From contig NZ_ANFX01000008.1 in NCBI RefSeq assembly GCF_000331285.1, forward strand, positions 124,001 through 188,000: DNA of 64,000 bases. Direction: 5' to 3'. This document shows positions 1 through 64,000 of the stretch, one piece after another. Position 1 is the stretch's first letter. Each line of letters opens with the position of its first letter. The translations under genes were made by a program, and so were the position numbers. This stretch comes from Porphyrobacter sp. AAP82. Lineage in GTDB: Bacteria; Pseudomonadota; Alphaproteobacteria; Sphingomonadales; Sphingomonadaceae. The notes beneath the pieces were generated by a model. It searched no databases. It had not been told where the DNA came from and saw only the letters and a program-made list of their open reading frames with translations.

Positions 1-458
1 ACGAGGCCGGACGGCAGGTCCACACCCTCGCCGGCCGCCACGCGATCATCTTCGGCCCGGAACGCTCGGGGCTGGAGACCGAGGACGTGGCGCTCGCCCG
101 CAATATCCTGACCGTGCCGATCAATCCCGAATTCGGTTCGCTGAACCTCGCGCAGGCGGTGATCCTTGTCGCCTATGAATGGGCGCGCATCGGCCGCGAG
201 ATCGCCGGTGCCGGGGAAGCGCTGGTGCAGCCGACGCGCGAGGACGCCCTCCCCCCCGCCCCCCAGGACGAGCTCGACGGCATGATCGCGCATTTCGAGA
301 AGCTGCTGGAACCGCGCGGCTATTTCTTCCCGCACTCGCGCGCAGGGGCGACGCGGCGGACGCTGCGCGGATTGCTCACCAAGCCGGGCTGGAACCATCT
401 CGAGGTGCGCACCTTGCGCGGCATCCTCAGCAGCCTCGAACGCCCGCCCGAGGAATAG
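1..458 (+). CDS. trmJ: tRNA 2'-O-methyltransferase, TrmJ/SpoU family (3' part)
   Basis: The reading frame is open from the window edge (frame of base 3), so the N-terminus is missing. About 151 residues are visible. SpoU/TrmH signature blocks are present: FGPERSGLETEDV (motif 2) followed by PEFGSLNLAQAV (motif 3), which form the trefoil-knot SAM site of SPOUT methyltransferases. The roughly 80-residue helical tail after the knot (LDGMIAHFEKLLEPRGYFFP and onward) is typical of TrmJ. That enzyme 2'-O-methylates position 32 of several tRNAs in the cytoplasm. Another SpoU-family RNA methyltransferase is possible, but the C-terminal extension favours TrmJ. Confidence 0.82.
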   Translation, partial: EAGRQVHTLAGRHAIIFGPERSGLETEDVALARNILTVPINPEFGSLNLAQAVILVAYEWARIGREIAGAGEALVQPTREDALPPAPQDELDGMIAHFEKLLEPRGYFFPHSRAGATRRTLRGLLTKPGWNHLEVRTLRGILSSLERPPEE

Positions 459-492
459 CCGTTCGAAAAGCGGTCACGCGAACGTAGCAAAA

Positions 493-1479
493 ATGCCGCA
501 ATATTTCGATAGGCCACGGGGAAGTCGCCAACGGGGCCAGCAAAAACAGATGCGGATTGTCGAACCCGTTGCCGCGCCGGCCTGTGCGCTTGATCCTCAG
601 GCCTGGCCCGACCATTCCCAAGCCCGGATGACCCGCGATTTCCTGCTGTGGCGGCACCTGCGCGTCATCCGCGCGCGCGCCATGCGCCACGCCCATCTGA
701 TCGCGGACAGGCTGCGCGGCACGGCAGGCCCGCGCGCGGCGCGCTCGGTCTACGGGGTCGTGATGGAAAGCAACTGGGCGGACCGCACCTTTGCCTATTG
801 CCAATACGGCACCTACGGGCCCTACCTTGCCGATCTGCTCGCCAGCATCGACCGGCCTTTCGCCTTTCTCGACATCGGCGCAAATCAGGGCCTGTTCTCG
901 CTGATTGCGGCGCAAAATCCCATGTGTGAGCGGATCGTCGCGCTCGAACCCGTCCCCGCGACGCACCGGCTGCTCGCCGCCAACCTCGCGCTGGCGGAGC
1001 TGGGCGAACGGGCGCTGGCGCTCAATGTCGGGCTGTCGGACACCGCGGGCATGCACGCCATCACCATCAACCCGGTGCACAGCGGCCAGGCGAGCCTCGA
1101 GGCGCATATGGCCGAGCGCAGCGACTGCGAGAGCATCACGATCGAACTCGTCACCATGGCGGGGCTCGACGCGCATCTCCCGCCGGGCCTGCCACTGTTC
1201 GTCAAGATCGATGTCGAGGGGCACGAGCCGGTCATCATCGAGGAACTGCTCGCCTCGCGCCATGCGGCCAATGTGATCGGCATCTTCTACGAGCACGACA
1301 ACCGCTGGACCGACAACGCCACGATTTGCCGTGCGCTCTACCGCGCGGGCTTCGCCAAGCTGAAGCGCTTCGGGCGGGGCAAGCACTTCGATGTCCTCGC
1401 CGGCCCCTCGCCCGTGCCGCTCGAACGGATCCCCGCCTTCGAGCAGGGCATCGCCGAGCCCCATCGCCAACGCGCCTGA
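493..1479 (+). CDS. FkbM family SAM-dependent methyltransferase
   Basis: The predicted protein has 328 residues. A Rossmann SAM-binding motif DIGANQG lies at about residues 127-133, and the FkbM hallmark KIDVEGHEP at about 238-246. The family O-methylates sugars or small metabolites; the substrate here is unknown. The first roughly 90 residues lie outside the methyltransferase core and could be partly untranslated. No clear Shine-Dalgarno precedes the ATG at 493, and in-frame ATGs at 550 and 628 are alternatives. The gene follows trmJ on the same strand after 34 bases and is separated from rpsD by a promoter-bearing gap. No signal peptide is seen. Confidence 0.8.
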   Translation: MPQYFDRPRGSRQRGQQKQMRIVEPVAAPACALDPQAWPDHSQARMTRDFLLWRHLRVIRARAMRHAHLIADRLRGTAGPRAARSVYGVVMESNWADRTFAYCQYGTYGPYLADLLASIDRPFAFLDIGANQGLFSLIAAQNPMCERIVALEPVPATHRLLAANLALAELGERALALNVGLSDTAGMHAITINPVHSGQASLEAHMAERSDCESITIELVTMAGLDAHLPPGLPLFVKIDVEGHEPVIIEELLASRHAANVIGIFYEHDNRWTDNATICRALYRAGFAKLKRFGRGKHFDVLAGPSPVPLERIPAFEQGIAEPHRQRA

Positions 1480-1501
1480 GGAGCGCCAGGCATCTGACCG
1501 C

Positions 1502-1529
1502 TTGACCTGTGGCAGGTTCCTGCTATGCG
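1502..1529 (+). promoter_or_regulatory. candidate sigma-70 promoter of rpsD
   Basis: TTGACC (1502-1507), a 16-base spacer and TATGCG (1524-1529), with TGC just before the -10 as an extended -10. It lies 128 bases upstream of the rpsD start in the only sizeable gap before it. Motif match by eye only; no transcript data. Confidence 0.45.
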
Positions 1530-1657
1530 CGCGCCTTCGCAAATGGGCCCTGCACCCCGGTGAAGCAGGCGCCGCGTCGGGAGTTTCGTTCCGACGGAGC
1601 GATGCCGGGTTGAATGGTCGGCACTGGGCCGATCCAGCACATTGAAGGATACGACGT

Positions 1658-2272
1658 ATGTCGAAGCGCAAGAGCGCCAAGCACAAGCTTGACCGCCGCA
1701 TGGGCGAAAACATCTGGGGCCGCCCGAATTCCCCGGTGAACAAGCGGTCCTACGGTCCCGGCCAGCACGGCCAGCGCCGCAAGGGCAAGATGAGCGACTA
1801 CGGCCTCCAGCTGCGCGCCAAGCAGAAGCTCAAGGGCTATTATGGCGACGTCACCGAAAAGCAGTTCAAGCGCAACTATCTCGAAGCCTCGCGCATGAAG
1901 GGCGACACCAGCCAGAACCTGATCGGCCTGCTCGAACAGCGCCTCGACATGGTGGTCTACCGCGCCAAGTTCGCGCCGACCATCTTCGCCGCGCGCCAGA
2001 TCGTCAGCCACGGCCACATCTATGTGAACGGCCAGAAGTGCAACATCGCCTCGCGCCGCGTGAACGTGGGCGATGTCGTCAGCCTCGGCAGCAAGGCCAA
2101 GGAAATGGCGCTGGTGATCGAAGCGCAGAGCCTGGCCGAGCGTGACATCCCCGACTACGTCATGCCCGACGGCACCGACAAGGTGACCTTCACCCGCGTG
2201 CCGAAGCTCGACGAAGTGCCCTATCCGGTGACGATGGAACCGAACCTGGTGGTCGAGTTCTACTCGCGCTGA
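1658..2272 (+). CDS. rpsD: 30S ribosomal protein S4
   Basis: Full-length 204-residue S4 with the typical alphaproteobacterial N-terminus [18 protein letters not shown]. The S4 RNA-binding domain starts near residue 93 ([20 protein letters not shown]) and the C-terminus is VVEFYSR. S4 is a primary 16S rRNA-binding protein that nucleates assembly of the 30S body and forms part of the mRNA entry tunnel. AAGGA about 10 bases upstream of the ATG acts as ribosome binding site. The gene stands alone as a monocistron between its own promoter candidate and a strong terminator, not inside an alpha operon. Confidence 0.98.
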
Positions 2273-2300
2273 TCCTTCGCGGTATCGCAAGAGACACAAA

Positions 2301-2328
2301 AGGGCGGTCCCGCGGGGCCGCCCTTTTT
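2301..2328 (+). terminator. intrinsic terminator after rpsD, probably bidirectional
   Basis: Stem AGGGCGG / CCGCCCT around a GC-rich loop, followed by TTTTT. An A-run precedes the stem, so the minus strand also reads as hairpin plus T-tract. It sits between the convergent rpsD and S41 peptidase genes and can serve both. Confidence 0.85.
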
Positions 2329-2335
2329 GCCTGGC

Positions 2336-3802
2336 TCAGCCGCGCATCGCCCAATCGATCGCCGCCGCCATGCATGCATCCCGCCCGGCGGCAATATCGG
2401 CGATCGTGCGCGGGATGAACACGTCCGGATCGACGCCGGCATCGGGCTGCGGCGCGGCCGGGTAATAGCCGATCAGCGGCACATCGAACTCGATCCCCGA
2501 TTGCGGCAGGCGCACGAAGAAATAGGCCCCGCCGTTGATCCCCCTGAGGTTCCCGCCCGAAGTCTCGCCGAACAGCTGCACCAGCCCCGATTCCTTCGCC
2601 CGCCGCGCAAAGGAGAAGGTCGCCGAACTGCACACGGGCGAGATCAGCGCCGCCACCGGCGCGCTGAGGCGCGGCGATCTGGCGGGAATGACGTCGGTCT
2701 CCTCGCTCTGGCCGGGGAGCTGGTAGAACCCGCCGCCGACATCGCTGGCGCCGACCCCCATCTTGCGGAAGCTGCGGTCCCAGGTATCGAGAAAAGGATC
2801 GAGCGCCGTCGGCGTTTCGCGAAAGCGCACCAGTTGGCGGTATCCGGGGAACTGGATGTCCTTGTCGGTCAGGCGCGAGAGGATCGCGTTCCCGCACTCG
2901 TTCCCGCCTTCGTTGTCGCGCAGATCCACCACAAGGCCGCGCGCGCCCGAAAGGCTCGCAAGCCGCTCGTCGAGCCAGCCCTGCCAGTCCCACCGGGTGT
3001 TGTACATCACCCAGGTCGGCATGGTGAGCACCGCGACATCGCCGCGCATCTCCCAGGTCCACAGCGGGGTGGTCTTGCCATCATCCTCGGGCACCGTGAT
3101 CGCCGCCTGCCGCGCCGCAAGGCCGATTGCGGGGAATTCCGCAGCAAACTCGCTCCCGTCGGGACGCTGCGCCGTCAGGCGGGTCACCCCGCCTTCGGGG
3201 GGCAGCAGCAGGCCCTGATAGATGTCGAAATAATCGAAACGATCGGTGTTGCGCATCTCCAGCTGGACGCGGCGCTTGGCATCATTGTGGCCATCGGCGC
3301 GGGTCAGGGGGAGGAGGCGGTAGAGGATGTCGGAGACCGGCAAGCCATTGAGCGTGATGATCCGCGTGCCGGGGGCAAGCTTGCCGGTGCCGCTCAGATC
3401 CGCGGTCACCACCATCGCATCGCCCAGCCACGCGAAGGCGAAGGGCACCCGTGTCGGGCGGTCGAACAGCTCGGCGGTGAGGGCGTCGGACTGGTTGTAG
3501 AAATTGCACTGGGTGTGCCCGCAGCGGATCGCCGAAAGGAAGCGCTGGATCGCCACGAAACGATCGGCGCGGGTCTCGGCGCGGGCGAGGGCCGTCTCGA
3601 GGCACACCAGCCCCGCCTCGATCTCGCGCGGGGAGTTGTAGCGGTAGAGGCCGGGATGCAGACCGAGCGCGCCGCGCAGGACCGTCATGTCGTCGGGCGT
3701 GCCCGCGCCTTGCGCCGCAAGCGTCCCGGGAAGCATCGTCAGCGCCGTGCCGCCCGCTGCCAATCGCCCGCCCGCGCCGATGAAACCCCGCCTGTCCAGC
3801 AT
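2336..3802 (-). CDS. S41 family (C-terminal processing type) peptidase, secreted
   Basis: A protein of 488 residues. The start at 3802 is chosen because AAGGAGA lies 5 bases upstream and it opens a Tat-like signal, DRRGFIG followed by a hydrophobic stretch ending near TLAAQG. A longer frame upstream has no ribosome binding site. The C-terminal half carries S41 features: VVDLRDNEGGN at about residues 291-301 (the family's DLRxNxGG block) and CSSATFSFARRAKESG at about 391-406, where one Ser is the likely nucleophile and the Lys the general base. A PDZ-like segment precedes it. The protein probably cleaves unfolded or tagged proteins in the periplasm. Substrate unknown. Confidence 0.75.
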   Translation of the reverse strand: MLDRRGFIGAGGRLAAGGTALTMLPGTLAAQGAGTPDDMTVLRGALGLHPGLYRYNSPREIEAGLVCLETALARAETRADRFVAIQRFLSAIRCGHTQCNFYNQSDALTAELFDRPTRVPFAFAWLGDAMVVTADLSGTGKLAPGTRIITLNGLPVSDILYRLLPLTRADGHNDAKRRVQLEMRNTDRFDYFDIYQGLLLPPEGGVTRLTAQRPDGSEFAAEFPAIGLAARQAAITVPEDDGKTTPLWTWEMRGDVAVLTMPTWVMYNTRWDWQGWLDERLASLSGARGLVVDLRDNEGGNECGNAILSRLTDKDIQFPGYRQLVRFRETPTALDPFLDTWDRSFRKMGVGASDVGGGFYQLPGQSEETDVIPARSPRLSAPVAALISPVCSSATFSFARRAKESGLVQLFGETSGGNLRGINGGAYFFVRLPQSGIEFDVPLIGYYPAAPQPDAGVDPDVFIPRTIADIAAGRDACMAAAIDWAMRG

Positions 3803-3880
3803 GATCGTCTCCTTGTCGTCAGGAGGCCCGGATGCCCTCTCGTATGGCGGCCTGCGCTGCAAAAGCGCATGGGACGCGGA

Positions 3881-4987
3881 TTATTCGGGTTTTGAGACGT
3901 CCGCCCGCGCGCGATATTCGGACGGCGTGCAGCCGTATTCGGCACGGAAAGCGCGGTTGAAGCTCGCCTTGGAGCTGAACCCGGCTTCGAGCGCGAGGTC
4001 GAGCAGATCATCGCCGCGCCCCGCCGCCAGCGCCTCGGCCACGCTCTCGCAGCGCAGACGGTTGACGAAAGTCGAGAAGTTCACCCCCAGCCCCTCGTTC
4101 AGCGCGCGTGAAAGGTAGCCGGTGTTGGTGCCGAGCCGCCGCGCCAGCAAGGCGAGGCTGAGATCGGGATCGGTGTGCCAGCGCCTGTCGCGGGTGGTGC
4201 CCGCCCATTCCTCGCCAAGCGCCGCCCAGTCCCGCTCGGGCACGGTGTCGAGAGCAGGGACGGCGATCATCGGGAAGCGGCGGTCGGCATGGCGCAGACC
4301 CTGAATGCCCAGAAACAGCGCGATTGCCGCGATCGCCAGATAGAGCCCCATCAGCCCGGTATAGCCCAGCGGGGTGATGAAGTCCCATACCCCGAACAGA
4401 GTCCACACCGCCAGAAGGATGAACAGCGCCGCCATCGCCTGCCCCAGCCAGCCCAGCGCATAGCGATGCTCGTCGGCGACCTGCTGCGGCAATTCGGTGC
4501 GGTAGCGGATAATGAGCGCAAGGCTCGCGCGGCCATAGGCGGCAAGACCGATCATCACCCCAAGCCCGGCGAGCGCGTTGTAGAGGGGGGCCTGAAGCCC
4601 CAGCCAGGCATCCTTCACCGGCAGCGGCAGGGCGACAAAGCAGACGGCGAGATAGGCGAACTGCACCATGGCCGGGGCGAGGTGCCAGATGCCCCGCTGC
4701 GGCCAGTGCCCGTTCACCAGCGCGTGGACATAGATCCAGAAGAGCGGCGCCGCCGCCAGCGTGATCGCGACCGGCACGAAGCTGAGCCACTGCCACCGGT
4801 CATAGAACCCCGCAAAGCCGATCATCCAGGGGGTGATGATGCCCGCCAGCACCACCAGCAGCGCGGCCAGGGTCCGGTTGGAGGCGCGGTTTTCAAGCGG
4901 CCGCAGCAGCGCGGCGGCGATCAGCAGCAGCTGGATGAAGGCCACCAGCAGCAGCGCGGTGCGCCAGCCAAAGGCGAGATCACTCAT
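3881..4987 (-). CDS. AraC family transcriptional regulator with N-terminal membrane domain
   Basis: A protein of 368 residues. The first roughly 230 residues contain about seven hydrophobic segments (for example LLLVAFIQLLLIAAALL and LAALLVVLAGIITPWMIGF). The last roughly 100 residues form an AraC/XylS double helix-turn-helix, with LALLARRLGTNTGYLSRALN as the first HTH and DLALEAGFSSKASFNRAFR as the second. The arrangement suggests a membrane-anchored regulator sensing a signal directly at the inner membrane. Effector and targets are unknown. It is followed on the same strand by chorismate mutase and S9 peptidase reading toward it, and it precedes the S41 peptidase by about 80 bases. Confidence 0.85.
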   Translation of the reverse strand: MSDLAFGWRTALLLVAFIQLLLIAAALLRPLENRASNRTLAALLVVLAGIITPWMIGFAGFYDRWQWLSFVPVAITLAAAPLFWIYVHALVNGHWPQRGIWHLAPAMVQFAYLAVCFVALPLPVKDAWLGLQAPLYNALAGLGVMIGLAAYGRASLALIIRYRTELPQQVADEHRYALGWLGQAMAALFILLAVWTLFGVWDFITPLGYTGLMGLYLAIAAIALFLGIQGLRHADRRFPMIAVPALDTVPERDWAALGEEWAGTTRDRRWHTDPDLSLALLARRLGTNTGYLSRALNEGLGVNFSTFVNRLRCESVAEALAAGRGDDLLDLALEAGFSSKASFNRAFRAEYGCTPSEYRARADVSKPE

Positions 4988-5008
4988 TCCCCCCCGCCGC
5001 GTGCCGGT

Positions 5009-5320
5009 TCAGGCCCTGATCCTGTCCCACTCGTTGAATTCATAGGCGATCGAGCCTTCGACAAGCCGTTCCCAGATATCGCCGACGACGTCGCCCGGGA
5101 TGCCATGGGCCTGTGCCTCGGCGATGGCGGCGGCAATCACGCTCGCTTTCCTCGCCTCGTCACGCACCGCCTCGCGGCCCGGCTTGATGCGGGCGGCGGC
5201 GCGCATGTAGCCGAAGCGCTTTGCCAGCAGCGCGACCAGCTCGCGGTCCAGCGCATCGACCCCGGCACGCACCTCGGGCATGGTCTGGCAGTCGTCGGGG
5301 GCGCGCGGTGTATCCTTCAT
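5009..5320 (-). CDS. chorismate mutase, AroQ type
   Basis: A protein of 103 residues covering a single AroQ-fold domain of three helices. The first helix (VRAGVDALDRELVALLAKRF) contains the conserved Arg and the Asp-x-x-Leu pattern, followed by a basic stretch AARIKP and the last helix DIWERLVEGSIAYE. The enzyme converts chorismate to prephenate, the branch to Phe and Tyr, in the cytosol. Its short single-domain form resembles PchB-like isochorismate lyases, so lyase activity cannot be excluded. It sits 21 bases upstream of the AraC regulator on the same strand. Confidence 0.85.
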   Translation of the reverse strand: MKDTPRAPDDCQTMPEVRAGVDALDRELVALLAKRFGYMRAAARIKPGREAVRDEARKASVIAAAIAEAQAHGIPGDVVGDIWERLVEGSIAYEFNEWDRIRA

Positions 5321-5374
5321 GGCGCTCGCCCTAGGCGGTGCAGGCCGGACTTGTCGAGTGCCTTCGCGCGAAGC

Positions 5375-7402
5375 TCACTTGCGGCCCAGCGCAGTGTCGA
5401 GAAACTGTCCGATATCGGCCAGCATCGCGGCGCGCACGGCACTGTCGCCCAGATCGTGCTGCAAATCGGGATACTCGCGGTAGAGCACCGATTTGCCCGC
5501 CGCCTTCAGCGCCGCCTCCATCCCGCGCGAATGGCGCACCTCGACATTGAGGTCGAGCGTTCCGTGGAACAGCGCGACGGGCGCGGCAAAGCGCGCGGCG
5601 AAGCGGCGCGGGCTGCCGGCGGCGACGTGATCGCCGGTTCCGATCTGGTCCTTGACGATGCGCGCGGTGGTATAGGCGCGCGCGTCATCCACGAGGTAGC
5701 CGAGATCGGTCACCGGCGCGATCGCCACCACCGCCTTGAACAGCGCCGGATCGAGCACCTGCGATTGCAGCGCGGCATAGCCCCCGTAAGACCAGCCCGC
5801 GATGGCAAGCTGGTCGGCCCTGGCGATCCCCTGCGCAACCAGCCAGCGGCCCGCATCATTGACATCGCCGATCGCGACGTCCCACGCCTTGAAGCCGTTG
5901 CGGCCGTACCAGGTCTCGCCATAGCCTGCCGAGCCGCGGTAATTGGGCTGGAGCACGGCAAACCCGCGCGCGGTGAGGAACTGGACGATCCAGTCGAACC
6001 CCCATTCGTCGCGCGCCGCAGGGCCGCCATGGGGCAGGACCACAGCGGGAAGCCCCCTGCCGTCCGAGCCCGGCGGGAGGGTCAGATAGGCCGGGATCGG
6101 CGTGCCGTCGGCCGCCGGATAGGTCACCGCCTGCATCTTGCCGAGCGGCACATTGGCCAGATTGGCGCGCACCGCGATCAGCGGCTCGAGGGTGCGGGCC
6201 GTCCGGTCGAACAGGTAGACCATGCCCGGCTGGGTATCGGAGGAGGCAATCAGCAGCAGCCGGCTCTCGTCCGCGCTCGCGCCGACGATGTTGACCACCG
6301 GCTTGTCGGGCAGCGCCTTGCCGAGATCGGCGGCGATCTTGGCCAGCGCCGGGTCGAAATAGGCGATGGCGCGCTTCTCGGTCGCGTAGCTCGCGCCTAC
6401 CGCGCGGCGCTGGCGGCCGATGCGCAGCAGGGTGTCGACATCGACATCGCTGCGCGCGAGCAGGAGCTTGCCCGCGCCGCTCCCGTCGAGCGGGAATTCG
6501 GCGATGGCGCTGAACCCGTCCTTTTCGATGAAGCCGAAGGCGACATTGCGCTGGCTATCGACCGAGCGCGGGACGAAGGTGGCAACAGGCTGGCCGTCGA
6601 TCGTCAGGCCCTCGAAGGGCTTCCAGCTGTCGCTATCGGCGGTGCGGTAGAAATAGAGGGTCCTGCCGGTCGCAAGCCCGTTGCCATCGCGCAGCGAGCG
6701 CACCTTGATCCGCACCCGCCCCGCCGCATCGGCGACATAGCGCGAGGCCATCTTGTCGGGGGTCTCGTAGACTTCGTGCTTGCCACTTGTCGCATCGACC
6801 AGATCGATCCCCATCCCCTCGGCCTCGCTCGCAAGGCGGGTGCCGGTGGTGTTTTCGGGGACGTAGTTGCGGGTCAGCAGCACCTTGCCGGGCTCACCGG
6901 CCACATCGAGCGCGATCACGTCGCCGCCGAATTGCAGCGCTTCCAGCGCGAGCGCCGACTGACGCATCGTCAGCACCCTGGCCTTGGTCCCGTCATCATC
7001 GAGGGCGAACAGGCGGTCATAGGGCAAGAGCAGCCCGTCCTCGTTGCGCGTCATGCCATAGACCTGGCACACGATCCGCGTCTCGGTCGCCCATTCGCAT
7101 TGCTCGAGATCGGACTGGACATCATTGTTGACGGTGATGACTCTGGGCTTGGCGTCGCCCGCAAGGTCGATGACGGTCAGCACTTCGGAGGAACCGGGAC
7201 CGGCCGAGACGTAGACGATCTTGCTGCCCGAGGGCGACAGGCTGATGTCGCGCACCGTCTCGCGCGCGCCGAAGAGCTGCGCGGTCCGGGCAAGATCGTC
7301 CGTCGCAGCGGCGGCCTGCTGGGCGGCGAGCGCAGCCGGCGCTGCGGCCAGCACACAGGCGGTGCCCGCGCGCAGCAGCGCGGAAAATGCGGCAGATGTC
7401 AT
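5375..7402 (-). CDS. S9 family peptidase (prolyl oligopeptidase / acylaminoacyl type), exported
   Basis: A protein of 675 residues from the ATG at 7402, preceded by GGAG. The frame extends farther upstream into tgt but without coding support. A signal peptide (hydrophobic core ACVLAAAPAALAAQQ) implies export. An N-terminal beta-propeller of about 370 residues is followed by an alpha/beta-hydrolase domain. The nucleophile elbow is GWSYGG, the acid is in LFHGTLDLNVEV, and the His is in YPDLQHDLG. The HGGPAARDEWGF oxyanion region is also present. The enzyme probably cleaves short peptides in the periplasm. A second S9 peptidase is encoded at 31.2-33.1 kb. Confidence 0.88.
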   Translation of the reverse strand: MTSAAFSALLRAGTACVLAAAPAALAAQQAAAATDDLARTAQLFGARETVRDISLSPSGSKIVYVSAGPGSSEVLTVIDLAGDAKPRVITVNNDVQSDLEQCEWATETRIVCQVYGMTRNEDGLLLPYDRLFALDDDGTKARVLTMRQSALALEALQFGGDVIALDVAGEPGKVLLTRNYVPENTTGTRLASEAEGMGIDLVDATSGKHEVYETPDKMASRYVADAAGRVRIKVRSLRDGNGLATGRTLYFYRTADSDSWKPFEGLTIDGQPVATFVPRSVDSQRNVAFGFIEKDGFSAIAEFPLDGSGAGKLLLARSDVDVDTLLRIGRQRRAVGASYATEKRAIAYFDPALAKIAADLGKALPDKPVVNIVGASADESRLLLIASSDTQPGMVYLFDRTARTLEPLIAVRANLANVPLGKMQAVTYPAADGTPIPAYLTLPPGSDGRGLPAVVLPHGGPAARDEWGFDWIVQFLTARGFAVLQPNYRGSAGYGETWYGRNGFKAWDVAIGDVNDAGRWLVAQGIARADQLAIAGWSYGGYAALQSQVLDPALFKAVVAIAPVTDLGYLVDDARAYTTARIVKDQIGTGDHVAAGSPRRFAARFAAPVALFHGTLDLNVEVRHSRGMEAALKAAGKSVLYREYPDLQHDLGDSAVRAAMLADIGQFLDTALGRK

Positions 7403-7452
7403 GCAAAGCTCCAACCCGGGAAGCGCCGAGGATAGCAAGCAGCGCGCAGCCT

Positions 7453-8679
<1,227 letters not shown>

Positions 8680-8702
8680 TCATCAGCCGATGCGGCGACG
8701 GA

Positions 8703-9281
8703 TCAGAACTTGAACCCGACGCCCACCGTGCCGCGCAGCGTGTCGAACGCGATGGTATCGACATTGGCGCGCAGCACCACGCGGCTCACCGGCACTTCAA
8801 GCCCGACGCCGACGAGATAATCGCCGCCCACGTCAGCCACGTCGATATCGTTCTCGTCGAGGAAATCCTCGCTGACGCCGGTCAGGTTCTCGAGATCGAG
8901 ATCGACCCACTGGTAACCGCCGCGGGCGTAGATCTTGCTGCCGCCCTCGGTCCTGAAGCCGAGGCGGCCAGCGACGCCGTATTCGGATTCGATCGGGCCG
9001 CTGCCGAAGTGGAAATTGCCTTCGACCCCGGCAAACAGGCTTTCGCCGACCGGAAAATCGGCCGCAGCAAAGGCGCCGAAGATTTCGGCGCTGTCGTCGA
9101 TGTCGAGTTCATCGAATTCGCCGTCGTCGGCATCGAGATCGCCGAGATCGACGCCGAGGTCATGCAGACCGACCGAGGCACCGATGGTGATGTCGGGCTT
9201 GGTGGTGTCCTGGGCCTGGGCCGCGGCGGGGAGCGCCAGCGCGCCGGCTGCGCCAAGCGATGTGAAGACGAGCTTCCTCAT
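8703..9281 (-). CDS. small outer-membrane beta-barrel protein
   Basis: A protein of 192 residues with a clear signal peptide (MRKLVFTSLGAAGALALPAAAQAQ). Alternating hydrophobic/polar strands follow and the protein ends in GVGFKF, the terminal Phe that BAM recognises. An acidic stretch near residues 46-66 (LGDLDADDGEFDELDIDD) may be a periplasmic or surface loop. The length suits an eight-stranded barrel of the OmpW/OmpX or porin-like type. Function unknown. It has its own AT-rich upstream region (about 9285-9435), unusual in this window, and a strong downstream terminator, so it is probably monocistronic. Confidence 0.75.
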   Translation of the reverse strand: MRKLVFTSLGAAGALALPAAAQAQDTTKPDITIGASVGLHDLGVDLGDLDADDGEFDELDIDDSAEIFGAFAAADFPVGESLFAGVEGNFHFGSGPIESEYGVAGRLGFRTEGGSKIYARGGYQWVDLDLENLTGVSEDFLDENDIDVADVGGDYLVGVGLEVPVSRVVLRANVDTIAFDTLRGTVGVGFKF

Positions 9282-9439
9282 GTTCTATCCGTCCTTGTCT
9301 AAGCGCCGCGGGAGGTGCGACGTCGGACAGGGGCTAGGAAGCGCGGATTGTCTGTGAAATGAACGAATCTAGGCGTGATCGTTAATGTCGGATTGACGGT
9401 GCATAATTCCAGAACAATGAAATTAAAGTCTAACCTGGA

Positions 9440-10207
9440 TTACTCTCTGAGCCGCCATCCGGTCCGGAAGATCACTGCGATGATGATCGTGCAAACCGCC
9501 AGAAAGCCGAGCGTCAGGCCGAGCGAGACCGCAATCGGCACGTCGGACACGCCGTAGAAGGCATAGCGCAGCCCGCTCACGAGGAAAGCGATGGGATTGG
9601 CGAGCGCAATCGCATCCCAGGGCTGCGGAAGATCGCGGATCGAATAGAAGGTGCCCCCGAGAAATGTGAGCGGGGTCAGGATCAGCATCGGGATGATGCC
9701 GAGCTTCTCGAAGCTGTCCGCCCAGATGCCGAGCACGAAGCCGAACAGCGCAAAGCTCGATGCGACCAGCATGATGTAGACCATCGCCAGCAGCGGATGG
9801 GCGATCTCGTAATCGACGAAAAGCCGCGCGGTGGCGAGGATGATGGCGGCCAGGATCAGGCCCTTGGTCGCCGCCGCGCCGACGAACCCCGCGAGCGTCT
9901 CGGCGACGCCCACGGGGGCGGAGAGCAGTTCGTAGATCGTGCCGGTGAAGCGCGGCATGTAGATGCCGAAGCTCGCATTGCTGGTGGTCTCGCCCAGGAG
10001 GGTCAGCATCAAGAGGCCGGGGATGATGAAGGCGCCATAGGGCACCCCGCCGACCGGCTCCATCCGCGCGCCGATGACCGAGCCGAACACCACGAAATAG
10101 AGCGAGGTCGTCAGCACTGGGGAAAGGATCGACTGGAACGCGGTGCGAAAGGCGCGGGACATCTCGCGCTGGTAGATGGCAAAGGCGCTGCGGGGGTTGA
10201 AGTGCAT
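9440..10207 (-). CDS. ABC-2 type exporter permease (YadH-like)
   Basis: A protein of 255 residues with six hydrophobic segments and the ABC-2 permease pattern, including [11 protein letters not shown], the [20 protein letters not shown] region and [18 protein letters not shown]. Its ATG at 10207 shares one base with the stop of the ATPase gene (TGATG), so the two are translationally coupled. Together they form a two-gene exporter of the YadG/YadH (DrrAB-like) class in the inner membrane. Substrate unknown. Confidence 0.88.
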
Positions 10208-11154
10208 CACGCGGCCTCCTGCGCCTGCTTGCCGAGCAGGCCGACAAAGATGTCCTCGAGCGAGCTGTCGTGAATGTCGAGGCTGGTGAAGGCGATCCCT
10301 GCCCGGGTCAGCGCCTGGGCCAGCTGGGCGACCTCGGCGCGGCCCCTGCCCTCCCCGTTCCCGCCGCGATAGGTAAGGCGCGTGCCCGCTTGCGACAGTT
10401 CAAGCGCAAAGCCGGCAAGCGCAGGCGGAATTTCGCCGAGCGGTGCGGCCAGATCGATCACCGCCTCGGTGGTGCCCAGACGCTCCATCATCGCGCGCTT
10501 TTCATCGACCATGCGGATCCGTCCGCCCTCGATGATCCCGACGCGGTCGGCCATCAGCTCGGCTTCCTCGATATAGTGGGTGGTGAGGATGATCGTCACG
10601 CCGCGCTGCTTCAATGCGGCGATCTGGTCCCACATGCCCTTGCGCAGTTCGACATCGACGCCCGCGGTCGGCTCATCGAGGAACAAGAGTTCGGGCTCGT
10701 GCGCCAGGGCCTTGGCGATCAGCACACGGCGCTTCATCCCGCCCGATAGCGCGCGGATCTGCGCGTCCTTCTTGTCCCACAGCGAGAGGCCCTTGAGGAT
10801 CTCCTCGAGCCGCGCAGGGTCGTAAGGCTTGCCGAACAACCCTTGCGAATAGGCGACCGCGCGCCACACGGTCTCGAACATGTCGGTGGCGAGTTCCTGC
10901 GGGACCAGGCCGATCCGTGCACGCGCACGGCGCCAGTCGCGTGCAAGGTCATGCCCGAAGGCGGTGATCGTCCCGCCCGAAGGCCGCACCAGCCCGCACA
11001 CCGCGCCGATCAGCGTCGTCTTGCCCGCTCCGTTGGGCCCGAGCAGCGCGAAAATCTCGCCCGCATGGATATCGAGATCGACCGCATCGAGCGCGCGGGT
11101 GCCGCCACGATAGGTCTTGGTGAGGCCGCGGATCGAGAGAATGGGTTCGGACAT
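10207..11154 (-). CDS. ABC exporter ATP-binding subunit (YadG-like)
   Basis: A protein of 315 residues. Walker A is GPNGAGKTT near residues 39-47, the signature is LSGGMKRRV, and Walker B is [13 protein letters not shown]. The switch His is in [10 protein letters not shown]. The roughly 80-residue C-terminal tail ([17 protein letters not shown] at the end) matches the DrrA/YadG regulatory domain. Partner of the downstream permease. The start is 9 bases after the queA stop, suggesting read-through from the coaD-ppi-queA transcript. Confidence 0.92.
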
Positions 11155-11163
11155 GCCACCCGG

Positions 11164-12201
11164 TTACGGAAGGAGCAGCGAGGAGTCACCATAGGAATAG
11201 AAGCGGTATTCGCGTTCTATCGCAGATTGGTAGGCGGCCATCATCCGCTCGCGCCCCATCAGCGCGCTGACCAGCATCACCAGAGTCGATCTGGGGAGGT
11301 GGAAATTGGTCATCAGCCCGTCCACCGCCTTGAACCTGTAGCCCGGCGTGATGAAGATCGCGGTGTCCCCGGCGAAAGGCTGGATCACGCCGCGCTCGTC
11401 CACCGCGCTTTCGAGCAGCCGCAGGACCGTGGTGCCGACCGCGATGATCCGGCCCCCGGCAGCGCGCGCGGCGTTCAGCTGGTCGGCGGTCGCCTGCGGG
11501 ATGCGGCCGAATTCCGCGTGCATCCGGTGATCCTCGGTATCCTCGGCCTTGACCGGGAGGAAGGTGCCCGCGCCGACATGCAGCGTCAGCATCGCCCGGC
11601 CGATCCGGGCGGCGTCCAGCGCATCGATCAGCCTTTGCGTGAAGTGCAGCGAGGCGGTGGGGGCGGCGACTGCGCCTTCCTCGCGCGCGAACATCGTCTG
11701 GTAGTCTTCAAGGTCAAGAGGGTCCACGCCGCGCTTGCTGGCGATATAGGGCGGCAGCGGCATGGTGCCGGCGCGGTCGAGCAGGACTTCGACTGGTTCA
11801 TCGCCCTCGAAGAGCAAGGTGAGCGAGCCGTCGGCATGGCGTTCCTCGGCGATGGCGGTGACCCCGCCGCCGAACACCAGATGGTCGCCGATCTTCACCC
11901 GCTTGGCGTTTTTGAGGAAGGCCTGCCAGCGGCGCAGATCGATGCGCTTGTGGAGCGTCGCGCCGATCCTGGCCTCCCCGTCAGCGCGGCGGCCTTCGAG
12001 CTGGGCGGGAATGACGCGGGTGTCGTTGAAGACGAGCACGTCGCCCGGCGAGAGGAGCTGCGGCAGATCGCGCACGCCCGCATCCTCGAACGGGGCATCT
12101 TGCCCGCGCACCACCAGCATCCGCGCTGCATCGCGCGGGCGCACCGGGCGCAGCGCGATCCGCTCTGGCGGCAGATCGAAATCGAACAGGTCAACCTTCA
12201 T
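11164..12201 (-). CDS. queA: S-adenosylmethionine:tRNA ribosyltransferase-isomerase
   Basis: A protein of 345 residues, the usual QueA length. It starts [19 protein letters not shown] and contains [42 protein letters not shown] and [12 protein letters not shown], all strongly conserved in the family. It transfers and isomerises the ribosyl moiety of SAM onto preQ1-34 of tRNA, giving epoxyqueuosine. It follows the peptidylprolyl isomerase gene by 43 bases, and the ppi-queA neighbourhood is common in alphaproteobacteria. Confidence 0.97.
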
Positions 12202-12244
12202 GGCCCGCGCGCCTAGCGGGAAGGCGCAGGAAGCGGCAAGAGGC

Positions 12245-12976
12245 TTACTTGCTCGAGGCGGCGTTGAGCATGTCGAGCGTGACCGGCCCGTCAGCGGCAG
12301 CCGGCGCGGGCGGCGGGGGCGGGGCCTTGCCGTCAGCCGCGATCGAGGCCTGGACGATATAGGTCGGGCTCGAAGGCGGCTCGCCGCGGTTGATCGCGTC
12401 GACCGCTTCCATGTTCTCGATCACCCGGCCCAGATTGGTGTATTTCTTGTCGAGGCTGAAGCGCGGGTAGAAGACGATGAAGAACTGGCTGTTGGCGCTG
12501 TCTTCCTCGGCGGCGCGGGCCATCGACAGGGTGCCGCGCACGTGGGGCATCGGGTTGAATTCGGCCTTGAGGTCGGGAAGCTCGCTCCCGCCCTGTCCGG
12601 TGCCGGTGGGGTCCCCGCCCTGCGCCATGAAGCCTTCGATCACGCGGTGGAACACCACGCCGTCGTAAAAGCCCGCGCGGGTCAGCGTCCTGATGCGCTC
12701 GACATGCCCGGGCGCCCAGTCGGCCATCAGGCGGATCTTGACGCGCTGGCCGTTGGACAGGTCGAGCACCCAGATGCTCTCGGGATCGACGCCGGCATCA
12801 TAGTTGATCGCGGCATAGGTGCGCGCAGGGACCGCCGCGTCCTTGTCGGGCTTTTCGGCATTCTCGCCGAAGGCCACCGGGGGCGTGTCGTCCTTCTGCT
12901 TCTGCGCGAGGGCCGCGCCCGGGGCGGCGAGAAAGGCGATGACGGCAAGGGCAGAGGCGAGCTTGGCTTTGATCAT
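12245..12976 (-). CDS. cyclophilin-type peptidylprolyl isomerase, exported
   Basis: A protein of 243 residues with a signal peptide (hydrophobic core [17 protein letters not shown]). The cyclophilin domain spans about residues 65-225 and carries the core [22 protein letters not shown] with the active-site Arg, then [22 protein letters not shown] Pro/Ala-rich tail follows. It probably catalyses prolyl cis-trans isomerisation during folding of periplasmic or outer-membrane proteins. It lies between coaD (90 bases upstream) and queA. Confidence 0.93.
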
Positions 12977-13066
12977 GGTTCCATCCGGATTGCGGGAGGC
13001 CGTGTAGCCCTGCCGGTCTGTCAGTGCAATGAATGAGGAAGCCGCAGCCGGGGACGATGCTGCGGC

Positions 13067-13579
13067 TCAGTAATCGCCCTTCAGCCCCTGTTCGCGCACG
13101 CGGGCCATCACGTCCTGGCACACCTCGGGGCTGACGAACCTGGCGATGTCCCCGCCATAGACCGCGATTTCCTTGACCAGCTTGGAAGCGATCGGCTGCA
13201 ACGAGACATCGGCCATCAGGAACACGGTCTCGATTTCCTCATCGAGCTGCTGGTTCATGCCGGCCATCTGGTATTCGTACTCGAAGTCGGCGACCGCGCG
13301 CAGACCGCGGATGATGACGCTGGCGCCCTGTTTCTGGGCGAACTTCACCAGCAGGGCATTGAAGCCGACCACCTCGACATTGCCGAGCCCGAGATTGGCG
13401 ACCTCGCGCTCGACCATGCGAAAGCGTTCCTCGGTCGAGAACATCGGGTTCTTGGAAGGATTGGTGGTGACCCCGATGATCAGCCAGTCGACGAGCTTGG
13501 AGCCGCGGCGGATGATGTCGGCATGGCCCAGAGTGATGGGATCGAAGGTCCCGGGATAGATCCCGACGCGGCGTGTCAT
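13067..13579 (-). CDS. coaD: phosphopantetheine adenylyltransferase
   Basis: A protein of 170 residues. The N-terminal nucleotidyltransferase motif YPGTFDPITLGHADII contains the TxGH signature, and IIRGLRAVADFEYEYQMAGMN contains the pantetheine-binding Arg. The enzyme makes dephospho-CoA from 4'-phosphopantetheine and ATP, the penultimate step of CoA synthesis. It lies 34 bases downstream of the AIM24-family gene on the same strand. Confidence 0.97.
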   Translation of the reverse strand: MTRRVGIYPGTFDPITLGHADIIRRGSKLVDWLIIGVTTNPSKNPMFSTEERFRMVEREVANLGLGNVEVVGFNALLVKFAQKQGASVIIRGLRAVADFEYEYQMAGMNQQLDEEIETVFLMADVSLQPIASKLVKEIAVYGGDIARFVSPEVCQDVMARVREQGLKGDY

Positions 13580-13613
13580 GTTATTGCTCTCCCGTTTTCA
13601 GCGCGCGCAGCCG

Positions 13614-14378
13614 TCAGGCGATCCGCGCGGAAGGGGTGACCCACACGCTGCCGGACCCTCGCAGCTTGTAGACAAAGCCCTCGCCCGAGCGAAGCGCGCT
13701 GCGCAGGCCCGACACCAGCGGGCCGATGTTCACATCGAGGCTTGCCGAATACATCAGCATGAAATCGCCATCGACGACCACTTCCTGCCCGGGCTTCACC
13801 GCGACCTCGTCGATCTCGAAGACCGGCACCGGGCTTTCGACCGCAAACACGCCCGCACCGGTGATCTTGGGCTGGGCCAGACCATTGCCCGAAAACAGCC
13901 CCTGGATCGAGGCGTGCATATGGGTGGAAAGCGATATCTCCGCCGCGCAGGCATAGAAGGCCTTGTCGTCGAGCAGCAGCGCGTCCTGGGGGCCGTCCAT
14001 GGTGGCAAGGATGAAATGGCGGCGCACCGGCTCGCACCAGATCGTGCCCGATCCCGAATAGCGGGTCGCATGCGCGCTCTCGCCGGTCGCGGCCGAGGCA
14101 GCGGCGCGGGCGAAGAAGCCCTTGTTCGCCTCGTGCTTGATCACGTCGACGGCAAGGTTGCCGTAGGAATATTGCAGCGCGCCCGGCTGGATCAGCACCG
14201 AGCCATTGTTCAACTCGATCTCGAGCTGGTGCACCTCGGTCGGCTCGGCGATGTAGTGGAGCTGGCCCTCGACCCCGGTCGGCAGGCCGCGCGCGACCAT
14301 CTTCTTCTCGACATAGCGGTGCACCCGCATCGTCACGCCGCCGCGGCTTTCTTCCTGGATGCATTGACGGAACGCCAT
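13614..14378 (-). CDS. AIM24 / TIGR00266 family protein
   Basis: A protein of 254 residues of beta-rich repeats typical of the AIM24 (DUF124) fold. Features include the opening basic stretch MRVHRYVEKKMVARGLPTG, glycine turns such as GSGTIWCEPV, and the C-terminal segment LRSGEGFVYKLRGSGSVWV. No signal peptide or membrane segment is visible. The family has tryptophan-RNA-attenuator-like beta folds and no firmly established bacterial function. It sits between ispA (20 bases) and coaD (34 bases), so it is probably co-transcribed with isoprenoid and CoA genes. Confidence 0.8.
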   Translation of the reverse strand: MAFRQCIQEESRGGVTMRVHRYVEKKMVARGLPTGVEGQLHYIAEPTEVHQLEIELNNGSVLIQPGALQYSYGNLAVDVIKHEANKGFFARAAASAATGESAHATRYSGSGTIWCEPVRRHFILATMDGPQDALLLDDKAFYACAAEISLSTHMHASIQGLFSGNGLAQPKITGAGVFAVESPVPVFEIDEVAVKPGQEVVVDGDFMLMYSASLDVNIGPLVSGLRSALRSGEGFVYKLRGSGSVWVTPSARIA

Positions 14379-14398
14379 TGCTCTTTCCCCTTGCCGGA

Positions 14399-15310
14399 CT
14401 ACCGGTCGCGTTCGACGATGAAGCGCGCGAGGGCGCGCAGGATATCGGCCTCGCCGCCATAGGAGGCGAGGCGCAGCACGGCCTGATCGACCAGCGCGCG
14501 CGCCTGTTCGCGGGCCTTGTCGATCCCCATCAGCGTCACGAAGGTCTGCTTGCCCTGTTCATTGTCCTTGCGCAGCGCCTTGCCGGCCTTTTCGATATCG
14601 CCTTCGACATCGAGCAGGTCATCGGCGATCTGGAAGGCAAGGCCGATGTCGCGGGCATAGGCCCTGAGGTGCGCCCTGCCCTGCGGCGGCACCTTGCCGA
14701 GGATCGCGCCCATCTCGACCGCCGCGGCCAGCAGCGCGCCGGTCTTCAATTGCTGGAGCCGGGTGATCGCCTGAAGATCATAGACCACACCCTCCTCGTC
14801 GGCGACCATGTCCATCATCTGGCCGCCCGCCATCCCGCCCATGCCGCTCGCCTGTCCGAGGGTGAGGATCAGTTCGGAGCGGGTGAAGGGATCCTCGCTG
14901 GTGGCATCATCGGCGAGGATCTCGAAGGCGAGCGCGTGCAGCGCATCGCCCGCCAGCACCGCAGTCGCTTCGTCATAGGCCCTGTGCAAGGTGGGCTTGC
15001 CGTGCCTCAGGTCGTCATTGTCCATGCAGGGCAGATCATCGTGGATCAGCGAATAGACATGGATCGCCTCGATCGCCGCCCCGGCGCGCAGCGCGGCACC
15101 GCGCGAGACGCCGAACAAGGCGGCGGTGCTTGCCACCAATAGCGGGCGGACCCGCTTGCCTCCGCCGATGGCGGCATAGCGCATCGCCTCGACAAGCCGC
15201 GCCGAGGTGTCATCGGGCACGGGGAGCAGCGCATCGAACAGCGAATCGATCTCGGCCTGGACGCGCCGGATTTCCTGGGCGAGCCTATTGCCCGTGGCTT
15301 CCACCAGCAT
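14399..15310 (-). CDS. ispA: polyprenyl (farnesyl/geranyl) diphosphate synthase
   Basis: A protein of 303 residues from the ATG at 15310, which has a GGAGG-like site and lies 4 bases after the xseB stop; the longer frame overlaps xseB. The first Asp-rich motif is DDLPCMDNDD and the second IADDLLDVEGD; GGGKRVRP and QLKTGALL are also conserved. The enzyme condenses IPP with allylic diphosphates in the cytosol. The length and the DDxxxxD form of the first motif match bacterial FPP/GGPP synthases. Exact chain length (C15 or C20) cannot be fixed by eye. The xseB-ispA pairing is widely conserved. Confidence 0.93.
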   Translation of the reverse strand: MLVEATGNRLAQEIRRVQAEIDSLFDALLPVPDDTSARLVEAMRYAAIGGGKRVRPLLVASTAALFGVSRGAALRAGAAIEAIHVYSLIHDDLPCMDNDDLRHGKPTLHRAYDEATAVLAGDALHALAFEILADDATSEDPFTRSELILTLGQASGMGGMAGGQMMDMVADEEGVVYDLQAITRLQQLKTGALLAAAVEMGAILGKVPPQGRAHLRAYARDIGLAFQIADDLLDVEGDIEKAGKALRKDNEQGKQTFVTLMGIDKAREQARALVDQAVLRLASYGGEADILRALARFIVERDR

Positions 15311-15314
15311 CGCC

Positions 15315-15599
15315 TCAGCCCTCCGTATCGAAGGGGCGGGTGCCGGCCGCGCGGCCATCGGCGGCGGTCACGATCCGTTCGATCCGCGCCTGCGCCGCAT
15401 CGAGCCGCTGCTGGCACGCCGCGCGCAAGGCTTCGCCGCGTTCGTAGAGGCTTATCGACTGGTCGAGCGGCACATCTCCGCGCTCCAGCTGCTGCACGAT
15501 CGCCTCGAGCGCGGCCAATGCCTGCTCGAAGCTCATGGCGGAAATATCCGGCGCAGCTGCCGCCGGTGATGAAGTGCCCTCGTCCATGTGCGCGAGCAT
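15315..15599 (-). CDS. xseB: exodeoxyribonuclease VII small subunit
   Basis: A protein of 94 residues. The core SFEQALAALEAIVQQLERGD and LDQSISLYERGEALRAACQQRL is the diagnostic XseB helical hairpin. XseB binds the large subunit XseA to form the processive ssDNA exonuclease. The N-terminal roughly 20 residues are Ala/Ser-rich, and an internal ATG just before SFEQ is an alternative start. It is the first gene of the xseB-ispA-AIM24-coaD run. Confidence 0.92.
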   Translation of the reverse strand: MLAHMDEGTSSPAAAAPDISAMSFEQALAALEAIVQQLERGDVPLDQSISLYERGEALRAACQQRLDAAQARIERIVTAADGRAAGTRPFDTEG

Positions 15600-15662
15600 T
15601 GACGGGGCGCGGCGGTGCGGTCAAGGCTGCGCGGACGGGGCGGGACCAACCATCACGGGATT

Positions 15663-16100
15663 ATGACCTTCATGCTGCTGAAGTGGATCATCGCCTACGG
15701 CATCGCGGCCGTCGCGTTTCTGGCATTCGACATCGTCTGGCTGCGCTGGGCGGCGGGCAATCTCTACAAGCCGGTGATCGGCGAGATCATGGCCGAGAAG
15801 TTCAACGCGGGCGCGGCGGTGGCCTTCTACCTCATCTACATCGCCGGCATCTGCTGGTTCGCGATCAAGCCGGGCCTCACCGGCGGCGGCGTGCAGGCGG
15901 CGCTGCTCAACGGCATCCTGCTGGGCGCGCTGTGCTATGCGACCTTCGATCTTACCTCGCAGGCCGTGATGAAGGTCTGGGCGACCCATGTCAGCGTGCT
16001 CGACATCCTGTGGGGCGCCTTCGTGACCGGAGCGGCGAGCGCGATCGCCTGCTGGGCGGTGCTGAAATTCGCCCCGGCCGCCGCAACCGCGGGCGCCTGA
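15663..16100 (+). CDS. DUF2177 family membrane protein
   Basis: A protein of 145 residues from the ATG at 15663, with a second ATG three codons later. Four transmembrane segments are visible: IIAYGIAAVAFLAFDIVWLR, AVAFYLIYIAGICWFAI, AALLNGILLGALCYATFDL and ILWGAFVTGAASAIACWAV. The family is found widely in proteobacteria and has no assigned role. Its gene ends one base before the next membrane-protein gene, so the two form an operon that runs toward purL. Confidence 0.8.
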   Translation: MTFMLLKWIIAYGIAAVAFLAFDIVWLRWAAGNLYKPVIGEIMAEKFNAGAAVAFYLIYIAGICWFAIKPGLTGGGVQAALLNGILLGALCYATFDLTSQAVMKVWATHVSVLDILWGAFVTGAASAIACWAVLKFAPAAATAGA

Positions 16101-16101
16101 C

Positions 16102-16776
16102 ATGTTCATCGGCCACTTCGCCCCCGCCTTCGTCGCCGCCGCGGTCAGCCCCGAGCGGCCGCGGCTGGGGGCGATGTTCGTGGCCGGACAGCTGATCGAC
16201 TGGGGGTTCTTCACTCTCGCGATTCTCGGGATCGAGGCGATGCGCATCGACCCGCAGGCGAGCGTGATGGTGCCCTTCGATCTCTACCACATGCCCTACA
16301 CCCACAGCCTGCTTGGCGCGGCAATCTGGGCGGCGGCGTTTCTCGGGGTGATCGGGATTTACCGGCGCAGCCTGCGGCTGGGGGTGCTGGCGGGACTGGT
16401 GGTGCTTTCGCACTGGCTGCTCGACTTCGTGGTCCACGTCCCGGATCTGACGCTCGACGGCACGCCGCCAAGGCTCGGGCTCGGGCTGTGGAACATGCCG
16501 TGGGTGGCGATCCCGCTGGAACTGGGCCTGACCTTGGGTGCCTTTGCCTTCTATCTGCTGCGCACGCGCGGACCCGCAGGCCCGCCGCTGGTGCTGGCGG
16601 GGGTGCTGCTGGCGCTCCAGCTGGTCAACTGGTTTGCCCCGCACCCTGCGGAGGCGGGGCCGTTCGTCTATATCCAGGCGCTCGTCGCCTTCGCGCTGCT
16701 GACAGTGATTGCCGCGTGGGTCGGGGAGAATCGCTGGTTCCGCCGACGCGGCGGCTTGGCGTCTTCGGCACGGTGA
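16102..16776 (+). CDS. membrane protein, resembles DUF457-type YdjM proteins
   Basis: A protein of 224 residues with five or six hydrophobic segments. Conserved-looking polar residues sit in or near membrane segments: MFIGHFAPAF, VAGQLIDWGF, MPYTHSLLGA and LSHWLLDFVVHVPDL. The His/Asp pattern resembles the metal-dependent inner-membrane hydrolase-like family that includes YdjM. That assignment is inference from the pattern; no activity can be claimed. It is directly coupled to the DUF2177 gene and 30 bases upstream of purL. Confidence 0.6.
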   Translation: MFIGHFAPAFVAAAVSPERPRLGAMFVAGQLIDWGFFTLAILGIEAMRIDPQASVMVPFDLYHMPYTHSLLGAAIWAAAFLGVIGIYRRSLRLGVLAGLVVLSHWLLDFVVHVPDLTLDGTPPRLGLGLWNMPWVAIPLELGLTLGAFAFYLLRTRGPAGPPLVLAGVLLALQLVNWFAPHPAEAGPFVYIQALVAFALLTVIAAWVGENRWFRRRGGLASSAR

Positions 16777-16806
16777 TCTAGAGGGCGCGCCAAGGAGTCC
16801 CCGACC

Positions 16807-19043
<2,237 letters not shown>

Positions 19044-19044
<1 letters not shown>

Positions 19045-19454
19045 TGGCGCCTTCCGGCTATTCCGGGACGCCGCTCGCCAAGAAGCTCGCCTTGCGCGAC
19101 GGGATGCGGGTGTGGTTCGATGCCATGCCCGAACACGTGATCGACGAGATCGACGAATATGCGCTCGAACTGACCTTCGTCGCCGATCCGGCCGAGGGGA
19201 TCGATGCCGCGCATGTCTTCGTCACCCAGAAAGCCGCGCTCGCAGCGCACCTTGCGGCGCTCCGCCACAGAATCGCGCCTGCCGGTCAAATCTGGGTGAG
19301 CTGGCCCAAAACGGCTGCAAAGGTTGCGACCGACATCACCGAGGACACGATCCGAGAGCTGTGCCTGCCGCTCGGCCTCGTCGACACCAAGGTCTGCGCG
19401 ATCGACGAGACCTGGCCGGGCCTCAAGCTGGTGATCCGCAAGGAACTGCGCTGA
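19044..19454 (+). CDS. DUF3052 family protein
   Basis: A protein of 136 residues. The start at 19044 overlaps the purL stop by one base (TGATG), so translation is coupled. It begins SGYSGTPLAKKLALRDGMRV, has an Ala/Leu-rich helical centre, and ends VCAIDETWPGLKLVIRKELR with IWVSWPKTAAKV in between. This matches the DUF3052 family seen in actinobacteria and alphaproteobacteria. There is no signal peptide or known catalytic motif. The role is unknown, and the tight coupling to purL may only reflect gene packing. Confidence 0.72.
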
Positions 19455-19463
19455 GCGCAGGCC

Positions 19464-20264
19464 TCAGGCGGCCTGCGGCGCCGTGGTGCTGCCCAGCGTC
19501 AGTTCCTCGCCGAGGATGCCCTCGCCTGCAAGGATCGCAAGGCACTGGCGGTAGACTTCGGGCTTGCCGATCCCGAGCCGCGCGCGGGCGGCGGTGATGT
19601 CCTCGCGCATCAGCGCGGCGATATCCTGGTGCGCGATCTTCTGCGCGGCGCGGCCCAGTGCGCGGCCTTCCTTGATCGCGGCGTAAAGCGGCGCCTTGGT
19701 GCCGCTCACCTTCTTGATCTGGCGCGCGCCGGCATAGGCGATGAACAGGATCCCGCCATTGAAATTCTGCTCGTAGGTGAAGCCCAAGAGGCTCGCCTCG
19801 CCAAGCGCATCGCGGCCATAGCCGGTGAGCACGTGGAACAGGTCATGCGTGTCGCGCAGACGGTCGAAATACCACTGGGTCTGGTCCTGCGGCAGGCTTT
19901 CGGGCGGGGCCCACTTGTGGCTTTCGGCGACCAGCCCGGCGGCCGAGAGCCCCTCGCGCTTCATGAAGGCGATGTAATGCGCCGCCACCGTCTCCGGACC
20001 GCAATCGGCCCAGCGGGCGTGATCGTCGAGCATGGCGGGGATGCAGAGGCCCTCGGCCAGCATCCGCTGACCTTCGGGCGAACGGATGAAGGCATGCGCC
20101 TGTGCGTGGGTTTTCCGGCCCTTGGTGGCCTCGATGATGTGGAACACCTGCTCGGTGTCCTCCTTGTCCTCGACCAGCTTGCCGAAGTGGTGGAGCACCT
20201 TCAGGGGACGCAAGCCCGATGTCCTGCGACCGGGGGCAACCAGCGGAAGATCGGTATAGTCCAT
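19464..20264 (-). CDS. Coq4 family ubiquinone biosynthesis protein (paralogue 1)
   Basis: A protein of 266 residues from the ATG at 20264, which has AAGGAG 10 bases upstream; the longer upstream frame overlaps the neighbouring gene and is not coding. The Coq4 metal motif HDxxHx11E is intact: H140, D141, H144 and E156 within DTHDLFHVLTGYGRDALGE. The family is required for ubiquinone synthesis, and in eukaryotes COQ4 acts on C1 of the ring. The N-terminus has LKVLHHFGKLVEDKEDTEQV, also typical. It lies 13 bases downstream of a second, clearly homologous copy on the same strand, so the two are probably co-transcribed. Confidence 0.88.
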   Translation of the reverse strand: MDYTDLPLVAPGRRTSGLRPLKVLHHFGKLVEDKEDTEQVFHIIEATKGRKTHAQAHAFIRSPEGQRMLAEGLCIPAMLDDHARWADCGPETVAAHYIAFMKREGLSAAGLVAESHKWAPPESLPQDQTQWYFDRLRDTHDLFHVLTGYGRDALGEASLLGFTYEQNFNGGILFIAYAGARQIKKVSGTKAPLYAAIKEGRALGRAAQKIAHQDIAALMREDITAARARLGIGKPEVYRQCLAILAGEGILGEELTLGSTTAPQAA

Positions 20265-20277
20265 CAGGCGCACTCCT

Positions 20278-21120
20278 TCAGGCGGCGAGCAGTTCGGGCT
20301 CGGCCGGCCTGGTGCCGGCGAGCAGGTTGTAGGGATCGATCCCCTCGGCCTGCCAGATGCGGTGGCATTCGCGGTACTTGACGGGCGCCGGGATGCGCAG
20401 CGCCGCGCGCACATCGGCAAGCGGACGTTCGAGCAGCTGGCGGATCGGCTGTTCGATGAGCGGCGGCGCGCCCTTGCCGATCCGGTGCGCCTCGCGCACC
20501 GCACCGAGCACCGGAGCCCGGGTGCCCTTCGCCATCTTCCTGATGTTGGCCGCCCCGGCATAGCCGATCAGCAGGTGGCCCTGGCTCGGCGACTGGCCGT
20601 GGGTGAACAGCAGCACCGACGCCTCGCCGAGCGCATCGCGGCCATAGCCGGTGAGCACGTGGAACAGATCATGCGTGTCGCGCGAACGGTTGATGTACCA
20701 TTCGACCAGATCGGGAAAGCGCGGGCGTCCGGCGCGGTCGCTTTCCGCCACCAGTCCGGCAGCGGTCAGGCCTTCGCTCTCCATGAAATCGCAATAGGCA
20801 TGGGCAAGGTTGCCCTTGGGGGTGCGGCGCAGGGCCGCGTGATCATCAAGGATGTCCGGCAGGCGCGGCTCGGTGCGGCGCAGGCCTTCGCCGGTCTCGG
20901 ACAGGGCGAGGCTGGCGATGCGCGGGAGGAAGTCCCTGGACGGCAGGGATTCGAAGATCCGGAACACCGCCGCGGTGTCTTCCTTGTCCTTCATCAGCAT
21001 CTGGAAGTTCTTCACCGCGCGCAGCGGGCGATACTTCGCTTCCGGGCGATCAGGGTGCAGCAGCACCGTGCCATCCGCGGAGAACATCTGCATATAATCC
21101 TGGCGGGTCTTGCCGGTCAT
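20278..21120 (-). CDS. Coq4 family ubiquinone biosynthesis protein (paralogue 2)
   Basis: A protein of 280 residues from the ATG at 21120, chosen because AAGGA lies 8 bases upstream; an ATG three codons earlier would leave no spacer. It has the same intact motif as its neighbour (H150, D151, H154, E166), with about 20 residues around it virtually identical between copies. Outside that block the two differ strongly: DKEDTAAVFRIFESLP against DKEDTEQVFHIIEATK. It is the promoter-proximal gene of the pair. The two may have different substrates or form a heteromer; that is inference. Confidence 0.86.
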   Translation of the reverse strand: MTGKTRQDYMQMFSADGTVLLHPDRPEAKYRPLRAVKNFQMLMKDKEDTAAVFRIFESLPSRDFLPRIASLALSETGEGLRRTEPRLPDILDDHAALRRTPKGNLAHAYCDFMESEGLTAAGLVAESDRAGRPRFPDLVEWYINRSRDTHDLFHVLTGYGRDALGEASVLLFTHGQSPSQGHLLIGYAGAANIRKMAKGTRAPVLGAVREAHRIGKGAPPLIEQPIRQLLERPLADVRAALRIPAPVKYRECHRIWQAEGIDPYNLLAGTRPAEPELLAA

Positions 21121-21235
21121 GGGATCCATCCTTGTCGCAGGGCCAGTGTAGCGCGGCTTGCTTACATGAATGTTAATAGGCGATCCGGTTCGCGTCGTGA
21201 AACCCATTGCGCGGCGAACCGTGCATCGCTTGCGA

Positions 21236-22138
21236 TCAAGCTTCAATCCATACCGAGCGAGGCACCCCGAGCAGGGTCAGGACCGCCGTCAGATCCGCAT
21301 CGTCCACCCGGCCATTGGCCGCCGCGCGCGCCTTGGGCTTGGCGCGATAGGCAAAGCCGTAGGTCGCAGCCTCAATCATCAGAATGTCGTTCGCCCCGTC
21401 ACCGGTGGCAAGGCTGTGCGCGCCCTCGCCCAGGCCCGCAAGCTCCTCGTGCAGCACCGCCGCCTTGACCGCGGAATCCGTGATCGGGCCGACCAGACCG
21501 CCGGTCAGCCTGCCATCCTCGACCGCCAGACGATTGCCGACGACGCGATGGAAGCCGAGCATTTCGGCGACCGGATCGGCGAAATGGTGGAAGCCGCCGG
21601 TCACCAGCACGGTGCGGGTGCCGAGTGCGGCGAGCGTCGCCACCAGCGTCTTCGCGCCGGCGCTCGCGGTGATGCGCTCGGCAAGGCAGGCGTGGATCGC
21701 GCCCTCATCGAGCCCCGCCAGCAGCGCCACCCGCTCGCGCAGGGCCGCCTCGAAATCAAGCTCGCCCTGCATCGCGCGTTCGGTGATCGCGGCGATCCGG
21801 TCCTTGATCCCCGCATAATCGGCGAGCTCGTCGATGCATTCCTGCCCGATCATGGTCGAATCCATGTCCGACACGAACAGGCGCGGGACTTCGATGGGCC
21901 CTTGCGCGACCAGCATCGCCGGGGCTTCGAAAATGTCGTCGATCGCGGCGAGCACGCCCGGCTCATCGCCGCCGTCCATGTGGAGTTCGAGCACGCCGGC
22001 ATCGCCCTCGGGCCCGGCGATGCCCTCCGGCAAGGCGGCAGCCGTCACCTGCGCCCCCGCATCGCCCAGCGCAGCCACCAGCGTATCGAGACGCGTTTCA
22101 CATTTATCCGTCTCTGCTATCAGCCGTGCAATGAGCAT
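21236..22138 (-). CDS. serB: phosphoserine phosphatase
   Basis: A protein of 300 residues from the ATG at 22138, which has GGAG at 8 bases; another ATG two codons upstream is too close to that site. The HAD-superfamily nucleophile motif is DMDSTMIGQ, motif II is VLVTGGFHHFA, and motif IV is GDGANDILMIEAA. An ACT-like N-terminal part of about 95 residues is present, as in typical SerB. It hydrolyses phosphoserine in the last step of serine synthesis. It is divergent from miaA, with the two start codons only 4 bases apart. Confidence 0.95.
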   Translation of the reverse strand: MLIARLIAETDKCETRLDTLVAALGDAGAQVTAAALPEGIAGPEGDAGVLELHMDGGDEPGVLAAIDDIFEAPAMLVAQGPIEVPRLFVSDMDSTMIGQECIDELADYAGIKDRIAAITERAMQGELDFEAALRERVALLAGLDEGAIHACLAERITASAGAKTLVATLAALGTRTVLVTGGFHHFADPVAEMLGFHRVVGNRLAVEDGRLTGGLVGPITDSAVKAAVLHEELAGLGEGAHSLATGDGANDILMIEAATYGFAYRAKPKARAAANGRVDDADLTAVLTLLGVPRSVWIEA

Positions 22139-22142
22139 GTCC

Positions 22143-23087
22143 ATGACTCCCGAAAATCCGCTCGCGCTCATCGCAGGGCCGACCGCCAGCGGCAAGAGCG
22201 CGGTTGCGCTGGCACTCGCTCACCGCCTCGCCGCCGATGGCCGGCAGGCGGTGATCGTCAACGCCGACAGCGCGCAGGTCTATGCCGACCTGCAAGTGCT
22301 CTCCGCGCGGCCTTCGGAAGCCGAGATGGAAGGCATCGAACACCGCCTGTTCGGCGCGTGGGACGGCGCGGAAACCTGCTCGGCCGCCAGATGGGCCGCG
22401 CGCGCCAAGGCCGAGATTGCCGATCTTCACGCGGGCGGCGCGGTGCCGATCCTGGTCGGCGGCACCGGCCTTTATATGAAGGTGCTGCTCGAAGGGATTG
22501 CCCCGATCCCGGAAATCGACCCGGCGGTGCGGGACGCGGTGCGGGCGATGGCGCCGGGCGATGCCTACAAGCTGCTTGCACTTGAAGACCCCGAACGCGC
22601 GAGCCTGCTTGATCCGGGCGACAGCCAGAGGATCGCCCGCGCGCTCGAGGTCAAGCGCTCGACCGGCGTGACGCTCGGCGACTGGCAGCTCGCCAAGGCC
22701 GGCGGGATCGCCGAGGAAGTGACGCTCCATCCCCTGATCGTCGAGCCCGAGCGCCAGTGGGTCTATGACCGCTGCGATGCGCGCTTTGAGGCGATGCTCG
22801 ACCAGGGCGCGATTGCCGAGGTCGAGGCGCTGCTCGCGCGGGGGCTCGATCCCGATCTGCCGGTGATGCGCGCGATCGGCGTGCCGGAAATCGCCGCATG
22901 GCTCGCTGGCGAGATCGAGGCCGAGGATGTGGTCGCCAGCGGCAGCCAGGCGACGCGCAATTATGCCAAGCGCCAGTTCACCTGGTTCCGGCGTCAGCCG
23001 CCCGCCGATTGGCCGCGGGTCCACCCCGATTGGGAATCCGAAAATATCGACATCAACATCGCTTTCGCATCATTATTGCGCAAATAG
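22143..23087 (+). CDS. miaA: tRNA dimethylallyltransferase
   Basis: A protein of 314 residues. Walker A is AGPTASGKSAVALALA at the N-terminus, followed by NADSAQVYADLQVLSARPS and GGTGLYMKVLLEGI. The C-terminal part has RAIGVPEIAAWL and QATRNYAKRQFTWFRRQ, all MiaA hallmarks. The enzyme adds the dimethylallyl group to A37 of tRNAs reading UNN codons. In-frame ATGs at 22131 and 22137 are alternative starts, but 22143 fits the usual N-terminus. Its promoter must lie inside or beside the 5' part of serB. Confidence 0.96.
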   Translation: MTPENPLALIAGPTASGKSAVALALAHRLAADGRQAVIVNADSAQVYADLQVLSARPSEAEMEGIEHRLFGAWDGAETCSAARWAARAKAEIADLHAGGAVPILVGGTGLYMKVLLEGIAPIPEIDPAVRDAVRAMAPGDAYKLLALEDPERASLLDPGDSQRIARALEVKRSTGVTLGDWQLAKAGGIAEEVTLHPLIVEPERQWVYDRCDARFEAMLDQGAIAEVEALLARGLDPDLPVMRAIGVPEIAAWLAGEIEAEDVVASGSQATRNYAKRQFTWFRRQPPADWPRVHPDWESENIDINIAFASLLRK

Positions 23088-23129
23088 GGCTTGACTTATC
23101 AGATTATGACCTTTAGCGGCACGGCCACT

Positions 23130-23166
23130 CGGCCCGATGCGCACGCCTGTGCCTCGGGCCGGTTTT
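23130..23166 (+). terminator. intrinsic terminator or attenuator between miaA and ilvB
   Basis: Outer stem CGGCCCGA (23130-23137) with TCGGGCCG (23154-23161), inner stem GCAC/GTGC, then TTTT (23163-23166). It ends only about 20-30 bases before the ilvB start and 43 bases after miaA. It may simply end miaA transcription, or act as an attenuator if the ilvB promoter is upstream (TTGACT at 23091 is a candidate -35 without a good -10). Confidence 0.65.
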
Positions 23167-23198
23167 CATATTGATGCCAAGCCTCGATGGAGTTTCCC

Positions 23199-24988
23199 GT
23201 GCCCGGTGATCCGGCCCCAGCCCCTCCCGCCAATCCGACCGCGATGAGCGGCGCGGCGATCCTCGTCGAGGGCCTGATCGAACAGGGCGTGGAATATGTG
23301 TTCGGCTATCCCGGCGGCGCGGTGCTGCCGATCTATGACGAATTGTTCGGCGATGAACGCATCCGCCACATCCTCGTGCGCCATGAAGCGGGCGCGGCCC
23401 ATGCGGCCGAAGGCTATGCCCGCGCCACCGGCAAGCCGGGCGTGGTGCTGGTCACCTCGGGCCCTGGAGCGACCAACGCGATCACCGGCATAGCCGATGC
23501 GTGGATGGATTCGATCCCGATGGTGGTCATCACGGGGCAAGTGCCGACTGCGCTGATCGGCACCGACGCCTTTCAGGAAGCCGACACCATCGGCATCACC
23601 CGTCACTGCACCAAGCACAATTATCTGGTGAAGGACCCGGCCGATCTTGCCGCGACGATCAAGGAGGCCTTCCTGATCGCCACCACCGGCAGGCCCGGCC
23701 CGGTGGTGATCGACATCCCCAAGAACGTCCAGATCGCCATCCCCTCCGAACGCCGCGCGCTGGTGCGGGCCGGATCGCACCGCTACGCGCCGCAGACCGT
23801 GGCGGCGGCCGAACAGATCATCGAGGCGGTCGAGATGATCGCCGCTGCCGAGCGTCCGATCCTCTACACCGGCGGCGGCGTGATCAATTCGGGGCCCGAG
23901 GCGAGCGCGCTGCTGCGCCGTTTCCAGGACCTCACCGGATCACCCGTCACCTCGACGCTGATGGGCCTCGGCGCCTTCCCCAGCACCCACCCCGATTGGC
24001 TCGGGATGCTCGGGATGCACGGCACCTATGAAGCCAACATGGCGATGAACCAGTGCGACGTGATGGTCTGCATCGGCGCGCGCTTCGATGACCGCGTGAC
24101 CGGGCGACTGGACGCCTTCTCGCCGAACTCGAAGAAGATCCACATCGATATCGACCGCTCCTCGATCAACAAGGTGGTGCCGGTCGATCTCGGCATCCTC
24201 GGCGATTGCGGGACGGTGCTCTCGCAGCTGATCGCGGCGTGGGGCGCCCGGCGGGCGCAGGACCTTGGCGAATGGAAGGCCCGCATCGCCGGCTGGCGCG
24301 CGCGCGAATGCCTCGCCTATCCCGAACGCAGCGCCCGGCACCCCGGGATGATCATGCCGCAAAAGGCGGTCGAGCGGCTCTATGCCCTGACCCACCAGAG
24401 AAAGCCGATCATCACCACCGAAGTGGGCCAGCACCAGATGTGGGCGGCGCAGTATTTCGGGTTCGAGGATCCCAACAAGTGGCTCACCAGCGGCGGTTTG
24501 GGGACGATGGGCTATGGCCTGCCTGCGGCCATCGGCGCGCAGCTCGGCCACCCCGATGCACTGGTGATCGACATCGCCGGCGAGGCGAGCATCCAGATGA
24601 ACATCCAGGAACTCGGCACCGCTTCGCAATACCGCCTGCCGGTCAAGATCTTCATCCTCAACAACGAATACATGGGCATGGTCCGCCAGTGGCAGGAACT
24701 GACCTATGAGAGCCGCTATTCGAACAGCTATTCGGACAGCCTCCCCGATTTCGTGAAGCTGGCCGAGGCCTATGGCTGGAGAGGCGTCCGCATCACCGAA
24801 GAGCGCGATCTGGATGACGGCATCATGCGGATGCTCGACCACAATGGCCCGGTGATCGTCGATTGCCTCGTCGCGCAGGACGCCAACTGCCTGCCGATGA
24901 TCCCGTCAGGCGCCGCACATACCGAGATGATGCTTTACGGCGACAAGCTCGGCGGCACGATGGACGACGAAGCCAAGGCGCTGGTGTG

Positions 24989-24989
<1 letters not shown>
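23199..24989 (+). CDS. ilvB: acetolactate synthase, large catalytic subunit
   Basis: About 596 residues. The GTG at 23199 has GGAG 6 bases upstream; an in-frame ATG at 23187 overlaps that site and lacks its own. The ThDP-enzyme domain order is visible: N-terminal YVFGYPGGAVLPIYDEL with the catalytic Glu region RHEAGAAHAAEGYARATGKP, a central FAD-binding domain, and the C-terminal ThDP motif starting GEASIQMNIQEL and ending with ILNNEYMGMVRQW. The GD of the usual GDG motif is GE here (DIAGEASIQMN). It makes 2-acetolactate or 2-aceto-2-hydroxybutyrate for Val/Leu/Ile synthesis. Its stop overlaps the start of a small membrane-protein gene. Confidence 0.96.
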
Positions 24990-26741
<1,752 letters not shown>

Positions 26742-26754
26742 GCCGCAAAGAAAT

Positions 26755-26784
26755 CCACCGCCCGCCTCAAGCGGCGGGCGGTGG
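26755..26784 (+). terminator. 12-bp perfect hairpin after ilvC
   Basis: CCACCGCCCGCC pairs perfectly with GGCGGGCGGTGG around a 6-base loop, 13 bases after the ilvC stop. There is no T-run on the plus strand, so it may be a Rho-assisted or T-less terminator that also protects the 3' end. Confidence 0.55.
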
Positions 26785-26841
26785 AACCATCGCGAGGCAT
26801 CGGGTATTGGTCGTTCACACCCGTTTGGAGAGACCGATCCG

Positions 26842-27406
26842 ATAAATTGCACCACTCTTGCCGCCGCCAGCGCGCTTGCCTTTGCAGCAGGCGCCCCGCC
26901 TTCGCCCCGGCGCTCACCGCGCAAGGCGCTGCCCAGGTGCCCGGTGCCAGGGACCCCGCGCGGGTCACCGCAGGGACCTATGCCGCAACCCCGACCACTC
27001 GCTGATCGGCTGGGAAGTCAGCCACTTCGGCTTCAACGACTATTACGGTCTGTTCGGCGATGTCGCGGGCACGCTGGGGCTCGATCCGGCCAAGCCTGCC
27101 GAGGCGAAGGTCGACGTGACGATCCCGCTCGCCAATGTCAGCACGGCGAGCATGGGCCTGACCGATCACCTGCTGCGCGCCGGCAAGGACGGCGGCAAGC
27201 CCGATTTCTTCGGCCCCGCCCCGGTCCCTGCGCGCTTCGTCACGGCGACCATCATCGGCGATCTTCCCCTGAACGGCGTGACCAGGCCCGTCACCTTCGA
27301 GGCAGAGACCGCCATCAAGCGCTCCGACTTCGGGGTGAGCTACGCCATCCCCTTCGTCACCGACGAGGTGGAACTCGACATCAGCGTCGCCTTCGAAAAG
27401 CAGTAA
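26842..27406 (+). pseudogene. decayed YceI-family periplasmic protein gene
   Basis: YceI sequence is spread over three frames. A signal-peptide-like stretch TTLAAASALAFAAGAP is read from 26851 to 26898. The mature N-terminus (FAPALTAQGAAQVPGARDP to AGTYAA) continues in another frame from 26898 to 26986. The rest (NPDHSLIGWEVSHFGFNDYY onward to ISVAFEKQ) is read in the third frame to 27406. No start codon survives before the signal peptide. Relative to the family there are also in-frame gaps, after ARFVTAT and after VTFEAE, where variable strands would be. Intact YceI proteins are lipocalin-like and bind polyisoprenoids. Confidence 0.8.
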
Positions 27407-27453
27407 GCCGCCCCTCGACTTGACCGCCGCAATCGGGCAGGCACATCGCCGCT

Positions 27454-28605
27454 ATGCGCCTGTCCGATTGCCACAATATCGACGATTTCCGCCGCCTCGC
27501 CAAAGCGCGGCTGCCTTTCCCCGTGTTCGACTATATCGACGGCGCGGCCGATGACGAGCTGACCAAGGCGCGCAATACCGCAGCCTTTGCGGGCGTCGAT
27601 CTGGTGCCCGACGTGCTGGCGGGGGTGGCCGAGATCGACACCTCCTGCACGATCCTCGGCCGCCGGTCGGCGCTCCCGCTGATGCTCTCGCCCACCGCGG
27701 TGCAGCGCGCCTTCCACTGGGAGGGCGAACGCGCCGTTGCCCGCGCGGCGGAGAAATACGGGCTGTGGTTCGGCATATCGAGCCTTGCGACCCGCAGCAT
27801 CGAGGAGATCGCCGCGCTGACCAGCGGACCCAAGCTGTTCCAGCTCTATGTCCACAAGGACAAGGGATTGAACGCGAGCATGATCGAACGCTGCCAGGCA
27901 GCGAAGTTCGATGCGCTGGCGCTGACGGTCGACACGATCGTTTCGGGCAAGCGCGAGCGGTGCCTGCGCTCCGGATTCACCACCCCGCCGCGCTTCACCC
28001 CCGCAAGCCTCGTCAGCTATGCCACGCGGCCCCGATGGACGCTGGATTACGTGCTGCGCGAGAAATTCCGCCTCCCCAATCTCGATACGCATGTGGCCGA
28101 GGGTTCGGGCAAGGCGGTGAGCATCGCCGAATATTTCAACACCATGCTCGACACCGCGATGGACTGGGACACGGCCGCAAGGATCCGGCAGGACTGGGGC
28201 GGCACATTCGTGTTGAAGGGCGTGATGAGCGCGGGCGACGCACAGCGCGCGGTCGAAATCGGCGCGGACGCGATCATGATATCGAACCACGGCGGGCGGC
28301 AGCTCGATGGTGCCCGCGCGCCCTTCGACCAGCTGCCCGAAATCGTCGATGCGGTCGGCGGCAGGATCGAGATCATCTGCGATGGCGGGGTGCGGCGCGG
28401 CACCCATGTCCTCAAAGCACTGTGCACGGGCGCGAGCGCGGCTTCGGGCGGGCGGCTCTATCTCTACGCGCTCGCCGCAGCGGGGCAGGCGGGGGTGGAG
28501 CGCGCGCTCGGCATCCTCAAGGACGAGATCGAGCGCGGCATGCGGCTGATGGGGGTGACGCGGGTCGACCAGTTGACCACCGGGCGCATCCGGCAGCGCA
28601 ATTGA
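27454..28605 (+). CDS. FMN-dependent alpha-hydroxy-acid oxidase/dehydrogenase (LldD-like)
   Basis: A protein of 383 residues. It opens DFRRLAKARLPFPVFDYIDG with DGAADDE and contains LPLMLSPTA and YVHKDKG. VLKGVMS carries the catalytic Lys, and SNHGGRQLDGA contains the active-site His and Arg. CDGGVRRGTHVLKAL forms the phosphate-binding region. This is the TIM-barrel FMN family including L-lactate dehydrogenase, mandelate dehydrogenase and glycolate oxidase. The exact substrate is unclear; L-lactate is the most common. Intact, and preceded by the decayed yceI gene. Confidence 0.9.
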   Translation: MRLSDCHNIDDFRRLAKARLPFPVFDYIDGAADDELTKARNTAAFAGVDLVPDVLAGVAEIDTSCTILGRRSALPLMLSPTAVQRAFHWEGERAVARAAEKYGLWFGISSLATRSIEEIAALTSGPKLFQLYVHKDKGLNASMIERCQAAKFDALALTVDTIVSGKRERCLRSGFTTPPRFTPASLVSYATRPRWTLDYVLREKFRLPNLDTHVAEGSGKAVSIAEYFNTMLDTAMDWDTAARIRQDWGGTFVLKGVMSAGDAQRAVEIGADAIMISNHGGRQLDGARAPFDQLPEIVDAVGGRIEIICDGGVRRGTHVLKALCTGASAASGGRLYLYALAAAGQAGVERALGILKDEIERGMRLMGVTRVDQLTTGRIRQRN

Positions 28606-28701
28606 GCGAGCCCGCCGCCGCCCTCGGGTAGCCAAGCGGCAGGGCTTACCGGAATGTCATAAACCGGTAACGCAAAGGGCGTTTGGGCAGGCACGCTTTC
28701 G

Positions 28702-29187
28702 ATGACAGGGATCCGCACCACCATGACCACCGCGCGCGCTTTCGCCTTTGCCCTTCCCGCCCTCGCGCTCCTGCTCGGCGCCTGCGGGAGCGAGCCCGAC
28801 AAGGCCGCCAATGACGCCGACAGCTTTGCCGCGCGCATCGGCAAGGGCGAGGCGACCCCGGGCGCGGGCGGCGTTCCGGTCGCGCAGGGCACCGTCGCGC
28901 CCACGGTCGCGCAGCCCGCGCCGGGGGCCGCACCCGGGGTCTATTCGCCCGGCACGCTGACCGATCCCAAGGCAAGCACCTGCGGCGCGCCGCTGGCCGG
29001 GCCGTTCATCGGCAAGCTCGCCGATCAGCCGACCCGCGCCGAGATCGCCAAGGTGCTCGGCCGGACCGACAATCTGCGCTTTGTCGCCTTCGGCTCCAAC
29101 GCCAGCGTCAACCCCGACCCGACCAATCCGCGCCTGTCGATCATGCTCGATGCGCAGAACATCATCCGCGACGCGCGTTGCGGTTAA
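28702..29187 (+). CDS. lipoprotein with C-terminal peptidase-inhibitor I78-like domain
   Basis: A protein of 161 residues. A signal sequence ends in a lipobox LLGAC, so Cys is the likely lipidated residue; the second ATG at 28723 would give a more standard signal length. A Pro/Ala-rich linker follows. The last roughly 70 residues, from CGAPLAGPFIGKLADQPTR to LSIMLDAQNIIRDARCG, match the I78 inhibitor pattern: Cys, a GK turn, RLxIxLD, and a final CG. I78 proteins inhibit serine peptidases. Two S9 peptidases and an S41 peptidase are encoded in the window, but no direct link is shown. Confidence 0.7.
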   Translation: MTGIRTTMTTARAFAFALPALALLLGACGSEPDKAANDADSFAARIGKGEATPGAGGVPVAQGTVAPTVAQPAPGAAPGVYSPGTLTDPKASTCGAPLAGPFIGKLADQPTRAEIAKVLGRTDNLRFVAFGSNASVNPDPTNPRLSIMLDAQNIIRDARCG

Positions 29188-29268
29188 GCGGGCGGCTGAG
29201 CGGGCCCGGGTGGAAGAAGCGCCAATCCCGGCTTGCACTGGGCGCAATAATCGGCAAAGGCTCGCCCG

Positions 29269-29322
29269 ATGACGGAACACGGACCTTCGCTGCTGCTTCG
29301 ACTTATGCGCCCTTGGGCGTAG
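29269..29322 (+). CDS. leuA leader peptide (17 residues, Leu cluster)
   Basis: The short ORF encodes MTEHGPSLLLRLMRPWA and stops 89 bases before leuA. Four of five consecutive codons are Leu (CTG CTG CTT, CGA, CTT). A Leu-rich leader directly upstream of 2-isopropylmalate synthase is the classic signature of ribosome-mediated attenuation. No clear Shine-Dalgarno is seen beyond AAAGG 9 bases upstream of its ATG, which would be adequate. Confidence 0.75.
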   Translation: MTEHGPSLLLRLMRPWA

Positions 29323-29395
29323 GCAGCCGCGCGTCAGACGCCAGCGGCACCGCTCCCAAGGGTAACCGCCGCTAGCGAGCTTCCTTCCTGTTCTG
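29310..29395 (+). promoter_or_regulatory. candidate leuA transcription attenuator
   Basis: Two mutually exclusive pairings are visible. The first is CCCTTGGG (29310-29317, inside the leader peptide) with CCCAAGGG (29355-29362). The second is AGCGGC (29343-29348) with GCCGCT (29368-29373), followed by a pyrimidine-rich tract (29379-29394, TTCCTTCCTGTTCT). A ribosome stalled at the Leu codons would leave the first pairing free; a ribosome at the stop codon would cover it and allow the second. The T-tract is imperfect, so termination strength is uncertain. Confidence 0.55.
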
Positions 29396-29411
29396 ACGAC
29401 GAGCTTTCCCC

Positions 29412-31091
29412 ATGTCCATGCTGCGTGATCCTTCCGCCAAATACCGTCCCTTCGGCCAGATCAATCTGCCCGACCGCCAATGGCCCTCGAAGCTGATCGA
29501 GAAGGCCCCGCGCTGGCTTTCGACCGATCTGCGCGATGGCAACCAGTCGATCATCGACCCGATGGACGCGGTCAAGAAGCGCCGCTTCTTCGACCTCCTG
29601 GTCGAGGTCGGCCTCAAGGAGATCGAGGTCGGCTTCCCGAGCGCGGGCGCGACCGAGTTCGATTTCATCTCCGGCCTCGTGAAGTCGGGTGCCATCCCCG
29701 ATGACGTGATCGTGCAGGTCCTCACGCAAAGCCGCGAGGATCTGATCCGCACCTCCTTCGCCAGCCTCGAAGGCGCGCGCGCGGCGATCGTCCACCTCTA
29801 CAACGCGGTCAGCCCGGCATGGCGCGACATCGTGTTCCGCATGAGCAAGGACGAGGTCAAGGCGATTGCCGTCGCCGGCGCCAAGGTGATGCGGGATGAA
29901 GCCGCGCGCTATCCCGGCACGCACTGGCATTTCCAATATTCGCCCGAAACCTTCTCCACCGCCGAACTGGACTTCAGCATCGAGGTCTGCGCGGCGGTGA
30001 TGGAAGTGCTTGCGCCCACGCCCGAACACCCGATCATCCTCAACCTGCCGGCCACGGTCGAAGCGGCGACCCCCAATATCTACGCCGACCAGATCGAATA
30101 TTTCGGGCGCCACCTGCCGAACCGCGAAAGCGCTGTCCTGTCCTTGCACACCCACAACGACCGCGGCACCGGCGTCGCGGCGGCGGAACTGGGCCTGATG
30201 GCGGGCGCGGACCGCGTCGAGGGCTGCCTGTTCGGCAATGGCGAGCGCACCGGCAATTGCTGCCTCGTCACCATGGCGCTCAATCTCTACACCCAAGGGG
30301 TCAGCCCGGGCCTCGATTTTTCGGACATCGACCGGGTGATCGAGACCGTCATCTATTGCAACGACCTGCCCGTCCACCAGCGCCACCCCTATGGCGGGGA
30401 ACTGGTCTACACCGCCTTTTCCGGCAGCCATCAGGACGCGATCAAGAAGGGCTTCGAAGCGCGCGAGACGCAGAACGACGAGGCCTGGCGCGTGCCTTAT
30501 CTGCCGATCGACCCGGCCGATCTCGGACGCAGTTACGAGGCGGTGATCCGGGTCAATTCGCAGTCCGGCAAGGGCGGGTTTGCCTGGGTGCTGGAAAAGG
30601 ACCAGGGGTTGAAGCTCCCCAAGAAGATGCAGGCCGATTTCTCCCGCCATGTGCAGGCCATGGCCGACGCGCTGGGCCGCGAGCTCAATGCCGGCGATAT
30701 CTGGGACGCCTTCCGCCGCGCCTATCACGTCAAGATCCACCCCAAGCACTTCCAGCTGGTCCGCTACGAGGAAAGCCGCGCGGCTGACGGCACGCGGATC
30801 TTCGCGGGCACCATCGCGGTCGAAGGGGCCGAGCAGAGCGTGTCGGGCCGGGGCAACGGCCTCATCTCCTCGGTGATGGGAACCTTGCGCGAGGCCTTCG
30901 GCGTCGATCTCGAGGTGGTCGACTACACCGAACACGCGCTGGGCGCGGGGACCGACGCGCGCGCGGCGGCCTATCTCGAATGCCGCGCGAAGGATGGCCG
31001 CACCATCTGGGGCTGCGGGATCGACGAGGATATCGCCACCGCCAGCGTGCGCGCGGTGCTGAGCGCGGCCAACGCGGCCGTCACGCGCTAG
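29412..31091 (+). CDS. leuA: 2-isopropylmalate synthase, long form
   Basis: A protein of 559 residues, starting [20 protein letters not shown]. This is the longer LeuA type shared with yeast and actinobacteria rather than the 520-residue enterobacterial type. The catalytic TIM barrel has [15 protein letters not shown] (metal site) and [20 protein letters not shown] with [20 protein letters not shown]. The C-terminal LeuA dimer/regulatory domain contains [16 protein letters not shown] and normally binds leucine. It condenses acetyl-CoA with 2-ketoisovalerate. A Leu-rich leader peptide lies upstream. Confidence 0.97.
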
Positions 31092-31114
31092 CACACTTTC
31101 TCTCTGGAACAGGC

Positions 31115-31145
31115 CGCGCGTGGTGGTATCACACCGCCACGCGCG
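31115..31145 (+). terminator. hairpin after leuA
   Basis: CGCGCGTGG (31115-31123) pairs with CCACGCGCG (31137-31145), 9 bp, 13-base loop, 24 bases after the leuA stop. There is no T-run, so terminator function is only suggested. Confidence 0.4.
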
Positions 31146-31181
31146 CCCGCTGCGCGCGTCCTTGGGGGAGGAAAAATTGCC

Positions 31182-33131
31182 ATGCGCCAGATGTTTGCCA
31201 CGCTCCTGCTGCTGGGCGCATCCTCGCTCGCAGCGCCGCTCGCCGCGCAGATCGCCACGCCCGAACGGCCGGTGACCGACCCCAAGACGCTCGAATCCCC
31301 GGTCAATCCCGAGGCCCGCGCGGTGCCGCTCGAAGATATCGGCAATTCGCGCGGCACCGGCGGGGTGACGTGGAGCGCTGACGGGACGCACGTGTTCCTC
31401 TCGGTCAACCTCACGGGCCGCTTCAACATCTGGCGCACCGACGCGGACGGCAGCTGGCCGCTGCAAATGACCCAGTCGGACGAAACCCAGGGCGGGCTTG
31501 CCGCTTCGCGCGATGGCAAGTGGCTCTATTTCCGGCAGGACAAGGGCGGCGATGAATATTACGACATCTACCGCGTCCCCACCAATGGCGGCGCGGTGGA
31601 GCAGGTCACCGCCACGCCCGATATCAGCGAAACCGCTCTGGTGCCGGGCGGTGCGGACGGGCTGATCGCGCTGTCGGTCAAGACCAGGAGCGAGGCGCAG
31701 GCCAACCTCGCCGTGCTCGCCCCCGACGGGACGGTGCGCGTGCTGACCGCCGAAGCCGATCCCGATTTCGCCTGGACCCCGCGGGTGTGGGCCGACGGCG
31801 GCAGGACGATCTACACCAACCGCGAGAAGATCGATTCCACCATGACCGAAATCTGGCGGGTCGACACAGGCTCGGGCAAGGCGACCAAGGTGCTCGGCAG
31901 CGAGGGCACGATCTTCTCGCTCGCCGACATCAGCCCAGACGGCACGTGGCTGGCGGTCACCACCGACATGGAGATCGGCCGCCCGCGCGCAGGCCTTTAC
32001 GACCCCGCCGGCAAGACCTGGCGATGGCTCAAGCCGATCGTCTGGGACCAATCGGCGCTGCGCTTCACCCGCGACGGCAAGGCCCTGCTGGTCGAGAGCA
32101 GCGACGATTTGCGCAGCCGGCTGGTCAGGCATGATCTGGCGAGCGGGGCGGAAACCCCGCTCAAGCTGCCGAGCGGCATCAACTTCACCGCGGGCAGCGA
32201 CCCGCGCTCGCCCGATGGCAGATCACTGCTGGTGGTCAACATGGCCGCCAACGTCACCGGCGAACTGAACCGCTACGATCTTGCCACCGACACCGTCACG
32301 CCGATCACCCGGCTCGCCCTCGCCAGCCTGCGGCCCGAAGCGCTCGCCGGCTCGCAGATGGTGACCTACACCAGCTTCGACGGAACGCGGATCAGCGCGC
32401 TGGTCACCATGCCCGCCAACCTCAAGCGCGACGGCAGCAACCCCGCGATCGTCATCCCGCACGGCGGCCCCACGGGCAAGACCGACGACTATTTCGACGA
32501 TGTCGCCGCGGCTCTCGCAAGTCGGGGCTACATCATCATCGCCCCCAACTTCCGCGGCTCGACGGGCTACGGCAAGGATTTTCAGGCGGCCACTTACAAC
32601 GATCTGGGCGGCGGCGACCTCAAGGACACCATCGCCGCCAAGCAGTTTCTCGTCGCCAGCGGCTATGTCGATCCGGGCCGCGTCGGCATCTTCGGCGGCT
32701 CCTACGGCGGGTTCATGACGCTGATGGCGATCGGCAAGGCGCCGGACGAATTCGCCGCCGGGGTGCAGTGGTTCGGCATCATCAACTGGCGCACCATGTA
32801 CCGCGACATGGACGAGGTCTTGAAAGCCTATCTGCGCAGCCTGATGGGCACGCCCGAGGACAACCCCGAAGGCTATGACCGCGCCTCCCCCCTCACCTAC
32901 ATCGCCAACGCCAAGGCGCCGCTGCTCAGCCTCCAGGGCGAGAACGACATCCGCGTGCCGCGCGGCCAGGCGCAGGAGGTCGAGGACATCTTGAAGGCCA
33001 AGGGGCGCACGGTCGAGACGGTGTTCTACCCGCTCGAAGGCCACGGCTTCAGGAAGCGCGAGAACCAGCTCGATTCGCTCAGGCGCACGGTCGAATGGTT
33101 CGACCGCTACCTCAAGCCCGCCGCCAGATAG
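31182..33131 (+). CDS. S9 family peptidase (DPP/acylaminoacyl-peptidase type), exported
   Basis: A protein of 649 residues with a short signal peptide (MRQMFATLLLLGASSLAAPLAAQ). A WD40-like beta-propeller spans about residues 60-380 (for example GGVTWSADGTHVFLSVNLTG). The alpha/beta-hydrolase domain has IPHGGPTGKTDDYFDD (oxyanion region), GGSYGGFMTLMAIG (nucleophile Ser), GENDIRVPRGQAQEV (Asp) and EGHGFRKREN (His). GGGAGG-like GGGGGAGG precedes the ATG. Probably a periplasmic peptidase degrading oligopeptides. It differs clearly in sequence from the 5.4-7.4 kb paralogue. Confidence 0.9.
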   Translation: MRQMFATLLLLGASSLAAPLAAQIATPERPVTDPKTLESPVNPEARAVPLEDIGNSRGTGGVTWSADGTHVFLSVNLTGRFNIWRTDADGSWPLQMTQSDETQGGLAASRDGKWLYFRQDKGGDEYYDIYRVPTNGGAVEQVTATPDISETALVPGGADGLIALSVKTRSEAQANLAVLAPDGTVRVLTAEADPDFAWTPRVWADGGRTIYTNREKIDSTMTEIWRVDTGSGKATKVLGSEGTIFSLADISPDGTWLAVTTDMEIGRPRAGLYDPAGKTWRWLKPIVWDQSALRFTRDGKALLVESSDDLRSRLVRHDLASGAETPLKLPSGINFTAGSDPRSPDGRSLLVVNMAANVTGELNRYDLATDTVTPITRLALASLRPEALAGSQMVTYTSFDGTRISALVTMPANLKRDGSNPAIVIPHGGPTGKTDDYFDDVAAALASRGYIIIAPNFRGSTGYGKDFQAATYNDLGGGDLKDTIAAKQFLVASGYVDPGRVGIFGGSYGGFMTLMAIGKAPDEFAAGVQWFGIINWRTMYRDMDEVLKAYLRSLMGTPEDNPEGYDRASPLTYIANAKAPLLSLQGENDIRVPRGQAQEVEDILKAKGRTVETVFYPLEGHGFRKRENQLDSLRRTVEWFDRYLKPAAR

Positions 33132-33137
33132 CCAGCC

Positions 33138-33644
33138 TCACAGCCCCTTCTTGCGCGCGCGCAACTTCGCGAGGCGCACCGCTGCGCTGTCAAGCCCCGG
33201 GGTGCCGGGCACGATGATCGGATCGAAGCTGTTGCCCGATGCGCTGCCGATCCCGGCGACCTGCTGGCCGGCGACAAAGGAGTTCTGCCAGGCGGCGAGG
33301 CGGTAGGCGCGTTCGGCCTTGTCCCAATCCTGCGCCACCCCGCGCCCCTCCTCGAAGCGGATACCCAGTTCGAGCAGCGCGGGCTTGTGGTCCATCCCCG
33401 CGAGCCTCGCGAGATGCGCAAGCGGGAGGTGATCGCACACGACATTCACCTGCGTGCCGTCCGCCTGCTTCCACGGACAGCCCCCGGCCAGCGCCGGGCC
33501 CGAAGCCAGCGCCCGATCGAGCCGCGCCTGTTCCTCGGCGGTCACCAGCGTGCGGGCGGAAATGCCCATATATTGCCGCACCGTGCACCCGCCAAGGCCC
33601 AGCGCCGTCGCTGCCACCAGCATCGCTTGCGCGATCCGCTTCAT
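33138..33644 (-). CDS. lipoprotein with Sel1-like region
   Basis: A protein of 168 residues from the ATG at 33644, giving a 20-residue signal with lipobox LGLGGC (MKRIAQAMLVAATALGLGGC). AGGGGGG lies 9 bases upstream; two ATGs a few bases earlier are alternatives. The middle has LLELGIRFEEGRGVAQDWDKAERAYRLAA in pieces of the Sel1/TPR-like pattern, a single repeat. Role unknown; probably a small envelope lipoprotein. Convergent with the S9 gene, only 6 bases between stops. Confidence 0.7.
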   Translation of the reverse strand: MKRIAQAMLVAATALGLGGCTVRQYMGISARTLVTAEEQARLDRALASGPALAGGCPWKQADGTQVNVVCDHLPLAHLARLAGMDHKPALLELGIRFEEGRGVAQDWDKAERAYRLAAWQNSFVAGQQVAGIGSASGNSFDPIIVPGTPGLDSAAVRLAKLRARKKGL

Positions 33645-33779
33645 CCCCATCATCCCCCCTAATTCGGCAATGACGCCCTGCGCGCTTGCCGTTACACCTG
33701 CGCGGCCAGAGACAATCCGCAAGGCGCATTTCCGGAGGCTGAACAACCGCCCCGGTGCCTTGCGCAAAGGGAGAGACGC

Positions 33780-34820
33780 ATGACCGAAGCCATCATCGAG
33801 CCCGATCTCAAGATCATCGATCCGCACCACCACCTGTGGGACCTGCGGCCGATGGTGCCGATGTTCCCGGAGCCGCATCACCCCTTCATCGCCGCGATCG
33901 CGCCCAACGCCTATTACACCTTCGACCAGCTCCGCGCGCACATGACCGGCGGGCACAACATCATCGCCACGGTCTTTATGGAATGCGGCGCCTTCTACAA
34001 CGGCGCCTATGGCGATGCCCTGAAGGTGGTGGGCGAGGTCGAATTCGTGAACGGCATCGCGGCGCAATCGGCTTGCGGGCTTTATGGCCCGGCGCGCTAC
34101 TGCGCGGGGATCGTGGGCCATGCGGACCTGTCGCGCGGGGCCGCTGCGGGCGCGGTGCTCGATGCGCTCGCCGCCGCCTCGCCGCGCTTTCGCGGCATCC
34201 GCCACGCCGCCGCGTGGGACAAGGACCCGGCCGTCCTTGGCGCGCCGTTCCATCACCCGCAAGGGCTCTACCGCGACACCACCTTCCGCGAGGGCTTTGC
34301 CCAGCTCGGCAAGCGCGGGCTCACCTTCGATGCCTGGCTGCTCGAACCGCAGCTGCCCGATGTGATCGACCTTGCGCGGGCCTTCCCCGATCAGCCGATC
34401 TGCCTCGACCATGTCGGAACGCCGCTCGGCATCGCCAGCTACAAGGGCACGCTTCACGAACGCTTCGACGAATGGCGCCGCAACATCAGGGAACTCGCCC
34501 GGTGCGAGAACGTGGTCGTGAAGCTCGGCGGGCTCGCCATGGCCTTTTGCGCCCTGCCCGAGGACGGGCCGGCCGCCGGCCACTCCTCCGAACACCTCGC
34601 CGCCTTGTGGCGCCCCTATATCGAGACCTGCATCGAGGCCTTCGGGCCCACCCGCGCGATGTTCGAGAGCAATTATCCGGTCGACTATTGGGGCGCGGAC
34701 TATGCGGTGCTGTGGAACGCCTTCAAGCGCGTCGCCCGCAGCGCCAGCGCGGAGGAAAAGGCGGCGCTGTTCGCCGGCACGGCGGCGCGATTCTACCGGA
34801 TCGAGGACGTGCTGGGCTGA
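33780..34820 (+). CDS. amidohydrolase family protein (TIM-barrel, amidohydro_2 type)
   Basis: A protein of 346 residues. The N-terminal metal-binding strand reads IIDPHHHLWDLRP, matching the HxHxW start of amidohydrolase-2 proteins. CLDHVGTPLG has a later His and ESNYPVDYWG the C-terminal Asp region (the family's SNFPVD). Members hydrolyse lactones or decarboxylate aromatic acids; the substrate here is not evident. RBS GGGAGA precedes the start. It ends just 14 bases before the outer edge of repeated element A. Confidence 0.85.
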   Translation: MTEAIIEPDLKIIDPHHHLWDLRPMVPMFPEPHHPFIAAIAPNAYYTFDQLRAHMTGGHNIIATVFMECGAFYNGAYGDALKVVGEVEFVNGIAAQSACGLYGPARYCAGIVGHADLSRGAAAGAVLDALAAASPRFRGIRHAAAWDKDPAVLGAPFHHPQGLYRDTTFREGFAQLGKRGLTFDAWLLEPQLPDVIDLARAFPDQPICLDHVGTPLGIASYKGTLHERFDEWRRNIRELARCENVVVKLGGLAMAFCALPEDGPAAGHSSEHLAALWRPYIETCIEAFGPTRAMFESNYPVDYWGADYAVLWNAFKRVARSASAEEKAALFAGTAARFYRIEDVLG

Positions 34821-34834
34821 GGCCCGCGCACCGC

Positions 34835-35014
34835 TTTCCTACAGCCGGGGCAACAGGCTATGACCGATGCCCGCGCGGGCGGTTCGGGCGGGTGCGCTGA
34901 AGGGATGAATCGCCGCGCCATGTGTGAACTTCGATTTTGCGCTCCAAGGCTCTGATAGAACGAACAAATATCTGTAGGATTGCAGATTTTGCAATGTGAA
35001 CTTCGTGAACTTCG
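34835..35014 (-). repeat. GAAGTTCAC intergenic element, copy A
   Basis: Read on the minus strand from 35014 to 34914, this 101-bp module begins CGAAGTTCACGAAGTTCACA, contains TCCTACAG and TATTT near its middle, and ends CGAAGTTCACACATGGCGCG. Copy B at 59504-59604 has exactly the same length, identical 20-base ends and roughly three quarters identity overall (hand alignment, no gaps). Beyond it, CTGTAGGAAA (34844-34835) is complementary to the internal TCCTACAG (34979-34972). It fills most of the gap between the amidohydrolase and nitronate monooxygenase genes. Function unknown: sRNA, cis-element or small mobile repeat. Confidence 0.8.
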
Positions 35015-35109
35015 CCCCCGCCCCCGGCCCTGTGCAAAAGAGGCTTGGCACACCCGGAACCCGCGCTAGAGACACGGGTTGATCGCAAAAGCGTTTTGAG
35101 GAGAAACCG

Positions 35110-36114
35110 ATGCCCCTTCCCGCCCCCTTCGATCGTCTGCGCCTGCCGCTGATCGGATCGCCGCTGTTCATCGTCTCCGGCCCCGAACTGGTGATCGCGC
35201 AGTGCAAGGCCGGGATCATCGGCAGCTTCCCGGCACTGAACGCGCGGCCCCAGTCGCAGCTCGACGAGTGGCTCCACCAGATCACCGAGGAACTGGCAGC
35301 GCACAACCGCGCCAACCCCGATCGCCCCGCCGCGCCCTTCGCGGTCAACCAGATCGTCCACAAGACCAACGACCGCGTCGATGCCGACATGGCCACTTGC
35401 GCAAAGTGGCAGGTGCCGATGGTCATCACCTCGCTGGGCGCGCGCGAGGATATCTACACCGCCGTGCGCAATTGGGGCGGCGTGACGATGCACGACGTCA
35501 TCAACAACCGCTTCGCGCACAAGGCGATCGAAAAGGGCGCGACCGGGCTGATCCCGGTGGCGGCGGGTGCGGGCGGGCATGCCGGCGCGCTTTCGCCCTT
35601 CGCGCTGATGCAGGAAATCCGCGAGTGGTTTGATGGTCTCGTCGCGCTGTCGGGGGCGGTCGGGCACGGGGCGACGATCCTTGCAGCCCAGGCCCTGCGC
35701 GCCGATTTCGCCTATGCCGGCAGCGCCTTCATCGCCACGAAGGAAGCGAACGCCGACCAGGCTTACAAGAACGGCATCGTCGCAGGCTCGTCGGAAGGGA
35801 TCGTCTATACCAACCTGTTCACCGGGGTGCACGGCAATTACCTGCGCTCCTCGATCGAGGCGGCGGGGATGGACCCCGACAACCTGCCCGAAAGCGATCC
35901 GAGCAAGATGAATTTCGGCAGCGGCGGCAACACCAAGGCCAAGGCGTGGAAGGACATCTGGGGATCGGGCCAGGGGATCGGAACGATCAAGGAGGTCGGC
36001 ACGGTCGAGGATCTGGTCGCCCGCTTCGAGCGCGAATATCACGCGGCCAAGGCGCGGCTTGCGGCCAATTCGGGCTATGCCTCATGGGCAGCGCTGGCCG
36101 AGGCGGCGGAGTAG
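35110..36114 (+). CDS. nitronate monooxygenase (2-nitropropane dioxygenase family)
   Basis: A protein of 334 residues. The N-terminal LPLIGSPLFIVSGPELVIAQCKAG forms the first FMN-barrel strand. GLIPVAAGAGGHAGALSPFALM provides the phosphate-binding and active-site region, and AYAGSAFIATKEANADQAYK follows. Class I enzymes oxidise alkyl nitronates with FMN; some members are acyl-carrier enoyl reductases or of unknown role. RBS GAGGAG lies 6 bases before the ATG. The upstream gap contains repeated element A in the opposite direction. Confidence 0.88.
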   Translation: MPLPAPFDRLRLPLIGSPLFIVSGPELVIAQCKAGIIGSFPALNARPQSQLDEWLHQITEELAAHNRANPDRPAAPFAVNQIVHKTNDRVDADMATCAKWQVPMVITSLGAREDIYTAVRNWGGVTMHDVINNRFAHKAIEKGATGLIPVAAGAGGHAGALSPFALMQEIREWFDGLVALSGAVGHGATILAAQALRADFAYAGSAFIATKEANADQAYKNGIVAGSSEGIVYTNLFTGVHGNYLRSSIEAAGMDPDNLPESDPSKMNFGSGGNTKAKAWKDIWGSGQGIGTIKEVGTVEDLVARFEREYHAAKARLAANSGYASWAALAEAAE

Positions 36115-36185
36115 GGGTCCTGCGTTCCCCTTCGGGCCCAGCGCGAAGGGAAAGCGATGCCGAGGCGCCGCGCGGGCTTGATCGT

Positions 36186-36214
36186 GCGCCTTGCTGCCGG
36201 GGTGAGCAAGGCGC
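36186..36214 (-). terminator. 10-bp hairpin after the AHH gene
   Basis: GCGCCTTGCT (36186-36195) pairs perfectly with AGCAAGGCGC (36205-36214), starting 3 bases beyond the stop of the AHH gene in a convergent gap. No T-run; terminator role is tentative. Confidence 0.45.
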
Positions 36215-36216
36215 GC

Positions 36217-36735
36217 TCAATCCTCCGTCCACAGCATCCCGGCCATCGCGTCGAGCTCGGCGAAGTCGAAGCCGGTGCCGAGCGGGTCCTTGCGGCTCAG
36301 CACCAGGCGGCGGCGCTCGGCGAGGAGCTGGCGGCGCAGCGCGGCCTGGAGCAGGTGGAGCCGCATCAGCGCCTCGACCAGCGCGGCCTCCTCGTCGTGG
36401 AGGCGGACCTGCGCCCAGCGCGCCTTGATCCGGCCGACGCGGGCGATCATCACCTCGTTGTAGCGCGGGTGGGGTCCGCGGTGGAGCGGCATGCCGCTGC
36501 GCACCGAGGCGGCTTCGGTGGCGGGCAGCAGCAGCCCGTTGCGGCGGAAGTCGTCGAAGCCGACATTGACGCGGCCGACCTCGGCGAACATCCGGCCGAA
36601 GCAGCGCTGCGAGAGGAGCTGGCGGGGGAGCAGGTGGTGGCGCTGGAGGCCGGGGTTGTATTCAGGCGTGCCCCGCGCGTTGACCGAGCGGAAGGTGATG
36701 ATCGTAAGGCTGTGTGTTTGATCCCAATTGCGCAT
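36217..36735 (-). CDS. AHH-type HNH/Endo VII superfamily nuclease-like protein
   Basis: A protein of 172 residues. YNPGLQRHHLLPRQLL near residues 26-41 carries the paired His block of the AHH nuclease family (usual form AHHIIP), followed by NVGFDDFRRNGLLLPATEAA and MPLHRGPHPRYNEVM with a further His pair, as in HNH-fold nucleases. In other bacteria AHH domains often occur as toxin tips; here it is a free-standing cytosolic-looking protein without a signal peptide. It starts 2 bases after the upstream unknown gene and is presumably co-expressed with it. Confidence 0.72.
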   Translation of the reverse strand: MRNWDQTHSLTIITFRSVNARGTPEYNPGLQRHHLLPRQLLSQRCFGRMFAEVGRVNVGFDDFRRNGLLLPATEAASVRSGMPLHRGPHPRYNEVMIARVGRIKARWAQVRLHDEEAALVEALMRLHLLQAALRRQLLAERRRLVLSRKDPLGTGFDFAELDAMAGMLWTED

Positions 36736-36737
36736 GC

Positions 36738-37592
36738 CTACTCACGCCACACGCTGATGAGCGCACGGCTGCGAGAGGGGCGCAGCACGAGACGCGAACC
36801 GTCGGGGGCGATGATGCGGTCATCCCCGGCCAGCCCGCCGGCGAGCACGAGGTGGTTGACGAGACGGATGCCGAGCCGCGTCGCCGCGACGCGGTCGGCG
36901 CTGAGCGGGGGTTCGATGCGCAGCTCCTGCCCGATCCAGAAGGCAAGGCCGACACTTTCGAGCGCGGCATCGGGTGTCTCGGCAAAGGCGGTAAGGCCGA
37001 GCGCGGGGAACGGTCCGCCATCGAGCCAGGCGCTGGTCACGGATTCGAAGTATCGCTGTCCGATCGCCGTGGCCGCCGGCCCCCAGCCCACGGCGAGCAC
37101 GTCCTCGAACTGGCGCACGATATCGCACCCCAGCGCCAAGAGCTCGCGCATCAGCGGCAGGCTGCCGGCCCCTTCGGCGAGATGCGGGCCGGGGCGCAGG
37201 ACCATGGCTTCGAAGTCGTCACTCGAGGGAAGAACCGGAAGATCGAAGCGGTGCAGGAACACAGGAAAGGCGCTGGCAGGCCCCGGGGCAAGCCCGCTGA
37301 GATCGAAGGTCAGTCCGTCACGCAGCAGTTCGAGCCATTCAAGCTGGCCGGGCCACAAAGCGCCCTCGTGCCGGGCCCGCGGGTCGCCGCTGCTGGCCTG
37401 GTCCGCGGGCGCATGGGATGCGGCCGGGGGTACGCTGCCTTCACCTGGCGCCTCGCCCGGCGCCGGATCATGGCTGACGCTGACTGCGGGCAACCGGCCC
37501 GCAAATGCCCTGACCGCATGCCGGTCCGGCCGCTTGCCCTTGGCAAACAGCAGATGCAGCTCGGCGTGATGAGCGCGCTGCGACTGTGAAAT
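36738..37592 (-). CDS. uncharacterised protein, partner of the AHH gene, probable ATT start
   Basis: About 284 residues if translation starts at ATT (37592-37590). In that frame the first stop upstream is at about 37607, and between it and the TTG at about 37493 there is no ATG, GTG or TTG. Yet the frame reads like protein (AHHAELHLLFAKGKRPDRHA). GGAGGG lies about 9 bases before the ATT. The TTG gives the fallback 251-residue form starting at PAVSVSHDP. No known domain recognised. The C-terminal half is alternating hydrophobic (LGIRLVNHLVLAGGLAGDD). It is tightly coupled to the AHH gene and could be its regulator or inhibitor; that is a guess. Confidence 0.55.
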   Translation of the reverse strand: MSQSQRAHHAELHLLFAKGKRPDRHAVRAFAGRLPAVSVSHDPAPGEAPGEGSVPPAASHAPADQASSGDPRARHEGALWPGQLEWLELLRDGLTFDLSGLAPGPASAFPVFLHRFDLPVLPSSDDFEAMVLRPGPHLAEGAGSLPLMRELLALGCDIVRQFEDVLAVGWGPAATAIGQRYFESVTSAWLDGGPFPALGLTAFAETPDAALESVGLAFWIGQELRIEPPLSADRVAATRLGIRLVNHLVLAGGLAGDDRIIAPDGSRLVLRPSRSRALISVWRE

Positions 37593-37710
37593 CGTGCCGG
37601 CTCCCTCCTAAGTGGCAGGTAAGATGCCATTTCCCTGTCATCCATTTGGCGCGTTTGCCGAAACTCGTCGAGTCCCCAAACGGCACACCTGTCCCGTTTT
37701 GGATCAATCT

Positions 37711-38199
37711 CTAATAGAGGCCGAGCCGCAAGCCTTCCGCCAGAGCCGCGCCGGTTTCGCGGGCCTGCACGAGCGCCTGCGCAGGAAGCGATTTGGGTGC
37801 GGCGATCGCCTCGGGGGTCTGCGCTCCGAGATTGACGATCACCGCAAGCGCAACCCGTTTCAGCCGCCATCCGGTCGCGATCCGGTCGATCTGGCGCTGC
37901 GCCCCTTCCCCGTCCGATCCGGCCGCGATCAGCGTGGCATAGGGCCGCCCCTCGACCCGCCCGAGCAGCGGGTAGTAGGCAAGGTCGAAGGCCTCCTTCA
38001 TCAGCCCGCTGATGCTGCCGAGGTTTTCCGGGCAGACGAAAAGAAAACCATCGGCGGCAAGGAGCATCGCGGGTTCGGCCTCGGCCGCGCCGACCAGCCA
38101 CGCCGCGCTCCCCGCGCCATCGGCCGCCGCCCGGGCAAGCGCCTCGCTCGCGCCGGTGCGGCTATGCCACAGGATCAGCAGGCGAGGTTCCCGGTCCAT
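37711..38199 (-). CDS. flavodoxin-like NAD(P)H-dependent FMN reductase
   Basis: A protein of 162 residues from the ATG at 38199; the long upstream extension of the frame is antisense to recJ and was discarded. LLILWHSRTGASEALARAA is the FMN-phosphate loop of flavodoxin-fold proteins, and FLFVCPENLGSISGLMKEAFD corresponds to the second flavin-binding loop of FMN reductases. It probably reduces FMN or quinones in the cytosol. It is divergent from recJ, the starts about 85 bases apart. Confidence 0.8.
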   Translation of the reverse strand: MDREPRLLILWHSRTGASEALARAAADGAGSAAWLVGAAEAEPAMLLAADGFLFVCPENLGSISGLMKEAFDLAYYPLLGRVEGRPYATLIAAGSDGEGAQRQIDRIATGWRLKRVALAVIVNLGAQTPEAIAAPKSLPAQALVQARETGAALAEGLRLGLY

Positions 38200-38283
38200 C
38201 GCCGCCCAGGCTTCCGCGCGCGCCTGTCGATTGTCAACCGCGCCCATCTGCCCTTCGCCGGGGCATTGCGCTATCGGCAGGCC

Positions 38284-40098
38284 ATGTCCACCCGCCCGCT
38301 TGCCTCCTCCTCCGGTATCGGCGCCACCGTGCTTGGCGTTGCCGCCTCGCTTTCGGGCAAGGCGTGGCGGTGGCGCGGGGGGAACATGGAGCTTGGCGAG
38401 GACGCGGCCGGCGGCATCGGCACCCTTGACCATACGATCCTCGATCAGCTGCTGCTGACCCGCGGCGTCGCCGAGGACGATCTCGCCCGCCACGCTGCGC
38501 CGACCTTGCGTGCTTTCCTGCCCGACCCTTCGACCTTCCGCGACATGGACACCGCCGCCGCGCGCCTCGCCGATGCGGTCACCGCGCAAGAGCGGGTGAC
38601 GATCTACGGCGACTACGATGTCGACGGGGCGACCAGCGCCGCATTGCTGGTCGAACTGCTGCGCCAGCTCGGGCTTGCGGCGGACTACTACATCCCCGAC
38701 CGCCTCCTCGAAGGCTATGGCCCCACCGGCGAAGCGCTGGTCAAGCTGGCGCAGAGCGGATCGCAGCTGATCGTCACCGTCGATTGCGGGGCGATGGCGC
38801 ACGAGGCACTGGGCATGGCCCGCGATGCCGGTGTCGACGTGATCGTGGTCGACCACCACAAATGCGCCGCCGACCTGCCACCCGCGCATGCGCTGGTCAA
38901 CCCCAACCGCCTCGACGAGAGCGACCTTGGCGCGGCGCATGGCCATCTGGCGGCGGTGGGCGTGGCCTTCCTGCTCGGCATCGCACTGGTCCGCACGCTG
39001 CGCGCGCGCGGCTGGTTCAAGGACCGGCGCGAGCCGGAACTGATTGGCCTCCTCGACCTCGTCGCCCTCGGCACAGTGGCGGACGTCGCAGCGCTCCACG
39101 GCCTCAACCGCGCCTTCGTTGCGCAAGGGCTGAAGGTCCTCGCCCGTCGGACACGGATCGGGATGGCAGCGCTGATGGACGCAAGCCGCCTCGCCCGCGC
39201 GCCGCAATGCAGCGATCTCGGCTTCGCGCTCGGCCCGCGCATCAATGCCGGCGGACGGATCGGCGAATCGACTTTGGGCGTGCGCCTGCTCACCACCACC
39301 GATCCCGAAGAAGCCCGCGCCATCGCCGCCCAGCTCTCGCAACTGAACGAGGAGCGCCGCGCGATCGAGGCACAAGTGCAGGAGGCGGCCGAGGCGCAGC
39401 TTGCCGGCCAGCACAACATGGCTGTGCAGGTCTTGAGCGGATATGGCTGGCACCCCGGCGTGATCGGCATCGTCGCCGGGCGCATCAAGGAGAAGACCGG
39501 CAAGCCTGCGGTCGTGATCGCGCTCGAGGCGGAACAGGGCAAGGGCTCGGGCCGTTCGATCAGCGGGGTGGACCTTGGCGCCGCCATCATCGCCGCGCGC
39601 GAGGCCGGGTTGCTGGTCGCGGGCGGCGGCCACGCGATGGCGGCGGGCCTCACCATCGAACCGGCCCGCCTCGCCCAATTCGCCGCCTTCCTCGATGAAC
39701 GTCTTGCCCGCGATGTCGAGCGCGCGCGCGCCGGGGCCGCCATGCTGCTCGACCTTGCGCTCGCGCCGGGCGGACTGACGCCTGTGCTGGTGGAGACGCT
39801 CGAGGCGGCCGGGCCCTATGGCGTCGGCTGGCCGGCGCCGCGCATCGCGGTGGGTCCGGTCAGGATCGTCAAGGCGGAAATCGTCGGCAAGGATCACCTG
39901 CGCCTCATCGCCAGCGGCAATGATGGCAAGAGCTTCAAGGCGATCGCTTTCCGTGCGGCGGAGACCGAGATGGGCCAGACCCTGCTCCACCGCCACCAGG
40001 GGCGCCGCTTCCACCTCGCCGGCCGCGCCAAGATCGACGACTGGGGCAATCGCCCGGCGGCCGAATTGCAGCTCGATGATGCCGCTTTCGCCGATTGA
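38284..40098 (+). CDS. recJ: single-stranded-DNA-specific exonuclease RecJ
   Basis: A protein of 604 residues from the ATG at 38284. DHH-superfamily motifs are visible: YGDYDVDGATSAALL (motif I), TVDCGAMAHEAL (motif II), VVVDHHKCAADLPPA (the DHH motif) and VALGTVADVAAL (motif IV). The DHHA1 motif is present as VAGGGHAMAAGLTI. RecJ degrades ssDNA 5' to 3' in RecF-pathway recombination and mismatch repair with Mn/Mg. The second half has the OB-like domain, including LILE-like LRLIASGNDGKSFKAIAFRA. Length is typical. Confidence 0.96.
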   Translation: MSTRPLASSSGIGATVLGVAASLSGKAWRWRGGNMELGEDAAGGIGTLDHTILDQLLLTRGVAEDDLARHAAPTLRAFLPDPSTFRDMDTAAARLADAVTAQERVTIYGDYDVDGATSAALLVELLRQLGLAADYYIPDRLLEGYGPTGEALVKLAQSGSQLIVTVDCGAMAHEALGMARDAGVDVIVVDHHKCAADLPPAHALVNPNRLDESDLGAAHGHLAAVGVAFLLGIALVRTLRARGWFKDRREPELIGLLDLVALGTVADVAALHGLNRAFVAQGLKVLARRTRIGMAALMDASRLARAPQCSDLGFALGPRINAGGRIGESTLGVRLLTTTDPEEARAIAAQLSQLNEERRAIEAQVQEAAEAQLAGQHNMAVQVLSGYGWHPGVIGIVAGRIKEKTGKPAVVIALEAEQGKGSGRSISGVDLGAAIIAAREAGLLVAGGGHAMAAGLTIEPARLAQFAAFLDERLARDVERARAGAAMLLDLALAPGGLTPVLVETLEAAGPYGVGWPAPRIAVGPVRIVKAEIVGKDHLRLIASGNDGKSFKAIAFRAAETEMGQTLLHRHQGRRFHLAGRAKIDDWGNRPAAELQLDDAAFAD

Positions 40099-40130
40099 GC
40101 GGCCTGCGCGATTTTTTGCGCAAACGAGGC

Positions 40131-40159
40131 TTGACCGCCCCGAAACGCCCCCCTAAAGG
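40131..40159 (+). promoter_or_regulatory. candidate sigma-70 promoter of tRNA-Glu
   Basis: TTGACC (40131-40136), exactly 17 bases, then TAAAGG (40154-40159), placing a start a few bases before the tRNA at 40180. It lies just after the recJ stop. Motif match only. Confidence 0.55.
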
Positions 40160-40179
40160 CGCGCTCTCGCAATCGCGAC

Positions 40180-40254
40180 GGCCCCTTCGTCTAGCGGTTA
40201 GGACGCGGCCCTTTCACGGCTGAAACACGGGTTCGATTCCCGTAGGGGTCACCA
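40180..40254 (+). tRNA. tRNA-Glu (anticodon TTC)
   Basis: Acceptor stem GGCCCCT pairs with AGGGGTC (one G-U). The D-arm TAGCGGTTAGGAC is present. The anticodon stem CGGCC/GGCTG encloses the loop CTTTCAC with anticodon TTC. The T-arm CGGGTTCGATTCCCG is perfect. The 3' CCA is encoded at 40252-40254. It has its own promoter candidate upstream and a strong terminator downstream, so it forms a single-gene unit. Confidence 0.97.
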
Positions 40255-40277
40255 CCTCTTGTCTGAGGATGGAACAG

Positions 40278-40308
40278 GGCGGCAGGCTTCAAGCCTTGCC
40301 GCCTTTTT
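40278..40308 (+). terminator. intrinsic terminator after tRNA-Glu
   Basis: GGCGGCAGGCTT pairs with AAGCCTTGCCGCC (one bulged base), followed by TTTTT at 40304-40308. Confidence 0.88.
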
Positions 40309-40360
40309 CGTCCTTGCGCGCCCTTCCCTCGCCCGCCGCCAGCCTGTAAGGCCCTTGCCC

Positions 40361-41614
40361 ATGGGCAGCGGCCAGAACATCCCCATCGCCGGCATCCTTC
40401 TCGCCGCGGTGACCTTCGTGGCGGTGCTGCTGCTAGGCATCGACATCGTCATTGCGGTGGCGGTGCTGACGGTGTGGGTCGGATCGCTGCTGGTCGCCGC
40501 GGGCCGCCCGCCCGAGCCTGCCAAACCCAAGGCGCGCCCCCGGCTCACGATCGAATCGATCAACGATCTGGTCGAGCACTCCTCGATCCCCCTGCTCATC
40601 ACCGATCGCAACACCATCGCGCTGGCCAACCGGGCGGCCCGCAAGATGCTCGGGCCGCATGTGGTGGGCCAGGACGCGCGCGTCGCCCTGCGCCAGCCCG
40701 AGGCGATCAGCCTGCTCGCAGAGAACCGCCAGGGCGAGGCGATCGTGCGCGGGCTCGTGCGGCGCGGGGACATCTGGCAGATCAGCCGCCGGACCATCGA
40801 TGACCGCCTCGCGATGCTCGAATTCATCAACCAGACCGCCGAGGCCGACATCAGCCGCGCGCATACCGATTTCGTGGCCAATGCCAGCCATGAGCTGCGC
40901 ACGCCGCTCGCCGCGATCCTCGGCTATGTCGAGACCTTGCAGGAAGGTGACGGGTCGATAGAAACGCCGGTCGCCAGGAAGTTCCTCGGCATCATCGAGC
41001 GCGAGGCCAAGCGGATGCAGGCGCTGGTCGGCGATCTGATGAGCCTCAGCCGGGTCGAGGCGGAAAAGCACGAACTGCCGACCGAACGCATCGATCTTGC
41101 CTCGCTGGTCGAACGCGCCGCGCGCGATGCGGCCGGGCCCCACCGCGCCGACCGGCTCGATATCGCGCTTGCCGCCGAACCGGTGGTGCTGGGCGATCTC
41201 CAGCAGCTTGAGCAGGTGGTGCGCAACCTCGTCGACAATGCGCTCAAGTACGGGGCGGCGGACCGGCCGGTGCATGTGGTGCTCGACCTTGCGCAAGGGG
41301 ACCTTGCGCGCATCGCGGTCGCCGACGAGGGCGAGGGCATCGCGCCCGAGCAGATTCCGCACCTCACCCGCCGCTTCTACCGCACCGATCCGGGCCGCAG
41401 CCGCGCCTCGGGCGGCACCGGCCTCGGCCTGGCGATCGTCAAGCACATTGTCGAGCGCCACCGCGGCCGGCTCGACATCACCAGCGAGCTCGGCAAGGGC
41501 ACGCGTGTGGTGGTGCGGCTGCCGCTTGCCGAACCCGATCCGCCCGAAGACATACCTCTGCCCGAGGGTGAAGCCGAGGGCGCGCTCGCCGGGCAAACCC
41601 AACAAGTGTCATAG
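40361..41614 (+). CDS. phoR: phosphate regulon sensor histidine kinase
   Basis: A protein of 417 residues from the ATG at 40361. Two adjacent N-terminal hydrophobic segments (IPIAGILLAAVTFVAVLLLG and IVIAVAVLTVWVGSLLVAAG) are followed by a PAS-like region, then the H-box FVANASHELRTPLAAILGYV. The ATPase has the N-box NLVDNALKY, G1 DEGEGIAPE and G2 GGTGLGLAIVKH. It phosphorylates PhoB when phosphate is low, with PstSCAB-PhoU as sensor. The assignment rests on this architecture and on the following pst-phoU-phoB genes. Confidence 0.92.
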   Translation: MGSGQNIPIAGILLAAVTFVAVLLLGIDIVIAVAVLTVWVGSLLVAAGRPPEPAKPKARPRLTIESINDLVEHSSIPLLITDRNTIALANRAARKMLGPHVVGQDARVALRQPEAISLLAENRQGEAIVRGLVRRGDIWQISRRTIDDRLAMLEFINQTAEADISRAHTDFVANASHELRTPLAAILGYVETLQEGDGSIETPVARKFLGIIEREAKRMQALVGDLMSLSRVEAEKHELPTERIDLASLVERAARDAAGPHRADRLDIALAAEPVVLGDLQQLEQVVRNLVDNALKYGAADRPVHVVLDLAQGDLARIAVADEGEGIAPEQIPHLTRRFYRTDPGRSRASGGTGLGLAIVKHIVERHRGRLDITSELGKGTRVVVRLPLAEPDPPEDIPLPEGEAEGALAGQTQQVS

Positions 41615-41623
41615 ACGTGTCTT
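41606..41623 (+). promoter_or_regulatory. candidate Pho box upstream of pstC
   Basis: Direct repeat GTGTCAT-AGAC-GTGTCTT, 7-4-7 spacing with an 11-base period, matching the PhoB-site format (CTGTCAT, 4 bases, CTGTCAT). It overlaps the phoR stop codon and lies 118 bases before the pstC start, so PhoB could drive the pst genes independently of phoR. Confidence 0.65.
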
Positions 41624-41741
41624 ATTTCTTCAACATGGCGCGGCCATGGCGTAGGGGCCGGATCGCGCGGGGGGACCGGGCACACACTTCCCGGCCGGAT
41701 TGACCAAAGCACGCTCCCAGCAGGAAACACAGGTTTCGTTC

Positions 41742-43127
41742 ATGTCGCCGATCACGCTGATCCTGATTGCCTTGGGCCTCGGCCTGCTCGGCTGGCTGGC
41801 GGGCCGCGCGAAGGCGTGGAGCTTCCAGTCGAGCGATCCTGCGCTGCGCCCTGCCTCGCGCCCGATCTACCACGCCTGGTACGTCGCGCTGTGGGTGGTG
41901 CTGCCGGTGCTCGCCTTTGTCGCCGCCTGGTCGGTGATCGCCCCCAACCTCGTCATGCAAACCGTGCTCGCCACGCCCGAGGCACAGGGCCTCACCGGCC
42001 TCGGCTTCGAGCGCGAGGCCTTCCTCGGCGAAGCGCGGGCGGCCGCCCTCGGTCATGCGCCGGGCGTCTTCAATGACGAGGCCGAGCCGCTGATCGCGCC
42101 CTTCCGCGAGGCGTTTGCCTATTACAACACCATCGGCATCATCGTGACCGTGCTGATCGCGATCGCCGGCGGCGCCCTCGCCTTCCTGCGGCTCGCCCCG
42201 CAATTCGGCGCGCGCACCCGGGTCGAGCGGACGGTGCTGATGATCCTGCTGCTCGCCTCGCTGGTCGCGATTCTCACCACGCTCGGCATCTTTGCCAGCC
42301 TGGTGTTCGAGACCGTGCGCTTCTTCGGCATGGTCTCGCCGATCGATTTCCTGCTAGGCACCAAGTGGGGGCCGGACACGATGGGTTCGCCCGACGCGGT
42401 CGATGCCTCGCGCTATGGCGCGGTGCCGCTGTTCTGGGGGACGATCTTCATCGGCGCGATCATCGCCATGGTGGTCGCGATCCCGCTCGGCCTGATGAGC
42501 GCGATCTATCTCACCCAGTATGCCGACCCGCGGGTGCGCACCTGGATCAAGCCGCTGCTCGAACTGCTCGCCGGGGTGCCCACGGTGGTCTATGGCTATT
42601 TCGCCGCGCTGACCCTCGCGCCGATGATCCGCGATGCTGCCGTGGCGCTCGGCGCGGCCAATGCCTCGACCGAGAGCGCGCTCGCCGCGGGGATCGTGAT
42701 GGGGGTGATGATCATCCCCTTCGTGTCCTCGATGGCCGACGATTCAATGGCCGCCGTCCCCGGTGCGATGCGTGACGGGAGCCTGGCGATGGGTGCGACC
42801 AAGTCCGAAACCATCCAGCGCGTGCTGTTCCCCGCCGCCCTGCCCGGCATCGTGGCCGGCGGGATGCTCGCCGTCAGCCGCGCGATCGGCGAGACGATGA
42901 TTGTGGTGATGGCCGCCTCGCAGGCCGCCAATCTCACCGCCAACCCGCTGGAGCCGATCTCGACCGTCACCGTCCAGATCGTCAACCTCCTGACCGGCGA
43001 ACAGAGCACCGACCACCCAGCCACGCTCAGCGCCTATGCGCTGGGCTTCGTGCTGTTCATGGTGACGCTCGCGTTGAATTTCATCGCCCTGCGCGTCGTC
43101 AAGCGTTTCCGGGAGGCCTACGAATGA
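41742..43127 (+). CDS. pstC: phosphate ABC transporter permease PstC
   Basis: A protein of 461 residues from the ATG at 41742. It is longer than enterobacterial PstC because of a roughly 150-residue N-terminal part with extra hydrophobic segments and a periplasmic stretch ([20 protein letters not shown]). The permease domain has [11 protein letters not shown], the EAA-like motif [20 protein letters not shown], and [15 protein letters not shown]. It is the inner-membrane permease of high-affinity phosphate uptake. It overlaps pstA by 4 bases (ATGA). No pstS is in the window. Confidence 0.92.
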
Positions 43128-44416
43128 GCAGCATCCCTGTGGGCAGCGCCGCAGCCCCGGCCCCCACGGCCCAGCCCGTCGGTCCGACCCGCACCGCCGC
43201 CTTCGAGGCACGCCTCGCCAAGCGCTACCGCGCCGAGCGCAATTTCCGCCTGCTCGGCCTTGGCGCTGTCGCCTTCTCGGTTGCGGTGCTGGTGTTCCTG
43301 CTCGGCAACATGCTGGTGAACGGCATCGCCGGCTTCCAGCGCCCCGAACTGGCGGTGACGATCAATTTCCCCGAAAGCGGTATCTCCGGCGATGCCACCT
43401 CGCTGACCGCGCCAACCGCCGCCCAGACGCTCGAGATGCAGGGCCTGCCGCGGATCGTGACGAGCTATGCCGAACAGCAGCTGGGGACCGAAGCCGCCAA
43501 GCAAATCGCTCCCGACGCCTGGCGCGATGTGGTCGCCGCGCTGGCCGAGGATCCCGCGCTGATCGGGCACAGCGAGGTCTTCCACCTGCCCACCACCTCT
43601 GCGCTCGGCTCGGCGCTCCGGGGCGAAGGCACGCCCGCGATGCAGGCGTTGGCGAACAGGCTCGCCGCCGACGGCAAGCTCGCGCGCAACTGGGACTGGG
43701 GCTTTCTCTCCCGCTCGGACGCGACCACGCCGCAATCGGTCGGCATCTGGGGCGCGCTCAAGGGTTCGATGCTGACCATGCTGGTGACGCTGGTGCTGGC
43801 CTTCCCGATCGGGGTGCTCTCGGCACTCTATCTCGAGGAATATGCACCGCGCGGCCGCTGGACCGACATCATCGAGGTCTCGATCAGCAACCTTGCCGCG
43901 GTGCCTTCGATCATCTTCGGCCTGCTCGGCCTTTCGCTGTTCCTCGCCGCCTTCCCGGGCCTGCGTTCGGCGCCGCTGATCGGCGGCATGACGCTGGCCC
44001 TGATGACCATGCCGGTGATCGTCATCTCCGGGCGCAACGCGATCAAGGCGGTGCCCCCTTCGATCCGCGACGGCGCACTCGCGATCGGCGCATCGCCCGT
44101 GCAGGTGGTGTTCCACCACGTCCTGCCGCTCGCGCTCCCCGGCATGCTGACCGGCACGATCATCGGCATGGCCCGCGCGCTGGGCGAGACCGCGCCGCTG
44201 CTGCTGATCGGCATGCGCATCTTCGTTGCCACCCCGCCCGAAGGCTTCACCTCGCCCGCCACGGTGCTGCCGATGCAGATCTTCCTGTGGTCCGACGAGA
44301 TCGACCGCGGCTTTGTCGAGCGCACCAGCGCGGCCATCATCGTGCTGTTGGTGTTCCTGCTCGCCATGAACGGCCTTGCCATCTACCTCCGCAACAAGTT
44401 CGAGAAACGCTGGTGA
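43124..44416 (+). CDS. pstA: phosphate ABC transporter permease PstA
   Basis: A protein of 430 residues, again longer than the classic PstA. About 200 extra residues lie between the first TM segment ([21 protein letters not shown]) and the permease core. The core starts [19 protein letters not shown] and continues with [41 protein letters not shown] (EAA loop) and [13 protein letters not shown]. It forms the heterodimeric channel with PstC. Start overlaps pstC (ATGA); stop overlaps the pstB start (GTGA). Confidence 0.92.
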
Positions 44417-45201
44417 CTGTGATCCATCCCAACATGGCTGACGAAGGCGCCAAGATCCGCGCGCGCGACGTCTGTGTCTTCTACGGCGAAAAGCGCGCGA
44501 TCGATAATGTGTCGCTCGACATCTCGCCCGATTACGTGACCGCCTTCATCGGCCCCTCGGGCTGCGGCAAGTCGACCTTCCTGCGGTGTTTCAACCGCAT
44601 GAACGACACCATCGGCGCCGCCAAGGTGACCGGCCTCATCGAGCTCGATGGCGAGGACATCCACGGATCGGGCATGGATGTCGTGCAGCTGCGCGCGCGG
44701 GTGGGCATGGTGTTCCAGAAGCCCAACCCCTTCCCCAAGTCGATCTACGAGAACATCGCCTACGGCCCCAAGATCCACGGGCTCGCCGAAAAGAAGGCCG
44801 ATCTCGACGTGATCGTCGAACGCTCGCTGACCCGCGCGGGTCTGTGGGACGAGGTCAAGGACCGGCTCGATGATTCGGGCACGGCACTTTCGGGCGGGCA
44901 GCAGCAGCGCCTGTGCATCGCGCGCGCGATCGCGGTGGACCCCGAGGTGATCCTGATGGACGAGCCGGCCTCCGCATTGGACCCCATCGCCACCGCCAAG
45001 ATCGAGGAACTGATCGACGAGCTCTCGGGCCGTTACGCGATCGTCATCGTCACCCATTCGATGCAGCAGGCCGCACGTGTCAGCCAACGCACCGCATTCT
45101 TCCACCTCGGCAAAATGGTCGAGTATGGTCCCACCTCCGAGATCTTCACCAATCCCATCGAGGAGCGGACGAAGGACTATATCACAGGGCGTTACGGCTG
45201 A
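44413..45201 (+). CDS. pstB: phosphate ABC transporter ATP-binding protein PstB
   Basis: A protein of 262 residues from GTG at 44413, which overlaps the pstA stop; a GTG at 44419 or the ATG at 44434 are alternatives. Walker A is [19 protein letters not shown] and the Q-loop reads [19 protein letters not shown]. The signature is [14 protein letters not shown], Walker B is [16 protein letters not shown], and the switch His is in [14 protein letters not shown]. It energises phosphate import and conveys transport state to PhoR through PhoU. Confidence 0.96.
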
Positions 45202-45869
45202 TGGCTGAACACACCGTCAAGGCATTCGACGAAGACATCACTCGCCTGCGCGGGCTGATTGCCGAGATGGGCGGCCTCGCCGAGGTCGCCATCGCGGAGA
45301 GCCTTGACGCGCTGGTGCGCGGGGACGAGGTGCTGGCCGATCAGGTGGTGGCCCGCGACAAGCGGATCGACGCGCTGGAAACCGAGGTCGACAAGCTCGC
45401 CGTCCGCATCATCGCCCTGCGTGCGCCGATGGCCGATGATCTGCGCGAAGTGATCGCCGCGCTCAAGATCGGCGGCGTGCTCGAACGCATCGGCGACTAC
45501 TCCAAGAACATCGCCAAGCGCACCGGCATGATCGAGGGCCGCGCCCGGTTCGAACCGCTCACCCTGCTGCCCACGATGGGCGAACTCGCCGGCGAGATGG
45601 TCCACGACGTGCTCACCGCCTATGCCGCGCGCGACCCGGACCTCGCGCGCGAGGTGATCGCCACCGATGCCAAGGTCGATGGCTTCTACAATTCAATCTT
45701 CCGCAACCTGGTCAGTTACATGGTCGAGAACCCTTCGACCATTTCGAGCGCTGCGCAGCTGCTGTTCGTCGCCCGCAACATCGAACGGATCGGCGACCAT
45801 GCGACCAACGTCGCCGAAATGGTCCACTTTGCCGCGACCGGCGTCTATCCCCCCGAGGGTGACCGCTGA
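45201..45869 (+). CDS. phoU: phosphate-signalling regulator PhoU
   Basis: A protein of 222 residues of two three-helix bundles. Metal-binding E/DxxxD pairs are visible in GGVLERIGDYSKNIAKR and in ARNIERIGDHATNVAEMV, the paired PhoU signature. It restrains PhoR kinase activity when phosphate is plentiful by contacting PstB and PhoR. Its ATG overlaps the pstB stop (TGATG). Confidence 0.96.
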   Translation: MAEHTVKAFDEDITRLRGLIAEMGGLAEVAIAESLDALVRGDEVLADQVVARDKRIDALETEVDKLAVRIIALRAPMADDLREVIAALKIGGVLERIGDYSKNIAKRTGMIEGRARFEPLTLLPTMGELAGEMVHDVLTAYAARDPDLAREVIATDAKVDGFYNSIFRNLVSYMVENPSTISSAAQLLFVARNIERIGDHATNVAEMVHFAATGVYPPEGDR

Positions 45870-45882
45870 GGCGCTATCGGCG

Positions 45883-45900
45883 CTGTAACGCTCCTGTTGA
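45883..45900 (+). promoter_or_regulatory. candidate Pho box upstream of phoB
   Basis: CTGTAAC-GCTC-CTGTTGA, the same 7-4-7 layout as the site before pstC, 14 bases after the phoU stop and 98 bases before phoB. An AT-rich stretch follows (about 45899-45950) that could hold the promoter. It suggests phoB autoregulation. Confidence 0.5.
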
Positions 45901-45997
45901 AAACTTGCCATGTGCGTTTTCATCAAAATGTAGCGGAAGTGAAACATAGGGGCGGCGAAGCGACCTCGTGGGGGAGGCGCAAGGAGGCAAGAGCCGC

Positions 45998-46687
45998 ATG
46001 TCCGGTGCCAAACTTCTGCTGGTCGAAGACGATCCGGCGCTGTCCGAACTGCTCGAATACCGCTTCCAGAACGAAGGCTATGCCGTGCGCTGCACCGGCG
46101 ATGGTGACGAGGCGCTGGTGCTCGCTTCCGAGGAAGTGCCCGATCTCATCATCCTCGACTGGATGATCGAGGGCACCAGCGGCATCGAGGTCTGCCGCCG
46201 GCTGCGCCGCGACAAGGACACCGCCCACGTCCCCATCATCATGCTCACCGCGCGCGAAGCCGAGGATGACCGCGTGCGCGGGCTCGAGACCGGGGCGGAT
46301 GACTACCTTACCAAGCCCTTTTCCCCGCGCGAGCTGCTCGCCCGCGTTGCCGCGGTGATGCGCCGCATCCGCCCGGCGCTGGCCGGCGAGACGATCGAGG
46401 TCGGCGACCTCAGGCTCGATCCGGTTGCTCACAAGGTCCAGCGCCGCGGCCGCGCGCTGCAATTGGGGCCGACGGAATACCGCCTGCTCAAGTTCTTCAT
46501 GGAGAGCCCGGGCCGCGTGTTCAGCCGCGGCCAGCTTTTGGACGGCGTGTGGGGCACGGGCTCGGATATCGAGCTGCGCACGGTCGACGTCCATATCCGG
46601 CGGCTGCGCAAAGCGATCACCGTCGATGCCGCCAAGGACCCGATTCGCACCGTGCGTTCAGCCGGTTACGCGCTCGAGGCGGTCTGA
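45998..46687 (+). CDS. phoB: phosphate regulon response regulator
   Basis: A protein of 229 residues from the ATG at 45998, which has AAGGAGG about 10 bases upstream. The receiver domain has acidic pocket VEDDPALSELLEYRF, phospho-acceptor Asp in LIILDWMIEGTSG, and Lys in DYLTKPFSPRELLARV. The winged-helix OmpR/PhoB domain contains LGPTEYRLLKFFMESPGRVFSR in two pieces and TVDVHIRRLRKAI. It activates phosphate-starvation genes by binding Pho boxes such as the two listed here. Confidence 0.95.
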   Translation: MSGAKLLLVEDDPALSELLEYRFQNEGYAVRCTGDGDEALVLASEEVPDLIILDWMIEGTSGIEVCRRLRRDKDTAHVPIIMLTAREAEDDRVRGLETGADDYLTKPFSPRELLARVAAVMRRIRPALAGETIEVGDLRLDPVAHKVQRRGRALQLGPTEYRLLKFFMESPGRVFSRGQLLDGVWGTGSDIELRTVDVHIRRLRKAITVDAAKDPIRTVRSAGYALEAV

Positions 46688-46691
46688 GGCC

Positions 46692-47411
46692 TTACCGGCA
46701 CACGCCCGCCCAGCGATCGTCCTGATCGAGGTGGAAGTGGTCCGCGTGGGCCGCGTTGTAATCGGGCGAGAGCACGGTAGCAAAGCTCGTGCAGGCCCCT
46801 TTGCGCACGCTGCGCAGGAAGCGGGCCCTGGGGCCATCGCCGTTCCAGTCCTCGAGCACGCTGATCCGCCGGCCGTCTTCGAGCACGAAAGCGGCGATGT
46901 CGATCGCGTTGGCGGTGGCGTGCTCGCTCCACGGGCCGCGGCGGCCGCCATACATCCGGCGGCAGGAATAGGCGCCAAGGTGCTCGATTCGCGCGATTTC
47001 GCTGCCCATGATCCGGCGCGCTGCCGGGGCGACACTGTCGCGCCTCCAGATCTCCAGCGCGGCGGCGACGGGGCAGGTCACCGGCGGCGTGTCGGGCGCG
47101 AGCGGATAGTTGCCGAGCCTTGTGCGGTCGTGCCGCGCGCAGGGTCCCTCGCCGATCGGGGCGAGCGCGGTGAAGGCGATCTTGCTGCGTTCGAGCACCG
47201 CGCGGCATTCGGCAGCGTCACCTTTCAGCCGGGCGAGCTTGGCGCGAGTCGCCCAACCCGGCGGATCGTTGAGGTTCAGCGGCGCCCAGGGGTTGTGCTC
47301 GGGATGGCGAAGGAGCCACTGCCACCCGGCAAGGGCCAGCGCAAAGGGCACCAGTGCGGCAATCGCCAGACGGGCGGCGCGGTGGTGGCGATTGGCTGTC
47401 GTGCGGGGCAT
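46692..47411 (-). CDS. extensin-like family protein
   Basis: A protein of 239 residues. One N-terminal TM segment (LAIAALVPFALALAGWQWLL) anchors it. The conserved C-terminal domain has CPVAAALEIWRRD, YSCRRMYGG, WSEHATANAIDIAAFVLEDG and DYNAAHADHFHLD. This matches the extensin-like C-terminal family common in alphaproteobacteria. Its H/D pattern (SEHATANAIDI, HADHFHLD) resembles LAS/M15-type metallopeptidases, so a cell-wall peptidase role is likely but unproven. Convergent with phoB; stops are 4 bases apart. Confidence 0.85.
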   Translation of the reverse strand: MPRTTANRHHRAARLAIAALVPFALALAGWQWLLRHPEHNPWAPLNLNDPPGWATRAKLARLKGDAAECRAVLERSKIAFTALAPIGEGPCARHDRTRLGNYPLAPDTPPVTCPVAAALEIWRRDSVAPAARRIMGSEIARIEHLGAYSCRRMYGGRRGPWSEHATANAIDIAAFVLEDGRRISVLEDWNGDGPRARFLRSVRKGACTSFATVLSPDYNAAHADHFHLDQDDRWAGVCR

Positions 47412-47422
47412 TGGCGGCGATC

Positions 47423-50400
47423 CTAGTGGAAATCCCGCGACTTGGGCAGAATTCTGTGATCGCGCGGGTGCCCGGTCACGTTGGGCTGGGGGGCGAGTTC
47501 ATCGATCATGTCGCGCGGGCGGGGCCCGCGTTCGGGCATCGGCCTGTTGACCTCGTCCGCGCGGGCGAGCGGTGCATCGAGCAGATCGTCGGACAGCGCG
47601 TGGAGCCGCATCGTCGCATCGCTCATGTGGGCGGCGATCACATGGATCACCTCGTCGTCATACTCGACGCGGCCCCGCACCTCCATCAGCCGCGCGCCCA
47701 TCACCACCTTGCGCTGCTTCTCCTTCAAGTCGGGCCAGACGACGAGATTGATCACCCCGGTCTCGTCCTCGAGGGTGATGAAGGTCACACCCTTGGCGCT
47801 GCCCGGGCGCTGGCGGATCAGCACGACGCCCGCAACCTGGACCATGCTGCGGAACTTGCGGGCCCGCAGATCGGCCGCGCGCACAAAGCCGCGCGCGGCA
47901 AGATCGGCGCGCAGGAAGGCCATGGGATGCGCCTTCAGGCTGAGGCGGGTGGTCTGGTAATCGGCCACCACTTCCTCGGACAGCGGCATGGCGGGCAGGC
48001 GGATCGCGGCGCGCTCGGCCCCCTCCTCGCGCGCACCCATGGCGCGGAACAGCGGCAGATCGGGCGCGGCGACGAGGCTCCTTGCATCCCACAGCGCCTG
48101 CCTGCGGGTGAGGCCCAATGACGTGAAGGCATCGGCGCTGGCGAGCCGCTCGATATGCGCCGGCGACAGCCCGCCCCGCGCGCGCAGATCGGCGATGTCG
48201 CGGAAAGCCCCCCCGCTCTCGCGCGCCGAGACCAGCGCGGCGGCGACGTGTTCGGGAAGGCCGTCGATCTGCCTGAGGCCAAGACGCAGCGCGAAGGGCT
48301 CGCCCTCGCCTTCCAAAGTGCAGTCCCATGCGGAGTGGTTCACATCGACCGGCAGCACCGCCACCCCGTGCCCCTGCGCATCGCGCACGATCTGCGCAGG
48401 CGCATAGAAGCCCATCGGCTGCGAATTGAGCAGCGCGGCTGCAAAGGCCGCCGGGTAGTGGCACTTGAGCCAGCTCGAGACATAGACCAGCTGCGCGAAG
48501 CTCGCCGCGTGGCTCTCGGGAAAGCCGTATTCGCCGAAGCCCCTGATCTGGTTGAAGCATCTCTGCGCGAAGTCGCGATCATAGCCGCGCGCGACCATGC
48601 GCTCGACCATCATGTCCTGGAGCTCGTCGACCATGCCCCGGCTGCGGAAAGTCGCCATCGCCTTCCTCAGCCGGTTGGCCTCGAGGCTGGAGAATTTCGC
48701 CGCGTCCAATGCGATCTTCATCGCCTGTTCCTGGAAGATCGGCACGCCCAAGGTGCGCCCGAGGATGCTGGTGAGCTCGTCCGGGGGGCCGTGCTCGGGC
48801 GCGGGCGCGGGGATGCGGACGGGCTCGGCACCCCGGCGGCGCTTGAGGTAGGGGTGCACCATGTCGCCCTGAATCGGCCCGGGGCGCACAATCGCGACCT
48901 GGATGACGAGATCGTAGAACTCGCGCGGGCGCAGGCGCGGCAGCATGTTCATCTGCGCGCGGCTCTCGACCTGGAACACGCCCAGCGAATCGCCCTTCCT
49001 CAGCATCGCGTAGGTCTCGTGGTCCTCGCGCGGGACGGTGGCCAGCGTCAGTGCGCGGTCGTGGTGCGCGCCCAGCAGATCGAGGCATTTGCGGATGCAG
49101 GTCAGCATCCCCAGTGCCAGCACATCGACCTTGAGGATGCCCAAGGCATCGATATCGTCCTTGTCCCACTCGATGAAGGAGCGTTCGGGCATCGCGCCGT
49201 TGCCGATCGGCACGGTCTCGCTGAGCGCGCCTTCGGTGAGGATGAAGCCGCCGACATGCTGACCCAGATGGCGGGGCATGCCGATCATCTGTTCGGTGAG
49301 CTTGAGCACGCGCCGCAGGTGCGGATCGGTGATGTCGAGGCCGGTTTCCGCCGCGTGCTTCTCGCTGATCTCGCGCCCCCACCCGCCCCACACGGTGCGC
49401 GCGAGCGCGCTGGTGACGTCCTCGGACAGGCCCATGGCCTTGCCCACCTCGCGGATCGCCATGCGCGGGCGGTAGTGGATCACGGTGGCGCACAGGCCGG
49501 CACGGTGGCGGCCATATTTGCGGTAGATGTACTGGATCACCTCCTCGCGCCGCTCGTGCTCGAAATCGACGTCGATATCGGGCGGTTCCTTGCGCTCCTC
49601 GGAGATGAAGCGGTCGAACAGGAGCTGGTGCTTGGCGGGGTCCACCGAGGTGATGCCGAGGACGTAGCAGACCGCCGAGTTCGCCGCCGAGCCGCGCCCC
49701 TGGCACAGGATCGGCGGCTCCTGGCTGCGCGCGAAATCGACGATGTCCTTGATGGTGAGGAAGTAGCGGGCAAGATCGAGCTTGGCGATCAGCGCGAGTT
49801 CGCGTCCGAGCGTCCGGCGCACATGGTCGGGCAGGCCGGAAGGATAGCGCCGCCCTGCCCCGGCCCACACCTCGCTTTCCAGAAAGGCCTGCGGGGTCTG
49901 GCCGTCGGGATGAATCTCCTCGGGGTATTCATAGCGCAATTCATCGAGGCTGAAATTGCACCGGTCCGCCACCTCGCGCGTGGCCGCGATCGCATGGGGC
50001 CAGCGGGCGAAGAGGCGCTGCATCTGTTCGGGCGATTTCAGATGCCGCTCGGCATTGGGATGGAGCAGGTGCCCGGCCGCCGCCACGGTGGTCTTGTGCC
50101 GGATCGCGGTCATCACGTCCTGCAGCGCGCGGCGTTCGGGGGCGTGGTAGTGGACATCGTTGGTGGCGAGCAGGCCGAGGCCGTTCGCGCGGGCAAGGGC
50201 GTCCAATCGCTCGATCCGGGCGATATCGTCGCCGCGGTAGAGGTGGCTTGCGGCGAGGTGCCTGAGCGCGGGGAGTTGGCGGACGAGATGGGGGAGGAGG
50301 TCGGTAAAGGGGGCGGTGAAGGGAGTGGGGCCGAAGGGGCTGGCGCTGATACTCCCCTCCCGCTTGCGGGAGGGGGTGATCGGAGGCGCGTGACTCCGAT

Positions 50401-50986
50401 CACGGGTGGGCCCGTCCCCAAGCTCGCTGCGCTCGTGCCCAGCCCTAACCCCTCCCGCAAGCGGGAGGGGAATCACGTTGCTCGGCACTGCGATGGTCAG
50501 CCGTGCCTCCAGATCATCGGGCGGGAGCAGGATCAGCTGCACGCCCTCGGCATGGCCCGCCAGCATGGCGAGGTCGATCTCGCACACCCCCTTGTCCTGC
50601 CATTCGCCGGTGAGCGTCTGCATCCGCCCCGCGCTGATCAACCGGCACAGGCGTCCATAGGCGGCGCGGGTTTCGGGGTAGGCGAGGAAGGCGAGGCCAC
50701 AGGTCGTCTCGATCCGGCAGCCGATCACGGGCCTGAGCTTCAGCGTCTTCGCCTCGGTGTGGATGCGCACCACCCCGGCCATCGAATTGACGTCGGCAAT
50801 CCCCAGCGCGTCATAGCCCAGCGCGTGCGCCGCCAGCACCAGATCGACCGCATCGGACGCGCCGCGCAGGAAGCTGAAACAGCTGACGAGGCCGAGTTCC
50901 ACAAAGGGCGCGCGCGGCGGGGGCACGATGCCATCGGGATCGACCTGCAAGGTGCGCTTGTCGGGGGTGAGCGGGCCCTCCGGCAT
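47423..50986 (-). CDS. dnaE2: error-prone DNA polymerase DnaE2
   Basis: A protein of 1187 residues. The N-terminal PHP domain starts FVELGLVSCFSFLRGASDAV. The polymerase core has CQGRGSAANSAVCYVLGIT, RKEPPDIDVDFEHERREEVI (catalytic Asp pair) and GMPRHLGQHVGGFILTEG; the C-terminal OB domain includes VAGVVLIRQRPGSAKGVTFI. Part of the ImuA-ImuB-DnaE2 mutasome for SOS translesion synthesis. Within the PHP domain, residues about 172-211 are encoded by a palindromic repeat and read PLPLAGGVRAGHERSELGD and on to TPSRKREG. Starts one base after the udgX stop. Confidence 0.95.
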   Translation of the reverse strand: MPEGPLTPDKRTLQVDPDGIVPPPRAPFVELGLVSCFSFLRGASDAVDLVLAAHALGYDALGIADVNSMAGVVRIHTEAKTLKLRPVIGCRIETTCGLAFLAYPETRAAYGRLCRLISAGRMQTLTGEWQDKGVCEIDLAMLAGHAEGVQLILLPPDDLEARLTIAVPSNVIPLPLAGGVRAGHERSELGDGPTRDRSHAPPITPSRKREGSISASPFGPTPFTAPFTDLLPHLVRQLPALRHLAASHLYRGDDIARIERLDALARANGLGLLATNDVHYHAPERRALQDVMTAIRHKTTVAAAGHLLHPNAERHLKSPEQMQRLFARWPHAIAATREVADRCNFSLDELRYEYPEEIHPDGQTPQAFLESEVWAGAGRRYPSGLPDHVRRTLGRELALIAKLDLARYFLTIKDIVDFARSQEPPILCQGRGSAANSAVCYVLGITSVDPAKHQLLFDRFISEERKEPPDIDVDFEHERREEVIQYIYRKYGRHRAGLCATVIHYRPRMAIREVGKAMGLSEDVTSALARTVWGGWGREISEKHAAETGLDITDPHLRRVLKLTEQMIGMPRHLGQHVGGFILTEGALSETVPIGNGAMPERSFIEWDKDDIDALGILKVDVLALGMLTCIRKCLDLLGAHHDRALTLATVPREDHETYAMLRKGDSLGVFQVESRAQMNMLPRLRPREFYDLVIQVAIVRPGPIQGDMVHPYLKRRRGAEPVRIPAPAPEHGPPDELTSILGRTLGVPIFQEQAMKIALDAAKFSSLEANRLRKAMATFRSRGMVDELQDMMVERMVARGYDRDFAQRCFNQIRGFGEYGFPESHAASFAQLVYVSSWLKCHYPAAFAAALLNSQPMGFYAPAQIVRDAQGHGVAVLPVDVNHSAWDCTLEGEGEPFALRLGLRQIDGLPEHVAAALVSARESGGAFRDIADLRARGGLSPAHIERLASADAFTSLGLTRRQALWDARSLVAAPDLPLFRAMGAREEGAERAAIRLPAMPLSEEVVADYQTTRLSLKAHPMAFLRADLAARGFVRAADLRARKFRSMVQVAGVVLIRQRPGSAKGVTFITLEDETGVINLVVWPDLKEKQRKVVMGARLMEVRGRVEYDDEVIHVIAAHMSDATMRLHALSDDLLDAPLARADEVNRPMPERGPRPRDMIDELAPQPNVTGHPRDHRILPKSRDFH
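50354..50470. repeat. palindromic repeat inserted in frame in dnaE2
   Basis: Two copies of a 10-bp hairpin (CCCCTCCCGC with GCGGGAGGGG) at 50354-50375 and 50449-50470 flank a middle part. The middle contains a perfect 10-bp inverted repeat, GTGATCGGAG (50376-50385) with CTCCGATCAC (50394-50403). The 117 bases are read through without a stop in dnaE2. Same terminal hairpins as the repeat at 52455-52575. Confidence 0.9.
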
Positions 50987-50987
50987 C

Positions 50988-52448
50988 TCAGCCCGTCAGC
51001 GCCGCGAGCCGTGCCTGCACGGCCGCAAGGTCGGCTGAAAACAGCGCCGCCTGCTCCGCGCGTGCCGCCCCGTCGAGGCGCAGCAAATAGGACGGGTGAA
51101 CCGTCACCCACAGCTCCGCCCCGTCATCGAGCCGGATCGCCCGCCCGCGCTCGCGCGTGACGCTGACGGTGCGGCCGAGAAGCCCGCGCGCCGCGCTCGC
51201 CCCCAGCGCCAGCACGATCCGGGGCCGGACCAGCGACCGCTCGGCCTCGAGCCACCAGCGGCAGGTGTCGATCTCCTTCGCGCCCGGCGACTGGTGGAGG
51301 CGGTGCTTGCCCTTCCACGTGAACTTGAAGTGCTTGACCGCATTGGTGACGTAGGCCGCCTCGCGCTCGATCCCGGCACGGGCGAGGTGATCGTCGAGCA
51401 GCTGCCCGGCAGGTCCCACGAAGGGCCGTCCGGCCTGATCCTCCTCATCGCCGGGCTGCTCGCCGATGATCATCAGGGGAGCGCCAGGCAGCCCCTCCCC
51501 CGCCACGGCGCGGGTGCCGCAGTCGGCGATTCCGCAATCGCGGCAGGCCCCGGCCCCTTGCGCGACCTCGGCGAGGCTGGCGGGCCGCGCCCGCTCGGCC
51601 CGCGCGCCCGCGGTCACCATCGCCGTCTCGCGCGCCTGCGCCCCGGCGATGAGCTGCGGGATCAGCTCGGCCTCGGGCAGGTTCTTCCAGTATTTCTTGG
51701 GCATCTCCGAAAGCATCGCACCGACCTTCAATCGCGCCGGATTGAAGATCGAGGCGTAGTAGGAACGCCACAGCGCCTCGACCGGATCGCCCTGCGGCGC
51801 ATCCTCGCGCCGCGCCGGTGGCCCCTCGCGCATGGTCTCGCCGTCCCAGTGGATGCTCCCGCGCGGGGTCAGGATCGACCAGCGCATGTTGGCGAAGCGG
51901 CGTATGAAGAAGCCCGCTTCGGCGCGAAGGATGTGGTGATCGGGCTCGAACCAGGCGACGAAGTGGGGGGTGCCATCTTCCTCGATGACCTCGCGGAAGC
52001 GGACGAAGGCATGCATCTTGTGGGCGTCGCGCCGCACCGCTTTGGCGAGCTCTTCGCAGCGGCGGACTTCGGGGTCGGCCGTGTCCTCCATCAGGCGGGG
52101 GTTGCTCTGAAGCCGCCACAGCAGACGGTAGAGCAGGCCGAAGCGCGTGCGCTCGGAATGGAGCGCAGCGCTGCGGGCGACCGTCAGAAACCGCTGGCTG
52201 GCGCGCACGGGACGCGGATCGGCGGGCGGCGGGGGAAGGCGCTTCTCGCCGCGTGCCAAAGAACCTTGGTGCCCTTCGGAGGCGAACAGATCGCCCGTCC
52301 CGCCCGGCTCGATCCACGAGACGCGGTCGGGCGGCACATCGCCCTGGACGAGGCCCCGCGCCCGCTCACACCAGAAGGCGAAATCATCCGGAGCCGGCAG
52401 GTGGACGGCGTAGTGCGCGCCGAGGCTGACATGCTGCATCGCGGTCAT
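50988..52448 (-). CDS. UdgX family uracil-DNA-binding protein fused to TIGR03915-type N-terminal domain
   Basis: A protein of 486 residues. The N-terminal half (to about 280) matches the domain usually encoded beside the radical-SAM repair protein, with RCEELAKAVRRDAHKMHAFV and RFANMRWSILTPRGSIHWDG. The C-terminal half is a family-4-like uracil-DNA glycosylase with the Fe-S cysteines C-x-x-CG (ACRDCGIADCGTRAV), GEQPGDEEDQAGRPFVGPAG, and the UdgX loop GKHRLHQSPGAK, whose His forms a covalent link to the abasic sugar in known UdgX. The second substrate motif is VTVHPSYLLR. It starts downstream of the radical-SAM gene behind a repeat element, and is coupled to dnaE2. Confidence 0.9.
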   Translation of the reverse strand: MTAMQHVSLGAHYAVHLPAPDDFAFWCERARGLVQGDVPPDRVSWIEPGGTGDLFASEGHQGSLARGEKRLPPPPADPRPVRASQRFLTVARSAALHSERTRFGLLYRLLWRLQSNPRLMEDTADPEVRRCEELAKAVRRDAHKMHAFVRFREVIEEDGTPHFVAWFEPDHHILRAEAGFFIRRFANMRWSILTPRGSIHWDGETMREGPPARREDAPQGDPVEALWRSYYASIFNPARLKVGAMLSEMPKKYWKNLPEAELIPQLIAGAQARETAMVTAGARAERARPASLAEVAQGAGACRDCGIADCGTRAVAGEGLPGAPLMIIGEQPGDEEDQAGRPFVGPAGQLLDDHLARAGIEREAAYVTNAVKHFKFTWKGKHRLHQSPGAKEIDTCRWWLEAERSLVRPRIVLALGASAARGLLGRTVSVTRERGRAIRLDDGAELWVTVHPSYLLRLDGAARAEQAALFSADLAAVQARLAALTG

Positions 52449-52454
52449 TTTGCC

Positions 52455-52575
52455 CCCCTCCCGCCCGCGGGAGGGGTTGGGGGTGGGTGCGCGAAGCGCT
52501 GGGCCGGGAGGCCCACCCCGCTGCGACTAGCGAGCAAGCTCGCAAGTCTCGCTGCCCCTCCCGCAAGCGGGAGGG
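52455..52575. repeat. palindromic repeat between radical-SAM gene and udgX
   Basis: Terminal hairpins CCCCTCCCGC/GCGGGAGGGG at 52455-52476 and CCCCTCCCGC/GCGGGAGGG at 52555-52575, like the copy inside dnaE2 but with a different centre (includes GTGGG and CCCAC arms). It occupies nearly all of the 148-base gap, and the hairpins sit between two genes that are probably co-transcribed. Confidence 0.88.
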
Positions 52576-52596
52576 ATGATGAGAGCGCCCGCACCA

Positions 52597-53835
52597 TCAG
52601 AACAGCTCCAGCTGCTCGGACTTCGTCACCAGCAGCCCGCGCAGATCGGCGCGGTCGGTGAGGAAGGTCGGGCGCCAGTCCACCGTGCAGATGAAGGGCC
52701 GCACCTTGGCGACCGACGCCGTCAGCCGCGCCACATCGTCAAGCCGCAATGTCCGGTGCCGCCGCGAGGCGAGGATGCGCGCCACCGCCTTGGTGCCCAG
52801 CCCCGGGACCCGCAGCAGCATCTCCCGGGGCGCGCGGTTGACGTCGACCGGGAAGCTTGCGCGGAACTTCAATGCCCAGGCGAGCTTGGGGTCGATATCG
52901 AGCGGCAGGTTGCCATCCGCCCCGGCTGCGTCCGCCACGTCCTGCGGGGCAAAGCCGTAGAAACGCATCAGCCAGTCCGACTGGTAGAGCCGGTGCTCGC
53001 GCAGCAAGGGCGGGCGTTTCAAGGGCAGCACGGCAGAGGCATCGGGGATCGGCGAGAAGGCGCTGTAATAGACCCGCCTGAGGCCAAAATCGCCATAGAG
53101 CCGGCTCGCCTTGCCGATGATCGCGCTGTCCGAGGCTCCGTCCGCGCCGACGATCATCTGGGTCGATTGGCCCGCCGGTGCAAAGCGCGGGGCGTGGCGG
53201 AAGCGCTTGCGCTCGTCCCTGGCCTCGACGATCCGCGCCTTGGTCCGCGCAATCGCGCCCTCGATCTGCCCGGCATTCTTGTCGGGCGCGAGGCGGGTCA
53301 GCCCGGCGGTGGTGGGCAGTTCGACATTGATCGAGACCCGGTCGGCATAGAGCCCGGCCTGATGGATGATCTCAGGCTCGGCCTCGGGGATGGTCTTCAA
53401 GTGGATATAGCCGCGAAAGTCATGCTCCTCGCGCAGGATGCGCGCGACCTCGACCAGCTGCTCCATCGTGTGATTGGCGTTTCTGACGATCCCCGAGGAC
53501 AGGAACAGCCCCTCGATATAGTTGCGGCGGTAGAAATTGAGCGTGAGGTCGACCACTTCCTGCGGGGTGAAGCGCGCGCGCGGGGTGTTCGCGCTCTTGC
53601 GGTTGATGCAGTAGTGGCAATCGAAGATGCAGTGGTTGGTCAGCAGGATCTTGAGCAGCGAAATGCAGCGGCCATCGGGTGCATAGGCGTGGCAGATCCC
53701 CATCCCCTCGGTCGATCCCACACCCTTGCCGCCCAGCGAATTCTTCTTCGCCGTGCCGGAGGACGCGCAGGAGGCATCATATTTCGCCGCATCGGCGAGG
53801 ATTTCGAGACGCTGGCGTAAGGATTGCTGGGCCAT
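52597..53835 (-). CDS. putative DNA modification/repair radical SAM protein (TIGR03916 type)
   Basis: A protein of 412 residues. The Fe-S/SAM motif is CxxxCxxC in LTNHCIFDCHYCINRKSA at about residues 70-87. LFLSSGIVRNANHTMEQLVE and VSINVELPTTAGL are in the radical-SAM barrel. The C-terminal part has a helix-hairpin-helix-like block (FPVDVNRAPREMLLRVPGLG) suggesting DNA binding. It is almost always encoded beside a TIGR03915/UdgX gene, as here, and the chemistry is unknown. A LexA box 26 bases upstream of the ATG indicates SOS induction. Confidence 0.88.
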   Translation of the reverse strand: MAQQSLRQRLEILADAAKYDASCASSGTAKKNSLGGKGVGSTEGMGICHAYAPDGRCISLLKILLTNHCIFDCHYCINRKSANTPRARFTPQEVVDLTLNFYRRNYIEGLFLSSGIVRNANHTMEQLVEVARILREEHDFRGYIHLKTIPEAEPEIIHQAGLYADRVSINVELPTTAGLTRLAPDKNAGQIEGAIARTKARIVEARDERKRFRHAPRFAPAGQSTQMIVGADGASDSAIIGKASRLYGDFGLRRVYYSAFSPIPDASAVLPLKRPPLLREHRLYQSDWLMRFYGFAPQDVADAAGADGNLPLDIDPKLAWALKFRASFPVDVNRAPREMLLRVPGLGTKAVARILASRRHRTLRLDDVARLTASVAKVRPFICTVDWRPTFLTDRADLRGLLVTKSEQLELF

Positions 53836-53860
53836 GGGAACGCGGGAACACCTTTCGAGC

Positions 53861-53875
53861 GTTCCTTATATGTTC
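53861..53875 (-). promoter_or_regulatory. LexA box upstream of the radical-SAM gene
   Basis: GTTC-CTTATAT-GTTC, a perfect GTTC-N7-GTTC alphaproteobacterial LexA site (equivalent to GAAC-N7-GAAC on the minus strand), 26 bases before the ATG at 53835. Confidence 0.85.
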
Positions 53876-53938
53876 CTATGCCTCGCCTGCCAAATGCAAA
53901 GCTTGCAAGCAGTGCGTGCCTTGCGATCAGTGGACGGA

Positions 53939-54271
53939 TCAGTAGATCCGGCGCAGCACCGGCGGGCTGTTTTGCAGGGCGCCGCCTTCGCACAGATAGT
54001 CGATCACCGCAGGGTGCATCGCGCCCTCGAAGGCGACCCCGGCAATCCCCCCTTCGACCCAGGCGATCACCCCGAGCGGGGCGTTGATGCCGCCCACCTT
54101 CATCGTCACCCGGTCGCCCACCTCGGCAAAACCGGGCTTTGCGCGGATCTTGCAGCCGCCTTCGGACAGGTCGACCAGATCGACGAACACCACCCGCGAG
54201 CGCACACGGCTCTTGACCGTCAGGCTCATCGGCCGACGCTCCGAAGCACGAGGGATCGAATTCAGGCTCAT
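53939..54271 (-). CDS. PilZ domain protein
   Basis: A protein of 110 residues. Arg-rich N-terminus (RASERRPMSLTVKSRVRSR) followed by VVFVDLVDLSEGGCKIRA, the D/NxSxxG c-di-GMP-binding motif of PilZ, and VGGINAPLGVIAWVEGGIAGVAF as the beta-barrel core. It probably binds cyclic di-GMP, with the effector partner unknown. It sits between imuB (54 bases) and the LexA-controlled radical-SAM gene, an unusual place within an SOS cassette. Confidence 0.75.
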   Translation of the reverse strand: MSLNSIPRASERRPMSLTVKSRVRSRVVFVDLVDLSEGGCKIRAKPGFAEVGDRVTMKVGGINAPLGVIAWVEGGIAGVAFEGAMHPAVIDYLCEGGALQNSPPVLRRIY

Positions 54272-54325
54272 GGTGCCGGCATCGCATAAATGGGTAAAGG
54301 AATGCTGAGTGATGCGGCGCGAAAG

Positions 54326-56092
54326 TCAGGCATAAAGGCCTTGCAGGAACCAGTCGGGCACCCCGCCGCGCCCGTCTCCGGCAAGGCCTGCGCGGTAGAT
54401 CCAGTAGCGCCGCCCGGCCGCATCCTCGATCCGGTAATAGTCGCGCAGCCGCGTGGTGGAGCGTTCGCGCCACCATTCGGGGGCGATGCGTTCGGGCCCC
54501 TCGACCCGCGCCACCTCGCGCACTTGCCCACGCCAGCGGAAGCGCTGGGGGACGCCGTCGGGCGCGGCATGGAGCACCGCGATCGGCTCCGGCCGGTCGA
54601 GCAGCTTGAGCGGGCGGGCGTGAAAGGCGAGCGGATGCTGGCTGGCGGGCACGGGTTCGAGCGGCGGCTGCCAGCTCTGTGCGCGTTCGGGGATGTGGCT
54701 CGCCCGGGCGACCGGGCGGGTGACAGCGCGGGGCCCGAGCCGCACGCCGAGCCGGTCGATGCAGGCGGCAAGCGCGGTGCCGTGGTCTTCGGCTGCGGCA
54801 TCGAGATCGGCCTGGGCAAGGTGCAGCGGCTCGCTCCAGCTGGCGCGCAGCTGCACCATCTCGATCCCGAACCCGGCGTCGATATCGTCGAGTCGCGCCG
54901 CGAAGAGCCGGGTGATGTGCGCAGCCTCGCGGGTCGCGGCGGCAAGCTCGATGCGGCGCTGGAGGACCTCGCCGTCGACCCGCCACAGCGCCAGTTCGAG
55001 CCGCCGCGCGCCATGCCCGCGCGCCTCGAGCACGCGCACCATGTCGGCGGCAAGATCGGCAAGCACGGTGTCGAGCGGGGTGCGGTGGCGCAGCGGCTCC
55101 ATCAACCGGCGCTGCACCAGCGGCATGGCTCGCGCGATCACCGGCAGCAGCGGTTCGGGCACCTTGCCCAGCAGCTGGTCCAAGCGCAGCAGCGGATTGG
55201 CGGCGGGCGAGTGGCGGTTGCGGAACCGGCGCCGCAGCGCGTCGCGTGCGGCGGCCTCGCGGTCCGCGTCATCCTCCCCCGCCCCGCCGACGCCTGCAAG
55301 CTCGCCCATGCGCTTGATCCCGAGGCGGCGCAGCGCGGTGAGCACGTCATCGTCAAGCCGCAGCGCCGCGACCGGCAGATCGGCGAGCAGGCGCAGCATA
55401 TCCTCCCCGGCACGGGGAGGGGGACCGCGGCCCGCAGGGTCGGGGTGGAGGGGCGAGCGGCGCTGCCCCGATAGACCAGCTTTCGGATCGCGGTCGCTCG
55501 CCCCTCCACCACCTTCGGTGGTCCCTCTCCCCTGAAGGGGAGGAATGATCGCGCCGCCCCGCCCGTAATGCGACAGTGCCCAGGCCGCCCCCGCAGTGGG
55601 CGCGAGCGCAGGCCGGGCGGTAAGGCCGGCCCGGGCGAAGGCGGCGGCGACGTCCGCCAGCAGGCGCTCCTCACCGCCGAACAGATGGGCCGTGCCGGTG
55701 ACATCGACCAGCAGGCTGTCGGGCGGATCGAGCGCGCTCCACGGCCCCCAGCGCTGCGCCCACACGGCGAGCTTCTCCAGCGCGGCAAGATCACCGGCCG
55801 GATCGGCGGGAACGGCGGCAAGATCGGGGCACAGCGCGCGCGCGTCGGCCAGCAGCATGCCGGCGCGCGCGCCCGCTGCAAGGCCGGCATCATTGGCGGC
55901 GGTGATGCGGGGGCCGTGCGCGGTCTCGAGGATCAGCGCGGTGGGGGCCCTATCGGCCTCAGGCGTGGACGCGCGCCGCCAGCGATCGACCGACAGTCGG
56001 ACGAGCCAGATGGACAAGATCCGGCGCGGCCCCGGACTCCATTGGCTGTGCGAGATCGGGATCGCCGGCAAGGCGCAGGGTTCCGGCGTCAT
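54326..56092 (-). CDS. imuB: ImuB, Y-family DNA polymerase-like mutasome protein
   Basis: About 588 residues from the ATG at 56092; a TTG near the ILSIWLVRLSVDRW core is a possible shorter start. The N-terminal Y-family domain has PTALILETAHGPRITAANDAG and LADARALCPDL, then PPDSLLVDVTGTAHLFGGEE. The usual catalytic acidic pair is not evident, consistent with ImuB being an inactive scaffold that bridges DnaE2 and the beta clamp. Residues about 183-230 (IPPLQGRGTTEGGGGAS through DPAGRGPPPRAGED) are encoded by a palindromic repeat. It overlaps imuA by 134 bases. Confidence 0.9.
   Translation of the reverse strand: MTPEPCALPAIPISHSQWSPGPRRILSIWLVRLSVDRWRRASTPEADRAPTALILETAHGPRITAANDAGLAAGARAGMLLADARALCPDLAAVPADPAGDLAALEKLAVWAQRWGPWSALDPPDSLLVDVTGTAHLFGGEERLLADVAAAFARAGLTARPALAPTAGAAWALSHYGRGGAIIPPLQGRGTTEGGGGASDRDPKAGLSGQRRSPLHPDPAGRGPPPRAGEDMLRLLADLPVAALRLDDDVLTALRRLGIKRMGELAGVGGAGEDDADREAAARDALRRRFRNRHSPAANPLLRLDQLLGKVPEPLLPVIARAMPLVQRRLMEPLRHRTPLDTVLADLAADMVRVLEARGHGARRLELALWRVDGEVLQRRIELAAATREAAHITRLFAARLDDIDAGFGIEMVQLRASWSEPLHLAQADLDAAAEDHGTALAACIDRLGVRLGPRAVTRPVARASHIPERAQSWQPPLEPVPASQHPLAFHARPLKLLDRPEPIAVLHAAPDGVPQRFRWRGQVREVARVEGPERIAPEWWRERSTTRLRDYYRIEDAAGRRYWIYRAGLAGDGRGGVPDWFLQGLYA
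55402..55542. repeat. palindromic repeat inserted in frame in imuB
   Basis: Nested inverted repeats: CCTCCCC/GGGGAGG (55402-55420), GTGGAGGGGCGAGCG (55445-55459) with CGCTCGCCCCTCCAC (55495-55509), ACCACC/GGTGGT (55508-55522), and CTCCCCT/AGGGGAG (55527-55542). The stretch is open in the imuB frame. It is related in style but not identical in sequence to the repeats at 50.4 and 52.5 kb. Confidence 0.85.
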
Positions 56093-56738
56093 CGCAGAGG
56101 CTCCATTGACCAGGCGCGTGGCTGCGCGCGCGGAACAGTTCTGCCTGCCAGGTGGCAGGCCCGGGGGCGGCCGCGTCCCAGCGGCCCGGCGCGGAAGGGG
56201 CGGCGCGCGCGCTCCAGCGCATCCGGGCCGAGGAGAGATCGGGCGCGGCATCGAGGCGCACCAGCCACAGCCTGACCCCGTGGCGCTCGGCCGCCAGGCT
56301 GAGCCGGCGCGAGGCGGTGAAGGAGAGCGCGCGCGGATTGCCCGCGATCTCGCCGATCACGCAAGCAAGATCGCGGCACTTGAGGCCTTCCTCGAGCGCG
56401 AAAAGAGCATCCTCGGGCGTGGCGGCGGCAACGTGAATCAGGCGATGGGCGAGGTCTTGCGGCAGGCCCGCAAGGCATGGCCGCCCGCCCTGCCGGATCG
56501 TCGCGCGGTCCTGCACCCACATGACCTGGCGGGTGTCTTCCCCCTCCCCCGAAACCGCCGCCAGAGCGTCGCGCGCCAGTGCCAGCGCCAGCCCCGCCCC
56601 GCTCGCCTCCCCCGCAGGCGCGAAGATTTCCGAATGGAACGGCTGCGCATTGAGGCCCGGCCGCCAGCGCGGTTCAGGCTGGCCGCACGACAGGACGCGG
56701 GCGGGCGAGGGTTTGGAGAACATGGAGGAACGACTCAT
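55959..56738 (-). CDS. imuA: ImuA, RecA-like mutasome protein
   Basis: About 259 residues from 56738; the internal ATG at 56723 is a possible start that would leave room for a leader after the LexA box. RecA/SulA-like fold: GEASGAGLALALARDALAA (a degenerate P-loop region), VMWVQDRATIRQGGRPCLAGL, and LSFTASRRLSLAAERHGVRLWLVR near the middle. ImuA lacks ATPase motifs in many species and helps assemble the ImuB-DnaE2 mutasome. Induced by LexA release, as the box directly upstream shows. Confidence 0.88.
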   Translation of the reverse strand: MSRSSMFSKPSPARVLSCGQPEPRWRPGLNAQPFHSEIFAPAGEASGAGLALALARDALAAVSGEGEDTRQVMWVQDRATIRQGGRPCLAGLPQDLAHRLIHVAAATPEDALFALEEGLKCRDLACVIGEIAGNPRALSFTASRRLSLAAERHGVRLWLVRLDAAPDLSSARMRWSARAAPSAPGRWDAAAPGPATWQAELFRARSHAPGQWSLCDDAGTLRLAGDPDLAQPMESGAAPDLVHLARPTVGRSLAARVHA

Positions 56739-56740
56739 AT

Positions 56741-56755
56741 GTTCACTTTATGTTC
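56741..56755 (-). promoter_or_regulatory. LexA box upstream of imuA
   Basis: GTTC-ACTTTAT-GTTC, a perfect GTTC-N7-GTTC site ending 2 bases before the upstream-most imuA ATG (56738) and 17 bases before the alternative at 56723. Confidence 0.9.
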
Positions 56756-56840
56756 CATAATCGCTCCGCTGGCAATACATGAGGGCGCGGGAAGCGATGT
56801 GCCTCCCGCGCCCTCCGACGCCTTTCCCGCAGGTCAACGG

Positions 56841-58415
56841 TCAGTCGACCACCGGCCCCGGAAACTCGCCCATATCGGGCGCATCATCCTGCGGATCGCC
56901 GTGCTGGAGGTTCGAGTTGTGGATGCCGTAGATGAAATACAGCGCCACCCCGCCCACCATGTACCAGGCGAAGAAGGTCAGCACATTGAGCGGCACGGTG
57001 TAGATCAGGTAGGCGCAGGACAGGATCCCCAGCACCGGCACGACCGGATAGAGCGGCACCTTGAAGCCGCGCGGCAGCTCGGGCGCGACACGGCGCAGGT
57101 AGATCACCGAAAGGCACACGATCGCAAAGGCCGCCAGCGTTCCGACCGAGGTCATGTCGCCCAGCACGTTGATGTCGAAGAAGCCCGCCGCCACGGCGGT
57201 GACAAGGCCGACCACGAGCGTATTGAGCGCCGGCGTCTGGAAGCGCTTGTTGACCCGGCTGAACACCTTGGGCAGCAGCCCGTCGCGCGCCATGGTGTAG
57301 AAGATGCGCGTCTGCGCATACATCAGCACCAGCACCACGGACGTGAGGCCGATGATCGCGCCGATCTTGATGATCTTGGCAAGCCAGCCCCAGGCCGGGC
57401 CGAAATTGTCGACCACCACCGCGACCGGATCGGGCACGTTCAGGGTGTTGTAAGGCACCAGCAGCGTCATGATCGCGGCAACCAGCATGTAGATCACGGT
57501 GCACACCACAAGGCTGCCGATGATTCCGAAGGGCATGTCCTTGGCCGGATCCTTGGCTTCCTGCCCGGCGGTCGAGACCGCCTCGAAGCCGATATAGGCG
57601 AAGAACACGATCGAGGCGGCGCGCATGATCCCGTCGACCCCGAAGGCGCCCTCGCCCTTGTTGGCGGCGGCATCATAGGGCGGGATGAACGGCACCCAGT
57701 TCTGGGCCATCAGTTCGGGCAGGTTGGCAAGCACGATCGCACCGCCGACGAGGATGAAGGCGGCCAGCACGCTCACCTTGATCGCGACGATCACGTTGTT
57801 GACCTTGGCGCTCTCCGACACGCCCACCACCAGCAGCCCGGCCAGCGCCATGCAGATCAGGAAGGCGGGGAGGTTGAACAGCGTCGTCACCGTCTGGCCG
57901 TCGACCAGCACCGGCGCGCCGTCGCGCATCAGGGTGTAGCCCGCAGGGCCCGTCAATTGCGGCGGGATCTGCAACCCGAAATCGGCAAGCAGGCTCACGA
58001 CATAGCCGCCCCAGCCCACCGCCACCACCGAGGCGGCCAGCCCGTATTCGAGCAGCAGCAGCGCGCCCATGATCCACGCGATGAATTCGCCCAGCGTGGT
58101 ATAGCCATAGGTGTAGGCCGAGCCCGACACCGGCAGGGTCGAGCTGAGTTCGGCATAGCACAGGCCCGCAAAGGCGCACACGATCCCGGCGACAACGAAG
58201 CTCAGCAGCACCGCCGGCCCTGCATGGAGCGCCGCCGCACTGCCGGTGCGCACGAAAATGCCCGCCCCGATGATGCAGCCCACGCCCAGCAGCAGCAGGT
58301 TCCACTTGCCGAGCGAGCGCTTCAGCTCGCTCGCCTGGGTCTCGCGCTGGACCTGCGCGATCGATTTGCGCGCGAACATGCGCTGGATGACGGAACGGTT
58401 CGGTTGGCTGGCCAT
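56841..58415 (-). CDS. APC family amino acid permease
   Basis: A protein of 524 residues from the ATG at 58415. About twelve TM segments are present. The first carries LLLLGVGCIIGAGIFVRTG, the conserved substrate-ion motif of APC transporters; LPVSGSAYTYGYTTLGEF and VFFAYIGFEAVSTAGQEAKD follow. It resembles cationic-amino-acid transporters (CAT/YfnA type), and the exact substrate is not clear. It is followed downstream on the same strand by imuA, but with an SOS promoter between them. Confidence 0.9.
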   Translation of the reverse strand: MASQPNRSVIQRMFARKSIAQVQRETQASELKRSLGKWNLLLLGVGCIIGAGIFVRTGSAAALHAGPAVLLSFVVAGIVCAFAGLCYAELSSTLPVSGSAYTYGYTTLGEFIAWIMGALLLLEYGLAASVVAVGWGGYVVSLLADFGLQIPPQLTGPAGYTLMRDGAPVLVDGQTVTTLFNLPAFLICMALAGLLVVGVSESAKVNNVIVAIKVSVLAAFILVGGAIVLANLPELMAQNWVPFIPPYDAAANKGEGAFGVDGIMRAASIVFFAYIGFEAVSTAGQEAKDPAKDMPFGIIGSLVVCTVIYMLVAAIMTLLVPYNTLNVPDPVAVVVDNFGPAWGWLAKIIKIGAIIGLTSVVLVLMYAQTRIFYTMARDGLLPKVFSRVNKRFQTPALNTLVVGLVTAVAAGFFDINVLGDMTSVGTLAAFAIVCLSVIYLRRVAPELPRGFKVPLYPVVPVLGILSCAYLIYTVPLNVLTFFAWYMVGGVALYFIYGIHNSNLQHGDPQDDAPDMGEFPGPVVD

Positions 58416-58611
58416 TAGCAGTTCCCCCTGCACGCCAGCGCAGCGCGCGGCATTACCCGATCAAGAAACATCTGGAATTGCACTCCCACTGATCGCGAGG
58501 CCAATTTCCCCCGCGCGATCGTCACGGCGTCATGCTAGCGCAACATCCACACAAGACAAGCGACAATCGCCGCTCTTTCCCCCGGGGCGCGCAGACGCTA
58601 GACCGCCGCCC

Positions 58612-59484
58612 ATGTCCACAACCTTCCAGCTCGACACGAGCACGAGCCGCGCCAACCCCACACCCGCCCCGATGCGGCGCCTGACCGTGCCCGCGATCCG
58701 CGCGCGCAAGACCGATGGGGTGACCGGCGAACCGCTGGTCATGCTCACCGCCTACACCGCCCGCCAGGCCCAGCTGCTGGATAGCCATTGCGACCTCCTT
58801 CTGGTGGGCGATTCCCTCGGCCAGGTGATCTACGGCCTGCCCTCGACCGTGCCGGTCACGCTCGAGATGATGGCGAACCACGGCGCGGCGGTGGTGCGCG
58901 GATCGTATCATTCGGTGGTGGTCATCGACATGCCTTTCGGCTCCTACGAGGCCTCGCCAAGCCAAGCGTTCCAAAGCGCCGCCTTCCTGATGAAGCAGAC
59001 CGGAGCGGCGGCGGTGAAGCTCGAAGGCGGGGCGGCGATGGCGCCGACAGTCGCCTTCCTCAACAGCCGCGGCATTCCGGTGATGGGGCACGTGGGCCTC
59101 ACCCCGCAGGCGGTCAACGTGCTCGGCGGCTACGGCGCGCGGGGCCGCTCGGATGCCGAGGCCGAGAAGATCGTCTCCGACGCCAGGGCATTGGACGAGG
59201 CCGGGGCCTTCGCCATTGTCATCGAGGGCGTGGTCGAAACCATCGCCATCGCCGCCACCAAGGCGGTGGCCTGCCCCACCATCGGCATCGGCGCCTCGGC
59301 GCAGTGCGACGGGCAGGTGCTGGTCACCGAGGACATGCTCGGCATGTTCGAACGCGTGCCGCGCTTCGTGAAGCGCTACGAGGATATCGCCGGGGTGATT
59401 GACCGCACCGTGGCGAAATATGCCGAGGAAGTGCGCGCCCGCAGCTTCCCCACGGCAGACCAGACCTACCAGCCCAAGGCATAG
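58612..59484 (+). CDS. panB: 3-methyl-2-oxobutanoate hydroxymethyltransferase
   Basis: A protein of 290 residues from the ATG at 58612; an ATG at 58672 would give the usual shorter N-terminus. LTVPAIRARKTDGVTGEPLV, VGDSLGQVIYGLPSTVPVTL (metal site), KLEGGAAMAPTVAFL and PTIGIGASAQCDGQVLV mark the family. It adds a hydroxymethyl group from methylene-THF to 2-ketoisovalerate, the first pantothenate step, using the same precursor as LeuA. No panC is adjacent. Followed 20 bases later by repeated element B. Confidence 0.94.
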   Translation: MSTTFQLDTSTSRANPTPAPMRRLTVPAIRARKTDGVTGEPLVMLTAYTARQAQLLDSHCDLLLVGDSLGQVIYGLPSTVPVTLEMMANHGAAVVRGSYHSVVVIDMPFGSYEASPSQAFQSAAFLMKQTGAAAVKLEGGAAMAPTVAFLNSRGIPVMGHVGLTPQAVNVLGGYGARGRSDAEAEKIVSDARALDEAGAFAIVIEGVVETIAIAATKAVACPTIGIGASAQCDGQVLVTEDMLGMFERVPRFVKRYEDIAGVIDRTVAKYAEEVRARSFPTADQTYQPKA

Positions 59485-59503
59485 ACCCCCGTTTTCGAGG
59501 CTT

Positions 59504-59694
59504 CGAAGTTCACGAAGTTCACACCGTGAATTTCGCTTTCCTACAGGTATTTCTCTTTATTCCCAATATCTTCGCGCTGAAAAGCGAAGTTCACACATGG
59601 CGCGCGATTTGCGCGTTTTCGCGTCCGCTCAACAGGCTGGCCGACAATGTGAAAGAACAGGGGCGATCCTATACTGCCACGGCCGTGTAGGAAA
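59504..59694 (+). repeat. GAAGTTCAC intergenic element, copy B
   Basis: The 101-bp module at 59504-59604 starts CGAAGTTCACGAAGTTCACA, contains TTTCCTACAG then TATTT, and ends CGAAGTTCACACATGGCGCG, exactly as long as copy A at 34914-35014. TGTAGGAAA (59686-59694) is complementary to TTTCCTACA (59537-59545), 9 bp, so the roughly 190-nt span could fold into one large hairpin. It lies between panB and the convergent BASS gene, filling the gap. Its TTCAC-x3-GTGAA near the start (59517-59531) may be a small hairpin. Confidence 0.8.
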
Positions 59695-59699
59695 CCGCC

Positions 59700-60677
59700 C
59701 TAGCGCACCCCGCCGCGCGCGAGGCGCATCGCCAAGGGTGCCGCCAGCACCAGCTGGGCAAGGTGATAAAGCAGCAGCGGCGCGATCACGAAGCCCGCGC
59801 TCGCGGGCGGGAACAGGATCGCTGCCAGCGGCGCGCCGACCGCGACGCTCTTTTGCGAGCCGGCGAACAGGAACGCGATCCGGTCCCCGCGCGGCAGGCC
59901 CAGCAGGCCGCCCGTCCCCCATGCCGCCGCCAGCGCTGCCGCCAGCATCGCCAGCACCAGCACCACCAGCGCCGCCCAGTCGAAGCCCGAAAGCATCGTC
60001 CCCAGCCCCTGTTCGACCGCGCCCGAGAACGCGACATAGACCGCAATCCCGATCACCGAGCGGTCAAGCCAGGCAGCGGTGGCCTTGTGCGCGATCAGCC
60101 TGTCGATGAAGCGGTCCTGCACCGCCTGTCCGATGGCGAAGGGCAGAACCAGGATCAGGCCGATGCGGATGATCGCCTCGCCGCCGATATCGGCAGCCCC
60201 CACCCCTCCGGCCAGCGCGAAGAGCGGCGCGCTGATCGCGACGCCCGCGATGTTGATGAGGGCCGCGCCCACCACCGCCAGCGCGACATTGCCCTCGGCA
60301 AGGCTGGTGTAGGAGGTAGCCGATTGCACCGTCGAAGGCAGGCAGCCCAGAAACACGAAGCCCAGCGCCACCAGCGGCGGCAGCACCGCGCCCGCGAGCA
60401 TCGCGAAGCCCGATCCGAGCAGCGCCATCGCGCCGAACACGAAGATCATCAGCGGCCCGAAATAGCGCCAGTTGGCGAAACCCCGCGCGATCTCGCTGCG
60501 GCGGATGCGCATGCCGTTGACCAGGAACAGCACGAAGATGCCGAGATTGGAAGCCAGGGTGGCGCTGCTGCGCGCATCGCCCGCCGCAGGCAGCACCAGC
60601 GCGAGCGCGGTCGCGATCACCAGCACGGCGATCATCGGGTCTCTGAGGAAGGGGAGGTGTTGCAGGATGCGGGGCAT
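59700..60677 (-). CDS. bile acid:sodium symporter (BASS) family transporter
   Basis: A protein of 325 residues from the ATG at 60677. About ten hydrophobic segments with the BASS-like repeats: FVLFLVNGMRIRRSEIARG, LGFVFLGCLPSTVQSATSYT and LFAGSQKSVAVGAPLAAILF. The first and second TCPS-like signatures suggest Na+-coupled transport of organic acids. The DUF4137/YfeH type fits the length, with YfeH being a plausible relative. Substrate unknown. A long upstream extension of the frame overlaps the TPR gene antisense and was excluded. Confidence 0.88.
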   Translation of the reverse strand: MPRILQHLPFLRDPMIAVLVIATALALVLPAAGDARSSATLASNLGIFVLFLVNGMRIRRSEIARGFANWRYFGPLMIFVFGAMALLGSGFAMLAGAVLPPLVALGFVFLGCLPSTVQSATSYTSLAEGNVALAVVGAALINIAGVAISAPLFALAGGVGAADIGGEAIIRIGLILVLPFAIGQAVQDRFIDRLIAHKATAAWLDRSVIGIAVYVAFSGAVEQGLGTMLSGFDWAALVVLVLAMLAAALAAAWGTGGLLGLPRGDRIAFLFAGSQKSVAVGAPLAAILFPPASAGFVIAPLLLYHLAQLVLAAPLAMRLARGGVR

Positions 60678-60715
60678 GGACTCCCCGCGTCCCTGCCCTG
60701 TGCGGCAGCGCTTGT

Positions 60716-62180
60716 CTATCGCGCCGTCAGCGCGCGCGGGCGGACCTCGGCAAGCAGGGCGGCGAAACGCTCCGCCTCGCCTGTCTGGCGCAGGCCGCGC
60801 GCGGCGCGCAGGCGCAGGCCGAGCAGCCAAGGATCGTGGCCCGCGCCCAGCACCATCGCATGATCGAGCAGCAGCGCGGTGCGCCGCCAGTCCCCGCGCG
60901 CGGCCTGCTTTTCGGCAAGCGCCACAAGCGCGCTGGCATTCCCGGTCTCGCCCGCGACCTGCCGGGAAAGCAGCATTTCGGCCGCCGCCGGGTTGCCGTG
61001 GCGCGTAAAGGTCCACACCGCCTTGCGGGTGATCGGCCAGGGCCGCCGCGCCTCGGAGGCGAGCACATAGGCCGTAAGCCCCGCGCGCGGATCGCCTGCG
61101 CCCAGCATCGCATCGCCCGCCAACGCGGCGACATCGGCCGATGCCGGAAAGCGTACGCGCAGCGCCAGCGCCTCGGCGCGGCCCCCCGCAGCATTGTCGT
61201 TCCACAAGGCGCGGCGCACCGCATTGGTGGGCTGTGGCAGATTGTCGCGCAGCGCCAGCAGCACCGGGCCGCGCCGGGGCGCATAGGCGCGGGCGAGCAG
61301 CGGCGCGGCGGCAGCGCGGTTGCCGAGCCGTTCGTGCGCGCGCGCAACCAGCATCAGCAGATAGGGCGAGGCTTCGGGCAGGCTTGCCTCCGGGCCGAAG
61401 CGGCGCACCAGTTCGGCATCGCGCCCGCCTTCATAGATCGCCCGGGCGAGCAATTCGCGCACCCGCGCATTGGCGGGCTGGCGGGCGGCGAGCACTTCGA
61501 GCATTGCCGCCGCGCTGTCGGCATTGCCTTCCGCGAGGCTGATCACCGCATCGAGCAGCTGCGCGGCCGGCACGCCCCTTGCGGCCATCCCGCTCTTGCC
61601 CAGCAGGCTGCGGGCGATGGTGAACTGGTGCCCGCGCGCCGCGATCACGGCCTGGACGTAGAGCGCGCGGGGGTCCCCCGGCGCCGCTTCGGCAAGCGCG
61701 CGCGCGGCCTTGAGGCTGGCGCTCGCCTCGCCGGCATCGCCGAGGGTGGCGGCATAATCGGCCAGCGTATCGGGATTGCCGGGATCGGCGGTGCGCGCGG
61801 CTTCGAACCACACCAGCGAATCCGCCGCGCCGTGGGCGTCGCGGACCATCAGCGCCCGCAGGCGCAGCGCGGGCGCGTAATCCGGGCCGAAGGCGAGTGC
61901 GCGGTCGGCGGCCTCCAGCGCGGTCAGGTGCTCACCGCCGCGCAGGCGCAGCCGGGCGATGGCGAGCCACAGGTCGGGGCTTTCCGGCGCGAGGCCCCGC
62001 GCCTCGTCGAGCAGGTGTCCGGCATCGGCGAGCTTGCCGTCGGCCATCGCGGTGTCGGCATCGGCAAGCAGGCGGGTGAAGGCCTCACTGCCCTCCCCGA
62101 TCCCGCGATGCGGCCGCTGCGGGGGTGGCTGCGAGCAGGACGCCAGCACCAGCCCCGCCGCCGCAAGCGCAGCAAAGGCG

Positions 62181-62197
<17 letters not shown>
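60716..62197 (-). CDS. TPR-repeat lipoprotein linked to prsR
   Basis: A protein of 493 residues from the ATG at 62197. A signal with lipobox LVLASC (AFAALAAAGLVLASC) predicts an outer- or inner-membrane lipoprotein. At least eight TPR-like helical pairs follow, for example LWLAIARLRLRGGEHLTALEAADRAL and FGPDYAPALRLRALMVRDAHG in segments. It overlaps the prsR 3' end by 17 bases, which ties it to the PrsK-PrsR two-component system. It is too short for the large PrsT protein of exosortase clusters; a role in exopolysaccharide or PEP-CTERM export is inference. Confidence 0.75.
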
Positions 62198-63544
<1,347 letters not shown>

Positions 63545-63545
<1 letters not shown>

Positions 63546-64000
63546 CACATCGCCTCCTGATTGGCTGCATCATCGCTCGCACCGGCAAGCCGCACCGCCT
63601 CGGCAAGCGGCAGGGCGACGGCAAAGCGCGTGCCGATCCCCTCGCGGCTTTCGACCGTGACCCGCCCGCCCATCGCCTTGACCAGCTCGCGCGCCTCGAA
63701 TGCGCCGATCCCGAAGCCGCCGGGCTTGGACGAGACGAAGGGCTTGAACAGGCCGGTGCGCACGAATTCCGGGCTCATGCCGTGGCCGGCATCGACCACC
63801 TCGATGCTGCCCGTCACGCCCTCGGCGGTGACATCGAGGAACACGGGGCTCGCGTCGTGGCTCGCATCGACGGCGTTCTGGACGAGATGGATCAGCGCCT
63901 GTTCCAGCGCCTCGCGGTTGCCGATCACCCGCACCGGCTCATCGCGGGTGAGGTGGACCTTGCGGACCCCGCCAAAGCGCGCGGCGATCCCCCGTGCGAG
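63545..64000 (-). CDS. prsK: PEP-CTERM system histidine kinase PrsK (C-terminal part)
   Basis: 152 residues to the window edge; the 5' part lies outside. The HATPase_c domain shows the N-box LIHLVQNAVDASHD, G1 DAGHGMSPEFV, and a G2 of KPGGFGIGAFEARELVKAMGG, the form seen in PrsK with FGIGAFEAR. The PFVSSKP loop is also typical. The protein would autophosphorylate and donate to PrsR, whose gene overlaps its stop. The assignment to PrsK rests on the G2 form and on PrsR beside it. Confidence 0.8.

Follow-up and report, generated by a model that had tools for sequence, protein, structure and literature searches.

Two intergenic repeats of Porphyrobacter sp. AAP82 belong to a dispersed family of rigid repeat arrays, most of which are followed by a promoter-like box. 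Both lie in the window, the 64,000-nucleotide stretch of DNA that was analyzed. Our preferred interpretation, held at a little short of even confidence, is that the family is a dispersed promoter-operator cassette bound by fast-evolving proteins and IHF. The window repeats would then be type A copies of a cassette of about 200 bp, located mostly between convergent genes.

The array and its two copies in the window

Letters read at both sites confirmed the location and opposite orientation of the two copies given in the original prediction. The rigid array module (R1, R2, R3, core, IHF-like site, R4) of copy A occupies 34920–35014 on the − strand (CM match, 86.9 bits) and that of copy B 59504–59598 on the + strand (CM match, 74.9 bits); both copies were in the training set of the CM that scored them. 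The predicted likeness of the pair was also found: the copies aligned without a gap over 101 bp (73% identity), had the same letters in their 20-base ends, contained three GAAGTTCAC words each, and shared a TCCTACAG-x-TATTT core. These exact words are R1, R2, and R4, at 35005–35013, 34996–35004, and 34924–34932 (− strand) in copy A and at 59505–59513, 59514–59522, and 59586–59594 (+ strand) in copy B. Seven GAAGTTCAC words were present in the window versus 0.23 expected, and six of the seven were inside the two modules.

Other parts of that description needed revision. The fixed length of 101 bp was true of copies A and B, but the unit conserved among all copies was about 95 bp; in the alignment of own-genome copies, the terminal GGCGCG of A and B was rare among the remaining copies. 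Both copies do point at the 3′ end of the adjoining gene, but only copy B lies between convergent genes, copy A being flanked by two + strand genes. Nor was the 101-bp element the whole object: a second conserved block was found beside both copies, with its GTAGGAAA 172 bp from R1 in copy A and 183 bp from R1 in copy B.

In copy A this promoter-like block is at 34835–34864 (+ strand), as assigned from a box match, the letters read, and the consensus of 64 sequences. It contains TTTCCTAC (34835–34842), an 18-bp spacer, and an extended −10 sequence, G-C-TATGAC (TATGAC, 34859–34864), and is directed to its module and to the ORF that starts at 35110; a counterpart of the start-region box of other copies was not recognizable in it. 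The copy B block was identified by a pattern match at 59643–59694 (− strand; contig C8:183643-183694 of the same genome) and is directed towards its module, with TTTCCTAC at 59694–59687, a −10 of TAGGAT (59671–59666) or of TATAGG two bases closer to the box, and the conserved start region GTTCTTTCACATTGTC at 59658–59643. All three occurrences of TTTCCTAC in the window were in the two cassettes, one of them being the internal core of copy B.

The original prediction stood or fell with the existence of further copies, and many were found, both in the own genome (G000; 2.9 Mb, 52 contigs) and in relatives (designated by other G-numbers, with loci given L-numbers). Seventeen type A modules of G000 were aligned; a model of these returned 18 matches, the same 17 and a decayed type B module. 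The alignment of the 17 copies was gapless and had 96 columns, of which 40 were invariant and clustered in blocks, and the weakly conserved interior described for the window copies was seen across all of them. Each module consists of the tandem 9-mers R1 and R2, then R3, the core, an interior of fixed length with an IHF-like site, and R4 in the same direction as R1 and R2. R1 and R2 in type A are GAAGTTCAC GAAGTTCAC, and R4 is GAAGTTCACAC. R3 is a small inverted repeat that in types B and C is related to inverted R2 and in type A is mostly ATTGCA..TGCAAT.

Spacing was determined for 85 copies from five genomes (G000, 17; G364, 20; G001, 17; G339, 16; G409, 15). The offset of R4 from R1 was identical in 84 of the 85; among 12 further G001 and G339 copies examined by eye, R4 was shifted one base outward in three. 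A match to WATCARNNNNTTR, which we take to be the IHF consensus, was found at a single fixed interior offset with at most one mismatch in 29 of 84 copies and with none in 7 of 84, the copy with the displaced R4 being left out; shuffled interiors gave a mean of 0.12 and a maximum of 2. The fixed IHF-like site fits a predicted IHF-assisted nucleoprotein site. Further conserved interior columns were TT at 47–48 and AAA at 77–79. Type C copies of G001 and G339 (for example, L105 and L120) had at least six G or C about 10–20 bp past R4; by eye, this run was present in nearly all type C copies read, in either orientation.

The promoter-like box, its helical register, and selection

Beyond R4 there is a linker of variable length and then the second block, with the end TGTAGGAAA. 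The promoter-like box lies about 70–125 bp past R4 and is oriented back into the array. GTAGGA[AC]A was present within 420 bp in 79 of the 85 copies, at 160–217 bp from R1 in 76 of them and only beyond 320 bp in three; it was missing over that distance from the remaining six. Read on the opposite strand, the block gives TTTCCTAC, 17–18 bp, an extended −10 (G-N-TA), and the start region G[CT]TCTTTCNCATYGTC. Over 64 distinct sequences, the −10 had T at 81% and A at 75%, with G at −14 in 73%. Because the pattern used to select these sequences fixed the box and the start region, only the −10, which is less conserved than the box, counts as free evidence. The spacing (17 ± 1 bp in a sigma-70-type promoter) and extended −10 fit sigma-70, but TTTCCTAC differs from TTGACA, and we know of no sigma factor whose consensus this −35-like box matches. 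A promoter reading rightward from the plus strand of the second block was rejected for its unsuitable spacing.

Distances from R1 to the box grouped near 161, 172, 183, 193, 204, and 213 bp. With one copy taken per orthologous locus and the box required within 300 bp (32 loci, types A–C), the mean Rayleigh nR2 was 10.7 at 10.5 bp, and the best value over 9.5–12 bp averaged 11.4 versus 2.1 for jittered distances. The box is thus in helical register with the array in types A–C; in the 15 type D copies, helical phase was not significant.

Purifying selection acts on R1, R2, R4, and the box. Substitutions between G001 and G339 orthologs (15 pairs) numbered 4/285 in R1R2, 4/195 in R3, 1/165 in R4, and 0/112 in the box, compared with 62/589 in the linker, 74/865 in the left flank, 200/2959 in the left gene, and 89/520 in the interior. 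In ten G000/G409 pairs with type A in both, the numbers were 5/190, 17/130, 0/110, and 0/64 for R1R2, R3, R4, and the box, compared with 58/313 in the linker, 94/582 in the left flank, and 101/347 in the interior. The start region past the −10 was weakly constrained (13/237 and 22/136 substitutions). The interior changed faster than the linker, which may reflect only a missing pressure of the kind that keeps the genome GC-rich.

Motif types, and the exchange, gain, and loss of units

Cassettes at the same addresses in related species carry other motifs, which we classified as types A–E. The original prediction covered neither the promoter-like box nor this change of motif between lineages. Type A was present in G000 and in 11 of the 15 fetched G409 copies, type B (GAAGTTTAC AAAGTTGAC ACTGTAAACTTCG) in G364 and in 4 of the 15 G409 copies, and type C (GAAGTTGAC AAAGTTGAC AGGGTGTCAAG) in G001 and G339. 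Judged by flanking DNA, 16 of the 17 G000 copies have a same-orientation ortholog in at least one of the four other genomes, and five sites are occupied in all five genomes. Window copy B, downstream of panB, has a type B counterpart in G364 (L131).

Interior identity was 0.60–0.80 in the ten G000/G409 pairs with type A in both genomes; in the four A/B pairs it was 0.51, 0.37, 0.63, and 0.51, which is the background seen between non-orthologs (0.51). The two sets had similar left flanks, and their right flanks had identities of 0.63–0.75 (A/B) and 0.69–0.88 (A/A). Because the A/B interiors are at background and the left flanks are alike, we read the array as the exchanged unit; the somewhat lower similarity of the A/B right flanks means that the exchanged piece may extend past R4. 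Between distant species, the interiors of orthologs were no more alike than those of non-orthologs, and therefore replacement can be separated from in-place change for G000 and G409 only. One type adjoined another at two sites: at L182 of G409, type A is followed by type B at +114 bp, and at L007 of G000 (C12:39326-39550), type A is followed by a decayed type B at +137 bp. L007 is possibly a snapshot of replacement.

Model R1 matched 16 of 114 genus genomes, and model R2, with ten candidates scored per genome, matched 24 of 396 order genomes in six of 84 genera. Of the 114 genus genomes, 59 contained the exact pattern of the distal block; the control gave no match. Sorting by eye of the DNA upstream of 30 of these matches gave 12 arrays of type D, 6 of type E, and 5 of types A–C; the rest were 4 with GTGTCACC or GTGTGACC at steps of about 21 bp and 3 others. 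Type D words are GGTGACA, GCGGACA, and similar; type E words are GGAACACATGGAACAC or GAGACAC forms. The distance from palindrome to R4 in type D was fixed at 71–73 in 15 copies from 11 genomes (66–78 allowed; three candidates without a clear palindrome left out). The GTGTCACC/GTGTGACC arrays (L245, L246, L266, and L271), with steps that by eye are two helical turns, stand in front of the same distal block as the cassettes.

Where this was tested, in types B and C, the motif was dedicated to the modules. G001 had 24 copies of the type C palindrome TTGACANNNTGTCAA, G339 had 22, and G303 had 3; the control had none. In G001 and G339, 16 + 16 were in modules fetched earlier and one in each was the recF copy; the remaining 7 and 5 were all fetched and were all modules. 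The palindrome is thus confined to modules in these two genomes, with no stray operator near a regulator gene. Within 400 kb of G364, all eight GAAGTTTAC, all five AAAGTTGAC, and four of six GAAGTTGAC words were in modules, the other two GAAGTTGAC words being outside any module. The same 400 kb contained 12 TTTCCTAC: one in a module core, three in coding sequence (two of them called as ORFs and the third judged by reading), and eight intergenic. Each of the eight heads an array, of type B in five cases and of type D in three. Ten TGTCCTAC words were outside this tally. Because the B and D arrays share TTTCCTAC, two families exist in parallel in a single genome and have the same promoter design; in G000, at least one cassette (L259) is of type E. 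The genomes counted had about 17–24 copies per type, or around 20 in the species counted. Extrapolation for G364, from 20 type B copies and three type D per 400 kb, gives about 40 or more cassettes per genome.

A reading that we hold somewhat more tentatively than the cassette itself is that these are orthogonal cassettes: parallel families of about 20 copies that would differ from one another in operator word and binding protein but share a promoter design. As lineages diverge, the words would be replaced wholesale at the same addresses by a new array landing beside the old.

Other repeats were encountered in the searches. Eleven loci (among L046–L070) of the MAG Sphingomonadaceae CP_BM_ER_R7_8 had 12 exact GAAGTTCAC tandems with another continuation, GCGACGATGTTNCGTGACAGCGACTCGCT in about half of the loci; about seven loci had a GTAGGACAG box. 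G391 had 36 exact GAAGTTCAC tandems. G003, of the same genus, had 54 parS-like 16-mers, TGTTNCACGTGNAACA, across its whole chromosome (for example, L275–L288); four relatives had 3 apiece, G437 had 1, and G364 had 11. By eye, the G003 sites adjoined tandem 11-mers, GGGTCTGNNNN, in about 12 of the 14 stretches read. This TGTTNCACGTGNAACA/GGGTCTGNNNN array is a separate dispersed element.

At two sites, panB-SBF and recF, some genomes had the whole cassette and others lacked it cleanly, with no discernible target duplication at either site. For panB, 30 of 111 matching genomes were read, and the next gene was an SBF transporter in 21. Only G000 and G364 had the cassette there (2/21; 2/30 genomes read); in the 19 without it, the SBF sequence starts about 25 bp or less past the panB stop (by eye), and no box was found at panB in the 9 genomes with a different neighbor. 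At the recF site and two others, 30 of 62 places were read. The recF cassette was of type A in G000, C in G001 and G339, and B in G364 (L138); it was absent, with the genes close-set, in G384, G428, and G417, and different repeats occupied the site in G409, G412, and G315. In G315 (L352) these form an array of GGGTCTG 11-mers, and no parS was present in the stretch read; in G412 and G409 (L341, L346), they are TCGTCATTGCGAG palindromic repeats. The third site was occupied, always with a box, in four genomes (G364, type B; G315 and G412, type D; G339, type E); in G001, G384, G409, and G428, no box lay within 290 bp. The fourth had a cassette in G364 alone of eight genomes.

Gene context, determined with a simple ORF caller for the 85 copies, was convergent in 44, both leftward in 17, both rightward in 11, and undecided or mixed in 13. 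Thirty of the 33 own-genome flanking ORFs were scanned; 23 had a Pfam family and 7 had none, and no transposase, recombinase, or phage gene was among them. The assigned neighbors include panB, folP-like, LysRS, recF-like, dcd-like, and ribA-like genes. A regulon with a single function was rejected, the flanking genes being functionally unrelated. The original prediction that the array is not a decaying transposon is supported by selection on R1, R2, R4, and the box and by the lack of transposases nearby, yet whole units have been gained and lost.

Regulatory and other readings of the cassette

The rigid array with its palindromic operator, extra half-sites, IHF-like bend, and phased promoter-like box suggest a promoter-operator unit with DNA wrapping. 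A sequence-specific DNA-binding protein would bind R1, the R2/R3 operator, and R4 as a single array; a bend made by IHF or HU at the fixed site that separates R3 from R4 would bring R4 to R1–R3. The resulting complex would lie on a set helix face relative to the promoter-like box about 70–125 bp past R4. Transcription from the box would run into the array, and the complex might activate, repress, or road-block the promoter. The binding protein, IHF binding, promoter activity, and sign of regulation are all predictions from the DNA letters. Because the operator words differ and the box design is shared, there would be several related proteins whose specificity shifts between lineages.

The predicted transcript in most copies heads for the 3′ end of the convergent gene, and there is no obvious regulated gene. 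A purely regulatory unit also leaves unexplained the appearance and loss of whole units between gene ends. Because units come and go and array types adjoin, some mobility must occur. We weighed a non-autonomous, MITE-like mobile element whose repeats would bind a recombinase or transposase encoded elsewhere, with the box as its other end; lineages would differ where a new enzyme was acquired and its copies spread and displaced the old. The whole units present or absent between otherwise close genes (panB, recF), the new type adjoining the old at L182 and L007, and the background interior identity of the four G000/G409 A/B pairs (0.37–0.63, with 0.60–0.80 in the ten A/A pairs) all agree with such an element. 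Fixed mobile copies should decay evenly, however, whereas R1, R2, R4, and the box are nearly unchanged and the interior and linker have changed; neutral decay fits poorly because the repeats and box are under selection. Length is constant to within one base, the 30 flanking ORFs scanned contained no enzyme gene of this kind, and no terminal inverted repeats were seen by eye, R1 and R4 being direct repeats and the far end TGTAGGAAA. Nor was there a convincing phage or plasmid carrier: the type B consensus had no match in the phage collection and 20 records in the plasmid collection, each with at most 36% query cover (E 0.06–0.8); one type C unit had a single 23-bp plasmid match; and exact words in IMG/VR gave none for types A, C, and D and one contig (L355) for type E. 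A phage or plasmid origin was rejected on these results. We consider the MITE-like element rather unlikely, although it and the promoter-operator reading may both be partly true.

A chromosome-organizing site like matS, parS, or BIME, that is, a nucleoprotein anchor at convergent gene ends with the box as local transcription or a second protein site, would account for dispersed copies whose neighbors have no common function, for the 44 of 85 copies at convergent gene ends, and for the fixed IHF-like site and dedicated motif. By eye, the 20 G364 copies had no evident clustering at the terminus or origin (parS cluster, about 0.41 Mb) and no fixed polarity, on which a replication-terminus or origin site was rejected; lineage-specific motifs and parallel types in one genome would not be expected of a single anchor. 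We regard this as improbable, and as still less probable a set of sibling small RNAs started at the box, which would share GCUCUUUCNCAUYGUC as their 5′ end and vary in the rest of the molecule. The promoter-like block, the conserved start region, and the location between convergent genes favor such RNAs, but the start region is weakly constrained, no conserved terminator was seen by eye, and neither module covariation nor an Rfam match was found. Rfam at gathering scores gave one tRNA and nothing else over the window, and at E 10 no match around copy A; in the 17 type A copies, none of 11 predicted pairs had two-sided change. The original prediction had offered an RNA or a protein-binding array. 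On these results a structured RNA was rejected, and protein binding was retained from the rigid spacing, selection, fixed IHF-like site, phasing, and module-confined motif. Because base spacing is fixed and phasing is at 10.5 bp, we favor an element acting at the DNA level over a small RNA.

Two further identities were rejected. The LexA site is GTTC-N7-GTTC, from which the repeats differ in spacing, and a short ORF in type A (ATGTGTGAACTTCG...) lacks its start codon in some copies (by eye).

The cassettes also share features with several known systems. RIB and RIP forms of REP/BIME elements contain an IHF site. REP/BIME elements of enterobacteria resemble the cassettes in being dispersed, non-coding, often at gene 3′ ends, and made of protein-binding repeats (PMC2817692). 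They number in the hundreds, in contrast to the roughly 17–24 cassettes per type in the genomes counted, and the cassettes have rigid direct repeats, a phased promoter-like box, and a lineage-varying motif. Their 95-bp modules contain direct 9-mers, not high-copy palindromes of 20–40 bp. The specificity of stoperators co-evolves with the binding protein. Like the cassettes, the stoperators of cluster A mycobacteriophages are many dispersed sites of one dedicated protein (PMC9283540). The cassettes differ in being chromosomal, with no phage found, and in having a multi-repeat array, an IHF-like site, and their own promoter-like box. MITEs and ERIC/IRU elements are likewise small, discrete intergenic units of about 100–200 bp that are present or absent (PMC10969869, PMC2759123). 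The cassettes have no inverted termini, and they show purifying selection on each copy and fixed spacing. Lambda-type attP sites combine tandem arm-like sites of 9–10 bp, an IHF bend, and a second motif at a phased distance. The cassettes share arm-like tandem sites, an IHF-like bend, and a phased second motif but have no adjacent integrase, attL/attR pair, or paired cores, and are present in about 20 copies. Because each of these systems shares some features and fails others, we consider the architecture to be of a new kind. Erythrobacter cryptus appears in a published table of REP counts (PMC12306157); no published description of the cassettes was among the matches listed in a literature without most subscription journals.

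If the promoter-operator reading is true, these units are an undescribed class of dispersed cassette in a bacterial family, annotated as empty intergenic DNA. They form a natural series in which spacing was kept and the recognition sequence was exchanged several times, and from which the co-evolution of protein and site would be directly readable. The operator words of the different types may serve as orthogonal parts. If the cassettes are indeed orthogonal, the family would have co-evolving proteins and dispersed sites under turnover, in units that appear partly selfish and partly functional.
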